DNA from: Planctomycetaceae bacterium
GTDB lineage: Bacteria > Planctomycetota > Planctomycetia > Planctomycetales > Planctomycetaceae
DNA length: 50,843 bases
Reading direction: 5' to 3'
Assembly: GCA_021732785.1 (NCBI GenBank)
Contig: JAKFUG010000056.1
Span: forward strand, 1-50,843
The notes under the pieces: generated by a model
The model's database searches: none
Told to the model about the DNA's origin: nothing
The model's input: the letters and a program-made list of their open reading frames with translations, nothing else
Position numbers and translations under genes: made by a program
In this document: one piece after another, positions 1 through 50,843 of the stretch
How positions within the stretch are numbered: the first letter of the stretch is position 1
Layout of the letters: each line of letters starts with the position of its first letter

Positions 1-106
1 TTTGGCAAAATGTTTGTCGATCTTACAAGCCGGTCCCGTCCCCATCGCTGCGCTCCTTCGTCAACCACACCGGAAAATTCCGCAACCCTTGACGAAGGCC
101 CTCCCC

Positions 107-3100
107 ATGCAATCATTGGACCAATTCACGCCGCCGACATGCGATTGCCCTGCTGGGTCCGTACCGCATTCTGTCGAAACTGGGCCAGGGAGGCATGGGG
201 GCGGTGTTCAAGGCCCAGCATGAACACCTCGACAAAACGGTGGCGATCAAAGTGCTGTCGGCGGCGGTCACCCATCAAGCCGATGCGGTGGCGCGATTTC
301 GGCGCGAAATGCGGGCCGTCGGCAAACTGAATCATCCCAACATCGTGCAGGCCCACGACGCCGGCGAGATCGCCGGCACACATTACCTGGCCATGGAGTT
401 CATCGACGGCACCGACTTGCTCCATCTGGTCCGGGAGCGCGGTCCGATGTCGGTCATGAATGCCTGCAAAGCCGTGCGGCAAGCCGCTCAAGCGCTGGCC
501 GCCGCCCATGCCGCGGGGCTGGTGCATCGGGACATCAAGCCCTCGAACCTGCTCGTGGCGAAGAACGGGCAAATGAAGGTGCTCGATCTGGGGCTCGCCC
601 TTCTCGCCGGGGAAGCGACGACACACACTGCCGATCTCACGACGGCCGGGCAAGCCTTTGGGACGCCCGATTACATGGCCCCCGAGCAATGGGAAGACGC
701 TCATTCCGCCGATGCCCGTACCGATCTTTACGCCCTCGGCTGCACGCTCTACTTCCTGCTGACGGGGAAGGCTCCGTATGAGACCAGTACTCATCGGACC
801 GCGATCAATAAAATGAAGGGCCACCTCATGGATCCACCGCCGGATCTGCAGGCGGCCCGCAGTGATGTACCGCACGATCTCGTCGCGATCTACCAGAAAC
901 TGTTAGCGAAAAAACCGGCAGACCGGTATCAAACCGCGAAGGAACTGGCCGAGGTTTTAGCGCCGTTTTCGTCCTCGAAAGCCAGCCACAGCAGTTCAAC
1001 GGACGCGATGGCACCGCAAGCCACGATGCCCTGGGTGTTTCCACCGTTGGCCGTCGAACACGGCGGCAGCGCTCCGCCGCCCATTCGGAAGATCTCTTCC
1101 GCCGGACGCGGGTGGACACCGCGCCAGCAGGGCATTGCCGCCGGGGGTGCCGCCGCTTTGCTGCTCCTCGGTGTGATCATCATCACGATCACCAATAAAG
1201 ATGGCACGAAAACAAAGCTCGAATTCTCCGGCGACGCGCAACAAGTCGAGGTCGCCAAAGACGACAAATCTCTGGTGAAGATCACGCCGGGCGAAGCAGC
1301 CCAGTCTGCCGCTGTTCCTTCTAACACCGCACCGACGAAGCCCAAGCCGGCCGGTGTCGATCACCCCGTGTTTGCTGCCGACGGCAAAACCATCGGCTGG
1401 CCCATCGACGCCCCCAAACCAGCGATCGCCCCGTTCGATGCCGCGCAGGCGAAGCAACATCAGAAAGAATGGGCCGCGTACCTGAAAGTACCGGTCGAGT
1501 ATACCAACAGCATCGGCATGAAATTTCGTCTCATCCCACCGGGCGAATTCTTGATGGGCAGCACAACCAGGGAAATCGAAGAAGCCCTCAAAGAGGTCGG
1601 CGACAACCGGTACTGGCAGGACTGCATCCAGTCGGGCGCACCCCAGCATAAGGTGATCCTGACACAGCCGAGGTATCTTGCGGAGAACGAAGTCACTCAG
1701 GCCGAATACGAAAAAATGATGGGGACCAGTCCTTCCCATTTCTCCTCCACGGGCATGGGGAAAGAGACGGTGGCGGGGATCGAGACGACCACTCACCCCG
1801 TGGAAGAGGTCCGCTGGGAAGACGCGGTGGAATTCTGCATCAAGTTGAACCATCAGGAAGGTTTCAAGTCTTTCTCCACCGAGGCGGGACAGACGACGAT
1901 TCCCGCCGATAGCTCAGGATACCGACTCCCCAGCGAAGCGGAGTGGGAATTCGCCTGTCGCGGGGGAACCGTCGGAAAATACTGGTTCGGCGACAGAGAC
2001 GGAGACTTCGGGAACGCCGGATGGTATGGAGACAACGCGGCGGGTCGCACCCGTCCGGTTGGTCAGTTGCAAGCCAATCCGTTTGGTCTCTTTGACGTTC
2101 ATGGCAACGTCTGGGAATGGGTGCTGGATGGATGGGAGCCGACATATGGCGACCGTGAACCGGAGAAGTTGGTAATCAATCCCGGCCGCTCGCTCTCACC
2201 CGGCCCGCGAAAAGTAATCCGCGGCGGCAGTTGGCATGGCTCGGCATCCTACTCCCGGTCGTCGAGCCGCAATGCCGCCTTCCCCGGAAACCGGGATTTC
2301 GGAACTGGTTTTCGAGTCTCGTTGTCGGTCGATGCGGTGAAAGCGGCTCTCCGCAATCGCATGCCGAAGGTCGCGAACGGCGCGTCAAGTTGGCACGGCT
2401 GGCCCACCGATGCCCCCCAACCCGCCATCGCACCGTTCGACGCCACGCAGGCAAAAAAACATCAGGAAGAATGGGCGGCATATCTCAACGTTCCCGTCGA
2501 GTACACCAACAACCTCGGCATGACGTTCCGTCTCATTCCGCCCGGTGAGTTTCTGATGGGAAGCACCCCCGACGAGATGGAAACCAACCTGCGCGATGTC
2601 GGTCCCGATGATTTTCACTGGCGGGAGTGTATTCAAAGCGAAGCGCCGCAGCATCAAGTCATCCTGACACAACCGTTCTACCTCGCTGTTCATGAAGTCA
2701 CGCAAGCCGATTTCCAATCGCTGATGGACAAGAACCCGTCCATTTTTTCCGCAACGGGGCAGCGAAAGGCCAACGTCGACGGCCTCGATACCGCGCGTCA
2801 TCCGGTGGACGGCGTGAGCTGGCAGGAGGCTGGGGAGTTCTGCGCAAAACTGAGTGAAAAAGAGAAAATCGTGCCCGCGGAAAGGACCGGGTATCGTTTG
2901 CCGACGGAAGCCGAATGGGAGTTCGCCTGCCGGGCCGGAATGACCAAGACCTATTGGAGCGGCAAGTCCGTCCCGGATCTCATGACCGCGGGTTATTTCA
3001 TCCAGAACTCGATGTTCCGCACCCACCCGATTGGGGAACGGCTTGCCAATCCGTTCGGTTTGAAAGACACGCATGGCAACGTGTGGGAGTGGGTCACAGA

Positions 3101-3341
3101 TGCCTGGGATGCGAAGTTCTTCGAGCAATTCACCGAGCAGCCGGCGATCAATCCCCGAAGCCCTGCGTCATCCGGTTCTTATCGCGTGCTGCGGGGCGGA
3201 GATTGCTACACTCCGTTCATGGGCTGCCGGGCCGCCTTCCGTTTTTCCATCGATCCACAGGGGGCCGACAAAGTCGTCGGCTTGCGACCCGCCCTCGACG
3301 TGCAGGCGGTGCAACGGGCGTTGAAATCCTCGGTCAAGTAA
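107..3341 (+). CDS. Transmembrane Ser/Thr protein kinase with two C-terminal SUMF1 (FGE-like) domains; probable 5' frameshift
   Basis: Predicted membrane-anchored eukaryotic-type Ser/Thr kinase. Counting from the ATG at 195, the catalytic Lys is in AIK (about residue 19), HRDIKPSN is at 111-118, DLG (variant of DFG) at 131-133, and MAPEQW follows. A single membrane segment lies near 309-336. Two homologous SUMF1/FGE-like domains follow at about 437-708 and 769-1025, each with MGS, RLPxEAEWEFACR, FGLxDxHGNVWEW and a C-terminal RGG motif. Neither shows the CxxxxC copper site of aerobic FGE, so a binding or sensing role is more likely than formylglycine formation. ATG 195 cannot be the real start, because the glycine loop LGPYRILSKLGQGG is encoded just upstream in the same frame, which has no start codon back to the stop at 90. 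A credible start, ATG 107 (MQSLDQFTPPT), is in another frame. One extra base around 131-153 would explain this. Kinase call is firm; the 5' end is uncertain. Confidence 0.9.
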
Positions 3342-3350
3342 TCCGAAAAT

Positions 3351-3413
3351 GTGCCACGGCTTCGTCCGCGAAGCAGTGCCGATCACTTACCGCGGACTCT
3401 GCAGCCGTGGCAC
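3351..3413. repeat. Palindromic repeat, family C (copy 1)
   Basis: A GTGCCACGGCTTCGTCCGCG arm is followed by an imperfect inverted arm ending in GCCGTGGCAC. The same arms recur at 38740-38815. It sits just after the kinase stop and may act as a transcription-terminating hairpin. Confidence 0.6.
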
Positions 3414-3478
3414 GATAGCCTCCCCTACTGCCGAACAGTACACTCGGGACGCTCCACCCTTCCCGAGGATGCCGCTCC

Positions 3479-4198
3479 GTGCCGACTGCTGCCGATCCTG
3501 CCGCGTTCATCACCCGCTGGTCGAAATCCGGCGGGTCGGAGCGGGCGAACTACACGTCGTTTCTGTCTGAACTCTGCGACATCCTCGCCGTTCCCCGACC
3601 GGAACCGACGCAGGCCGATCCGACGAAGAACATCTACGTCTTCGAGCGCGACGTCTTCTTCCACAACACCGACGGCACCACCAGCACCGGCCGTATCGAT
3701 CTCTACAAACGGGGCTGCTTCATCCTCGAAGCGAAACAGGGAACCGAGCAAACCGCCGACGAACTTCAATTGTCGACGACGCCGAAGAAGTTGAAACGCG
3801 GTCACGGCGTGCGCGGGACGAAGGGCTGGGACGACGCGATGACCCGCGCTCGTGGTCAGGCCGAACAGTATGCCAAGGCGCTCCCCGTCGATGAAGGCTG
3901 GCCGCCGTTTCTCATCGTGGTCGATGTCGGTCATTCCATCGAACTCTTCGCCGACTTCACCAAGAGCGGCAAAGTGTACCTGCCATTCCCCGATCCGAAA
4001 TCGTATCGGCTCCTGCTCGACGATATCGCTGAAGACGACATTCGCGACCGTCTCCGCACGGTGTGGACCGATCCCGTCTCGCTTGATCCGACCCGCCGAT
4101 CCGCCAAGGTGACGCGGGAACTCGCCGATCGGCTGGCCAAGCTCGCGAAATCCCTCGAAGGATCGAAGTTTGAAGCGGGCTGCGTGGCTGTCATCTAG
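3479..4198 (+). pseudogene. N-terminal remnant (nuclease part) of an MmeI-like type IIL/IIG restriction-methylase
   Basis: A 239-codon ORF with a GTG start (GAGG upstream). It reads like the first quarter of the roughly 900-1000-residue MmeI-like single-chain restriction/methylation enzymes: [32 protein letters not shown], then the PD-(D/E)xK-type nuclease core D74...E84-A-K86 ([17 protein letters not shown]), [11 protein letters not shown], and [12 protein letters not shown]. Similarity appears to run to about residue 237 (LAKSLEG...VAV) and then stops at a TAG. The methyltransferase and target-recognition regions are missing, and the C-terminal tail of the same family lies 2.6 kb downstream at 6786-7331. 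The intervening DNA is a foreign PstI-type system. The nuclease core looks intact, so a free nuclease fragment could be made, but without methylase and recognition parts it is probably inactive. Family call is strong; functional state is inferred. Confidence 0.85.
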
Positions 4199-4200
4199 GT

Positions 4201-4230
4201 TTGCCTGCGTTCCGCGTATTTTCGTAGAAT
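4201..4230 (+). promoter_or_regulatory. Possible sigma70-like promoter for the PstI-type methylase
   Basis: TTGCCT (4201-4206), an 18-base spacer and TAGAAT (4225-4230) end 7 bases before the methylase ATG at 4238. Transcription from it would give an almost leaderless mRNA. It lies inside the lower-GC inserted segment, so the inserted pair may carry its own promoter. Pattern only; untested. Confidence 0.4.
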
Positions 4231-4237
4231 CACCGAG

Positions 4238-5755
4238 ATGGCTAGATCAACATTCCAACCCGCACGCTTGTTCGATGCCGACGACTTGGTTGAATCAAGC
4301 GATCGAGTGAACCGAGATCGGCGGTCCGATCTCGGCCAGTTCTTTACGCCCAAATCGATTGCCGATTTCATGGCGTCGCTTTTCGACGCCTGCCCTTCCA
4401 AGATTAGACTGCTCGATGCAGGTGCCGGTAATGGCTCATTAACCGAAGCGTTCGTGCAGTGGCTTTGCCAGTTGAAAATCAAACCCGATTCGCTTTCCGT
4501 CACGGCTTTTGAAATCGATGAACATGCAGTCCCGGCACTTCATGAGGCGATGACGCGGTGCCGAACGGAATGCGAATCCGTCGGGATCCGATTTACCTCA
4601 GAAGTTCGCCACGAGGACTTCATTAGCACGGCGTCGTATTCGGAACGAGGACTGTTTACCGAACGATTACGGTTCGATGCGGCGATTGTGAATCCTCCGT
4701 ACCGCAAGATTCAAAGCACTTCGAGTGCGAGAAAGATGCTGAGCGCGGTGGGGATTGAAACGAGCAATCTGTACTCCGGGTTTATCTCGCTCATCGTCCG
4801 GTTGCTCGTTCCCGGTGGACAACTGGTGGCGATCACCCCGAGGAGTTTCTGTAACGGTCCCTATTTCAAGCCGTTTCGCATCGACTTTCTGAGTCGAATG
4901 TCGTTACGCCGCATGCACGTCTTTGAATCTCGCGCGAGCGCTTTTGCGGACGACAATGTCCTTCAAGAGAATGTTATTTATCACGCTGTGAAAGCACGCA
5001 AGCCTCCCACCTACGTCGTGATCTCCAGCAGCAGTGGCGTTCCCGGTGCAATCGTTTCTGCACGCGGTACGCCTTTCTCGGATGTTGTCCATCCGGACGA
5101 CATCGAGCAATTTATCCACCTTGAAACTGACGACTCACATCGCATCGCCCGCAATCAGATGTCGACACTGACGGCGTCACTAACGGATTTGGGTCTGAAA
5201 GTCTCCACGGGCCGCGTTGTCGATTTTCGTGCGCGAGAATATCTCCGTGCAGACCCCGAACCCGGAACGGTCCCGCTGATTTACCCGTGCCATTTCCATC
5301 AAGGAGGCATTGCCTGGCCGAAGATCGGTGGCCGTAAGCCCAATGCGATCCACTCCAGTGCGCAGTCGTTGGGGCTGTTGGTTCCACGCGGTTGTTATGT
5401 CCTCGTAAAACGGTTTTCGGCCAAAGAGGAACGCCGCCGAATCGTGGCCAGCGTTTGCGATCCGGAAATTCTCGCCGGCGAAGCCTTCGGCATCGAGAAC
5501 CACCTCAACTATTTTCATGCGAATGGCCACGGGCTCGAACGAGACTTGGCCTTCGGCCTTGCCTCGTTCCTGAACTCCACAGTGGTGGATCAGTATTTCC
5601 GTCAGTTCAGCGGTCACACGCAGGTCAACTCAACGGACCTGCGATCATTGCGATTTCCATCGACCGATCAACTGCGGCGCTTCGGACAGCAGCATCCACC
5701 TGGACTGTCGACCCAAGCGGAGTTGGACCGTCTTGTCGACGAGGAATTCTTCTAA
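4238..5755 (+). CDS. PstI/BsuBI-type adenine-N6 DNA methyltransferase
   Basis: A 505-residue class I methyltransferase and the modification partner of the endonuclease that begins on its stop codon. Motif X-like GQFFTP is at 33-38, the SAM-binding motif I DAGAGNGSLT at 60-69, an acidic FEID near 91-94, and the catalytic motif IV NPPY at 152-155. The NPPY motif indicates N6-adenine methylation. The length closely matches M.PstI and M.BsuBI, which modify CTGCAG, so this is the predicted specificity, by family rather than by test. The C-terminal half should hold the recognition region. The stop TAA overlaps the next ATG by one base (TAATG), implying translational coupling. Base composition is visibly lower in GC than flanking genes. 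The pair sits between the two halves of an older MmeI-like gene. Confidence 0.92.
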   Translation: MARSTFQPARLFDADDLVESSDRVNRDRRSDLGQFFTPKSIADFMASLFDACPSKIRLLDAGAGNGSLTEAFVQWLCQLKIKPDSLSVTAFEIDEHAVPALHEAMTRCRTECESVGIRFTSEVRHEDFISTASYSERGLFTERLRFDAAIVNPPYRKIQSTSSARKMLSAVGIETSNLYSGFISLIVRLLVPGGQLVAITPRSFCNGPYFKPFRIDFLSRMSLRRMHVFESRASAFADDNVLQENVIYHAVKARKPPTYVVISSSSGVPGAIVSARGTPFSDVVHPDDIEQFIHLETDDSHRIARNQMSTLTASLTDLGLKVSTGRVVDFRAREYLRADPEPGTVPLIYPCHFHQGGIAWPKIGGRKPNAIHSSAQSLGLLVPRGCYVLVKRFSAKEERRRIVASVCDPEILAGEAFGIENHLNYFHANGHGLERDLAFGLASFLNSTVVDQYFRQFSGHTQVNSTDLRSLRFPSTDQLRRFGQQHPPGLSTQAELDRLVDEEFF

Positions 5756-6762
5756 TGGCAGGGCGAAAGCGTGATTCACTTGCCATCGCACGGGTACAGA
5801 AACTCGACGAAGCTGGCGCAATCCTGGATGCAATGGGCTTCGGCAACAAGCAGCGGAACGACACTGCCAAATATGCGTTTCTGGCCTTGTGCGGTTTGAC
5901 ACCAAGCATGCCATGGAGTCAGGCCACAGCTCCGTTGCTTGGGATCACGCCCATTATGGATGCAATCGCTGCGAGCTATGGAGTGCAATATGCTCCGAAC
6001 ACGCGGGAGACGGTCCGTGATGAGGCGGTGAAACATTTTGTCGCGGCAGGACTACTGATTCGGAATCCAGACAATCCCAGTCGTCCCACGAACAGCGGCA
6101 ACACCGTGTACGGTCTGGAACCACATGCACTGGACCTGATTCGACAATTTGGGACACCCCAATGGGCAGCCGCGTTGGCTCGCTATCTCGAATCTCGGGC
6201 CGACATCGTCGCAGAATTGACTCGCTCGCGGAGTTTGAATCGTGTTGAAGTCACGCTTCCGAACGGCTCATTGGTCTCCCTTTCTCCGGGCGGACAAAAC
6301 CCGCTCATCAAGCGCATTCTCGAAGATTTCTGCTCGTATTGGATCCGTACAGGCGTCGTCGTTTACATCGGCGATACAGAGAACAAATGGCTGCACTTCG
6401 ACTCCGGCTACCTGTTAAAACTCGGCGTCACGATTGACACCGCGGATAAGATTCCGGATGTGGTAGTTCACGACACCACCCGTAATTGGCTTGTGCTCAT
6501 TGAAGCCGTCACATCGGTCGGTCCCGTTGACGCGAAGCGCCGAACAGAACTCAAGAAAATCTTCGCTAACTCAGCGGCTGCCTTGGTCTTCGTAACGGCT
6601 TTTCCAAGCCGCGAAGTCATGCGGGCGTTCGTAACGCATATTTCCTGGGAATCCGAGGTCTGGCTTGCCGATGACCCCATGCACCTGATTCATTTCAACG
6701 GCGAACGCTGCTTTGCTCCTTACAATGATGCCTTGCCGGAGCAATTGCGGCAGAATTCCTGA
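5755..6762 (+). CDS. PstI/BsuBI-family type II restriction endonuclease
   Basis: A 335-residue protein; R.PstI and R.BsuBI are of similar size. It should cleave unmodified DNA, by family at CTGCAG. The conserved C-terminal block is clear: YIGDTENKWLHFD (about 204-216), IPDVVVHD (233-240) and WLVLIEAVTS (245-254), then GPVDAKRR, FVTAFPSR and HFNGER. PD234-235 and E250 probably form the catalytic acidic cluster. I chose ATG 5755 over the upstream in-frame start at 5392 because 5755 overlaps the methylase stop (TAATG) and because the stretch before it lies within methylase coding sequence. No controller gene is seen. The stop codon is about 25 bases before MmeI-like C-terminal homology resumes. 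Confidence 0.93.
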   Translation: MAGRKRDSLAIARVQKLDEAGAILDAMGFGNKQRNDTAKYAFLALCGLTPSMPWSQATAPLLGITPIMDAIAASYGVQYAPNTRETVRDEAVKHFVAAGLLIRNPDNPSRPTNSGNTVYGLEPHALDLIRQFGTPQWAAALARYLESRADIVAELTRSRSLNRVEVTLPNGSLVSLSPGGQNPLIKRILEDFCSYWIRTGVVVYIGDTENKWLHFDSGYLLKLGVTIDTADKIPDVVVHDTTRNWLVLIEAVTSVGPVDAKRRTELKKIFANSAAALVFVTAFPSREVMRAFVTHISWESEVWLADDPMHLIHFNGERCFAPYNDALPEQLRQNS

Positions 6763-6785
6763 GTGATTTTCGGTGTGTCCGAGGA

Positions 6786-7331
6786 GCCGCTACGGCGAAG
6801 GACAAGGTGATCCACGAACAGGGGTTGGTGTCGGTCCTGAAGCAGATTCACGACGACCTCGACGCCGCCGTCTTTGAGGCGTATGGCTGGCCGGTGTCCC
6901 TGACCGATGAGGAAATCCTCGAACGGCTAGTCGCCCTCAACGCCGAACGGGCCGCCGAAGAACAACGCGGCCTCATCCGCTGGCTGCGCCCCGAATTCCA
7001 GAACCCCAGCGGTGGGAAAACGATTCAACCGGAACTCGACATCGAACCGGAAGAGGAAGAAGTGGCCGCCACTGGGAAGAAGACCAAGCGGGGCGCGAAA
7101 CCGCAAGCGGGGGTGGCGGCCGGGAAGAAAACTTCGTGGCCGAAGAAGTTGCCGGAGCAATTTCAGATGGTGGTACAACGTCTGCAAGCCGCCGAGAAAC
7201 CGCTCACCGCCGCCGATCTTGCCAAGGCGTTCACCAAGGCGAAGGAAGCGGACATCGCCGAGCTATTGGAAACCCTCGTCACCCTCGGCAAAGCCCGCCC
7301 GGTAAAAGGGGAACGCTACGCCGCAGTGTGA
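6786..7331 (+). pseudogene. C-terminal remnant of the MmeI-like restriction-methylase
   Basis: An open frame running from 6762 with no good start of its own; the first candidate is GTG 6807. The encoded segment TAKDKVIHEQGLVSVLKQIH, then DDLDAAVF, AYGWP, LVALNAERAAEEQRGLIRWL and RPEFQNP is the typical tail of MmeI-like enzymes. It is followed by a Lys/Glu-rich linker and a final helical segment (WPKKLPEQ, ADLAKAFTKAK, ELLETLVTLGKA). It is the other end of the gene whose N-terminus lies at 3479-4198, in the same orientation. The missing middle, roughly 650-750 residues by family length, contained the methylase and most of the specificity region. Translation as an independent protein is doubtful. 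Confidence 0.82.
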
Positions 7332-7360
7332 CGGGGTTGTCGGGAAGTCGGTGAACTGAA

Positions 7361-7437
7361 GTGTGCCACGGCCGTGTCGGCCGTGCGCGGTGGCAAAACG
7401 CGCTGCAAAATCGCGCGGCCGACACGGCCGTGGCACA
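7361..7437. repeat. Palindromic repeat, family B (copy 1)
   Basis: Perfect outer arms (TGTGCCACGGCCGTGTCGGC and its inverse) flank a core containing GGTGGCAAAACG and GCAAAATCGC. A second copy with the same core is at 28744-28822. It lies between the convergent MmeI tail and the PQQ gene. Confidence 0.75.
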
Positions 7438-7508
7438 AAAAGCACTCCACGTTGCGAATGAACGGACTCCTGTAAAATCACCGGCCGATCCCGAATTTGG
7501 CTTCGGGA

Positions 7509-8741
7509 TTATTGGCCGACGCAAATCAAACTCTTCGCCCCGCGGATGAAAATCTGGCCATCGCTGATGGCGGGCGACGAATACGCTTCCTCCCCCAGCG
7601 GGTTCTGGGCGATGATCTTGAACTCTTTATCCGCGGCGATCACGTGCATGGTGCCGGCGTCGTCGAGGAAGTAGACGTTTCCCTTCGCGGCGACGAGGGA
7701 ACTGCTGTGGTGCGGGCCGAGGCGTTTGAACCATTGCACTTCGCCGGTGGTCGCCTCGAAACAGGTCGCGATCCCTTCGTCAGAGACGCAAAAGAAAAAA
7801 TCTCCGGCGGCGACGGGGGACGGAACGTATGACACGCCGCGGTTGAGGTGTCGCCATTTGACGTGGGATTCCGCGGTGATCTGGCCGCTCCCGCGCGGAT
7901 CGATGGCGAGGATGTGTTTGTCCGGGAAGCCGCCGGTGATGAAGACCAGCCCGGCGTTCATCACCGGTGAAGCGACGAACTGTTCGGTGGGACCATCGAG
8001 CAGCCACCACTGCTTGCCGGTGTTCGGATCATAGCTGGCAACACATTTGCTGCCGGAGAGAATCATTTGCGTGCGGCCGTCGATGTCCCGGATGATCGGC
8101 GTGCAATAGCTGCGGGTTTTGTTCTCCCGCGGCGTCTTCCAGAGGGTATGTCCATCGGCCCGGTCGAGCGCGACGAGATAGGCGTTGCCGTCGTGATCGC
8201 CGTTGATGATCACCATGTCGTTGTAGAGCACGGGGCACGAACAGAAACCGTGGACGCTGGAGAACCCGCCCGGTTTGACATCCCACACGCGGTCGCCGTC
8301 CATCGTGAAAGCGACGACGCGGACATCTTTCTCGTCGAGGAAGGTGGCATAAATCCGTTCGCCATCGGTCGCCGGGGTGCTGGAAGCCCAACTGTTGAGT
8401 TTGTGTTTTTTCTCCAGCGGCGATTTTTCGACTTCCCGCTCCCAGGCGATTTTGCCATCGCGGCGATTCACCGCCACCAGCATCCGTCGTTCGCCCGGTT
8501 CGTCGGCTCCCGTGATGAAGACGCGGTCATTCCACACGATGGGCGACGAGTGCCCGGTATACGGCAGGGGGGTTTTCCACGCGAGGTTCTGATTTCCGGG
8601 AACATCCCACGTCGTCGGCACGTCTGTTTCAACGCTGCTGCCATCGCCGCGCGGCCCGCGCCAGCCCGGCCAGTTTTCAGCAAACGCGGGAGTGACCGCG
8701 AGAATCATCCATAAAAACAACAAACCGGCGGGTCGAAGCAT
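7509..8741 (-). CDS. Exported PQQ-like beta-propeller repeat protein
   Basis: A 410-residue exported protein. An N-terminal signal peptide (MLRPAGLLFLWMILAVTPAFA) is followed by NWPGWRGPRGDG, the usual opening of planctomycete PQQ-like WD40 proteins. Repeated blades then show patterns such as VNRRDGKIAWERE, LDRADGHTLWKTP, YDPNTGKQWW and FEATTGEVQWFKR (the AxDxxTGxxxW signature). The longer ORF starting at 8969 is not used, because the signal peptide begins at the ATG at 8741 and the extra 76 codons fall in repeat-bearing intergenic DNA. Known relatives are structural propellers without a proven enzymatic role, and no dehydrogenase active-site motif is evident. It is monocistronic and convergent with the restriction island. 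Confidence 0.88.
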   Translation of the reverse strand: MLRPAGLLFLWMILAVTPAFAENWPGWRGPRGDGSSVETDVPTTWDVPGNQNLAWKTPLPYTGHSSPIVWNDRVFITGADEPGERRMLVAVNRRDGKIAWEREVEKSPLEKKHKLNSWASSTPATDGERIYATFLDEKDVRVVAFTMDGDRVWDVKPGGFSSVHGFCSCPVLYNDMVIINGDHDGNAYLVALDRADGHTLWKTPRENKTRSYCTPIIRDIDGRTQMILSGSKCVASYDPNTGKQWWLLDGPTEQFVASPVMNAGLVFITGGFPDKHILAIDPRGSGQITAESHVKWRHLNRGVSYVPSPVAAGDFFFCVSDEGIATCFEATTGEVQWFKRLGPHHSSSLVAAKGNVYFLDDAGTMHVIAADKEFKIIAQNPLGEEAYSSPAISDGQIFIRGAKSLICVGQ

Positions 8742-8779
8742 GGGGGAACTTTCGGTTGTCAATTCGAAAAGCGTTTTTG

Positions 8780-8882
8780 TCAAAAAGGCACAAGAGACAC
8801 AAAAAGAATGCAGGAAGAGGAAAGGCAGGTTTACTCTTCTGAATCCTGGCTTCCCCCGTTTGTGGCTCGTGTGCCTTTTCGT
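8780..8882. repeat. Inverted repeat in the PQQ/MoxR divergent intergenic region
   Basis: Arms CAAAAAGGCACA (from 8780) and TGTGCCTTTTCG (ending near 8882) extend over about 23 bases with few mismatches. The 380-base gap also holds a perfect 8-bp hairpin, GTGGCATG...CATGCCAC (8942-8964), and a CTCTTGACCCTCG motif just before the moxR start that recurs inside the 33561-38657 gene. Nothing else is recognised here. Confidence 0.5.
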
Positions 8883-9123
8883 GGCCAAAAACTCTTCTCT
8901 TCGTCTCGCGTCTTTTTGCGGCCCACCGCTTCTCTTGGTAAGTGGCATGGGAATAGCATGCCACGCCATCGGACCAAAAGAAATTCCGTCTCGTCCGTGA
9001 TCTGAATTTTGATCCGCCCCGTTTCCACCGCTCGGTCAACTTGGTATGACGCTATAGACAATTCACCTGACATAAACTGCTGTCCGGCTCTTGACCCTCG
9101 CCTCTCGACACTGGACTTTATCC

Positions 9124-10152
9124 ATGGCATCGTCTGCGGGCTCTTCGGTCGTCACGAATCTCAGTGATAACGACGTTCAGGCGATCGATCGCCTGCGCGA
9201 TCTCTTCGGCAAACTGCGGAAAGAACTCGGTCGCGTGATCATCGGCCAGCACGATGTCATCGAGCGGCTGTCGATCTGCATGTTTGCCCGCGGGCATGCC
9301 CTGCTGATGGGCGTCCCCGGACTGGCGAAGACGCTGCTGGTCAGCAAGCTGGCGGAGACGATGTCGCTGAAATTCAGCCGCATCCAGTTCACGCCCGACC
9401 TGATGCCGATGGACATCACCGGGACCGATATTCTGCAGGAAGGCTCGCAGGGGAAGCGTGAGTTCCAGTTCATTCACGGCCCGGTCTTTGCGAACATCGT
9501 GCTTGCGGACGAAATCAACCGCGCTCCCCCAAAGACGCAGGCGGCGATGCTCGAAGCGATGCAGGAGCAGAAGGTCACCGTCGTCGGCAAGACCTTTTCG
9601 CTCGAAGCCCCGTTCTTCGTGCTGGCAACACAGAACCCCGTCGAACAGGAAGGAACCTACCCGCTGCCCGAAGCGCAGTTGGACCGGTTCATGTTTCTGA
9701 TCGAACTAGATTATCCCAACGAAGCGGAAGAAATTCTGATCGCGCGGACCACCACCGGCGACGCGCTGCCGTCGCTGGAACATCTGCTGCACGCGCAGGA
9801 GATGCTCGATCACCAGCATCTCGTGCGACGGATTCCGGTGCCGGATCACATTTATCAGTACGCCGCGAAACTCGTCCGCAAGACTCGTCCGCAGGGAGCC
9901 ACAGCCCCGGCGTGGTTGAAGCCGTTGGTCGCCTGGGGCGCCGGCCCGCGTGCAGTGCAGTTCCTCATCCTCGGTGCCAAAGCCCGCGCCGCATTGCACG
10001 GCAGTTATATGGTGCGGCTGGAAGACATCCACGAAGTCGCGGTGCCGGTGCTGACGCACCGCGTGATCACGACATTCGCAGCGCAAGCGGAAGGACTCGA
10101 TGCGAAGTCGATTGTGAAGAAACTGGTGGCGGAAACGATGGAAGAGGCGTAA
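9124..10152 (+). CDS. MoxR-family AAA+ ATPase
   Basis: A 342-residue AAA+ ATPase of the MoxR group, thought to act as a chaperone for von Willebrand A-domain partners encoded beside it. Features are IIGQHDVIERL near 39-50, Walker A GVPGLAKT at 63-70, QFTPDLMPMDITG, a Walker B-like LADEINRAPPKTQ near 127-140 and the sensor segment VLATQNPVEQEGTYPLPEAQLDRF. ATG 9124 (MASSAGSS) is preferred to the TTG at 9091, because conservation begins after it and the TTG lies in a repeat-like stretch. It heads the co-oriented block with DUF58, BatA-like and vWA proteins, but a 0.55-kb inverted-repeat element now separates it from DUF58. Confidence 0.95.
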   Translation: MASSAGSSVVTNLSDNDVQAIDRLRDLFGKLRKELGRVIIGQHDVIERLSICMFARGHALLMGVPGLAKTLLVSKLAETMSLKFSRIQFTPDLMPMDITGTDILQEGSQGKREFQFIHGPVFANIVLADEINRAPPKTQAAMLEAMQEQKVTVVGKTFSLEAPFFVLATQNPVEQEGTYPLPEAQLDRFMFLIELDYPNEAEEILIARTTTGDALPSLEHLLHAQEMLDHQHLVRRIPVPDHIYQYAAKLVRKTRPQGATAPAWLKPLVAWGAGPRAVQFLILGAKARAALHGSYMVRLEDIHEVAVPVLTHRVITTFAAQAEGLDAKSIVKKLVAETMEEA

Positions 10153-10162
10153 AGGCGGATTC

Positions 10163-10716
10163 AAAAAAAGTGCAAAGTGGTCAGTGAAAAATGCAAAGTG
10201 CAAAGTGAGAGGATTGCACGATGGACGCAGGTGATTCATCGGTTTCAAATGGTGTTTCTCGATACGATCACGATGCGCTCGAAGAGCGGTTGCTCGACTT
10301 TGCCGCACGATGTGGTGCTGTCGTTAATGCATTACCCGATACGCGCATGGGGCGACACATCGCCGGTCAACTCGTTCGCTGTGGAACATCGCCTGCACCC
10401 CATTATGCCGAGGCGCGCGCTGCCGAAAGCCGAGCGGATTTCGTCCACAAACTGGGGATCGCCTTGAAGGAACTCCGTGAATCCCATGTTTGGCTGAAAC
10501 TGTCGATTCGTTGCAAGCTCCTGCCCGACGCTCGGTTGTGTTCCCTCTGTGATGAATGCAGCCAACTGGTCAGTATCCTCGCGAAGTCAATCGTAACCAC
10601 TAAGCTGAATGCCCCAAAAAAACCAGCACGCAAACAATCCGACCCACTGCCAACATAGTTGGCCCGTATTTCCACTTTGCACTTTACATTTTTCACTGAT
10701 CACTTTGCACTATTTT
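10163..10716 (+). mobile_element. Inverted-repeat-bounded element carrying a four-helix-bundle gene
   Basis: The left arm (10163-10207) and right arm (about 10672-10716) are near-perfect inverted repeats of about 43 bases, built from AAAGTGCAAAGTG and AGTGAAAAATG units, with about three mismatches. Between them lies a single gene for a four-helix-bundle protein. The element sits between moxR and the DUF58 gene. No transposase, reverse transcriptase or clear target duplication is visible, so mobility is inferred from structure and position. Confidence 0.6.
10221..10658 (+). CDS. Four-helix-bundle protein (23S rRNA-IVP / S23 family)
   Basis: A 145-residue protein. The diagnostic block is LEERLLDFAARCGAVVNALP, GRHIAGQLVRCGTSPAPHYAEA, ESRADFVHKLGIALKELRE and WLKLSIR, typical of the family first found as ORFs in 23S rRNA intervening sequences. 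The fold is shared with the Avd accessory proteins of diversity-generating retroelements. Function is unknown for most members. The N-terminal 15 residues and the Lys/Pro-rich tail are unconserved. It is flanked closely by inverted repeats that look like part of the same unit, and it interrupts an otherwise compact operon. No rRNA, reverse transcriptase or variable/template repeat is present nearby. Confidence 0.85.
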   Translation: MDAGDSSVSNGVSRYDHDALEERLLDFAARCGAVVNALPDTRMGRHIAGQLVRCGTSPAPHYAEARAAESRADFVHKLGIALKELRESHVWLKLSIRCKLLPDARLCSLCDECSQLVSILAKSIVTTKLNAPKKPARKQSDPLPT

Positions 10717-10743
10717 CACGCCATTCCACATTAAACGGTCCCC

Positions 10744-11655
10744 ATGCAGATCGATCGCTCCCCCCGCAGCTTCCTCGACACCGCCGTCCTCGCGCGGTTG
10801 GCGGGGGTGCCGTTGTTTGCCCGGCGGCCGATGCAGGGGAACGTTTCCGGCCGGCATGCCAGCCCGCATCGGGGTAGCAGCGTCGAGTTTGCCGAGTACC
10901 GCAAGTATGTCCCCGGCGACGATCTCCGTCGGCTCGACTGGCGGGCGTATGGCCGGTCCGACCGGTTCTACGTGAAAGAGTTCGAAGCCGACACGAATCT
11001 GCGGTGCTGCTTCGTGGTCGATACCAGCGGGTCGATGAACTTCGGTTCCAAGGGCATCACCAAGATCGAATACGCCCGGCGGATTGCAGGAACGATCGGC
11101 TATCTTGCCAGTCAGCAGGGAGACGCCGTCGGGTTGGCGTGCGTGGCGAACGGCGTGGTCCACAACCTCCCGCCGAAACGGAACGCGGCCCATCTGCGGC
11201 TCGTGTTCGACATGCTCGAACACAGCAAACCGAAGGGCGAAACGCAACTCGCGGCCACGCTGCATGAACTCGCCGAAACGATCCGGCAACGGGCATTGGT
11301 GATTATTTTGTCCGATCTGTTCGTGGACCCGGCGCTGCTCAGCGGGTGCTTCCAGCATCTGCGGTTCCGACATCACGATGTCGCCGTCTTTCATCTGCTC
11401 GATCCGCTGGAGCTTGAATTCCAGTTCCGAAGACCAATGCGGTTCCTCGACATGGAAGGGGGGCCGTCGATCTTCGCGGAGCCGAACGACATTGCCGATC
11501 GGTATCAGAAAGCGCTCGATGCGTATCTCGTCGAGATGACGAAGATCGTCCGCGAATCGGCGGTCGATTATCACCGCATCTCGATCGATCAGAGTTACGA
11601 ACAGGCGCTGGTGCGGTTTCTCGTCGGCCGGGCGCAAGCGAAAGGGTTGCGATGA
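10744..11655 (+). CDS. DUF58 domain protein (vWA-like)
   Basis: A 303-residue cytoplasmic protein. It has the DUF58 hallmark segment GRHASPHRGSSVEFAEYRKY, VPGDDLRRLDWRAYGRSDRF and YVKEFEADTN, then a metal-ion-dependent-adhesion-like motif DTSGSMNFG (D93, S95, S97) inside a von Willebrand A-type fold. In the family it acts with the MoxR ATPase. Its stop overlaps the next start by four bases (ATGA, 11652-11655), so it is translationally coupled to the BatA-like gene. Confidence 0.94.
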   Translation: MQIDRSPRSFLDTAVLARLAGVPLFARRPMQGNVSGRHASPHRGSSVEFAEYRKYVPGDDLRRLDWRAYGRSDRFYVKEFEADTNLRCCFVVDTSGSMNFGSKGITKIEYARRIAGTIGYLASQQGDAVGLACVANGVVHNLPPKRNAAHLRLVFDMLEHSKPKGETQLAATLHELAETIRQRALVIILSDLFVDPALLSGCFQHLRFRHHDVAVFHLLDPLELEFQFRRPMRFLDMEGGPSIFAEPNDIADRYQKALDAYLVEMTKIVRESAVDYHRISIDQSYEQALVRFLVGRAQAKGLR

Positions 11656-13634
11656 GCTTTCTGCAACCCTGGCTGCTTGCGGGACTGCCGCTGATCGCGC
11701 TGCCGATCATCATTCACCTCATCAATCAGCGCCGCTTCCAGACGATTCAATGGGCGGCGATGATGTTTCTGCTCGCGGCCCATCGCATGGCCCGCGGGTA
11801 TTCGCGACTGCGACAAATTCTGATCATGGCATTCCGCATGCTCGCCGTGGCGGGGTTGCTGTTTGCCGTCGCGCGTCCACTGGCGAGTGGTTGGGTCGGT
11901 CTTGCCGCCGGGGGGAAGCCGGACACGACAATCATCCTGCTCGATCGTTCGCCCAGCATGCAGCAGCGCGGGGCGGGGTCGGGCGAATCCAAGCTTGAAA
12001 CTGGCAAGAAACAACTGGTCTCGGCGCTGAGCATGCTCGGTTCCGGCCGGTATGTCCTCATCGACAGCGTATCGCAAGCCCCGCAGGAAATCGAAACGCC
12101 GAAGTCGCTGCTCGATCTGCCCAATGCCAGCGCAGCGAGTGCACCCGCGGATCTTCCCGGACTGCTGCAGGCCGCCCACGATTACGTCCGCGATAACCGC
12201 GCCGGCCGGACTGAAATCTGGCTGTGCTCTGATCTTGCCGAGAATGACTGGACGGCGGAAAGCGGCCGGTGGTCATCCTTGCGGGAAGCGTTTCTGGCCT
12301 TTCCGCAAAGCGTGCGCTTCCATCTGCTGGCGTATCCGCAACCAGCGAACGATGTCGCCATCCGCGTCACGGAAGCCAAACGCCAGATCACCACCAACGG
12401 GCCAGAGTTGTACGTCTCGTTGAAACTCACCCGCCGCGGCAATGTCGGCGAGAAAGTCAGCCTGCCGGTGCAATTTGAAATCGAAGGGGCGCGATCGTCC
12501 ATCACCATCGATGTCGTCGGTGAAGAGACCGAACTGAAGGACCACCGCATCCCGCTCGACGCCAAGCACGAACGCGGCTGGGGCCGGGTCTCGATCCCCG
12601 CGGACGCCAACCCTGGCAACGACGATTTCTACTTCGTCTTTGATAACCCGCCGCCGCGGAAAACGGTCATCGTCGCCGAAGACCCGCAGGTCGAACGCCC
12701 GCTGGAACTCGCGGCAAGCATCTCGCCCGATCCCACCATGAAAAGCACCGCGGAAGTCCTCGGCGTCGATCAATTGTCGACCGTCGACTGGGATCAAACG
12801 GCTCTCGTCTTCTGGCAGGCTTCGTTGCCGAGTGACGATCTCGCAGAAAAGTTGCAGGCTTACATCGACCGCGGCGGCCAGATCGTCTTCCTGCCGCCGC
12901 GCAATCCCGGCAATGAAGAATTCCTCGGGATGAAGTGGGGCCATTGGCAATCGCGCGATGAACCGTGGTCCGTCGAAACGTGGCGGGGTGATGAAGATCT
13001 GCTCTCGCGCACCCTCAGCGGCGCGGCGTTGCCCGTCGGTCAATTGGAAGTTTTTTCGTACTGCAAACTCGAAGGCGATGCGACACCCCTGGCAACGTTG
13101 ATCGGTGGTTCGCCGCTGGTCGCGAGAGTCCCCTCCAAACGGGGCGGCGTCTACTTCTGGGCAACCACTCCGGCGGCACGCGATTCCTCACTGGCAACCA
13201 ACGGCGTGGTCTTGTACGCCTTCGTCCAACGCGCATTAGCGACCGGGGCTGCTGTGCTCGGCCGGGCGAAGCAGTTCGATGCCGGGCCGACGAATGCCGA
13301 TCTGCCGACGGACTGGAATCGCCTCACCGAAGGGACCGAAGGCCTGTCGACCCAGCCGACCTATCACCGCGGCGTCTACGGGTCGGGCGATTATCTCCTC
13401 GCAGTCAACCGCCCCGTTGCGGAAGATCATGCGGCGGCGCTCGAATCATCGCGCGTGGATAATCTCTTCACGGGACTGAATTTCGTCCGTCTCGATGATC
13501 AGGCGGGGAATGTGAATTCGCTGATTCAGGAAATCTGGCGCGTGTTCCTCATGGCGATGCTGATTGCGCTCATCGCCGAAGCGGCGTTATGTCTGCCGAA
13601 GGTGGCTCGTCCCGCAGTGGGAGCCCCCGCATGA
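11652..13634 (+). CDS. BatA-like membrane protein with N-terminal double membrane segment and vWA-like domain
   Basis: A 660-residue membrane protein. The N-terminus is the BatA-type double-TM region (SFLQPWLLAGLPLIALPIII, HLINQRRFQTIQWAAMMFLL, then RQILIMAFRMLAVAGLLFAV). A vWA-like domain with the motif LLDRSPSM near residue 97 comes next. A long periplasmic portion contains a Rossmann-like segment (VIVAEDPQVE, AYIDRGGQIVFLPP), and a membrane helix (VFLMAMLIALIAEAALC) lies near the C-terminus. It overlaps both neighbours by four bases, so DUF58, this protein and the next vWA protein are made together. By context it is part of a MoxR-assisted envelope complex. Confidence 0.88.
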   Translation: MSFLQPWLLAGLPLIALPIIIHLINQRRFQTIQWAAMMFLLAAHRMARGYSRLRQILIMAFRMLAVAGLLFAVARPLASGWVGLAAGGKPDTTIILLDRSPSMQQRGAGSGESKLETGKKQLVSALSMLGSGRYVLIDSVSQAPQEIETPKSLLDLPNASAASAPADLPGLLQAAHDYVRDNRAGRTEIWLCSDLAENDWTAESGRWSSLREAFLAFPQSVRFHLLAYPQPANDVAIRVTEAKRQITTNGPELYVSLKLTRRGNVGEKVSLPVQFEIEGARSSITIDVVGEETELKDHRIPLDAKHERGWGRVSIPADANPGNDDFYFVFDNPPPRKTVIVAEDPQVERPLELAASISPDPTMKSTAEVLGVDQLSTVDWDQTALVFWQASLPSDDLAEKLQAYIDRGGQIVFLPPRNPGNEEFLGMKWGHWQSRDEPWSVETWRGDEDLLSRTLSGAALPVGQLEVFSYCKLEGDATPLATLIGGSPLVARVPSKRGGVYFWATTPAARDSSLATNGVVLYAFVQRALATGAAVLGRAKQFDAGPTNADLPTDWNRLTEGTEGLSTQPTYHRGVYGSGDYLLAVNRPVAEDHAAALESSRVDNLFTGLNFVRLDDQAGNVNSLIQEIWRVFLMAMLIALIAEAALCLPKVARPAVGAPA

Positions 13635-15832
13635 ACACCGTCCGCACGCTGACATTCCTGTGGTCGCCGTGGTCGCTCGTGGCATCGGTCCTCGTGATCC
13701 TCATCACTGCGGGGCTGTGCTGGTTCGCGTGGCATCGCAGCGGTTACCGGCGGGATTACGGCCTGCTCGAACTGCTACGGTTCGCGATGGTCCTGCTCGT
13801 GGTCTTCCTCTTTAACCAGCCGGAATGGGTGGAGGAATACCGCCCCGAAGAGAAGCCGACGATCGCCGTGTTGTGGGACGATTCCGCGAGCATGGAGACC
13901 CGCGATGTCAGCAGCCGCGAAACGCCTTCGGCGGCGGTCATCACCCGGCGGGAAGCCATCGCGAAACTCATCGATCCCGTCTTCTGGCACGCGCTGCAGG
14001 AAAAAATGACGGTCGTCATCGAACCGTTTTCGTCCGCGGGAACGGGAAAAGGGGGCACGAACCTGCATGACCCGCTTGCCTCGACGGCGAAGGATGTCAA
14101 AAATCTCCGCGGGGTGGTGCTGGCATCCGATGGCGACTGGAACGAAGGCGATCCGCCGGTTCAGGCCGCGTCGACATTGCGGCTGAAGAACATTCCGGTC
14201 TACACGGTCCCCGTCGGTAGTTCGACGCGGCTGCCCGATGTCGAACTGCTCAGCCTCGACGCCCCCACGTTCGGCATCACCGGAAAATCGGTGCGAGTCC
14301 CCTTCTCCATCGAAAGCACGCTGCCACGGGAGCATCTTGCGACCGTCACGTTGAAGTCATCCGATGGCGAAACGGTCACCAAGGAAATTCGCATCGCGCC
14401 GATGGGTCGCACCAGTGAATGGCTGATCTGGAAACCAAAAGCCGCGGGCGATTACACCCTCACGCTCGATGTCCCCAAGCATGCCGATGAACTGCTGGCG
14501 GACAACAACACGATCTCCGCCCCCATCGTCATCCGTGAGGAAAAGTTGAAGGTGCTGGTGGTCGAATCGGTCCCGCGCTGGGAGTACCGGTATCTACGAA
14601 ATGCCCTCTCGCGCGATCCGGGCGTCGAACTTTCGTGTTTACTCTTCCAACCGGGGTTGGCGAAGGGGGGCGGCGGCAACAAGGATTACATCAAGCAGTT
14701 CCCGCAGGGTCTCGACGAGTTGTCCAAATTCGATGTCGTGTTCCTCGGCGACGTCGGCCTCGAAGATAACCAGCTCACCACCGAAGACTGCCGGTTGTTG
14801 AAGGGAATTGTCGAACATCAGGCGAGCGGTCTGGTGTTCATGCCCGGCTTTCAGGGACGGATGATGTCGTTGATGGAAACCGAACTCGCCGATTTGTGCC
14901 CGGTGGTGTTCGATCCCGCCCAGCCCGGCGGTTGGGGATCACGCACGCCGAGCCATTTCGAGTTAACCGAACTCGGTCGCCGCAGTTTGCTGACAAAGCT
15001 CGCGGATACGCAGGAAGACAATATCGAAGTCTGGGAAGGCTTGCCGGGCTTTCAATGGTATGCGGCGGCGGTCCGCGCCAAAGCGGGATCGGAGGTTCTC
15101 GCCGTGCATCAGGATGTCTCCAACGAACACGGTCGCATCCCGCTGCTCGCCACCCGCACCTTCGGCGCGGGCAAGGTGCTCTTCATGGGGACCGACGGGG
15201 CGTGGCGTTGGCGGAAAGGGGTCGAGGACAAATACCACTATCGTTTCTGGGGACAAGTGGTCCGCTGGATGGCCTATCAACGGAACATGGCCAAAGGCGA
15301 AAGCATGCGGATGTATTACTCGCCCGAGCAACCGCAAGTCCGGCAGACGATCGCCCTCAACGCCAACGTGATGGAAAAGAGTGGCGAACCGTTGCCCCAG
15401 GGCGATGTCACCGCCCGCATCGTCGCTCCGTCGGGCCAGGTGCAAACGGTGCGATTTCAGTCCGCCGGGGATGAATGGGGGGCTTTTTCGTCGCATTTCA
15501 CGCCGGAAGAACCGGGCCGGCATGAAGTCATCTTGTCTTGCAGGCAAACCAGTGCCACACTGGAGACCAGCTTTTACGTCCAGGGAGCCGCTCGCGAACG
15601 CCTCGGCCGCGCGGCCCGCCCGGAAGTGCTGGAAGAAATCGCGCGGGTCACGCGCGGAGAAGTGATCGAAGTCGACAGATTAGAGAAGGTGCTGAAGTCG
15701 CTGGCGGCATTGCCGGAACCAACGCCGTCAATCCGGCGTCTTCAACTGTGGGCGCACCCCGTTGCTGCAGGGACATTGATTGTCTTATTAGGTGCGTTTT
15801 GGGTGTTGCGCAAGATGATCGGGTTGATTTAA
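13631..15832 (+). CDS. vWA-domain membrane protein with glutamine-amidotransferase-like segment
   Basis: A 733-residue protein. I start it at ATG 13631 (MNTVRTLTF), which forms an ATGA overlap with the BatA-like stop; the earlier in-frame start at 13589 lies inside that gene. Two membrane helices come first (WSLVASVLVILITAGLCWFA, FAMVLLVVFLFN), then a vWA motif VLWDDSASM near residue 80. A class I amidotransferase-like Rossmann region follows (KVLVVESVPRWEYRYLRNAL, FDVVFLGDVGLE, GLVFMPGFQG, FGAGKVLFMGTDGAWRWR) that lacks a catalytic Cys-His pattern I can recognise. A C-terminal membrane helix (AGTLIVLLGAFWVL) ends the protein. It is the third membrane component of the MoxR/DUF58 cluster. The exact biological process is unknown. 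Confidence 0.87.
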   Translation: MNTVRTLTFLWSPWSLVASVLVILITAGLCWFAWHRSGYRRDYGLLELLRFAMVLLVVFLFNQPEWVEEYRPEEKPTIAVLWDDSASMETRDVSSRETPSAAVITRREAIAKLIDPVFWHALQEKMTVVIEPFSSAGTGKGGTNLHDPLASTAKDVKNLRGVVLASDGDWNEGDPPVQAASTLRLKNIPVYTVPVGSSTRLPDVELLSLDAPTFGITGKSVRVPFSIESTLPREHLATVTLKSSDGETVTKEIRIAPMGRTSEWLIWKPKAAGDYTLTLDVPKHADELLADNNTISAPIVIREEKLKVLVVESVPRWEYRYLRNALSRDPGVELSCLLFQPGLAKGGGGNKDYIKQFPQGLDELSKFDVVFLGDVGLEDNQLTTEDCRLLKGIVEHQASGLVFMPGFQGRMMSLMETELADLCPVVFDPAQPGGWGSRTPSHFELTELGRRSLLTKLADTQEDNIEVWEGLPGFQWYAAAVRAKAGSEVLAVHQDVSNEHGRIPLLATRTFGAGKVLFMGTDGAWRWRKGVEDKYHYRFWGQVVRWMAYQRNMAKGESMRMYYSPEQPQVRQTIALNANVMEKSGEPLPQGDVTARIVAPSGQVQTVRFQSAGDEWGAFSSHFTPEEPGRHEVILSCRQTSATLETSFYVQGAARERLGRAARPEVLEEIARVTRGEVIEVDRLEKVLKSLAALPEPTPSIRRLQLWAHPVAAGTLIVLLGAFWVLRKMIGLI

Positions 15833-15838
15833 TTTTGT

Positions 15839-15893
15839 AACTCGTTCCCATGCTCCGCGTGGGAACGCACGGCCGCGACGCTCCGCGTCGCAC
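15839..15893. repeat. Double-hairpin repeat, family A (copy 1)
   Basis: It contains CGTTCCCATGCTCCGCGTGG closing back on itself, then a second hairpin GCGACGCTCCGCGTCGC. Other copies are at 19369-19419 (inverted) and 26596-26649. The rest of the 166-base gap to 15999 holds a short ACCACT...CACTGACCACT run and no gene. Confidence 0.75.
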
Positions 15894-15998
15894 GATGTTG
15901 ATCATGAAAAATGATCGCGAGTTTTGGGATCCGCTAAGCGCAAGCGGTGATTGCTGACCACTATCCACTGACCACTCTCCCCTCGCGGAGTCCTTTCG

Positions 15999-18900
15999 AT
16001 GAGCGTTTCCTCTCCCGATCGCCTGCAATTGCCCGCGTCACTGACGACGCAGATGCTCGAGTTCCGCAAGCGCGTCTGGACGATCAAGTCCATCGAAGCC
16101 GCGTGCGGGGCACTGTTCGGGGTGATCGTCTCGTATCTCACGGTCTTCGTTCTCGACCGGTTCATGGATACGCCGACAGCGGCCCGCGTGGCGATCTTCT
16201 TCGTCGCGGTCGCCGGGTGTGCGATGGTGCCGGTCTTTCTGCACAAGTGGATCTGGCAGCACCGCCAGTTGGAACAACTCGCCCGGTTGATCAGCCGGAA
16301 GTCCCCGAGTTTCGGCGATCAGATGCTCGGCATCATCGAACTGGTCCGCAACGAATCGGAACAGAAACGCTCCCGCGCCCTCGTCGAAGCGGCGGTGAAT
16401 CAGGTCGCCGATGTCGCCAGCAAACGCGATTTCTCGGACGCCGTGCCGCATCCGCGTCACCGGATGTGGGCCTGGATGGCGGGCGTGCCGACAGCCGTCG
16501 CGATCATCGCTCTCGCGATGTTCCCCGCCGCGGCGTCCAATGCGTGGGCGAGATTCCTCGCCCCGTGGAAACAGATCGATCGGTACACCTTCACCGCTAT
16601 CGAAAAACTGCCGCCGCGCGTCGTCGTCCCGCATGGCGAACCCGTGACTATTGCCGTGCCGTTGAAGACCGATTCGGCATGGCATCCCGTCGCGGGAACC
16701 ACGCAAGTCGGTACGCAACCCGTGGTCAAAGCGGAACTCAAGGACGGTAAATACGATTTCAATCTGCCCGGTCAGATCGATGCTGCGTCGTTGAAGCTGC
16801 ACATCGGCGACGCGCTGCAAAACGTCCGCGTCGAACCGATGCACCGCCCGGAACTCTCCGGGATTGAAGCGAACATCAAGCTGCCGGCGTATCTCGAACG
16901 GCCGGAGCTGGTTCACAAGGACATCCGCGGCGGGACGGTCTCGCTGGTAAACGGAGCTGAGGTCCACTTCACCGCGACCGCGAACCGGACTCTCGCCGCT
17001 GCTACGGTGGATGGGGCGGCCGTCACCACGAAAGACACAAAACTCACGAGTGCCGCGATCGCTGTGGACGAATCCCGCAAGCTCAAATTCGAGTGGAAGG
17101 ACGAGTTCGGCCTACAGGGACAGGAACCCTTCACCGTTTCGCTGAATGCCCGCGAAGACGAAGCCCCGTCGCTCGCCACGGAAGACATGCCGCGGCAACG
17201 AATTGTCCTCGATTCGGAAACGTTGCAATTCAAGGTCCGCGCGCAAGATGACTTCGGCGTCAAAATTGTCGGGATCGAATGGCAGGGCTTCGATTCGACC
17301 TCCGTTACCAAACCGGCAAAAGGCGAACAGATTCTCTCTGCCGGTGGCTCAGACAAGGAAACGCTCGAACTCGCGGGCACGTTCTGTGCGAAGACGCTCG
17401 GCATCGAAGCCCAACCGCTCAACGTCCGGATCTTCGCCGAAGACTATAAGCCCGGCCGCGAACGGTCGTACTCGGCAAATTATGTCCTCTACGTGCTGAC
17501 GGCCGAGCAACACAGCATCTGGTTGACCGAGCAACTGAGCAAATGGCATCGGCAATCGCTCGAAGTCCGTGATCGCGAAATGACGCTGCATGCCACGAAC
17601 CAGCAACTGCGGATGCTCACCAACGAAGAACTCGATCAACCCGAGAACCGCCAACGACTCGACGGCCAGGCCACCGCGGAACGGGCGAATGGTCGCCGGT
17701 TGACGAACCTCGTCGGCAATGGTGAAGAACTCGTCCGTCAGGCCATGCGGAACCCCGAATTCGGCGTCGGTCACATCGAAAAATGGGCCGAGATGCTGCA
17801 GATTCTGAAAGACATTTCCGCGAACCGGATGCCGAGCGTCGCTGACCTGCTCAAGCAATCGGCGAAGGCCCCCGGCGAAATGGCGCAAGCCTCGCCCAAA
17901 CCGTCCGTCACCGCCGGCCAGAACAAGATGCCGCAGCGGGAAGGGCAGCCGCAGAAGCCGGGAGAACCGCAACCGCCGAAGCCGGTCGTACCGACGGTCA
18001 CCGACGCCGAATCATCGCAGAACCCCGGTAAGAAATCGGACGAGCCGGAACAACCGAGCAACGGCAAACCTTCCAGTCCACGGCTTACGTTGCCGGTGAC
18101 GACGGTGATGGGTTCCGGCGGCAAACCGAAACCACCGAGTCCCGCCGGGGAGAAACTCGAAGAAGCGGTGAAGGTCCAGCAGGATCTGCTCGCCGAATTT
18201 GAGAAGATCGCCGACGAACTCAACAAGGTGCTCGCCAACCTCGAAGGGAGCACGCTGGTCAAACGGTTGAAAGCCGCGTCCCGCAAGCAGACCGTGGTCG
18301 CGAACAAACTCGGCATCGAAATCGGCTCCGCGTTCGGAAAACGTTCCGGCTTCACCGAACCAACGCGCAAAACACTCGGCGAACTGTCCGAGCAGGAAGC
18401 CAAGAGCAGCCAGGACTTGTCGAACATTATGGACGACATGCAGGCATACTTTGAACGCCGCCGCATGCAACGGTTCAAGACGGTCCTCGATGAAATGCGC
18501 GAGCAAGACGCCGTCGGCAGTTTGCGGCAACTCGGTGATGACGTGAAAACCGAAGCCGGCCTGTCGATCGCGCAAGCTGAGTTCTGGTCCGACACGTTTG
18601 ATCGCTGGGCGGATGATCTCGTCGATCCCGCATGCAGCGGTAAGTGCCCCGGCTGTAAATCGAAGGCGAGCTTGCCGCCGTCCATCGTGCTGGAAGCGAT
18701 GCAGATTCTCGAAGCCGAAGTCAACCTGCGGGAAGAGACCCGCGTGGCCGAACAGGCGAAGAAAGCCCTCGCCCGGGAACAGTACAGCGAACGGGCCGGT
18801 CAGCTACGCGGCATGCAGGACGGGCTGACGAAACGCGTCGCCGATTTGGCCGTGCGGATTCGTGAACTACCGGAAGGAGAAGCCGAGTTCGCGAAAGAAA

Positions 18901-19259
18901 TCGCGCTCATGAATAAGGTCGAACTGGTGATGGCCGAAGCCGCCGATATCCTGGGTAAGCCCGACACCGGCTCGCCTGCCATCGCCGCGGAAACGGAAGC
19001 CATCGAACTGCTGCTGGCATCGAAGAAAATCAATCCAGGCGGCGGGAGCGGTGGTTCAACCCCCGGCGGTGGCGGTGGCGGCAGCACGAACGATGTCGCG
19101 ATTGCTCTCGTCGGCACCGGCCTCAACGAGAAAGAAGTTCGTGAAGACCGCGGCATCTCGCAAGCCACCGGGGAAACGGGCACGGCGCTTCCGGAAGAAT
19201 TCCGCGCCGGCTTGGACCAATACTTCAACCGGCTGGAAACCCCCGTGGAGAAGAAGTAG
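15999..19259 (+). CDS. Large membrane/coiled-coil protein of the MoxR/DUF58 cluster
   Basis: A 1086-residue protein not assigned to a named family. Near the N-terminus are two adjacent membrane helices (IEAACGALFGVIVSYLTVFV, ARVAIFFVAVAGCAMVPVFL), and a third at about 163-182 (WMAGVPTAVAIIALAMFPAA). Beta-rich extracytoplasmic stretches follow to about residue 500. A helical region comes next, then a Pro/Lys/Glu-rich linker (about 620-710), and then a long Gln/Glu/Lys-rich, probably coiled-coil region. Near residues 878-890 is a cysteine cluster, CSGKCPGCKSK, which could bind metal. The tail is Gly-rich (about 1010-1030). Large helical membrane proteins of this kind commonly follow vWA genes in planctomycete MoxR clusters, suggesting a structural part of the same complex. 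The function is inferred from position only. Confidence 0.85.
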   Translation: MSVSSPDRLQLPASLTTQMLEFRKRVWTIKSIEAACGALFGVIVSYLTVFVLDRFMDTPTAARVAIFFVAVAGCAMVPVFLHKWIWQHRQLEQLARLISRKSPSFGDQMLGIIELVRNESEQKRSRALVEAAVNQVADVASKRDFSDAVPHPRHRMWAWMAGVPTAVAIIALAMFPAAASNAWARFLAPWKQIDRYTFTAIEKLPPRVVVPHGEPVTIAVPLKTDSAWHPVAGTTQVGTQPVVKAELKDGKYDFNLPGQIDAASLKLHIGDALQNVRVEPMHRPELSGIEANIKLPAYLERPELVHKDIRGGTVSLVNGAEVHFTATANRTLAAATVDGAAVTTKDTKLTSAAIAVDESRKLKFEWKDEFGLQGQEPFTVSLNAREDEAPSLATEDMPRQRIVLDSETLQFKVRAQDDFGVKIVGIEWQGFDSTSVTKPAKGEQILSAGGSDKETLELAGTFCAKTLGIEAQPLNVRIFAEDYKPGRERSYSANYVLYVLTAEQHSIWLTEQLSKWHRQSLEVRDREMTLHATNQQLRMLTNEELDQPENRQRLDGQATAERANGRRLTNLVGNGEELVRQAMRNPEFGVGHIEKWAEMLQILKDISANRMPSVADLLKQSAKAPGEMAQASPKPSVTAGQNKMPQREGQPQKPGEPQPPKPVVPTVTDAESSQNPGKKSDEPEQPSNGKPSSPRLTLPVTTVMGSGGKPKPPSPAGEKLEEAVKVQQDLLAEFEKIADELNKVLANLEGSTLVKRLKAASRKQTVVANKLGIEIGSAFGKRSGFTEPTRKTLGELSEQEAKSSQDLSNIMDDMQAYFERRRMQRFKTVLDEMREQDAVGSLRQLGDDVKTEAGLSIAQAEFWSDTFDRWADDLVDPACSGKCPGCKSKASLPPSIVLEAMQILEAEVNLREETRVAEQAKKALAREQYSERAGQLRGMQDGLTKRVADLAVRIRELPEGEAEFAKEIALMNKVELVMAEAADILGKPDTGSPAIAAETEAIELLLASKKINPGGGSGGSTPGGGGGGSTNDVAIALVGTGLNEKEVREDRGISQATGETGTALPEEFRAGLDQYFNRLETPVEKK

Positions 19260-19282
19260 GCGGTCCGTTGATTGATACGAAG

Positions 19283-19354
19283 AGTCGGGGCAGGGGCCCC
19301 GACCTAGGAATGGATGCTAACGGTAAATTGATAGGTCGGGGCCCCCGCCCCGAC
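19283..19354. repeat. GC-rich palindromic repeat, family E
   Basis: Arms GTCGGGGCAGGGGCCCCGAC (from 19283) and AGGTCGGGGCCCCCGCCCCG (to 19354) bracket a 30-base AT-richer loop. The position just after the 1086-residue protein suggests a terminator or repeat element. Confidence 0.65.
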
Positions 19355-19368
19355 GCATTTGGGTTTCA

Positions 19369-19419
19369 GCGACGCAGAGCGTCGCAGCCGTGCGTTCCCA
19401 CGCGGAGCATGGGAACGAG
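19369..19419. repeat. Double-hairpin repeat, family A (copy 2, inverted)
   Basis: Inverse copy of the 15839 and 26596 repeats. It ends 15 bases before the GTG start at 19435, so the hairpins would lie in the leader of that gene's mRNA or terminate the upstream transcript. Confidence 0.75.
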
Positions 19420-19434
19420 AAAGGACGGGTGACT

Positions 19435-20529
19435 GTGTCTCCATTGAAGATGTTCGTGAGTGTGGTCGCCTGCGCCGTCATTGCCGCCCCGTGGCTGGCC
19501 GCGGAGGATGCCAAACCGGCACCGGCGGCGGTCCGTTCGAAGCCGGTGTTGATCAAGAAGGCGGTCCCGGCGGCGGCCGCTGCGCCGGCGGTTGAGATCA
19601 AGGCCGAAATCGTGGCCCCCGCGCCGGTCAAACCGGTTCCGGCTGCCAAAGTGGACGATGCCAAACCCGCCGCCGAAAAGCCCGCGGTCAAACCGGTGGC
19701 TCCCGCAAACGTCAAAGGGTTCGGCAAGAACGAAGCGGCCCGGAAGCCGGCTCCCGCGGAACCAGCCCCCGTGCGGGCGGCGATTGCGGTGCAAGTCGAG
19801 CAGGCCGTGCCCGCCGATCAGATCAAGCAGATCACCGAACAATTCAAGCAACAGTTGCGACCGGTGCTTACCGGAGAATTGGCATTTATCCGCTTGCTGT
19901 GCGACCTGCCCCTGGAGAAACGGAAGGCGGTCTATGCCGCCGGAGTGGCCGAGATGGACAGCATCGCCGCGGCGATGGCCGAACAGCAAAACCGGGGGGG
20001 GAGAGTTCTCGGTGCCGCCCGAATCGCCGTTCCCGGTAAACAGCAGGCGGTGAACGATCCTCCGAAAGCGATTCGGGCCGCACTCGATACCGCCCTTAAA
20101 AAAGCCCTTCCGGAAGACCAGTACAAGGCGTATCACGAAGAGGCGGAGTATCGCAAGGCACAGCGCAAGCAGGCGGCCATTCACAGCGTGGTGGCCCGCC
20201 TCGATGGCATGCTGTGCCTGACGCCGGAAGTCCGCGAGAAGATGACGGAGTCCATCGCCGACAACTGGCAGGAAGACTGGGAACGCTGGCTGCAGATGAA
20301 TCAATACGGCGACCAATACTTCCCCACCGTGCCCGATCAATTGGTCGTGGACCATCTCAACGCCGAACAACGGCAAGTCTGGACCGGATTACAAAAGGTG
20401 AGCTTCGGCGGCTGGGGCAACTTCGGGGGTGGGATTGCCGTCGCCGATGATGGCTGGTGGGGCGAACCCGTCAACGAAGGGGGGGCCGTCAATGGCATCC
20501 TTTTTATTGACGGGGCGATTGGATTCTAA
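19435..20529 (+). CDS. Exported Ala/Pro/Lys-rich protein
   Basis: Not a named family. A 364-residue protein with GTG start 19435, chosen because AAAGGAC lies about 8 bases upstream and MSPLKMFVSVVACAVIAAPW then forms a signal peptide cleaved near LAAED. The mature N-terminal 90 residues are low-complexity Ala/Pro/Lys/Val. The rest is helical, with QIKQITEQFKQQLRPVLTGE, DLPLEKRKAVYAAGVAEM, CLTPEVREKMTESIADNW and LNAEQRQVWTGLQ. The architecture (paired helical segments ending in an L..xQ..W..L block) resembles the next gene product at 20558, so the two may be distant paralogs. It ends in a Gly/Trp-rich stretch. Unknown function. Confidence 0.75.
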   Translation: MSPLKMFVSVVACAVIAAPWLAAEDAKPAPAAVRSKPVLIKKAVPAAAAAPAVEIKAEIVAPAPVKPVPAAKVDDAKPAAEKPAVKPVAPANVKGFGKNEAARKPAPAEPAPVRAAIAVQVEQAVPADQIKQITEQFKQQLRPVLTGELAFIRLLCDLPLEKRKAVYAAGVAEMDSIAAAMAEQQNRGGRVLGAARIAVPGKQQAVNDPPKAIRAALDTALKKALPEDQYKAYHEEAEYRKAQRKQAAIHSVVARLDGMLCLTPEVREKMTESIADNWQEDWERWLQMNQYGDQYFPTVPDQLVVDHLNAEQRQVWTGLQKVSFGGWGNFGGGIAVADDGWWGEPVNEGGAVNGILFIDGAIGF

Positions 20530-20557
20530 CACACGGCGAATCGACGGCAGGCAAGGC

Positions 20558-21508
20558 ATGATGATGAATGGCGGATGCAGACGCGCGATCGATGGAAATG
20601 GCATGCGATCGGTCTGCGCGGTCTTGTGCTGGTTTGCAGGTGCGCTTCGGTCCGTCTCGGCCGCACCGGATGATATCGAACCGGTCGACCCGGCGGCGGT
20701 TCAGGGCGAGTTCAACATCGATGAAAGCAATTTCGATCAATGGATCTTTCAGGGGAACGGTAACGCCGTCAATGGCAAAGAGCGGATGAAGACCCGGCTG
20801 AATCTGCAACTCGCCGAGATCGACCGCCTCTGTGGATTGACGACCGATCAGAAGGAAAAGCTGCAACTCGCGGCCCGCGGCGACACCAAGCGGTTCTTCG
20901 ATGAAGTGGAAGTCGTCCGTCAAAAGTTTCTCGCAGTCCGGCAGGATCAAAATGCGTTCGGTCAAATCTGGCAGGACATTCAGCCCCTCCAGCGACGCGT
21001 CTCCATCGGCCTGCACGGCGAAACGTCCCTGTTTCATAAAGCCCTGCGGCGGACATTGAATCCCGATCAAATGGACCGCTATCAGAACCTGCTCGACGAA
21101 CGCCGCAGGTATCGTTACCGGGCCAGCATTGAAGTGGCGCTCGCGTCCATCGAACACTCGGTTCCGCTCAAGCACAGTCAGCACGAAGCGATCGTGAAAC
21201 TGCTCCTCGATGAAACTCCGACGCCCACGATCTTCGGACAGTACGACCAGTATCTGATTCTGCATCACCTCAGCAAACTCGGAGAAGAGCGCGTCAAGCC
21301 GCTGCTGGACGAACGGCAATGGAAGCTGATGAGTACCAATTTTGAACAGGTCCGCGGGATCGAACAGATGCTCATTCAACAGGGAATTTTGCCGAAGGTG
21401 GATGCGGCGAAGATGGAGCCGTTGAGAAATGGCCCCGCCAATGCCCTTCGTCCGGAAAACGTCATCCGCGAGGAAGTATTCTTGCCGAATGAGGAGCCGC
21501 AGCCTTGA
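20558..21508 (+). CDS. Exported helical protein of unknown function
   Basis: A 316-residue protein. Three consecutive ATGs (20558, 20561, 20564) follow GGCAGGCAAGG; I use the first. An N-terminal hydrophobic stretch (MRSVCAVLCWFAGALRSVSA) is a likely signal peptide. The mature part has ESNFDQWIFQ, LNLQLAEIDRLCGLTTDQKE (an LTxxQ-like motif as in Spy/CpxP-type proteins), LQRRVSIGLHGETSLFHKAL, RTLNPDQMDRYQNLLDERRR and LLDERQWKLM. It has the same overall layout as the preceding gene product. The TGA stop overlaps the following TTG start (TTGA), indicating coupling to the prenyltransferase-like gene. No characterised function is recognised. Confidence 0.78.
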   Translation: MMMNGGCRRAIDGNGMRSVCAVLCWFAGALRSVSAAPDDIEPVDPAAVQGEFNIDESNFDQWIFQGNGNAVNGKERMKTRLNLQLAEIDRLCGLTTDQKEKLQLAARGDTKRFFDEVEVVRQKFLAVRQDQNAFGQIWQDIQPLQRRVSIGLHGETSLFHKALRRTLNPDQMDRYQNLLDERRRYRYRASIEVALASIEHSVPLKHSQHEAIVKLLLDETPTPTIFGQYDQYLILHHLSKLGEERVKPLLDERQWKLMSTNFEQVRGIEQMLIQQGILPKVDAAKMEPLRNGPANALRPENVIREEVFLPNEEPQP

Positions 21509-22563
21509 ACCCTCTTCGGTTGAAAGGCCCGATCCTCGGTGGCGTCATCGCGATCATCATGGCGATGGCCGGGTCGTCTGCACAGGCGCAACTTCCCAAT
21601 GTGAAAATCGGCGAAGTGGTGCCGCGGGATGTCCGGGAAATCTACGATCGAGGCATGCAGTATCTGGCAACGACGCAGACCGAAGACGGCAGCTTCAAAG
21701 GGGGCGGCGAGCAAGGCCCCGGCGTGACGGGACTCGCGCTGATGGTCTTTCTCGCGTCGGGAGAGGATCCCAACTTCGGACTCTACAGCAATCACGTCCG
21801 CAAAGCCCTGCGGAACATCATCGGCCAGCAAAACGCGGGCACCGGCATCCTCGGCAGCAGCATGTATCACCACGGCTTTGCCATGCTCGCTCTCGCGGAA
21901 GCCTACGGGACGGTGGACGACCGCACGTTGTGGACCGGCAATGAACCCAATCGCCGGACGATCGGACAAGCCCTGGAACTTGCGGTGCGGGCGGCGATCA
22001 CTTCGCAGAAGAAGAACACGTATGGCGGCTGGCGGTATTCACCCGACAGCACCGATGCCGATACGTCGGTGAGCGGTTCGGTGCTGGTCGGCTTGCTCGC
22101 CGCGCGGAACGCCGGGATTGAAGTTCCCGACGAAGTCCTCGACCGCGCGATCACCTACTACACCAAGATGACTTCCGACAGCGGCCAGGTGGCCTACGCC
22201 GGCGGCTTCGGTGGGTTCGATGAATCGATCGCCCGCATCTCCATCGCCACGCTGGTTTATTCTGTGGCAAGACGCAAAGACCTGCCGCAGTTCAAAGCCA
22301 CGATCGGCTATCTCACGCAGCGTCTGGAAAGCAACTCGAATCAAAGCTGGCCCGAATACGCGCGGTATTATCAGGCCCAGGCCTTGTTCCAGGGCGATGT
22401 CGAGGCGTGGGAAAAGTGGAACAAGCTGCTGGTCCGGCAATTGAAGACCGCGCAAGCGGCCGATGGCAGCATCCGTTCCTCGCAAGGGGCGACCATCGGC
22501 ACCGCCATGTCGATGCTGGCCCTCGCGCTGAACTATCGTTTCCTGCCGATTTACGAACGATGA
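21505..22563 (+). CDS. Exported prenyltransferase/squalene-cyclase-like alpha/alpha-barrel protein
   Basis: A 352-residue protein starting at TTG 21505, overlapping the upstream stop. A signal peptide (LGGVIAIIMAMAGSSAQAQ) is followed by alpha/alpha-toroid repeats typical of prenyltransferase beta-subunit and terpene-cyclase folds: RGMQYLATTQTEDGSFKGGG, VTGLALMVFLASGED, KNTYGGWRYSPDSTDADTSV, SGSVLVGLLAARNAG and IGTAMSMLALALNYR. The cyclase catalytic DxDD motif is not evident. Many planctomycetes encode such exported proteins; binding or structural roles are likelier than cyclisation. Tightly coupled to the two preceding exported proteins. Confidence 0.85.
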   Translation: MNPLRLKGPILGGVIAIIMAMAGSSAQAQLPNVKIGEVVPRDVREIYDRGMQYLATTQTEDGSFKGGGEQGPGVTGLALMVFLASGEDPNFGLYSNHVRKALRNIIGQQNAGTGILGSSMYHHGFAMLALAEAYGTVDDRTLWTGNEPNRRTIGQALELAVRAAITSQKKNTYGGWRYSPDSTDADTSVSGSVLVGLLAARNAGIEVPDEVLDRAITYYTKMTSDSGQVAYAGGFGGFDESIARISIATLVYSVARRKDLPQFKATIGYLTQRLESNSNQSWPEYARYYQAQALFQGDVEAWEKWNKLLVRQLKTAQAADGSIRSSQGATIGTAMSMLALALNYRFLPIYER

Positions 22564-22571
22564 TAAATATA

Positions 22572-22697
22572 CGATTGGCAATGAGAACATAGAAATTGAA
22601 AAGGTCAAATTGAAAGGCATCGGAAACATCACAGCAATGACTGTCTTTGAAGCCCAATTTGCAATTTTCATTTCTTATTTTTCAATTGCCAATCTCG
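22572..22697. repeat. AT-rich inverted repeat of about 125 bases
   Basis: The left arm (CGATTGGCAATGAG, GAAATTGAAAA) pairs imperfectly with the right arm (ATTTTTCAATTGCCAATC). The segment is much lower in GC than its surroundings and fills the gap before the 22750 gene. Similar in style, but not in sequence, to the arms at 10163-10716. Confidence 0.55.
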
Positions 22698-22749
22698 ATC
22701 TTGTTTCACAACCGAACGATTGCGAAGCATTCATCCTCGGAGAGCCATC

Positions 22750-25512
22750 GTGGCTGAATTGTCGCTGACTTGCCGCTGGATCGGGTCGATGCTGGTTCTA
22801 GCCTCGGCGACGACGCACGTCGTGGCTGCGAACGCGGCGGTGACGCCGGTGCTCAATCTGATCGGTCGCGATTTTGTGCGCGGCCAACTGGTCGATGTGC
22901 CCGACGGCAAACAATTGCTCTGGCAATCGCCCGCGTTTTCCGGACCGCTGGGGTTTGCCCCTTCGGCGATCAATTCCATTCAGTTTCCGGTGCCGCCCAA
23001 GCCGCCGGCTACCGAAGGGGAATTGAGTTTTGAATTGATCGGCGGCGACGAACTCTACGGCAAACTGGTTTCGCTGGATCAGAAGACCGCCGTCCTGGCC
23101 GTCACGGGAATGGGGACACTGCACGTCGATCGCACCATGTTGCGACGGATCTCCCGCTGGAAAGACGGCGGCGATCTCGTCTATTTTGGTCCCACCGGTT
23201 TGCAGGGTTGGCAGCCGTCGGGGGAACCGAATGCGTGGCGTGAAGAAGCGGGGCATCTCCTCACCAGCCAAGCCGGGGCCGTCATCCGTCGCGACTTTGG
23301 GACGCTGCCCAAAGCCCGGTATGAAGTGGAACTCACGTGGAAGGGCAAGCCTGACTTTGAATTCTCGCTGGGCGTGGGCCCCGATCCCAAGACCGCACTC
23401 AAGGCCTTTCACATCGCCGTCTGGGACGACGACATCATCGCCGCCCGCGAGACCGAACGGGAAGCCGATGTCACTTCGCTGATGAAGACGAAAGACGCCG
23501 ACGGTCGGTTGCATGTGATCGTGTATCTCGACCAGACGCGCGGGCACATGCTGGTGTACTCGCCGCTGGGGGTGCCGCTGGGCGAGATCACCGCCGAAAT
23601 GGGGAAAGCGGAAGTCTTCGGCGGCGTGCAACTCTCGAACAAAGCCGGCGACGTGCGGCTGCAGCGGCTGCACATCGGCAAGTGGGACGGCAATCCCCCG
23701 CGCTCTGCTGAAGGGAACAAGTCCCGGGTGCATCTGACGACCGGCGCAATCACCTACGGAACCATTGAGCGGTACGAATCCGAACAACGGCAATACACCA
23801 TCGATGACAATGGCACCGCGCGGACCTTCACGCAGGACGAAGTGCAGGACGTGCATTTCACCCCGCCGGAAACCTTGCCCGCACGTTCGCTGCGCGCGAT
23901 CGCCCTCAACGGCACCACGCTCAGTGGCGACTTGCTCAAAGTCGAACAGCAGACCGTGTGGTTGAAGCATCCGGGAATTGAGGAACCGCTGTCCTTGCCG
24001 ATCGCGTCGCTGCAATCGCTCATCAGCCTGTCCCCGTCGCCTCCCGCGGCCAATCCTTCGGGGCGACAAGGACGTCTGGAAGCCGAAGGACTGCATCTGG
24101 TGGGCAGCCTTGTGGATGCGAAAGAAGGTGACGTTTCCTGTCTCGTCTGGCAGCCCGTGGGGGCATTGCAACCCGCTCCGTTGCGGCGCGATCTCGCCGC
24201 CAAGATCATTTATCGCGATCCGCCCCCGCCGGTGAAAGCTCAGGCCGTGAACCGAAATCAGGTGCAGGTCCGTCAGGTCCAACCGGCACCGGGATTTGTG
24301 AACCAGTTGGCAAACCTCTTCGGCGGCAACGGGCAAGCGGTCGCACCCGCGGCGAATGTCGGCGGCGCGGCAGCGAATCCGTTCGTGCTCCATCTCCGCT
24401 CCGGCGACACCGTCCCGTGCAGTGCGGCAAATATCAACGAAGAAGGCGTGACCTACAAGAGTTCGGTCAGCGATGCGACATTTATTCCCCATTCGCAACT
24501 GAAAGTGCTGGAACTGATGCCGCGCATCGGGGCGGGACAGATCGCCAAATCGAAGAAGGAACGGCTGCTGATGTTGCCGCGCATGCAGCGTGACAGCCCG
24601 CCCACACATCTCCTGCGCTCGATCGAAGGAGATTATCTCCGCGGCCGGATCGTCTCGATGAACGACAGGGAAATCGCCGTCGAAGTCCGCCTGGAAACGC
24701 GCGTCATACCGCGCAGTCAGGTGGCCCGGCTCATCTGGCTGCATGCCGACGAAATGGACGGTGCCACTCCGGCCCTTCCCGAACATGATTCGTTGACCGG
24801 CACCCGCGTGCAATCGCTTCCCGCCGATGGCAACCGTCTGACGTTCTTCGCCGAGCAGGTGGACGGCTTAACGCTCTCCGGCAAAAGCCCGTTGCTGGGA
24901 GCGTGCCGTGTCGATTTGTTGCAGGTCGATCAACTCGTCATCGGCCCGGCGATCGAGCAATCCGCGGCGTCGCTGGCCTTTCATCAATGGAAGCTGCGAA
25001 ATGCCCCCGATCCGCTCGAAGCCCCGGACGGCGATGGCGGCAGCGGTTCCGAAGGGCTCGAATCCATTCTCGTCGGGAAACCCGCGCCGGACTTCGAACT
25101 CGACCTGCTGACCGGCGGAAAATTCCGCTTGGCAGAGGAGAAGGGCAAAATTATCGTGCTCGATTTCTGGGCCTCGTGGTGCGGACCGTGCCTGCAGGCG
25201 ATGCCGCAAGTCGACCGGGTGGCCGCGGAATATGCGGATCGCGGGGTGAAACTCGTCGCCGTCAACCTCGAAGAGACACCTGCCAAAGTTCAGGCGGCTC
25301 TCGAAAGATTAAAACTGGAAACCTCAGTCGCCCTTGACCGGAATGGCCGAATTGCCGAAAAGTATGGGGCGACGGCGATTCCGCAAACGGTCATTATCGA
25401 TCGGGACGGTGTTGTGGCGCGGTTGTTTGTCGGTGGCGGGGCCCGCTTCGACGACCAGTTGCGTGCGGCACTCGACAGCGTGCTCGCCGGCGCAACTCCC
25501 AAAAGCGAGTAA
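22750..25512 (+). CDS. Large exported protein with C-terminal TlpA-like thioredoxin domain
   Basis: A 920-residue protein. I start at GTG 22750 (GGAGAG upstream), giving a signal peptide (RWIGSMLVLASATTHVVAAN). About 750 residues are beta-rich, with repeated short segments such as VRGQLVDVPDGK, LYGKLVSLDQKT, LSGDLLKVEQQTVWL and LRGRIVSMNDREIAVEV, and contain one LamG-like portion around residues 150-320 (FGPTGLQGWQPSGEPNAW, HIAVWDDDI). The last 150 residues are a TlpA/ResA-type thioredoxin: LVGKPAPDFELDLLTGG, VLDFWASWCGPC with active-site CGPC near residue 810, and YGATAIPQTVIIDRDG with the cis-Pro. Predicted extracytoplasmic disulfide reductase or thiol protein. What the N-terminal part binds is unknown. 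Confidence 0.88.
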   Translation: MAELSLTCRWIGSMLVLASATTHVVAANAAVTPVLNLIGRDFVRGQLVDVPDGKQLLWQSPAFSGPLGFAPSAINSIQFPVPPKPPATEGELSFELIGGDELYGKLVSLDQKTAVLAVTGMGTLHVDRTMLRRISRWKDGGDLVYFGPTGLQGWQPSGEPNAWREEAGHLLTSQAGAVIRRDFGTLPKARYEVELTWKGKPDFEFSLGVGPDPKTALKAFHIAVWDDDIIAARETEREADVTSLMKTKDADGRLHVIVYLDQTRGHMLVYSPLGVPLGEITAEMGKAEVFGGVQLSNKAGDVRLQRLHIGKWDGNPPRSAEGNKSRVHLTTGAITYGTIERYESEQRQYTIDDNGTARTFTQDEVQDVHFTPPETLPARSLRAIALNGTTLSGDLLKVEQQTVWLKHPGIEEPLSLPIASLQSLISLSPSPPAANPSGRQGRLEAEGLHLVGSLVDAKEGDVSCLVWQPVGALQPAPLRRDLAAKIIYRDPPPPVKAQAVNRNQVQVRQVQPAPGFVNQLANLFGGNGQAVAPAANVGGAAANPFVLHLRSGDTVPCSAANINEEGVTYKSSVSDATFIPHSQLKVLELMPRIGAGQIAKSKKERLLMLPRMQRDSPPTHLLRSIEGDYLRGRIVSMNDREIAVEVRLETRVIPRSQVARLIWLHADEMDGATPALPEHDSLTGTRVQSLPADGNRLTFFAEQVDGLTLSGKSPLLGACRVDLLQVDQLVIGPAIEQSAASLAFHQWKLRNAPDPLEAPDGDGGSGSEGLESILVGKPAPDFELDLLTGGKFRLAEEKGKIIVLDFWASWCGPCLQAMPQVDRVAAEYADRGVKLVAVNLEETPAKVQAALERLKLETSVALDRNGRIAEKYGATAIPQTVIIDRDGVVARLFVGGGARFDDQLRAALDSVLAGATPKSE

Positions 25513-25566
25513 ATAATCGAAACCGCGTGGCTCTCGAATCTCCGCGCCTTCCACGCCCCCTGGTGG

Positions 25567-26550
25567 TTGAGCGGAGGTCATCTGCAAACGTTGGCGGCGG
25601 CCTTCTGGCCCGGGCGTTTGCCCACGCATCGCGCGACATCGCGGCGCGTCCATCTGCCCGACGGCGACATCCTCGCCGTTCACGACGACTGCCCCGCCGA
25701 CTGGTTGCCGGGCGGTCGCGTGGTGGTGCTCGGACACGGCCTCGTCGGCTGTCATCGCAGCCCGGTCATTGCCCGCATGGCGGACAAACTCAGTCACCGC
25801 GGGGTGCGGGTCTTTCGGTTCGACATGCGCGGCTGTGGTGCCGGCGCGGGATTGGCCCGCCGCCCGTATCACGCCGGCCGTTCCGATGACCTTTCCGAAG
25901 TGATTCATGCCATTCTCGGCTGGTGCGGGTCGGGACCGAATGATCCCCCCGGATTGCGGATCGGTCCGCCGCCGACGATCGTGCTCATTGGTGTTTCGCT
26001 CAGCGGCAACATCCTGCTGAAATATCTCGGCGAGAATCCCGACCGCGTGCCTTCCGCCGTGGTCCGGGCGATTGCGGTCAATCCGCCGATTGATCTCGCC
26101 CGCAGCGTGGCGGCCTTGCGCGGTCCGATCAACCGCTGGTACGACCGGCACTTCGTCACGGCGCTGCGCAAGCACGTGGCCGATCACGTTCGCCGCATGC
26201 CCGATGCCCCGGTGCCGGCCACCAGCCTGTCGCCGCGGCGGATGGTGGAATTCGACGATTGGTATACGGCTCCGATGAGCGGTTACGCCACGGGGGCGGA
26301 GTATTACCAGCAATGCAGTGCGGCCCAGTTCATCCCGCAGATTCAGGTGCCGACGGTCGTGCTCACTTCGCGGGATGACCCGATGGTTCCCGTTGGAATC
26401 TTCGAAGCCGAGCGGGCCTCGTGGCCGTCCGCCGTACGGTTGGCGATCATCGACGGCGGCGGGCATCTGGGCTACATCGCGCGGCCGGGAATCGATCCCG
26501 ACATCCATTGGCTCGACTGGCGGATGATCGAACTCGCGATGGCCGGTTGA
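25567..26550 (+). CDS. YheT/ABHD-type alpha/beta hydrolase
   Basis: A 327-residue alpha/beta hydrolase of the YheT/EMB8 group. SGGHLQTL opens the family. VVVLGHGLVGCHRSPVIARM, FRFDMRGCGAGAGLARRPYH, the nucleophile elbow IGVSLSGNILLKYL, DDPMVP (acid) and GGHLGYI (His) give a Ser-Asp-His triad. The start is a puzzle. The conserved PWWL before SGGHLQTL lies upstream of TTG 25567, and that frame runs back without ATG, GTG or TTG to the preceding gene's TAA at 25510-25512, which is in the same frame. An ATA or ATC start, stop-codon suppression, or TTG 25567 with a shortened N-terminus are the options. Last gene of the co-oriented block. Confidence 0.85.
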   Translation: MSGGHLQTLAAAFWPGRLPTHRATSRRVHLPDGDILAVHDDCPADWLPGGRVVVLGHGLVGCHRSPVIARMADKLSHRGVRVFRFDMRGCGAGAGLARRPYHAGRSDDLSEVIHAILGWCGSGPNDPPGLRIGPPPTIVLIGVSLSGNILLKYLGENPDRVPSAVVRAIAVNPPIDLARSVAALRGPINRWYDRHFVTALRKHVADHVRRMPDAPVPATSLSPRRMVEFDDWYTAPMSGYATGAEYYQQCSAAQFIPQIQVPTVVLTSRDDPMVPVGIFEAERASWPSAVRLAIIDGGGHLGYIARPGIDPDIHWLDWRMIELAMAG

Positions 26551-26560
26551 GCCGCATCGC

Positions 26561-26590
26561 GTAGGGTTTGCCGAGTCCGCGAGGCGAACC
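26561..26590 (+). repeat. GTAG-headed REP (family D), solitary copy
   Basis: GTAGGGTTTGCCGAGTCC followed by GAGGCGAACC. It is the same sequence as the REPs around the RAYT gene at 45151-45702, located 18.4 kb away. It is immediately followed by a family A repeat. Confidence 0.75.
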
Positions 26591-26595
26591 TTCTT

Positions 26596-26649
26596 AACTC
26601 GTTCCCATGCTCCGCGTGGGAACGCACGGCCGAGACGCTCCGCGTCGCC
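26596..26649. repeat. Double-hairpin repeat, family A (copy 3)
   Basis: Nearly identical to 15839-15893, in the same orientation, and five bases after the REP at 26561-26590. Confidence 0.75.
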
Positions 26650-26865
26650 GTATCAAGCTGCACCGACGACTCAAAGCCGAAGTGAAATCTGTCCGCCGTC
26701 CCTGCGGTGTCGCACGGAGGTGCATCCGCTGATTGGCGGGGCATGGATGTCTGGTCTTGAGCCCCCACGGGGCATCATTCAAAAGCCCAGGGCAGAGCGT
26801 CTTCGCGGAGCGAAGGGTGAGGAAATGATACCGATCCTAACAATGAACAGCGCGTTGTATGGAAT

Positions 26866-26927
26866 CCGCTCATCACGCGGAGCGTGATGGCTACCATGGT
26901 GGCCATCACGCTCCGCGTGATGAGCGG
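26866..26927. repeat. Long near-perfect palindrome in a 580-base gene-free gap
   Basis: CCGCTCATCACGCGGAGCGT with its inverse ends near 26927, folding into a stem of about 29 base pairs. The 26551-27131 gap also holds the REP and family A copies, an AGCCCAGGGCAG segment (26786) and CCCCACCGGGGCG / CGCCCCGTTGGGGCG hairpins near 26985-27040. I see no credible gene in the gap. Confidence 0.65.
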
Positions 26928-27131
26928 CACGTTTCAAAACGCGCGGAGGATTCCTGGAATGCGTATGAGAGAAGACATCCCAGCCCCACCGGGGCGCAAT
27001 GGCCCGTGTTCGGAAGCGGTCACGCCCCGTTGGGGCGCAGCATGCGGCAGACGGTGGGAGTTCCTTTCCTCCATCGGAAAGACACGGGCAGAGCCAGGGG
27101 CACACGATGCTTGCGGGTGGGCAGTGCCGCT

Positions 27132-27713
27132 TCACTCCGGCTTGGTCGGTTCAGTTGGCGGCGTTTCGGTCGTGGTGGGGGCCGGTTCCGGGATGGCGGG
27201 TTCTGTCGGCATGGTTTCCGATGGTGCGGCTTCGCCTTCTAACGTCTTGTCCAACTGGTCTAACTGCGACTTAAACTTCTCCAGCATGTCCACTTCGGGC
27301 TGAATGGCGATGTCGATCACGCGGCCGTCGGAGAGTCGCAGCTTCGCCGAGTGAAAGACTTCGTCGCCGTCGTCGCCGGTGGTCTGCACCACGGTGAGCT
27401 CGCCCTGCCCTTTGGAACCGGTGACGTTATAAACCCAGGTGTTGTTGTCGTCATCGGCGATGCTCTTCATGAAGTTCAGCCGGACCGACTGGAAGTCCCC
27501 CAGGTGTTCGCGAATCTGGGCATTATCGCGAATGGCGACTTCCATTTCGGTCGCCATCAGGTTGAAGCCGAAATAGGCCAACCCGCCGCAGCACAGCACG
27601 CCGCAAATCACACTGAAGATGCCGAAGCCGAAGAGCCACGGCAGGCACGATGAACCGGAACTCTTCTTGCGAACGGGAGTGTCTTCGTAGACAGGACGGT
27701 CATCGGAGGCCAT
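27132..27713 (-). CDS. Single-pass membrane protein, Coa1/Tim21-like
   Basis: A 193-residue protein. Start ATG 27713 follows AGGATTGCTG, a good ribosome site. The short charged N-terminus and CLPWLFGFGIFSVICGVLCC-GGLAYFGF membrane segment (about residues 22-48) are followed by a domain with NAQIREHLGDFQSVRLNFMK, TWVYNVTGSKGQGELTVVQT and RVIDIAIQPEVDML, which resembles the cytochrome-oxidase assembly Coa1 fold. The C-terminal tail is Pro/Thr/Glu-rich (TEPAIPEPAPTTTETPP). It probably faces the periplasm. No oxidase genes are nearby, so the Coa1 resemblance may be structural only. Confidence 0.75.
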   Translation of the reverse strand: MASDDRPVYEDTPVRKKSSGSSCLPWLFGFGIFSVICGVLCCGGLAYFGFNLMATEMEVAIRDNAQIREHLGDFQSVRLNFMKSIADDDNNTWVYNVTGSKGQGELTVVQTTGDDGDEVFHSAKLRLSDGRVIDIAIQPEVDMLEKFKSQLDQLDKTLEGEAAPSETMPTEPAIPEPAPTTTETPPTEPTKPE

Positions 27714-27788
27714 CAGCAATCCTTTCGAGGTTGTCAGAACCAGTCGCGGATTATGCCGTGTCGGTCATCCGGTCCACAAGACAAACAG

Positions 27789-27822
27789 AGCCGCCCGGCG
27801 CGTTCGTTCACGCCGGGCGGCT
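27789..27822 (-). terminator. Intrinsic terminator of the cysteine-rich gene
   Basis: GCCGCCCGGCG stem with a 10-base loop. On the minus strand it is followed by TCTGTTTGTCTTG. It lies 27 bases after the stop of the 27849-28058 gene. Confidence 0.6.
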
Positions 27823-27848
27823 CGCGATCATCGTGCTGCGTCAGTCGA

Positions 27849-28058
27849 CTACTTGTTCACCGCACAGCAGGCACAAGCGCAGCCATCACAAACGCAGGCG
27901 CCGGTAGTGCAGCAGTTGCAGCCATCGGCACAGCACGCGCAGCATTCGCCGCCATTCAGCGCACACGTCGGCTTCGAAGTCGAAGCGCCCACGGTGGAAC
28001 CCAACAAGCTGCCAACCGACAACGCGGACAAAACGAGAAAGCCATAGAACTTGGACAT
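27849..28058 (-). CDS. Small exported cysteine-rich protein
   Basis: A 69-residue ORF with a strong ribosome site (AAGGATC) before ATG 28058. The first 25 residues form a signal peptide (FYGFLVLSALSVGSLLGSTV). The mature peptide of about 43 residues has 14 cysteines, many as adjacent pairs: CALNGGECCACCADGCNCC, then TTGACVCDGCACACC. The density resembles metallothioneins, though export is unusual for those. Metal binding or a disulfide-locked surface peptide are both possible. Followed by a clean terminator, so the short ORF is likely real. Not a family I recognise. Confidence 0.7.
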   Translation of the reverse strand: MSKFYGFLVLSALSVGSLLGSTVGASTSKPTCALNGGECCACCADGCNCCTTGACVCDGCACACCAVNK

Positions 28059-28177
28059 GGAAAGATCCTTCGCACCAGACGGATGATTTGCACGCCGCCC
28101 TCGACATCGAGAACGGACGGAACCTCAACGCCGCAGTTACCGTGCATGGGACGCAGGGACTGCGGGAGGGCGAAGAA

Positions 28178-28588
28178 TCACGTCAACCAGCGGCACAACA
28201 GGACGTTCACCGAGGGATGCGGAATGATCCCCGTGACCGTCCTTGGCGGTGAGACAAAATCGGCGGACGGCGCGGCGACAAATTCCATCGTCGCGGACAA
28301 GCCCCACCCCGTCGGGCCATCGAACAGAACGCGGCTGGTGGGAACCGGTGTGACCGGAACCGGGCGCGATCGTTCGCACTGCGGGCACTCGTGGCAACTG
28401 CGTCGCACCGGCGGGGTTGCCACGACACCGGGACGAACCGAGGCACAGCACGATTTAGTGCAGCCTTCGTCGTGAGCGGCTGCTTGCTCGGAACAGCAGG
28501 CAAGACAAGTCGACGCCGACATCAACGGTGCCGCGATAAAGACCGCAGTCACCCAGGCGAGCATCGCTAATCGCAACCAGCTTCGCAT
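28178..28588 (-). CDS. Exported cysteine-containing protein of unknown function
   Basis: A 136-residue ORF with an N-terminal membrane/signal segment (SWLRLAMLAWVTAVFIAAPL) cleaved near SAST. The mature part opens with CLACC, then GCTKSCC and CHECPQCER, an arrangement of paired cysteines that suggests metal binding. The C-terminal 70 residues are ordinary. It is upstream of, and in the same direction as, the 69-residue cysteine-rich gene, 119 bases apart, so they may be co-transcribed. No family recognised; a start further in is possible. Confidence 0.55.
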   Translation of the reverse strand: MRSWLRLAMLAWVTAVFIAAPLMSASTCLACCSEQAAAHDEGCTKSCCASVRPGVVATPPVRRSCHECPQCERSRPVPVTPVPTSRVLFDGPTGWGLSATMEFVAAPSADFVSPPRTVTGIIPHPSVNVLLCRWLT

Positions 28589-28743
28589 GAAATCGGAATT
28601 GTCTTCCCGGAGTCACATCACCACGCGCCACATCTTTAGCTTAGATGAATCTACGCGGGTTTCGCAACATCTGTTTGAGAAATCGGCGATTTGCCCCGTT
28701 TCGATCGCCCCACAGATGAACTTTCATCGCGTGCTGATGGACT

Positions 28744-28822
28744 GTGTGCCACGGCCGTATCGGCCGTGCGAAGTGGTAAAACGCTCCGCAAAATCGCACG
28801 GCCGACACGGCCGTGGCACACA
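28744..28822. repeat. Palindromic repeat, family B (copy 2)
   Basis: Same outer arms and same core as 7361-7437, with a few substitutions (GTAT for GTGT, AAGTGG for CGGTGG). It lies in the divergent gap 28589-28942, which otherwise shows nothing recognisable. Confidence 0.75.
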
Positions 28823-28942
28823 GGACCGAATACTTCCACGGACGGCTAACCCATTGCGGCGAAAACAGATCACTCATAAACACCTCAACGGGTCGGGTGG
28901 CGAAATGGGCTGCGTCGCGGCATAATCACGCCGTGCTCCGTG

Positions 28943-30328
28943 ATGGATTTCTCGCTGGAGGGGATTGTGGATCTCGGTGCGGGCTGGGAATTGCTCGTCA
29001 TCCTGCTGCTGATTCTCCTGAACGGCTTTTTTGCCGCCGCGGAGATCGCCATTCTTACAGCCCGACGGGGACGGCTCGAACAACTCGCCAACGACGGCGA
29101 CGGTGCCGCCCGCGTGGCGATGGACCTCGCCGCGGACTCCGATCAATTCCTGCCGACAGTGCAGGTGGGCATCACGGTCGTCAGCACGCTCGCCTCGGTC
29201 TACGGCGGGGCCCGCATCGAAGAACAGCTCGCCGCCTGGATCGGCACGTCGTCGTGGCCGTGGCTGGCCGCACACAATCATACGCTCGCCATCACCGCGG
29301 TCGTGGTCGGCCTCGCGTTTTGCTCGCTGATTCTCGGCGAGCTCGTGCCGAAGCGGTTTGCCCTGCAGAATGCCGAACCGCTGGCCCGCATCGTGGCTTA
29401 CCCCATGCTGTTTGTGCAGCGGACCTCGCGACCGGCGATTCTGCTGTTGCAGTTCACCACACGGATTGTGCTGCGGATGCTGGGGCAGGACACCCACCGC
29501 AAGCAAACGGTCTCCGTGGAAGACATCCAGCATCTCATCGACGCCGGGACCGAAGCGGGCGTGCTGGGGGAATCGCAACAGAAGGTGGCGATGGAAGCCC
29601 TACGGCTCGGTGACCGCACGCTCTCCGAATTCCTGCGGCCGCGGATCGACATCGACGCCATCGATATCGACACGCCTTCGGAAGAAGTGGTCGGCTCGAT
29701 CGCCATGTCGGGTTTCTCGCGCGTGCCGGTGTGCGAAGGGAACATCGATCACATCATTGGTTTCGTGTACATCAAAGATGTCTTCCTGCAACAATATCTC
29801 GGTCGGCCGATTGATCTGCGCCGGTTGGTGCGGCCGCCGTTGTTTGTCCCGAAAACCCTCACCGTTACCCGCTTGTTGGAACTCTTCAAAGAGAACAAGA
29901 CGCAACTCGCGATCGTGCTCGACGAATACGGCGGCACGCAGGGCATGGTAACGATGGAAGACGTATTCGAGATGCTCGTCGGCAGCATTCACGACGAACA
30001 CCGGCGCGATCACAACCGCGATGCCGAACAGGAAATGGTCCGTCGGGAAGATGGGTCCTGGCTTGTGGACGGCCTCGTCAACCTGCACGAGTTGCAGCAG
30101 ACGCTCGATGTCCCGCGCTGGACCGAGCCGCCGCCGCGCGGAGTGGGAACGCTTTCGGGATTGGTCATCGGCGTGCTGAAGCGTCCGCCGAAGGTGGGGG
30201 ACACGCTCGAATGGAGCGATCTCAAAATCGAAATCGTCGACATGGATGGCCCGCGGATTGACCGGCTGCTGGTGCAATCCCTGAACGCCGACAAATCGGT
30301 GGAAGAACCAACGTCGCGCGGCGCATAG
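28943..30328 (+). CDS. CNNM/CorC-HlyC family membrane protein (hemolysin-like)
   Basis: A 461-residue protein. The N-terminal CNNM domain has three or four membrane helices (LLVILLLILLNGFFAAAEIA, VQVGITVVSTLASVYGG, ITAVVVGLAFCSLILGELVP) with the conserved GFFAAAE and GELVPK. A CBS-pair region (FLRPRIDIDAIDIDTPSEEV, FSRVPVCEGNIDHIIGFVYI) follows, then LAIVLDEYGGTQGMVTMED and a CorC_HlyC C-terminal domain (DGLVNLHELQQTL, GTLSGLVIG). Relatives take part in magnesium or cobalt efflux and resistance. GTG 28940 directly precedes ATG 28943; I use the ATG. Stands alone between oppositely oriented genes. Confidence 0.92.
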   Translation: MDFSLEGIVDLGAGWELLVILLLILLNGFFAAAEIAILTARRGRLEQLANDGDGAARVAMDLAADSDQFLPTVQVGITVVSTLASVYGGARIEEQLAAWIGTSSWPWLAAHNHTLAITAVVVGLAFCSLILGELVPKRFALQNAEPLARIVAYPMLFVQRTSRPAILLLQFTTRIVLRMLGQDTHRKQTVSVEDIQHLIDAGTEAGVLGESQQKVAMEALRLGDRTLSEFLRPRIDIDAIDIDTPSEEVVGSIAMSGFSRVPVCEGNIDHIIGFVYIKDVFLQQYLGRPIDLRRLVRPPLFVPKTLTVTRLLELFKENKTQLAIVLDEYGGTQGMVTMEDVFEMLVGSIHDEHRRDHNRDAEQEMVRREDGSWLVDGLVNLHELQQTLDVPRWTEPPPRGVGTLSGLVIGVLKRPPKVGDTLEWSDLKIEIVDMDGPRIDRLLVQSLNADKSVEEPTSRGA

Positions 30329-30359
30329 GGTGGAACGAATCTTCGAGTTCCATTACGTC

Positions 30360-30512
30360 GATGGGGAAATTCCAAGTTCCAAAGACCAAGTTCCAAACAA
30401 CGGCCAAATTCCAAGTTCCAAACGAAGGCGGTTGAAACAAGACTCAGCGCTCTTCGTTTGGAATTTTCCTATTGGAACTTGTTTGGAATTTGGCGTTTGG
30501 AACTTGGAGCTT
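30360..30512. repeat. Direct and inverted AATTCCAAGTTCCAAA repeats
   Basis: Several copies of ATTCCAAGTTCCAAA on the left half (30369-30422) face inverse copies (TTTGGAATTT, TTTGGAACTTGG) on the right (30456-30512). Together they could form a large hairpin between two convergent genes. Confidence 0.6.
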
Positions 30513-32420
30513 CTACTCCAACTCCACCGCGGCGGCGTTGCTGCCGTAGAGAAATTCGAGCTTCAATAGATTCTTCGCAATCAGCGATTCCACGAACGTC
30601 GGCAGGTATCCTGTCGGGTGCAGGACGTGGCCATCGCGGAAGTTGTAAATGTCGCGGACGATGAGTGAACCGACATCGGCATCGTAACCCGCCATCTCAG
30701 AAATCTGTGACACGCGCCGCTGTCCACCCGGTAAGCGAGTGATCTGCACCACGACATCAATCGCGGAAGCAATCTGGCGGTGAATTGAGACCACTGGTAA
30801 ATCGACCGCCATCAGCACGAGGACTTCCAACCGCTTGATCACGTCCTCCGGGCTATTAGCGTGGACGGTGGTCATCGAACCGTCATGGCCCGTGTTCATC
30901 GCCTGCAGCATGTCGAGGGCTTCCGCCCCGCGGCATTCCCCCACGATGATGCGGTCCGGTCGCATACGGAGGGCGTTCTTTACCAGATCGCGGATGGTGT
31001 ATTCGCCGACGCCTTCGACGTTGGCATGCTTCGATTCCAGCGTGACGACATGATCCTGATGGAGTTGCAGTTCGGTCGTGTCTTCAATGGTCACGATGCG
31101 GTCACGGTGGGGAATGAAGCTCGACAGGATGTTGAGCATCGTCGTCTTGCCGGTGCCGGTACCGCCGCTGATGAGGACGTTCCGCTTATCCACGACGCAA
31201 GCCCGCAGAAACATGGCCGCCGAGCGGGTGAGGCTGCCCATGTCGATGAGGTCATCGACGGCGAACCGATGGGCCGGGAATTTGCGGATGGTCAGACACG
31301 GTCCGCGAATCGCCAGCGGCGGGATAATCGCATTGACGCGCGAACCATCGGGCAACCGCGCATCCACAAGCGGCTGGCTTTTATCAATGCGCCGACCGAC
31401 CTGTGCGACGATGCGCTCGATGATCGATTCGGTCACCTTATCGGAGATGAACCGTCGCCCGGAAAGTTCGACCACGCCGTCACGCTCGACGTAAATCTGG
31501 TCACTCTTCACCACCATGATTTCGCTGATGGTGGGAGCGCGAATCAAATCCTGCAGCGGGCCGAAGCCGAAGACCGTGTCTTTCAGTTCTTTCTTCAACG
31601 TCCGCAGGATGACATACTTTCGCAGTTCCCGATGGAGATGTGGTCGCACCAGTGGAAAGACTTCCGCGATGTGGCTTTCCACCCGAGCAATGCGGGCCGA
31701 GAGATCGGGCAGCGCTTCGAGTTGCAGGCGTTCCCGCGCGAAGATCAACAGGTTGTGCAGTTCGGCTTCGCGCTCGGGGACGAGTGTCGCCGGGATGTCG
31801 AACTCGTTCATCGTCAACCGCGCGAGACTCGTCATGTGCTCGGTGCCGCTCTCCAGAATCAACTGGTTGACCAGCAGATCGCGGAGCGTCAATCCGACGA
31901 CTTCTTCGAGCAGCGGTTCATTGTCCGGTCCCCACAGGTTGATCTCGCGGCAGACATCCTCGATGTTGTTTTCGAGGAGCACAATCGTTTCCGCCGTGCC
32001 GGTCCGCGTCTGTTCGAGTTCGTAGAGATCGAGCCGTTCGAGCAGTTGCTTGTGGATGCGTTGAATGAGATCGGCCATCAGCGACCGCAGATGGGCTTCG
32101 AGTTCGCTCCGGCTGATGGGCGAAACTTCTTCGGATTCAAACGTCAGTGTGAACGGCCAGATGCGGACGGTTTCGCCGGGATGAAACACCAGCGACCGGC
32201 CGCCAAGGACTTCGGTCTCGCCGACGAGGCAGCCGTTGACGCCGATGTTTTCGAGCTTGAGCTTGCCGTTCTCGCGGGTCACCACGGCATGCCGCTTCGA
32301 CACCAGCGGGCTTTGCAGCACGATGGTATTCGACGGATCACGACCAATCCGCAACACGTCCGCCGTCGTCTCGACCAGCGTCCGGCGGCTATCATGCAGG
32401 CGGTTGTACCAGATTTTCAT
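30513..32420 (-). CDS. FHA domain fused to a CpaF/TadA-type secretion ATPase
   Basis: A 635-residue fusion. Residues about 20-95 are an FHA domain ([28 protein letters not shown]) that would bind phosphothreonine. A helical linker (100-260) leads into a CpaF-type PilT/VirB11 ATPase: [52 protein letters not shown], Walker [12 protein letters not shown] near residue 418, the Asp box [11 protein letters not shown], and [19 protein letters not shown]. CpaF drives Tad/type IV pilus or type II-like systems. The FHA domain suggests control by Ser/Thr kinases, which are abundant in these bacteria. No other tad genes lie beside it. Confidence 0.94.
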
Positions 32421-32538
32421 AGACGAACCGGAAGGATGGGTATGGTGCTGTTCCCATTAGACCCGAGAGACCGCCGTGCATTCCAGTCGCGGCGGTAATC
32501 TGGTGGGCTTTCCATCCAAGACCCCGAGAGGGTTTTGA

Positions 32539-32790
32539 ATGCCTTTGCCATCACAGGAATTCAAACAAGCGTGGCAGAAAGACTGGCGTCCGTTCTGGCT
32601 GCACGTTGAGAGTGAGCATCTTGCAGGGAAATCGTTAGCAGCGATTGGCAGGCGGTATACAGGAAGGGCTGTGGAGTGGTCGGGATTGCTCGAGGAACTC
32701 GATCCTGATCCTGAGTATCCCTCCGCGACGATGCCTATCAGTCCGGATCGGCTTCGCCAACAAAATTCCGTCGCTGACGCTTCCGGCTCG
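32539..32790 (+). pseudogene. Possible truncated small gene
   Basis: ATG 32539 opens with FKQAWQKDWRPFWLHVESEH, GKSLAAIGRRYTGRAVEWSG and LLEELDPDPEYPSATMPIS, which reads like a real short domain. The frame then runs on through DNA antisense to tadA, and that part looks like a shadow. Either the gene ends near here by truncation or the ORF is spurious. No family is recognised. It occupies most of the 373-base gap between the FHA-CpaF start and the tadA end. Confidence 0.3.
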
Positions 32791-32793
32791 CTT

Positions 32794-33282
32794 TTACTTC
32801 TTCCCCAGTGCCCGTTGCTGGGCGAAGAACTCCTGCAGAATCGCGCGGCATTCGGGTTGGAGGACGCCGCCCATCGCGGTGGCGCGGTGGTTGAGACGCG
32901 GGTCGTCGGTGATCTGGTAGAGCGTGTGGCACGCGCCCCCTTTCGGGTCGGTGGTGCCGTAGATCACGATGGGAATGCGGGCCTGCACGATCGCCCCGGC
33001 ACACATCGGGCACGGTTCCAGCGTGCAAATGAGTGTGCAGTCGGTGAGCCGCCACGAGCCGAGCGACTCCGCCGCCTGGGTGATGGCGATCATCTCCGCA
33101 TGGGCGGTCGGATCGCGGAGCATCTCCCGCTGATTGTAACCGGTGCCGATGACCCGGCCGTCATGCACGATCACCGCGCCGACCGGGACTTCGCCCTCTT
33201 CAAACGCCTGCCCGGCGAGTTCCAATGCCATCCGCATCCAAGGTTCATAGAAGCTGAGCGTGGGGAGGTCGTCGGGAGTCAT
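32794..33282 (-). CDS. tadA: tRNA-specific adenosine deaminase (TadA-like nucleoside deaminase)
   Basis: A 162-residue cytidine-deaminase-fold enzyme that should convert the wobble A34 of tRNA-Arg(ACG) to inosine. The zinc and catalytic motifs are intact: TAHAEM with the His ligand and proton-shuttling Glu, and [11 protein letters not shown] with the two Cys ligands. [13 protein letters not shown] and [16 protein letters not shown] match TadA. I place the start at ATG 33282 (MTPDDLPTL) rather than 33309, because the family begins shortly before [13 protein letters not shown] guanine or other nucleoside deaminase cannot be fully excluded, but motif spacing favours TadA. Confidence 0.9.
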
Positions 33283-33328
33283 CAGGGAGCACCACGGGAA
33301 TGGGACCAAGGCCGTATCATACAGACCG

Positions 33329-33545
33329 AATCACTGATCCCGAAGGGATCACAGAAGGTAGCCGGTGGTCGGAGCACAGCGTAGACCACCGGTTTACGGG
33401 CGAATGCGACTCGACCCTGAAGGGGTCGCAGCACGTTCTATTTACTGCGACCCCTTCAGGGTCGATGCCTTCGTACGGTTCAGCTCCGGTGGTCGACGCA
33501 GACGTCGACCACCGGCTACCTTCTGCGACCCCTCACGGGGTCAAA
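33329..33545. repeat. Nested palindromic repeat of about 215 bases
   Basis: The outer arms (AGAAGGTAGCCGGTGGTCGG near 33353; CCACCGGCTACCTTCTGCGA near 33510-33530) enclose inner arms (GACCCTGAAGGGGTCGCAG near 33415; CTGCGACCCCTTCAGGGTCG near 33445-33464). The DNA could form a branched hairpin. It fills the gap between tadA and the 1698-residue gene. Confidence 0.7.
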
Positions 33546-33560
33546 ATGCGGCTGGTCACA

Positions 33561-36500
33561 TTAATCGTTCAACGGTTGCCCGCTCCGCAGATACGCGAAC
33601 AGGTTGCGGATGTCGTCGTCGCTCAGAGTGTTGAGTTGCCCTTCAGGCATCAGCGATTTCTTCATCACGACGTGTTCTTCGATGGTGGAACGTTCAATCG
33701 ACGCGGTCTGCCCTTCGGCGGTGCGTAACACCAGCACCTGCGGGTCCTGTTCAACGAGAAAACCCTGCACCACGCGGCCGTCGTCGAGCATGGCGATGTG
33801 GGTCTCGAAGCCTTCGCGAATTTCGGCCGACGGATTGAGGATGTTGAGCAACATCCGCGGCACGTCGTCGCGCTTGAACGTGGTGAGGTCCGGACCAATC
33901 TGGCCGCCCTGGTCGTGCAGCTTGTGACATTTGCCGCACATTTGTGTGTAGATTTTCTTGCCGGGGTACGGGTCACCGCCGTCGCCGTTGGTGATCATCG
34001 TCGTGTACTTTTCGAGGGCCGCCTGCATCTCAGCGGTGGACGCACCGTCGACGTTGCCCCACGTCTGCTTTACCAGCGCGGCGAGTTGATCATCGCTCAG
34101 GATGGTCAGCTTGCGAACCGTTTCAATGGGGATCGTTTTCGCCGGGATGCGGCCATCGCTGACAGCGCGTACGAACGCCAGCGCCCACGGTTTGCGACTG
34201 ACGAGGAGCGCTTGTGCCGGGCCGCGGAGATCGTCGGTCATCTGGCTGTACTGGGCGAGGACCGTTTGCGGCACACGGTCGTCGTTGTACGCCGGGAGCG
34301 AACCAAGGATCGCGGCTTTCAGATTGTCGTCCGCCGATTTCACGAGCAGATCGAGCAGCACCGTCAGCGCTTCGGGCGACTTCACTTCGCCGAAGAGCGT
34401 GGCATACTCGGCCCGTTTTCCCGCGGACGCTTTTTCGTCGGCGAGGACTTTGAGTGCCTCAGCCTGTGCGGATTTGTCGCCCTGCCGAACTTTGAGGACT
34501 AGTGACCCGCCGCCGGCATGGGACAATGCGGTCACCAACTCCGGCGGGACATTCGCCAGTGACCGGCCCTGAAACGCTTCCTCGAATCCGCGCATCAGCG
34601 CCGCAGTGGCTTCTTTCGATGGTGACTGTTTCAGCAACTGCGCACAAACCGCCAGATCAGCCCGCTGCCCCGTCGCCGCAAAGCGTCGCATCAACCGCGG
34701 CAGAATTTGTTTCTCGACGAGGGGCTCCCGCCAGAGTTTTTCCTCTTGGAACAACGCCAGCACCGCGTCACGCTCGGGTTGGATTTTCGATTCCAATGCC
34801 CACCAGACGAGCAATGGAAACCGCGGGTCATCAATGAACTGCGACCGAGTCATGAGATTACGGATGATCCGCAGGGCTTGGTCCGCTCCGCCAATGCGCT
34901 TTGCCGAGCACGCAATCTGACAGAGGACATGAATATTGGATTCCTGCTGTGCCGCCGCTTCGAATGCAAGAAACAAATTCATTTCAAGTTTATCTCGCCG
35001 GTCAAACATCAATCGCCAAGTCCATTCGCGGACATCTGGTTCGGGATGCGCCACAGCCGTGACTGCCGGACCACCTGTCAACGTCTGGCAAGTGTGCATC
35101 GCCCATAAGAGTTCCCGCGCAGCCGTCCCCTTTGATCGAATGAGTTGGTCGTGCAAATCGAGTCCCAATTTTCGGTCGGGATGTTCAGCCAAAGCTTGCT
35201 GTATCATTTGCCGAAACCAGCGATTCGGCTCTTCCTGGAAAAATTCGGTCAGTTCTTCTGCCGGATTCGTGGCCCGTCCGGGAGCTGGTATGGGGACGAC
35301 AATCGGACGCTTCTTACCTTTGCGAGTTTCGGTTGTTTGCGTCGTTGGCTCTCGACTCTTGACCCTCGACTCTCGACCCCGAATGCGGTAGATGCGTCCT
35401 CTATCACGATCCATGCCGCCTTGATAATTCGCGGTGTGGGCGAGTTGGCCGTCGTACCAGTCGGCGACGTAGATGTTGCCGTCGGGGCCGTCCTTGATGT
35501 CGACCGGGCGGAACCAACTGTCGGCGGACTCGATCGCGAAGCCGATGTCCTTCGTCTTGAACGTGCTGCCGACGGGAATGCGTTCGCTCATCACCACATG
35601 GCTGTTAATCGGGTTCACACCGAAGATCAGGCCGTGGTATTTCTCCGGCAGCGCATCACTTTCATAGACAATAAAATTGTGCGTGAAGCGCGCGTAGGTG
35701 CCGTGGTCCATCGCGGGGAAGTAACCGAAGGCGTAGGGATTGCTGAGGGCGCCGTGCTTGCTGAAGCCCTTCTGCAGGTACGCGCCCTGCATGTAATGAA
35801 AGCCGCGGGTGTTGCCGCCGTTATGGCCGGAGAAGATGCGACCGGCGGCGTCGATCTCCACGCCGAACGCGTTGCCTCCCCCTTCGGAAAAGATTTCGTA
35901 CTTCTTCTCTTCGGGATGAAACCGCCAGATGTTTTGGCCTTGGGATGGGATGCCGATTTTGTCGCCGGGCCGCCTCACGTTGCCGGAAACCGTGCTGCCT
36001 TGAGCGCCGTACAACCAGCCGTCCGGTCCCCAGCGGAGACTGTTTGCCACTGAGTGCGTGTCTTCGAGGCCGAAACCTTCGAGGAGCACTTCCGGGTCGC
36101 TATCGGGAATGTCGTCGCGGTTTTTGTCGGGATAGAACAGCAGGTACGGCGGGTTGAGCACGAACACGCCGCCGCGGCCCTGGGCGAACGACGTGGCGAT
36201 GTTGAGGCCGTCGACGAATGTCTTGTGCTTGTCATACTTGCCGTCGCCGTCGGTGTCTTCGTGGATGGTGATCTTGTCCAGCCCCTTCACCCCATGCGGC
36301 GGCGGCAGCGGGACTTTGTCATACACGGCCCGCCACCATTGATCCTTGCTGAGCAGCTTCAGTCCCGCGGGTTCGGGATACTGGAGATATTGCAGCACCC
36401 ACATGCGGCCGCGCTCGTCGAAGTTGAGAAACAACGGCTGCGCGACTTCGGGTTCGGACAACACGAAATCAACCGCCAGATCTTCCGGCACCTTGAACCG

Positions 36501-38657
36501 CGAAAGGGAATCCTGCGGCGTGAGCGGATGATCCTGCGGCCGCCGATTGATTACCGTCGCGAACGGCGAGAGTTTTGGTGCCGGACCGACTTTGGTGTAA
36601 GCGATGACCTCTTTCAACGACGCGTCGGTGGCATCCTTGGCGGCCCATGCGAGATCATCGCCCGTGCGGAATTGCCACGGGCCTTCCATCGTGATGGCAT
36701 CGTTCCCGCCGAGGAGTGACGGCGCACGTCCTTTGAAACCACCCGCGCCGTCGTGATCGTAGACCCGGATCGCCACGACGTTCGGCTCGCCGATCTTCAC
36801 GGCGTCGGGCGGGATAACATAACGGTGTTCATTAGATAAAAGACCGCTGGTATAACTCGGCGGCAACGTGCCGCTGATGCCGACCTTCACGCCATTGAAG
36901 AACGTCTCACACGCATTGTCGACTTTCTCGACGTAGAGATAGAGACCGCGCCCCTTCCACTCGGCGGGCGGCGTGACGGTGGTGCGATACCATGCGAAAC
37001 CGTCGAACGATTTGAGTTCGGGACGATGGCTATCCCACGTGCCGGGGACGGGGATGTTCGACCATGTGTCACTCGTTTTTTTTTCTTCGCCGCCGCATGC
37101 GCCGACTTGGGCAGCGTCCGGCGTGCGTTCAATCCCTGCGGCCCAGTAGACGCCATTCGACAACAGCCGCCGGAACGCGGGTTGCGTGAAATTGTCCGGA
37201 TGACCCAGCGACGTGTAGAACGTCTTGCCACCGTCGGCCCGCGTGTTGACCCATGCAACCGGTTCCTGCTGCGAGATGCCTTCGGCCTTACCGCGCATCA
37301 ATTCGGTGGCAGTCCTAGCAAGGGGCGAGACAACATACAACGATCCCGCGATTGGCAGTTCACCAGCGGGAATGCCGTCGAGAATTGGATGCTTCACACC
37401 TTCGAGTGGCCAGACCCACGCCTTCAGATCGTTGCCGTGGTGGTTGCTGTAGTTGCTGCCGATGACATCGGCATCGAACGTCGGCCATTCGTCCAATCCC
37501 GCGGGCGGCTTCTGGTTTCGCAGATGAAACGGATGCGTCGCCGTGCGAATTCCCACCACCGGCTTGCCCGCGGCGATGAATTTACGAATCTTGTCGAGTT
37601 GCTCCTTCGGCAACGGCCGCCGCCGCGCACTCAGCAAGAGCACATCGGCGGTGTCGAGCACTTCCAATCCGGGAATATCGTTCTTCTTGTCGGGATGGTT
37701 GAAGAGTAAAGAAACGCGGAAATCTTTGCCGAGTTCTTTCGCGGCGAACTCCGGCAGCGTGATGTTCGTTTTGTATTCATCCTCGGCCATGAGGATCGCG
37801 ACATGCGGCCGCTTGTCGCCGGGGAACCGGAATTCTTTTCCATCGAGAAAATCGCCGCTCGTGATCGTCGGGCACCAGAACTCTTCGATGTGCTCGACGA
37901 CAAGATCGGTCCCCGTGAAGTGGCTGACGAACGGCGACTTCGCGGGGTTGTACATCGTGTCGGTCATGTCGCGCATCAGGGCGACGTTCATTCCCTGATA
38001 GACCATCTGCCGAATGGAAAACGGACGGCCGAGGACGCACATGTTGGTATGCACGCCCATCACAATGACGTTCTCGATTCCCCGCTGCCGCATGAGGTAA
38101 TACGCTTCCGCGGAATCGGTAATGGCATCCTTGTCGGCGTCGATTTCCAGCGTGGCGATCTGTCGCGACCACGCCCGGTAGTTCTTCACCGGCTCGGCAC
38201 AATCACAGCCGCCATCGGTGTCATCAATGGGCAGATTGGCTTCGCGCTCGGCGTCAATCCGGCACCACCGTTCGAGCGGCCGCTTGGCTTCCGCGACGGG
38301 TGCCATCTGTGCCCGTTTTCGCGCGGGATGATCTTTGTAGAAGTCCATTGTGTCGCTTGGGCAGTGGATGATCGTCACACCCTTGGCACGAGCGGCTTTC
38401 AGCACTTCGTTCATCCGCGGGGCCATTTCCCCCACGCGCTGCGTTGCTTGAGGACACCAGTGCTTGTCCCACATGTCACAGACAACGATGGCCGTCTTGG
38501 ACGCATCCCACGGCTTTGTTTCGGTGAGAACGCGCTGGGCTTTCAGGTCCGGTCCCGCCGCCGTGCGCGACCGCAGGTGCAGATTCAATGTCTCCGCGGA
38601 CGCGGAGGAAGCGAGCAACGAAACGAAACTCAGCGCACACGCCAACAACCGCAACAT
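33561..38657 (-). CDS. Giant exported fusion: isochorismatase-like, ThuA-like, beta-sandwich, PVC-type dehydrogenase, HEAT-like and heme-binding domains
   Basis: A 1698-residue protein from ATG 38657. A signal peptide (LRLLACALSFVSLLASSASA) is followed by: an isochorismatase-like domain (about 30-285; VVCDMWDKHWC, GVHTNMCVLGRPFSIR with the nucleophilic Cys); a ThuA-like domain (286-510; VAILMAEDEYKTNITLPEF, LLLSARRRPLP, VVGIRTATHPFH); a galactose-binding-like beta-sandwich (530-670; FDGFAWYRTTVTPPAEWKG); a PVC-type membrane-bound dehydrogenase propeller (about 715-1090; FKVPEDLAVDFVLSEPEVA, WGPDGWLYGAQGS, GHNGGNTRGFHYMQGAY); a helical HEAT-like part (1125-1540); and a PVC-type heme-binding domain with CGKCH near 1575. 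The Arg/Lys/Thr-rich linker at 1090-1125 is encoded by repeat-like DNA. Probably oxidises a sugar or amide-type substrate in the periplasm; the substrate is unknown. Confidence 0.9.
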   Translation of the reverse strand: MLRLLACALSFVSLLASSASAETLNLHLRSRTAAGPDLKAQRVLTETKPWDASKTAIVVCDMWDKHWCPQATQRVGEMAPRMNEVLKAARAKGVTIIHCPSDTMDFYKDHPARKRAQMAPVAEAKRPLERWCRIDAEREANLPIDDTDGGCDCAEPVKNYRAWSRQIATLEIDADKDAITDSAEAYYLMRQRGIENVIVMGVHTNMCVLGRPFSIRQMVYQGMNVALMRDMTDTMYNPAKSPFVSHFTGTDLVVEHIEEFWCPTITSGDFLDGKEFRFPGDKRPHVAILMAEDEYKTNITLPEFAAKELGKDFRVSLLFNHPDKKNDIPGLEVLDTADVLLLSARRRPLPKEQLDKIRKFIAAGKPVVGIRTATHPFHLRNQKPPAGLDEWPTFDADVIGSNYSNHHGNDLKAWVWPLEGVKHPILDGIPAGELPIAGSLYVVSPLARTATELMRGKAEGISQQEPVAWVNTRADGGKTFYTSLGHPDNFTQPAFRRLLSNGVYWAAGIERTPDAAQVGACGGEEKKTSDTWSNIPVPGTWDSHRPELKSFDGFAWYRTTVTPPAEWKGRGLYLYVEKVDNACETFFNGVKVGISGTLPPSYTSGLLSNEHRYVIPPDAVKIGEPNVVAIRVYDHDGAGGFKGRAPSLLGGNDAITMEGPWQFRTGDDLAWAAKDATDASLKEVIAYTKVGPAPKLSPFATVINRRPQDHPLTPQDSLSRFKVPEDLAVDFVLSEPEVAQPLFLNFDERGRMWVLQYLQYPEPAGLKLLSKDQWWRAVYDKVPLPPPHGVKGLDKITIHEDTDGDGKYDKHKTFVDGLNIATSFAQGRGGVFVLNPPYLLFYPDKNRDDIPDSDPEVLLEGFGLEDTHSVANSLRWGPDGWLYGAQGSTVSGNVRRPGDKIGIPSQGQNIWRFHPEEKKYEIFSEGGGNAFGVEIDAAGRIFSGHNGGNTRGFHYMQGAYLQKGFSKHGALSNPYAFGYFPAMDHGTYARFTHNFIVYESDALPEKYHGLIFGVNPINSHVVMSERIPVGSTFKTKDIGFAIESADSWFRPVDIKDGPDGNIYVADWYDGQLAHTANYQGGMDRDRGRIYRIRGRESRVKSREPTTQTTETRKGKKRPIVVPIPAPGRATNPAEELTEFFQEEPNRWFRQMIQQALAEHPDRKLGLDLHDQLIRSKGTAARELLWAMHTCQTLTGGPAVTAVAHPEPDVREWTWRLMFDRRDKLEMNLFLAFEAAAQQESNIHVLCQIACSAKRIGGADQALRIIRNLMTRSQFIDDPRFPLLVWWALESKIQPERDAVLALFQEEKLWREPLVEKQILPRLMRRFAATGQRADLAVCAQLLKQSPSKEATAALMRGFEEAFQGRSLANVPPELVTALSHAGGGSLVLKVRQGDKSAQAEALKVLADEKASAGKRAEYATLFGEVKSPEALTVLLDLLVKSADDNLKAAILGSLPAYNDDRVPQTVLAQYSQMTDDLRGPAQALLVSRKPWALAFVRAVSDGRIPAKTIPIETVRKLTILSDDQLAALVKQTWGNVDGASTAEMQAALEKYTTMITNGDGGDPYPGKKIYTQMCGKCHKLHDQGGQIGPDLTTFKRDDVPRMLLNILNPSAEIREGFETHIAMLDDGRVVQGFLVEQDPQVLVLRTAEGQTASIERSTIEEHVVMKKSLMPEGQLNTLSDDDIRNLFAYLRSGQPLND

Positions 38658-38739
38658 CGTGGTGCCCCTATGGATCAAAGATTCATCGGGGCAGTTTGAT
38701 GTGTTGGAGCACGATTTGCCAGCGAGCCGCATTCACACG

Positions 38740-38815
38740 GTGCCACGGCTTCGTCTGCGAAGCAGTGCTCAGCAGGTCGTCGAAGACACTGCTTCGCGGA
38801 CGAAGCAGTGGCACA
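38740..38815. repeat. Palindromic repeat, family C (copy 2)
   Basis: GGTGCCACGGCTTCGTCTGC and a more complete inverse arm (CACTGCTTCGCGGACGAAGC, then AGTGGCAC). Related to 3351-3413. It lies between two minus-strand genes. Confidence 0.65.
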
Positions 38816-38840
38816 TCATGCACACATGAAACCGTCAGGG

Positions 38841-39710
38841 TTAGGTTGCGGCCTGGACGATGGGGTTGACCAAGGTGCCGATGCCGTCGATGGTGATCGA
38901 AACCACATCACCATCTTGCAGGGTGAAATTGTCCGGGGGGACGACGCCGGTACCGGTGAGGAGGAACGCTCCGGTGGGAATGTCGTTTTCGAGGGTCAGC
39001 CAGTCGATGAGTTCGGTGAACTCGCGTTTCATCTGGCCGAGATCGGTTTGATCAGTGGAGACGACTTTGCCGCCGCGTTCGATCACCAGTTTGATTTTTG
39101 TGGCGGGGCGATCCAGCGGCGTCTCGGGAATCAGGATGCACGGGCCGAGGCCGCAGCACTGGTTGTAGACTTTTGCCTGCGGCAGATAGAGCGGGTTCTC
39201 GCCTTCGATATCGCGGGCCGACATATCGTTGCCGACGGTGAAGCCGACGAGTTTTTTCTCCGGTGAAATCACGAGCGCGAGTTCCGGCTCGGGGACCGAC
39301 CATTTGCTGTCGGCCCGGACGCGGAGCGGTTCACCCGGACCCGACACGCGGTTGGGGGTCGCCTTGAAAAAAATCTCCGGCCGTGGGGCGGTGTAGACTT
39401 TGTCGTAGTGCGACGCGCCGGCTTTCGATTCTTCCATCCGTGCGACCTGGCTGCGTTTGTACGTTACACCGGCGGCCCAGACTTCCTGCTGGTCGATCGG
39501 CACCAGCAGCGTGGTTTCTGCAGCGAGCAACGGCCGGGCCTGCGTGTCGATGAGGTAGCGAGCCAATCCGAGCGGGTCGGGCGCATGCAGGATGTCCGTC
39601 AGACTGTGAACGCCCTCGACTTGCGTCAGGTCGAGCAGCCGCAAATGGTCACCTTCCCACAGAGCGATATGGACCGCCCCGTCCGCCAGCCGCACGCGTG
39701 TCAGTTTCAT
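38841..39710 (-). CDS. Fumarylacetoacetate hydrolase (FAH) family enzyme
   Basis: A 289-residue cytoplasmic enzyme. ATG 39710 (MKLTRVRLADG) is chosen over 39767 because the family begins here. FAH-fold signatures are WAAGVTYKRSQVARMEES, PEIFFKATPNRVSGPGEPLR, the metal-ligand segment VPEPELALVI, GFTVGNDMSARDIEGENPLY, LPQAKVYNQCCGLGPCI and the C-terminal GTGVVPPDNFTLQDGDVVSI. Such enzymes cleave or dehydrate 2-keto acid intermediates (hydroxymuconate isomerase, acylpyruvase or 2-keto-3-deoxy sugar-acid dehydratase types). The exact substrate cannot be told. It lies downstream of, and co-oriented with, nothing obviously metabolic, so context gives little help. Confidence 0.9.
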   Translation of the reverse strand: MKLTRVRLADGAVHIALWEGDHLRLLDLTQVEGVHSLTDILHAPDPLGLARYLIDTQARPLLAAETTLLVPIDQQEVWAAGVTYKRSQVARMEESKAGASHYDKVYTAPRPEIFFKATPNRVSGPGEPLRVRADSKWSVPEPELALVISPEKKLVGFTVGNDMSARDIEGENPLYLPQAKVYNQCCGLGPCILIPETPLDRPATKIKLVIERGGKVVSTDQTDLGQMKREFTELIDWLTLENDIPTGAFLLTGTGVVPPDNFTLQDGDVVSITIDGIGTLVNPIVQAAT

Positions 39711-39814
39711 GGAAGAGATTCGCCCGGAATTGTGATCGAAGAATACGGAAAGGGGCATCATAGTCACGGTGAATGAACAGTGAAATGCACGTGGCGGATT
39801 CGTAAGACTCCTCA

Positions 39815-39900
39815 GCGAGCCCGAAGCGCGAGCGCCGGGTTCCGGATTTTCTGAGCGTTGCCAGAACGAAAGGCACCCGGCGCTCGCGCTTCGGGCTCGT
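39815..39900. repeat. Palindromic repeat, family F
   Basis: Perfect 26-base arms: GCGAGCCCGAAGCGCGAGCG from 39815 and its inverse CGCTCGCGCTTCGGGCTCG ending at 39899, with a 34-base loop. It lies in the 300-base divergent gap 39711-40009, which otherwise holds no gene. Confidence 0.75.
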
Positions 39901-40009
39901 TAGCTGTAGGGATAAATAGCGCGTCAACAATCGCGTTTGACCATTCCGAACGCGCTCCGCACAATGGGGACGGCGGTGTGCTGGTTTCCTGGATTCACAG
40001 GCGGGTGGG

Positions 40010-41260
40010 ATGAACGCGGAGATTATCAGTGTCGGGTCCGAACTCACCGGCGGGGCGAAGCTCGACACGAACAGCCAGTGGTTGAGCCTCGAGCTGGCGG
40101 AAATCGGCATCTCCGTCATTGCCCACACCACGATTGCCGACGATCTGGCGGCGATGGTGAACGCCTTTCACATGGCGTCGATCCGGTCGGATATCGTGCT
40201 CATCACCGGCGGATTGGGGCCGACGCTCGACGATCTCACGCGGGAAGCGATGGCCAAGTTCGCGGGCGTGGAATTGCGGATGCACCCCGCTTCGCTGGAA
40301 CACGTCCAGCAGATGTTCGCCCGCCGCAATCGCCCCATGCCTGAACGAAACACCATGCAGGCGATGTTCCCTGCGGGGAGTGAACCATTGCCCAATCCCC
40401 GCGGCACCGCCCCCGGCATCTGGATGGAATATCCCCGGCCGTTGCACGACACCGCCTGCAAGTTCGCGGCGATGCCCGGTGTGCCGAGCGAAATGAAAGT
40501 GATGTTCCGGCAGCAGGTCGTCAGTCGACTTGATCGCGGTGATAAGGTCATTCGTCGCTGCCGGATCAATTGCTTCGGTGTGGGAGAATCGCAGGCGGAA
40601 GAAATTCTCGGTGATCTGACGGCCCGGGGACGCGATCCCGATGTCGGCATCACCGTGCATGAGGCGACAATCACGCTGCGGATTACGGCCGAGGGGGCGA
40701 ATGCCGATCAGTGTCGCGACAAGATCGACAAAACCCGCGCGGCGATCGTCAACCGCATGGGAACGCTCGTTTTTGGTGAAGAAGACGAAGAAATCGAACA
40801 CGCGGTGGTGCGATTGCTGCATCAACGCCGGGCCTCATTGTCGACGGCGGAATCGGGCACCGGCGGGTTGCTGGCCCACCGGCTCAGCGGCGTGACGGGT
40901 TCGGAGACGTGCTACAAAGGGGGCGTGGTCGTTCCCACCAATGCGGCGAAACGCGAACTGTGCTACGTCGAGCCGGAGATGCTGACGAAAGCTGGTCCGA
41001 TCAGCGCCGAAGTCGCGCAAGCGTTGGCGGAAGGTTGCCTGAAACGCTTCAAAACGGACTTCGCCATCGCGGTCACGGAATGGCAGGAATTCGACCCCGA
41101 CGACCCGCTCGCACCCGTCCCGGCGTCATTCGTGGCGCTCGCCCACAAGGGGGGCCACCGCGTCGAACAGGTGCAACACTTCGGCGACCCCGCGATCGCC
41201 AAAAGCCGCACGGCGAAAGTCGCACTGAATCTGCTGCGCTTGCACCTCATCGGCGGCTGA
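40010..41260 (+). CDS. cinA: CinA-like protein (MoCF domain plus degenerate PncC-like domain)
   Basis: A 416-residue protein. The N-terminal MoCF/COG1058 domain is clear (AEIISVGSELTGGAKLDTNS, VLITGGLGPTLDDLTREAMA, FAAMPGVPSEMKVMF). The C-terminal half resembles the nicotinamide-nucleotide amidohydrolase (PncC) domain: LSTAESGTGGLLAHRLSGV, YKGGVVVPTNAAKRELCYV, GPISAEVAQALAEG and TDFAIAVT. Two family hallmarks are altered. ESCTGG reads ESGTGG near residue 280, and the GxAGPGG loop after AIAVT is replaced by EWQEFDPDD. The Ser of the first motif remains. NMN deamidation is therefore doubtful, while the ADP-ribose pyrophosphatase side may be intact. Overall family call is firm. Confidence 0.88.
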   Translation: MNAEIISVGSELTGGAKLDTNSQWLSLELAEIGISVIAHTTIADDLAAMVNAFHMASIRSDIVLITGGLGPTLDDLTREAMAKFAGVELRMHPASLEHVQQMFARRNRPMPERNTMQAMFPAGSEPLPNPRGTAPGIWMEYPRPLHDTACKFAAMPGVPSEMKVMFRQQVVSRLDRGDKVIRRCRINCFGVGESQAEEILGDLTARGRDPDVGITVHEATITLRITAEGANADQCRDKIDKTRAAIVNRMGTLVFGEEDEEIEHAVVRLLHQRRASLSTAESGTGGLLAHRLSGVTGSETCYKGGVVVPTNAAKRELCYVEPEMLTKAGPISAEVAQALAEGCLKRFKTDFAIAVTEWQEFDPDDPLAPVPASFVALAHKGGHRVEQVQHFGDPAIAKSRTAKVALNLLRLHLIGG

Positions 41261-41279
41261 CATCCATCACCCCAGGAAG

Positions 41280-41301
41280 CCCAGCCATTCCTATGGCTGG
41301 G
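41280..41301 (+). terminator. Probable terminator hairpin after cinA
   Basis: CCCAGCCAT/ATGGCTGGG, a perfect 9-bp stem with a 4-base loop, followed by TCTCTT, 20 bases after the cinA stop. It ends close to the next gene, so it could also be attenuating. Confidence 0.5.
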
Positions 41302-41327
41302 TCTCTTCGCTAGTGAAGACATCCGTC

Positions 41328-42170
41328 ATGTCGCCGAAATCATGGAAGTTGACATCCATCGGATTGCTCGCGATCGTGATCGGCCTCATCATCTGGGACG
41401 GTGCCGACCGCCGCGCGGCGGATGCCACCAAACCGCTCGCCCGCGGACCGGCGTCATTGCCGGGAAAACAACTTCCGGCTACGTTGAAAATCGCGAGCTT
41501 CAACATACATAGCGGCAAAGGCCGCGATGGCAAAACGGATTTATTCCGCACGAGCAAGGTGATTGGTGAAATCGACTTCGCCGGACTTTATGAGGTGCGT
41601 GCATCCCGTCTCCAGTTTTATCGGAATCAGGTTGCAGAACTTTCCATGATCAATTTGGATCGCTACTGGCTGTTTGCTCCGACTGAGAAACAATGGTGGC
41701 ACGAACACTTCGGCAACGGCATCGTGCATCGCTACGGACTGCCGCACGTCGTCCGCATCCCGCTGGATAACACCCGCGGCAAGGCGTTCCGTAATGCGCT
41801 GTTGTGGACGGTGGAATTGCAGGACGGCAGCGTGCGCGTGTTGTCGACGCACATCGATCGGACAACCGACCGCGGACATCAATTGAAAACGGTGAGCGGG
41901 TTGTTCCTCGCTTTGCAACCGCCGTGCGTGTTGATGGGCGATCTCAACACGGTGGCAACCGATCCGCAATTGGAAGCGTTGCGGAAGGTGGATGGAGTCG
42001 TCAGTCCGCTGCACGAACAACTTTCCGAGGAACCGCCCGCGACCAACATCGACTGGATTTTCACGCGCGGATTACGCACGGTGTCGGCGGAGTTGATCGA
42101 GAATGACGCCTCGGATCACCCCATCCTGAAAGCGGAACTGGCACTGCCGCAGGAAAACACTCGCGATTGA
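41328..42170 (+). CDS. Endonuclease/exonuclease/phosphatase (EEP) family protein, membrane-anchored or exported
   Basis: A 280-residue protein from ATG 41328 (GTG 41313 is the alternative). The hydrophobic N-terminus (SIGLLAIVIGLIIWDGA) is an anchor or signal. EEP-fold motifs follow in order: IASFNIHSGKG with the metal-binding Asn, LYEVRA with the catalytic Glu, GNGIVHRYGLP, VLSTHIDRT, LMGDLNTVA (Asp/Asn pair), IDWIFTRGL and NDASDHPILK (Asp-His). All metal and catalytic residues of the DNase I/phosphatase superfamily appear present. The substrate (nucleic acid, phospholipid or inositol phosphate) cannot be predicted. Confidence 0.88.
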   Translation: MSPKSWKLTSIGLLAIVIGLIIWDGADRRAADATKPLARGPASLPGKQLPATLKIASFNIHSGKGRDGKTDLFRTSKVIGEIDFAGLYEVRASRLQFYRNQVAELSMINLDRYWLFAPTEKQWWHEHFGNGIVHRYGLPHVVRIPLDNTRGKAFRNALLWTVELQDGSVRVLSTHIDRTTDRGHQLKTVSGLFLALQPPCVLMGDLNTVATDPQLEALRKVDGVVSPLHEQLSEEPPATNIDWIFTRGLRTVSAELIENDASDHPILKAELALPQENTRD

Positions 42171-42248
42171 GCGGCGCTGCGATAGAATCGCGCGCGGCAG
42201 CGGTGAGAATGGACCTCCCCGTTGAATCAACATCGGTAAAGGGAAACC

Positions 42249-43115
42249 ATGAAGTCATGCTGGTTGGTGATCCTGCTTCTCTGCACGTCGTTATCGATCA
42301 CTGCGGCCGAACCCAAACCTTCGTTGCCCGACGGTCTACGGGTCTTCACCTGCGGGCACAGTTTTCACGTGTGGTCGGCTCCGATGATGGACGACATGGC
42401 CCGCCAGGCGGGCATCGAGGGGCACCGCATTGCCGGCGTGTCGTCCATCGGCGGGTCGCGCGTCATTCAACATTGGGATGTGCCGGACGAAAAAAATCAG
42501 GCGCGGAAACTTCTCGGCGCGGGAGAGGTTGACGTCCTCACGCTGTCGCCGATCTGGCTGCCCGATGACGGGATCGAAAAGTTTGCGCGGCTCGCCGTGG
42601 AGCACAACCCGAAAATTCGCATCACGGTGCAAGAATTCTGGCTGCCGAACGACACGTACAATCCGGTTTATCCGCTCGAAACAGGGAAATCCGTCGACCA
42701 CAACGCTGCAACCGTGGCCGAACTTCGCAAGCAGAACGATCTCTATCGCAAGGACATCGAAGATCACGTCCGCGACCTGAATCAACGGCTCAACACCCAC
42801 GCGCTGGTCGTTGTCCCCGTGGGGGAAGCGACGGTGTTGCTGCGCGAAAAAATCATCGAACACAAAGCCCCCGGACTGAAAGTGCAGTGGCGGCTCTTCA
42901 CCGACGACTGGGGGCATCCCGCGCCGCCGCTGAAAGTTCTCGCGGCGTACTGCCACTACGCCGTTATTTATCAACATAGCCCTGTCGGCTTGCCGATGCC
43001 GAAGGAACTCGAACAAAACAAAGAATTTGCGATTCCCGCCCTGAACACGTTGTTGCAGGAACTCGCCTGGGACGCGGTGACTCACAATCCGCTGACTGGT
43101 GTAACGGCGGATTGA
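42249..43115 (+). CDS. Exported SGNH/GDSL-like protein
   Basis: A 288-residue protein with a clear ribosome site (AAAGGGAAACC) and signal peptide (MKSCWLVILLLCTSLSITAA). The mature part begins RVFTCGHSFHVWSAPMMDDM; GHSFH corresponds to the GxSxxxG/GNSF block I of SGNH proteins, with Ser as the possible nucleophile. VDVLTLSPIW and FTDDWGHPAPPLKVLAAYCH may provide block V-like Asp and His residues. Probably an extracytoplasmic esterase-like protein; planctomycetes have many such relatives near sulfatase genes. Its specificity is unknown. Confidence 0.72.
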   Translation: MKSCWLVILLLCTSLSITAAEPKPSLPDGLRVFTCGHSFHVWSAPMMDDMARQAGIEGHRIAGVSSIGGSRVIQHWDVPDEKNQARKLLGAGEVDVLTLSPIWLPDDGIEKFARLAVEHNPKIRITVQEFWLPNDTYNPVYPLETGKSVDHNAATVAELRKQNDLYRKDIEDHVRDLNQRLNTHALVVVPVGEATVLLREKIIEHKAPGLKVQWRLFTDDWGHPAPPLKVLAAYCHYAVIYQHSPVGLPMPKELEQNKEFAIPALNTLLQELAWDAVTHNPLTGVTAD

Positions 43116-43303
43116 TTGCGGAATTCGTCGAGACCGGCACAGGACATCGCAATTTTTCCGCGGGTGTGCCGCGCTGGTCCGCAGTCGAAGTTGTTTGGCC
43201 TACCCCGTAGAAATACCCATTGCCGAGGCTTTACACAGGGGTCGCGCGAATATAACTTCTCGGAAAGCTTTTCTATCGAATCGATGCACGAGTCTGAAAT
43301 ATT

Positions 43304-44254
43304 GTGATTCACGAACCTGCTCAGTTGGCTCCCGCGACAGAAGCAGCAATCGCGTCTCCCGGGCCGATTTTCATCATGGGAGAACACCGCTCCGGCACGA
43401 CTTTGCTCTATCAGTTATTAACCAACTCGGGGGCGTTTAATCCGTTAACGCTCCATCACATCCTCCGCTTCGATCAATTGGAAGAGGACTTTCGGCAAGG
43501 TCGGCAAGAGGCTGCCCGCGCGGAAACCAACGCCCTCTTGCAGCGGCGCGGCATTCACGACCGCATGATGGATAGCGTGAAAGTGAATGCGGACATGCCG
43601 GAGGAGTACGGCTTTCTTCTGCTGAAGAAAGCGGGGTATCTCAAGCTCCGGCCTCAATCGCTGGCCGCGTTTCAGGAAATGTGTCGCTGCGTGCAGGCGG
43701 TGTCGCCGCCCGGCAAGCCGTTACTGCTGAAAAATCCCTGGGACTACATCCGCTTTGCGATCGTCAAGCAACTCGTTCCCGACGCGCGCTTTGTGTTCAT
43801 TCACCGCGACCCGCTGGCCACCATCAGTTCGCAGCTCCGCGGGTTTCGTTCCAGTCTGGAAACGGTCAATCCGTATGCGGAGGTCTTGTCGAAGGTGCTC
43901 GGACGACTGCAGAACAACTGGCTGGCCCGGAAGGTGCTGTCGTGGTCGGCGTCCCCGTATTCCGGCCATCTGACGTTGCGCATGATGGTGTCCCAGTCGC
44001 GCAAAAGTCGCGAGTATTATCGCACCCACGTCGGTCAGCTTCCACCCGACTGCTGGACGACCATTGAATACGAAGAACTCTGCCGGCAACCCGAAGCGGT
44101 GCTCTCGCGGCTGCTCCAGTTTCTCGGTGTCCCTGAGGCGTATGATCCGGCATTAGCCAAACAGATCTCGCCGCGCAATCCCACCCCACTGCCCGAAGTC
44201 GTGCGCTTCGCCAAATCGCTCGTCAATACGACGGCAATCCCTTCTCACGGCTGA
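43304..44254 (+). CDS. Sulfotransferase family protein
   Basis: A 316-residue protein starting at GTG 43304. The 5'-phosphosulfate-binding loop IFIMGEHRSGTTLLYQLLTN (about 21-40) and the 3'-phosphate-binding segment RFVFIHRDPLATISSQLRGF (near 162-181) indicate a PAPS-dependent sulfotransferase. CWTTIEYEELCRQPEAVLSR and LQFLGVPE are typical of the C-terminal part. Lower-GC leader sequence (43116-43303) contains no gene. The acceptor is unknown; it may be cell-surface polysaccharide, lipid or a small molecule. Confidence 0.88.
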   Translation: MIHEPAQLAPATEAAIASPGPIFIMGEHRSGTTLLYQLLTNSGAFNPLTLHHILRFDQLEEDFRQGRQEAARAETNALLQRRGIHDRMMDSVKVNADMPEEYGFLLLKKAGYLKLRPQSLAAFQEMCRCVQAVSPPGKPLLLKNPWDYIRFAIVKQLVPDARFVFIHRDPLATISSQLRGFRSSLETVNPYAEVLSKVLGRLQNNWLARKVLSWSASPYSGHLTLRMMVSQSRKSREYYRTHVGQLPPDCWTTIEYEELCRQPEAVLSRLLQFLGVPEAYDPALAKQISPRNPTPLPEVVRFAKSLVNTTAIPSHG

Positions 44255-44276
44255 GGTTGAAAGGGGGGATGACGAC

Positions 44277-44300
44277 GCCCCATTTTCGGGGGGCTTTCCC
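44277..44300 (+). terminator. Possible terminator after the sulfotransferase gene
   Basis: GCCCC-ATTTTC-GGGGGGC hairpin followed by TTTCCCT, 23 bases past the stop. The T-run is short. Confidence 0.4.
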
Positions 44301-44399
44301 TGCCCCGGAACGGTTCGAGGGTTATGTTTCGCGAAGCCGACATGGGGTTTGTCAGTTGTCTCCTGCTGTGTGATATGATGCAGCAACAGGAGACCGCCC

Positions 44400-44990
44400 A
44401 TGTCGGAAGCCGTGCAGAGTCCCATCGGTTGGGAAAGGGCGCTGATGGCCGCGGAAAAAGTGAAAGAGCGCCTGCGTCGGGCCGTCCGGGCACTGGAAGC
44501 CGCCGGCGTGCCGTATGCGGTGGCGGGAGGTCACGCCGTCGCCGAATGGGTCGGCCGCGTGGACGAAGAGGCGGTCCGCACGACACGCGATGTTGATTTG
44601 CTGGTGCGGCGGACGGACTTTCCCGCCGTGCGCGCAGCCTTGGAGTCCGCCGGATTTATCCACCATCATGTGCTCGATGTCGACACCTTCATCGACGGCC
44701 CCAAAGGCAAACCCAGCGCCGGCGTGCATCTCCTCTATACGGGAGAGAAAGTCCGCACGCACGAGCCGTACCCGTCACCCGAACTCCACGAATCGGAACG
44801 CGCCGCGGACTTCCAGGTGACGACCTTGGCCGCCTTGGTGCAGATGATGCTGATGGCCTGGAGTAACATCGATCGAACGCATCTCCGCGATCTTCTCGAC
44901 GTGGGCCTGATCGATGCCACCTGGCCCGCGCGCTATCCCGCCCCGCTCAAAGAGCGACTCCAGCAATTGCTCGATGATCCGTTGGGATAG
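44400..44990 (+). CDS. Nucleotidyltransferase-fold protein
   Basis: A 196-residue protein with an excellent ribosome site (CAGGAGA) before ATG 44400. The nucleotidyltransferase-fold signature is AVAGGHAVAEWV (residues about 40-51) with TTRDVDLLVRRTDFPAVRAA, i.e. the GG...DxD arrangement of minimal or AbiEii-like nucleotidyltransferases. Further on are GVHLLYTGEKVR, LAALVQMMLMAWSNIDRTHL and RDLLDVGLID, as in the family that handles 'unknown nucleotidyl transfer' tasks. Some relatives are toxins or antitoxins, but no partner gene is adjacent. Its neighbour downstream is the RAYT/REP unit. Substrate unknown. Confidence 0.75.
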   Translation: MSEAVQSPIGWERALMAAEKVKERLRRAVRALEAAGVPYAVAGGHAVAEWVGRVDEEAVRTTRDVDLLVRRTDFPAVRAALESAGFIHHHVLDVDTFIDGPKGKPSAGVHLLYTGEKVRTHEPYPSPELHESERAADFQVTTLAALVQMMLMAWSNIDRTHLRDLLDVGLIDATWPARYPAPLKERLQQLLDDPLG

Positions 44991-44994
44991 AAGT

Positions 44995-45124
44995 GTAGGG
45001 TTTGCCGAATCTTCGAGGCGAACCTCTCCCGCTTGAATACCTGGATTGAATACTTTAGACAGGCTATTTTGATGCTGTCTGAAGTTTGGAATCGGGTTCG
45101 CCTCGGGGATTCGGCAAACCCTAC
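44995..45124. repeat. Pair of inverted GTAG-headed REPs upstream of the RAYT gene (family D)
   Basis: REP 44995-45024 on the plus strand (GTAGGGTTTGCCGAATC, then TTCGAGGCGAACC) faces an inverted REP at 45095-45124 (GGTTCGCCTCGG, then ATTCGGCAAACCCTAC). Each folds into a bulged hairpin headed by GTAG, the classical REP layout. The 70-base spacer is AT-richer. The unit ends 26 bases before the transposase ATG. Confidence 0.82.
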
Positions 45125-45150
45125 ATTGGTTCGTCATCAGAAGGCCGATC

Positions 45151-45702
45151 ATGCCAGATTATCGACGGTGGTATGTTCCCGGCGGGACATACTTTTTCAC
45201 ACTGGTCACGCATGAACGCCGCCCGTTGTTCGCTGACCGAAGTGGAATCAGCTTGCTGCGATCCGCCTGGCGAACTCTCCGACAAAAATGGCCGTTTCAA
45301 ACAGTCGCCGTCGTTGTCCTTCCAGATCATCTGCACACGGTCTGGTCACTCCCGCCGGGCGACGATCGTTTTTCGTTGCGATTGGGAAAGCTCAAAGAGC
45401 ACTTCACCCGCGCGTTTCTTGCGGCTGGTGGGGAAGAGGGAACCCGCTCGGAGTCACGTCTTAATCGACGAGAACGGGCGATCTGGCAGCGTCGTTTCTG
45501 GGAGCACGTTTGCCGAGACGAGGAAGACCTGAAGGAAAAGGTCGATTACATCCATTGGAATCCGGTCAAACACGGATTAGTCCAGCATGTCGTTGATTAT
45601 CGCTGGTCGTCTTTTCGACAGTTCGTGAAGCTCGGCGAATACCCCCGCGAATGGGGAAACGCCGCTGACGTTGCCCACATCTCGCAGAAGAACTGGGAAT
45701 AG
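45151..45702 (+). CDS. REP-associated tyrosine transposase (RAYT)
   Basis: A 183-residue Y1-type HUH transposase of the RAYT (TnpA-REP) group. The HUH metal motif is H60-L61-H62 in VVVLPDHLHTVWSLPPGD. The catalytic tyrosine is Y133 in KVDYIHWNPVKHGLV. IWQRRFWEHVCRDEEDL and YRWSSFRQFV are family-typical. Such enzymes nick and join single-stranded REP DNA. Start ATG 45151 has AGAAGG six bases upstream. It is bracketed by an inverted REP pair (44995-45124) and a further REP (45710-45743), all with the same GTAGGG head, so these are the likely cognate substrates. The gene looks intact, with full length and both active-site motifs. Confidence 0.94.
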   Translation: MPDYRRWYVPGGTYFFTLVTHERRPLFADRSGISLLRSAWRTLRQKWPFQTVAVVVLPDHLHTVWSLPPGDDRFSLRLGKLKEHFTRAFLAAGGEEGTRSESRLNRRERAIWQRRFWEHVCRDEEDLKEKVDYIHWNPVKHGLVQHVVDYRWSSFRQFVKLGEYPREWGNAADVAHISQKNWE

Positions 45703-45709
45703 AAAAAAG

Positions 45710-45743
45710 GTAGGGTTCGCCTCGAGGATTCGGCAAACCCTAC
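45710..45743. repeat. REP downstream of the RAYT gene (family D)
   Basis: GTAGGGTTCGCCTCGAGG...ATTCGGCAAACCCTAC, an inverted copy bounded by GTAG and CTAC. It lies between the convergent RAYT and DUF1501 stop codons and probably also terminates both transcripts. Confidence 0.8.
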
Positions 45744-45746
45744 GGA

Positions 45747-47306
45747 TCAACCCAACAACTCGTGCAGTACTTCCCCATGCACGTTCGTCAGTCGCCGGGC
45801 AATCCCATTGTGGTAGTAGCTGAGGCGGGTGTGGTCGATGCCGAGGAGGTGGAGGACGGTGGCGTGGAGGTCGTGCCAGGGGACCGGTTTGTCGACCGCT
45901 TTCCAGCCGATGTCGTCGGTGTTGCCGTAGGCTGTACCGCTGCGGAGGCCGCCGCCGGCCATCCACACTGAGAAGCCGTACATGTTGTGATCGCGGCCAG
46001 CCCCCACAGTGTTCGCTTCCGATTGCGTAAACGGCGTGCGGCCGAACTCGGTGGTAAAGAGGACCAGCGTGTCGTCGAGCATGCCGCGCTGCCGCAGATC
46101 GCGAAGCAGGGCAGCAACCGGTTGATCGATCCGCGCGGCCTCCTGCGTGTGATTCTCCTGTACGTTCTCGTGGCCGTCCCAGTTGATGCGCGGCGAACCG
46201 AATGAGCCGCCGGAGAAGAGCTGCACGAGCCGCACTCCTTTTTCAAGCAACCGCCGGGCGAGGAGACAGCGCTTGCCGAAGTCGGCGGTCGGTTCTTCGT
46301 TCACGCCGTAAGCATTCAGCGTGGCGGCCGTTTCGCCGGTGAGATCGGTGACGCCGGGGACGGAAAGTTGCATCTTCGCCGCGAGTTCGTAACTGCGAAG
46401 CCGGGCTTCGAGATCGCTTTCCGGCCGTGTGAGCCGATGCTTCTCGTTGAGCGCGGCGACAAACTCGCGCGTGGCCCGGTCGCGATCGGCGTCATACTCA
46501 CCCGGCGGGAAGAGATCGTCGATGGGTGACCCCTTGGTGCGAAACGCAACGCCTTGATGTCTTGCGGGCAAAAACCCGTTGGTCCAGTTGATGGTGCTGC
46601 CGGCGGGCATGCCGCGGGGATCGGGGAGGACGACGTAGGCAGGCAGGTCGTCGGCTTCACAACCCATGCCGTAGGAGAGCCACGAGCCGAGGACCGGGTA
46701 GCCGTTGAAGCGGAAACCGGTGTTCGCCTGGAAGGTGGCGGGCGTGTGATTGGCGGAGTCGGCGACCATCGAACGGATGACGGTCAACTCATCGGCACAG
46801 TTGGCGATATGCGGAAAGAGATCGGAAATCCATAGGCCCGATTCGCCGCGCTGTTTGAACGCCCAATCGTTCTTGCGCAGCAGACCGATCTTGCCGAAGA
46901 ACGTCTCCGGCGTTTCGGTCCCCGGCAGCGGTTTGCCGTGCAGCTTTTCGAGAGCGGGCTTGTAGTCGAACGAATCGAGATGACTGAGCCCGCCGCAGAG
47001 ATAGATTTGGATGACGCGTTTGCACTTCGCCGGAAAATTTCCCGCGTGAACGATGTCTTCGGAGTCGGTCGACGCGCGGACGATGCCCTCGCGCTGCAAC
47101 ATCGTAAGGGCCGCCGTCGCACCGAGACCGCGGGCGGACCAGGAGAACCAGTCACGCCGTGAAAGTCGCCCTGACGCTCCGCGACAGGAACCGCCGGACG
47201 CTTCATCGGCGTGGATGGTTTCTCTCTCTGTCGGCGCTGGTGATTCATCGGCTTTCCTGTCGCGGAGCGACAGGGCTACGGAAGACGTAGCGACATTAGT
47301 CGACAT
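45747..47306 (-). CDS. DUF1501 family protein with Tat-like signal
   Basis: A 519-residue protein. ATG 47306 overlaps the upstream PSD1 stop by 11 bases, which fixes the start and implies coupling. A twin-arginine signal (SRRDWFSWSARGLGATAALT) lies at about 48-67. The family core follows: CKRVIQIYLCGGLSHLDSFD, SDLFPHIANCADELTVIRSM, NHTPATFQANTGF, WDGHENVQENH, TLVLFTTEFGRTPF and GRDHNMYGFSVWMAGGGLR, an alkaline-phosphatase/sulfatase-like fold. Always paired with PSD1 cytochromes in this phylum; the joint reaction is unknown. The unusual 48-residue extension before the Tat motif is encoded by a palindromic repeat (47169-47275). Confidence 0.93.
   Translation of the reverse strand: MSTNVATSSVALSLRDRKADESPAPTERETIHADEASGGSCRGASGRLSRRDWFSWSARGLGATAALTMLQREGIVRASTDSEDIVHAGNFPAKCKRVIQIYLCGGLSHLDSFDYKPALEKLHGKPLPGTETPETFFGKIGLLRKNDWAFKQRGESGLWISDLFPHIANCADELTVIRSMVADSANHTPATFQANTGFRFNGYPVLGSWLSYGMGCEADDLPAYVVLPDPRGMPAGSTINWTNGFLPARHQGVAFRTKGSPIDDLFPPGEYDADRDRATREFVAALNEKHRLTRPESDLEARLRSYELAAKMQLSVPGVTDLTGETAATLNAYGVNEEPTADFGKRCLLARRLLEKGVRLVQLFSGGSFGSPRINWDGHENVQENHTQEAARIDQPVAALLRDLRQRGMLDDTLVLFTTEFGRTPFTQSEANTVGAGRDHNMYGFSVWMAGGGLRSGTAYGNTDDIGWKAVDKPVPWHDLHATVLHLLGIDHTRLSYYHNGIARRLTNVHGEVLHELLG
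47169..47275. repeat. Palindromic repeat inside the DUF1501 coding sequence
   Basis: CCCTGACGCTCCGCGACAGG (from 47169) and TTCCTGTCGCGGAGCGACAG (from 47254) form 22-base arms with one mismatch, encoding about residues 11-46 ahead of the Tat signal. It has the form of the intergenic repeats in this window but is translated in frame. Confidence 0.7.
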
Positions 47307-50277
47307 AGAGAAACTCCGAGGAATTGAGCAATCCGCGGCAGAGGGAGGGCCAGCCGTGTTTCTGGGCGAAGGTAATACATTGCGTGATTTCGTCGGCGGT
47401 GGGTGCTCGTCCGTAGGCGAGCGCGAACGCCCGGCGGACGGCGCTCGATGTGTCGTTCTTGGCATCATGTTGCAAACGTTCGGCGAATTGATCGGCGATG
47501 CGGAGCACGAACGCATGATTCATCAGCGACAGTGCCTGCAACGGCGTCGTGGTCTGCGAGCGCTTCGGCGTGGTGGTCGATGGATCGGGGCAATCGAACG
47601 TGTCGAGCAGCGGGTTGCGGCCGCCGCGAGCCCAAGCGCGGTAGATCGTGCGGCGTGACGCTTGCGGGCCGGTGGGATCGATCGGATCGTAGAACTGCGT
47701 CCCCTTGAAGAAGTACGAGTTGACGTCACTGTACCCTTTACCGCCGAGTTCCAGCACCAGCGAATCAGCCACGGAAAGCATCGTGTCACGGATCATCTCG
47801 GCATCGAGCCGCTTCGGATTCATCCGCCACAGAGAGCGATTGTGGGCGTCCTGCTTCGCGGCGTCGGCACGGTATTGCGAACTCTGCTGATACACCGCCG
47901 AGGTGACGATCAGCCGGTGCATGTGCTTCAGCGAATAATCGCCGCGAACGAACTCGGCGGCGAGCCATTCGAGGAGTTCGGGGTGACTGGGCATGCCGCC
48001 GTTGAAGCCGAAGTCGCTCGGGTTTTCGACGAGGCCCGCCCCGAAGTGGTAATGCCACAGCCGGTTCACCATCACGCGGGCAAACAGGGGATTGCGGCGG
48101 TCGGTGATCCAGTTCGCGAGACGCTGACGGCGATCGGTTTCCAGCGATTCCGCGGTGAGCTGCAAATCGGCGTTCAACCCACGAACGGCCGCCAATCCCG
48201 CGGGGACGACTTGATCGCCCCGGTCGGCGACGTTGCCCCGTTTCAGCACGAAGGATGGTCCGGGTTGCAGCGTCGACATCACCGTGTAGATTTTCTGTTT
48301 CGCAGCTTTATCGCGCGCGGCGAGTTCCTGTTGCGCTTTCAGAATGTCTTGCCGCAGGGCATCGCGCTGGCGGCGTTGCTCGTCGGTCAACCGCGCGACG
48401 AGTTCCGCCTCGCCGACGAACACACCGGAGGCTTGTGCCGACGCCGCGACTTCATTGTTGGTTAACGCCCGGTCATACAACCGCGCGGCGGCGATGGTCC
48501 CCTTCAGCGAATGATTCCCGCCGACGGGGCTATGACGCAGGCCGAACACGAGGTGTGCTTTCCCCGCGGCGTAGGTGACCGGGCCGGAACTGCGATAGGG
48601 TTTGCCGTACGGTTCGCCATTGCGGAATCCGGCGATGGTGCCGTCGGCGTTGTAGACGATGGCAAACGTGACGAAATCCTTGTCGGCCGTTTCATCGATC
48701 GGGCCTTGTAGCGATTGCGTGCGGGTGAAGCCATTGCTGCCGGGCATCCATTTCTGCGATTCCTGTTCACCGAAGACGATGGAATCGAACTGGCCGCCAT
48801 CGAGGTTTTGTACCGTGATGGCCCCGCCGCCGCGCTGGAGAAGATCGGCGAGCTTCACCCGGACTTCGAGTGTCTTCGCGGTGATATCGCGCGGCAACGG
48901 CGGCGTGGCGACATAGACGCCGTCGCGGACTTCGATGCCGTTGGCGGTTCGTTTGCCGTCCCCTTTCCATTCGCCATGCAGCGTGCCGATGTGGTCGCGC
49001 AGATCTTTCGTGAAATCCCATGCGGCCATGGGAGCAGGGGAGACCACCGCGCCGTTCGCACCGCCGGTTTTGTCACGCAGCACGGCTTGTTTCGCGGGCT
49101 CTTCGATGTCCCGCAGGGCGCGTGTCACTTGCTCGAATCGCGTCTTCGCCGTTTGCACCAGCCGGGCGTTCTCGGCAGTCGTGATCTCCCGCTCGCCGTG
49201 ATTCACCCCGGCCAGTGCGGCGACGAACTGGTAATATTCGCGGGCCGAAATCGGATCGAACTTATGATCGTGACAGCGGGCACAGTTCACGGTGAGGCCG
49301 AGGAACGTCTGGCCGATGGTGCCGATGACGTCTTCGAGTTCGTCCTGCCGCATCACCTGCCGCATGCGGTCGACAACGGGAACCACCGTGTCGTGCGGCC
49401 CGGCGACGAGAAAACCGAGTGCCCGTGAGGACTCGAACTCATCGTGCGTCAACGAATCGCCCGCGAGTTGCCAGCGGACGAATTCGTCGTAGCCCATGTC
49501 CTTATTGAGAGCTTGCACGACCCAGTCGCGGTAATGCCAGGCATCGGGGCGGGGGAGGTCCCGTTCGTAGCCGTTGCTTTCACCAAAGCGGACGATATCC
49601 AACCAGTGACGGGCCCAGCGTTCGCCATACAACGGTGACGCCAGCAACCGGTCGACCAACCGTTCGGCGGCGTTTGGCGCAGGATCATTGACGAACGCCG
49701 CGATCTCTTCCGGAGACGGCGGCAACCCGAGCAGATCGAACGTCACGCGGCGAATCCACACGGCGCGCGTCGCGGGCGGAGAATGCGCCAATCCGACCGC
49801 TTGCCGCTTCGCAGACACAAACGCATCAATCGGATGCGCAGTCTCTTTCATCATGGGCGGACGCAAGTCCGTCGCCAACGGTTGCAGCGACCACCAGTCA
49901 TACCCAGCCCGTTCCGCGGACGTGTATTTCAGTGGATCAATCGCCCCGTCAGGCCATTTCGCCCCCGCGGTGAGCCAATCCCGCAGTAATGTTTTTTCGT
50001 TGGCATCGAGGGGATGCTTCGGAGGCATTTCGTCTGCGGCGACACGTTCCCACAACCCGCTTTTGGGGAGATCGTCGGTCGAGAGTGCCGGGCCGGAATC
50101 ACCGCCGCGGAGGGCGTCCGCGCGGGTGGTCAAATCGAGCCCGCCCTTCACTCCTTCCCCGGCGTGACACGACAAACACCGCCGGGCGAGTAGCGGCGCA
50201 ATCTCACGGTCAAAATCAGGCGGCGCACCGACGAGCGCGGTCGCCAGTCCCAGGAGAATCGATGCGGTCGTCGTCAC
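47296..50277 (-). CDS. PSD1 protein: cytochrome c (PSCyt1), DUF1549, LamG-like, DUF1553
   Basis: A 993-residue exported protein. GTG 50277 is preferred to GTG 50289 because GAGGG lies about 6-8 bases upstream. A short signal (ASILLGLATALVGA) is followed by a c-type heme site CLSCH (34-38; planctomycete cytochrome C1), with DEMPPKHPLDANEK. DUF1549 comes next (IDAFVSAKRQAVGL, RRVTFDLLGLPPSPEEI, YGERWARHWLDIVRFGESNG, and a second heme-like CARCHDHKFDPI near 330). A LamG/concanavalin-like insert occupies about 430-620 (YVATPPLPRDITAKTLEVRV, AAARLYDRALTNNEV). DUF1553 ends the protein (LANWITDRRNPLFARVMVNR, LWHYHFGAGLV, TTTPLQALSLMNHAFVL). It probably shuttles electrons with the coupled DUF1501 partner during degradation of a polymer. 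Confidence 0.94.
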   Translation of the reverse strand: MTTTASILLGLATALVGAPPDFDREIAPLLARRCLSCHAGEGVKGGLDLTTRADALRGGDSGPALSTDDLPKSGLWERVAADEMPPKHPLDANEKTLLRDWLTAGAKWPDGAIDPLKYTSAERAGYDWWSLQPLATDLRPPMMKETAHPIDAFVSAKRQAVGLAHSPPATRAVWIRRVTFDLLGLPPSPEEIAAFVNDPAPNAAERLVDRLLASPLYGERWARHWLDIVRFGESNGYERDLPRPDAWHYRDWVVQALNKDMGYDEFVRWQLAGDSLTHDEFESSRALGFLVAGPHDTVVPVVDRMRQVMRQDELEDVIGTIGQTFLGLTVNCARCHDHKFDPISAREYYQFVAALAGVNHGEREITTAENARLVQTAKTRFEQVTRALRDIEEPAKQAVLRDKTGGANGAVVSPAPMAAWDFTKDLRDHIGTLHGEWKGDGKRTANGIEVRDGVYVATPPLPRDITAKTLEVRVKLADLLQRGGGAITVQNLDGGQFDSIVFGEQESQKWMPGSNGFTRTQSLQGPIDETADKDFVTFAIVYNADGTIAGFRNGEPYGKPYRSSGPVTYAAGKAHLVFGLRHSPVGGNHSLKGTIAAARLYDRALTNNEVAASAQASGVFVGEAELVARLTDEQRRQRDALRQDILKAQQELAARDKAAKQKIYTVMSTLQPGPSFVLKRGNVADRGDQVVPAGLAAVRGLNADLQLTAESLETDRRQRLANWITDRRNPLFARVMVNRLWHYHFGAGLVENPSDFGFNGGMPSHPELLEWLAAEFVRGDYSLKHMHRLIVTSAVYQQSSQYRADAAKQDAHNRSLWRMNPKRLDAEMIRDTMLSVADSLVLELGGKGYSDVNSYFFKGTQFYDPIDPTGPQASRRTIYRAWARGGRNPLLDTFDCPDPSTTTPKRSQTTTPLQALSLMNHAFVLRIADQFAERLQHDAKNDTSSAVRRAFALAYGRAPTADEITQCITFAQKHGWPSLCRGLLNSSEFLYVD

Positions 50278-50485
50278 AGTGTCCCTCACTCGAAGGCGCG
50301 GAGTGGTTCACACCGTAGGCTAGTCTGTTAGTCGACGCGGAGCAATTACAAAGGGTTGAGATCGGAAGGGGGCGTTCTCCGATTTGTACGACGCGGCGAT
50401 GGCAGCGTAATCGCAGTTGTCGAGCGAGTGAGCACCCTGGATAATCTCAGGGGTGCTTTCGTTATCCGTCGTAAGGTCTGTCGGC

Positions 50486-50722
50486 ATGTATTGGTGGATT
50501 GTCAAAAGCCCGCCGGGATACATCGACAACCAGTCTTTTCTGCTATGCCGTTACCATAGCGCAGACCCAAAATCCGGCTGCATCGGATATGACTGGTCGC
50601 CCACGATAGAAAGCGCCCGCTCCATGATTCCTGAGCCACGCCAGAGAATTCCTCACGAGTCGATGGACCAATTTCTGGAATTGTGGGAAGCGATGTCCGC
50701 GGACGGAATTTCAAATTATTGA
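50486..50722 (+). CDS. Small unrecognised protein
   Basis: A 78-residue ORF from ATG 50486 (MYWWIVKSPPGYIDNQSFLL). The middle, SADPKSGCIGYDWSPTIESA, and the end, MDQFLELWEAMSADGISNY, look like ordinary protein rather than an antisense shadow. Composition is lower in GC than in the neighbouring genes. No family recognised. The gap 50290-50485 before it contains nothing I can name. Confidence 0.4.
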   Translation: MYWWIVKSPPGYIDNQSFLLCRYHSADPKSGCIGYDWSPTIESARSMIPEPRQRIPHESMDQFLELWEAMSADGISNY

Positions 50723-50742
50723 ACTTTGCAAAACGTAGTGAC

Positions 50743-50843
50743 ATGAACGGTTTACTTGAACAATCCGCTGTGTTTGAGAAATGCCTTTCCCAAGTCGGAG
50801 CGGTGGCGGACGCGGCAGGCGGCTTTGCGGGCTTGTCGGCGCA
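50743..50843 (+). CDS. Start of an unrecognised gene, cut by the window end
   Basis: ATG 50743 opens a frame without stops to the last base (MNGLLEQSAVFEKCLSQVGA...). Only 33 codons are visible, so no family can be given and it may not be a gene. Confidence 0.3.
   Translation, partial: MNGLLEQSAVFEKCLSQVGAVADAAGGFAGLSA

Follow-up and report, generated by a model that had tools for sequence, protein, structure and literature searches.

The window, a stretch of 50,843 nt from a Planctomycetaceae bacterium, carries a complete restriction system of the BsuBI/PstI family enclosed by the two ends of a gene for an MmeI-like restriction-methylase of type IIG, and the same anatomy, both sides of a type IIG gene bracketing a foreign cassette of 1.5–2.7 kb, was found in at least 11 loci. 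Overall, we consider it highly probable that the type IIG core was replaced in place by a defence cassette and that the window exemplifies a process which recurs. Of the resident gene, the whole methylase and target-recognition core and the greater part of the spacer would have been lost, and the complete two-gene system would stand in their place in the same orientation. The best reading is that defence cassettes repeatedly use type IIG genes as a site of replacement; the pattern is directly observed, and its cause is a matter of interpretation. An earlier sequence-only reading of the window had overlooked both the recurrence and the cargo beyond restriction systems.

According to excerpts of a description of MmeI (type IIL/IIG), its domains follow in the order nuclease, spacer, methylase, target-recognition domain (TRD) and helical bundle; compared with it the window retains the nuclease and most of the helical bundle and is without methylase and TRD (PMC4833311). 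The N-terminal remnant (3479–4198, + strand) matches PF20464 MmeI_N (E 4.7e-28), positions 3–232 of 1136 of the PADLOC IIG model PDLC03627 (E 1.5e-89) and positions 20–258 of our own type IIG profile, the latter homology spanning 3482–4189. It comprises the PD-(D/E)XK nuclease domain and a little of the helical spacer, and its D74, E84 and K86 stand in invariant alignment columns, the catalytic D...ExK being retained. The C-terminal remnant (6765–7331, + strand), whose frame is open from 6765 with a first start codon at 6807, matches positions 972–1136 of the same PADLOC model (E 3.3e-50) and positions 1004–1167 of our own profile (6789–7325), and consists of the helical bundle and a family-specific extension. 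By profile homology the proposal that the two flanking ORFs are ends of one single-chain enzyme is confirmed, and an origin from different families is ruled out, both matching PDLC03627. The loss of the resident methylase and specificity parts was likewise rightly called: positions 259–1003 of our own profile are unmatched on the + strand of window positions 1–10000. A second copy of either end was not found in the source genome.

Between the remnants lies the complete PstI/BsuBI-type pair that had been recognised before. The methylase (4238–5755, + strand, 505 aa) has Eco57I and N6_Mtase domains, is matched by PDLC03227 (E 1.6e-164) and PDLC03359 (E 5e-141), and shows DAGAGNGSLT and NPPY motifs, read off the sequence. 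The full-length endonuclease (5755–6762, + strand, 335 aa) possesses both BsuBI_PstI_RE domains, PF06616 (E 3.2e-57, positions 1–154 of 154) and PF17728 (E 1.3e-38, positions 2–136 of 140). PDLC03359 spans methylase and then endonuclease in order (17–514 and 526–840 of 840), and the TAATG overlap at their boundary, noted earlier as coupling the two genes, is present in the sequence. The only solved relative found for the endonuclease is SdaI (2ixs; E 3.1e-69 over residues 16–324), and the SdaI, PstI and BsuBI endonucleases are alike in their full-length homology to it. SdaI and PstI differ in the length of their sites, and the target of the pair may be CTGCAG or else a longer sequence that includes it, such as CCTGCAGG. 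Judged by its family, the incoming pair is probably a working system, in which the methylase would protect and the endonuclease would cut one site.

The junctions are short: on the left, type IIG homology ceases 48 nt ahead of the methylase gene (4190–4237), and on the right it resumes 26 nt after the endonuclease stop (6763–6788). Neither of the marks of an IS-borne or composite transposon insertion, a transposase and terminal repeats, was found at the cassette: the two 110-nt junction stretches of the window share no repeat of ≥8 nt, whether direct or inverted, and the Pfam/PADLOC matches of the four ORFs of 3479–7331 include no transposase. A shared junction motif was also rejected, as no 9-nt word recurred in at least three of the compared loci. 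The GC content of the cassette is 0.548, and none of 863 equal-length stretches elsewhere in the window is as low; in 10 of 10 cassettes measured GC lay below that of the arms. However, the middle is also lower in GC than the ends in 10 of 11 intact type IIG relatives, for which reason the contrast is a weak sign of foreignness, and the excess of the drop in cassettes over that in intact genes (mean 0.106 vs 0.057, p 0.005) is modest. The lower GC ascribed to the pair therefore stands as an observation, whereas it fails as proof of foreign origin and is retained as weak support. The promoter of its own proposed for the pair was not upheld, as one sigma-70-like match (4201–4230) faces 1.1 expected by chance in the scanned region.

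An uninterrupted gene exists within the window's family, where genome G003 carries a 1228-aa frame that is 69% (N) and 61% (C) identical to the remnants. The same-genus genomes G001 and G002 (the latter 64% complete) gave no match to either type IIG end. G002 was considered as an empty site and rejected as uninformative on the event; its downstream gene shows 85% DNA identity, but the genes to the left are different ones and a type IIG end is missing in this 64% complete genome. The earlier suggestion that the event might be dated from relatives found no support. Since in no relative examined was the gene found intact at the site of the window's cassette, we infer the event in the window itself, and the replacement of the resident core by an incoming system, claimed from the outset, is supported by two ends belonging to one protein, by the intact gene of G003 and by same-genus pairs that show this type of event.

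In the first of these pairs, G009 has a cassette and G465 an intact gene; they agree by 86.6% across the upstream flank and N end taken together (4446 bp) and by 87.9% in the tail. In the second, G484 and G487 have one type IIG gene in common that is filled with a different cassette in each genome. They share the downstream flank (88.3%), and defence cargo was recognised in G487 (PDC-M38) only; the same site bears different cargo in relatives, as is the case in defence hotspots. Here dS amounts to 0.43 in the N arm, 0.44 in the tail and 0.46 and 0.35 in two flanking genes, and because arms and flanking genes are similar in this respect the arms were not imported. In this one checkable pair the ends are thus native and have descended vertically, so that the cassette arrived and displaced the core where it stood. 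The G484/G487 tail was also considered as a mosaic (80.7% vs 88.8% identity), and this was discarded in favour of faster protein change (dN/dS 0.38 vs 0.10) instead of a different age. The dS values bear on the idea that the ends serve as homology arms, by which end-linked cassettes would be swapped between genomes through homologous recombination. Breakpoints near the edges of conserved segments (profile 383–414 on the left and 966–982 on the right, clusters picked post hoc) agree with it, yet arm-borne exchange is rejected for G484/G487, a 9-nt junction word repeated across three of the loci compared is missing, and the cassettes differ from each other except for a PstI-type methylase in locus L034, 36% identical to that of the window; we regard such an exchange as unlikely.

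Replacement in place is, in our view, a recurrent event. The 11 bracketed loci are distributed over Planctomycetota (9), Verrucomicrobiota (1) and Acidobacteriota (1). Seven of them, including the window, contain defence cargo recognised by Pfam/PADLOC, namely PstI, SmaI and EcoO109I types, two other restriction pairs, AbiL and PDC-M38, and the cassettes of the other four (L129, L035, L126, L281) consist of unrecognised genes. Together with two cassettes that have one gene side, at least nine recognised defence cassettes lie in type IIG loci. All seven recognised bracketed cassettes carry both genes of their system, and at 12 of their 14 junctions the distance from ORF end to type IIG homology, read from coordinates, is <75 nt. 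The borders of cassette loci are the two type IIG gene parts, with no conserved core genes or integrase target among them. The listing of named loci covered the best 80 of at least 372 confirmed matches, among which 13 were cut by contig ends, four (L154, L175, L189, L218) fitted no class, and five were contiguous but matched in pieces, four of them with frameshifts or stops and L221 as one open frame. L146, L147, L148, L150, L151, L182, L185 and L224 correspond to records already included and were not counted again as events. A tail on a Paracoccus plasmid (H3), beneath which no gene is listed, was left uncounted, the stretch being close to full gene length and the gene table incomplete.

Among the 18 tails of the window's family covering ≥100 positions, one (G490) was dropped at a contig end, and seven of the 17 assessable tails were detached, six of these being bracketed; the 18 N ends with E <1e-40 were reduced by two (G493, G514:C280) at contig ends and the rest were sorted by hand, which gave five bracketed genes among 16. 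Elsewhere in the class sample, frames of ≥1150 aa contained 13 of the 17 full tails, and only one tail, a decayed one, was detached from its core; bracketing is concentrated in the window's family and rarer elsewhere. Assembly error is no explanation for the detached tails of G003 and G009, because both genomes are single-contig. HsdR served as a control, for which 73 hits (E <1e-20) were counted by hand and seven were dropped at contig ends. None of the 66 assessable genes was seen bracketed, as against 6/17 type IIG genes in the tail search (p 3e-5) and 5/16 in the N search (p 2e-4), where 10 of the 12 HsdR frames <800 aa were inspected, the other two (G022:C481 and G016:C185) starting at contig ends, and the 61 longer frames, four of them fetched as queries, were assumed to be uninterrupted.

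Four of the 66 HsdR genes were nonetheless truncated beside unrelated DNA, so a gene need not be of type IIG to lose one end. This is in accordance with plain decay in defence islands, where many genes are broken and large ones would be hit randomly by insertion and deletion without any special role of type IIG, and so are L189 and L218, in which the type IIG middle is deleted with no cassette, the frameshifts in contiguous copies (four of the best 80 loci) and the rarity of detachment in the rest of the class. Decay does not, however, account well for two-sided bracketing in the family next to its absence in HsdR, for cassettes with both system genes and close junctions, or for the position of the breakpoints, and we hold it to be rather unlikely as an explanation of the whole. 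The right breaks of all eleven bracketed loci fall into profile positions 947–1027 (P ~2e-10 under a uniform model, which is crude, with the right edges of L139 and L281 resting on weak profile hits); L283, L273, L280, L064 and L034, each with a missing, weak or decayed end, did not enter this test. The cluster marks the border between the target-recognition domain and the C-terminal helical bundle, and the right edges of the two cassette-free deletions, 931 and 865, lie outside it. Left breakpoints are spread over profile 79–536, and the nuclease domain itself is cut in L035, L173 and L169.

The spread on the left also bears on the fate of the remnants. These are most probably relics: the nuclease piece has kept its catalytic residues and presumably lacks, with the TRD, the means to reach DNA. 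Low dN/dS in the window remnants and the L035 and L064 tails (0.10–0.22), with values of 0.17 and 0.19 for the window remnants to L142, within the range of intact pairs, would also suit parts still at work, a detached nuclease or helical bundle acting with the new system. In the window the frames are open and not obviously relaxed, which would be compatible with a kept function, and detached tails, with the exception of L273, reach the last positions of the profile or come close to them wherever the contig is long enough. On the other hand, the cut nuclease domains, the frameshifted N end of L277 (dN/dS 0.56), the L126/L128 tail (0.38) and the mechanistic unrelatedness of the cassettes speak against this, and we judge working remnants to be decidedly unlikely.

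Movement of restriction-modification (R-M) systems has been described before. A genome comparison by Furuta in 2010 reportedly found R-M system insertion with linked rearrangements. Excerpts of work by the Kobayashi group present the R-M system as moving as a small unit with local rearrangement as a result, in cases with long target duplications, IS-linked integration and a few crossovers at 1–3 bp (PMC3031569). The window differs from the cases in these excerpts in that its two junction stretches have no repeat of ≥8 nt in common, that the resident core is deleted, and that non-restriction cassettes occur at the same kind of site. According to the parts of Oliveira, Touchon & Rocha (2014) considered here, restriction systems turn over fast though rare on mobile elements, a question awaiting clarification, and small integration hotspots were proposed for this turnover (PMC4176335). 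Such hotspots resemble our loci in being acquired regions of small size that contain complete R-M systems and are considered less dependent on mobile elements (PMC4176335), whereas here the site is the body of a named gene, type IIG, with defined breakpoints. In prrC-type genes of type I hsd loci a defence gene is likewise nested in a defence locus, but PrrC, as excerpts have it, acts upon inhibition of the enzyme of its locus (PMC12707154), while the host gene in the window was destroyed. Among the titles and abstract openings listed in the literature searches, none described recurrent replacement inside type IIG genes. Defence hotspots as such are already known.

In the favoured reading, type IIG genes are repeatedly opened and refilled with other defence cassettes, and they may be tolerated as a site because breaking a single chain removes restriction and protection together, unlike breaking a two-gene system. 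This suggests a rule by which a one-chain enzyme could be broken safely and a two-gene system could not. The gene body, which can be recognised from the ends that remain, is a candidate for a small integration hotspot. More tentatively, and with less than balanced confidence, type IIG genes might be a dedicated, recombinase-free exchange socket, whose core between the spacer/methylase and the TRD/helical-bundle edges is swapped repeatedly for any defence cassette that arrives, in which case the genes of L129, L035, L126 and L281 would be new defence systems by location. Cargo between type IIG ends may accordingly offer a search method for such systems.

Profile searches with Pfam and PADLOC confirmed the four-ORF layout which the sequence-only reading had described at 3479-7331, namely a PstI-type pair standing inside the gene of an MmeI-like single-chain restriction-methylase (type IIG gene). 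The N piece (3479-4198) carries the MmeI_N nuclease domain (PF20464, E 4.7e-28) and matches positions 3-232 of the PADLOC profile PDLC03627, and the C piece (6765-7331), for which the Pfam search gave nothing above cut-off, matches positions 972-1136 of the same profile (1136 positions), so that the flanking ORFs are indeed, as had been claimed, the two ends of one family. Between them lie the methylase (4238-5755) and the BsuBI/PstI endonuclease (5755-6762), both matched in Pfam and PADLOC, with the stop of the former overlapping the start of the latter in TAATG; the endonuclease is of full length and has SdaI (2ixs, E 3.1e-69) as its only match among solved structures. Our own type IIG profile, comprising 1168 positions from 63 intact relatives, is covered in the window at 20-258 and 1004-1167, and the intact relative in genome G003 has a frame of 1228 residues. 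Alignment to MmeI, with the domain limits listed for it (nuclease 1-155, spacer 156-300, methylase 301-620, TRD 621-825, helical bundle 826-919; PMC4833311), shows that the nuclease, a bit of the spacer and, together with its extension, most of the C-terminal bundle are kept, while methylase and recognition domain of the resident gene are missing.

Such cassettes, i.e., foreign genes standing where the core of a type IIG gene should be, recur in the window's family. A search of 170 family genomes with a 171-position tail profile yielded 18 tails covering at least 100 of the 171 positions, one of which (G490) runs into a contig end and was set aside. Nine of the 17 assessable tails belong to genes intact as far as the contig reaches, and that of G475 to a gene that is broken yet contiguous; in the remaining seven the tail is detached and other genes occupy the core position (the window's genome G000, a second copy in G003, G484, G487, G495, G009 and G464). 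The other side of the gene was found beyond the cassette in six of these seven, and none was found there in the second copy of G003. A search with the N end contributed G514 (locus L277), whose tail ends at the contig end. The rest of the class sample held 17 tails covering at least 100 positions. Of these, 13 stand in frames of 1150 aa or more, two (G076:C3 and G625) are split yet contiguous, that of G637 runs into a contig end, and that of G788:C233 (L273) is both decayed and detached; detachment is thus found mainly in the window's family. A scan of 84,980 species, one genome each, gave 372 confirmed matches, and the best 80 of them, not picked for interruption, comprise 53 intact genes, five interrupted by a cassette, five that are contiguous although the profile matched them piecewise, 13 that run into a contig end and four others. 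Three of the five interrupted loci are family loci already counted, and two come from other phyla (L169, Verrucomicrobiaceae bacterium H5_VER2; L173, Acidobacteria bacterium 13_1_20CM_3_53_8). Cores deleted without a cassette were also seen (L189 8036-9489, a Myxococcales MAG; L218 5098-6980, Thauera sp. 2A1).

HsdR, which is about as long and belongs to a different defence system, served as a control: its N-terminal domain gave 73 hits with E < 1e-20 in the 170 family genomes, 66 of them free of contig-end cuts. Four of the 66 genes are truncated beside unrelated DNA. None was found bracketed, that is, with both ends around a cassette, in a search that used only four query proteins for the far ends at the fetched loci and counted long frames as uninterrupted. 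Type IIG genes were bracketed in 6/17 cases by the tail search (p 3e-5 versus HsdR) and in 5/16 by the N search (p 2e-4). Directly after two of the truncated HsdR genes (L319 3328-4194, L321 2940-4187) stand ORFs which, judged by their sequence, resemble tyrosine recombinases.

Comparisons within genera allowed the same gene to be followed. The gene of G465 is intact up to the contig end, which falls in the tail, and that of its congener G009 holds a cassette; both agree at 86.6% over 4446 bp of upstream flank and N end, and at 87.9% in the tails. G484 and G487, likewise of one genus, share a downstream flank (88.3% over 700 bp), the N-side part (88.8%) and the tail (80.7%), but differ in cassettes and breakpoints. 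Since synonymous divergence between them is similar in the N side (0.43), the tail (0.44) and two flanking genes (0.46 and 0.35), these type IIG ends are native. In G003 an intact gene and the detached tail lie 3.6 Mb apart, with 93.8% DNA identity in the tail (stretches L024 4384-4991 and L064 9901-10511). The genomes G003 and G009 each consist of one contig, an argument against assembly error at their loci.

Eleven loci are bracketed: the window, L126 (G484), L128 (G487), L129, L130, L035, L277, L139, L281, L169 and L173. L126 has its contig start inside the type IIG gene and L277 its contig end inside the tail; the tails of L139 and L281 are weak profile matches from a divergent subfamily, that of L139 being supported by its DNA similarity to the intact L138. 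Left edges range from profile position 79 to 536, four of them within 383-414, and all 11 right edges fall at 947-1027, close to where TRD and helical bundle meet in the alignment to MmeI. Under a uniform model from left edge to 1040 the chance of this right-edge clustering is ~2e-10 (n=11), or ~9e-8 (n=8) when the two divergent loci are left out and the same-gene pair is counted once; contrary to it, the cassette-free core deletions end at 931 (L189) and 865 (L218). Sub-clusters at 383-414 and 966-982 have nominal p values of 0.003 and 0.004 and were picked post hoc. No 9-nt word is common to three or more junctions of the loci compared, nor does a repeat of at least 8 nt link the two junctions of the window.

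Contents were recognised with Pfam or PADLOC in seven of the 11 bracketed loci. Besides the BsuBI/PstI pair of the window, these are SmaI with its methylase (L130; PF17411, E 1.8e-72), a C5 methylase with an EcoO109I-like enzyme (L139; E 6.3e-9), pairs of a methylase and an endonuclease in L169 (PDLC03404, E 1.3e-113) and L173 (PDLC03436, E 1.8e-56), AbiLi with AbiLii (L277), and PDC-M38A with PDC-M38B (L128; E 2.7e-81 and 4.5e-60). Not recognised as defence were a metallo-beta-lactamase fold protein with two others (L129 7668-10251) and a ParA-like ATPase with two others (L035 5686-7770), nor, by Pfam only, an HTH protein with one other (L126 1245-2356, the G484 cargo) and an HTH protein in L281. 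By their location, the genes filling L129, L035 and L126 are candidates for new defence systems. Five further loci have one end missing, weak or decayed: the detached tail of G003 (L064) adjoins a C5 methylase, a DUF4928 endonuclease and Vsr, L280 holds HaeII (PF09554, E 7.1e-96) with a C5 methylase searched in Pfam only, in L034 a PstI-type methylase and then the contig end come after a divergent MmeI_N end, and L273 and L283 gave no recognised system in Pfam. Other BsuBI/PstI-type pairs of the family themselves look broken, with small genes between methylase and endonuclease pieces in G050 (L065 3807-6589) and an apparent fusion of both through deletion in G047 (L070 8965-9645).

Both remnants in the window are open frames with dN/dS within the range of intact pairs, and those at other loci are broken within the nuclease domain or show frameshifts and higher dN/dS. 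We read the remnants as leftovers of different ages. The sequence-only reading had considered a nuclease half without its methylase dangerous if active. However, MmeI presumably cuts as a dimer, and efficient cutting is stated to require two recognition sites (PMC4833311), for which reason a nuclease piece without recognition domain should be harmless.

Among 72,556 plasmid records, 154 carry relatives of the window endonuclease, and 83 of these are predicted to be conjugative; such relatives also occur in three of 50,697 phage records. Carriers thus exist, none of them tied to the window locus. That restriction systems can move as small units (PMC3031569) and that defence genes can be nested (PMC12707154) has been described, and fast turnover was earlier proposed to be linked to small integration hotspots (PMC4176335); among the titles and abstract openings searched, none described the bodies of type IIG genes as a recurrent site.

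In G002, of the same genus, the DNA match to the window begins only at 7516, and to the left of it the only matches between L063 and window 1-7500 are a 23-nt word and a short palindromic repeat, which gives this left part the look of a variable island. A long palindromic repeat lies directly behind the tail (7361-7437), with a second copy in the window (28744-28820) and one in G002 (L063 9284-9360). The ORF at 45151-45699 is, judged by its sequence, presumably similar to a REP-associated Y1 transposase.
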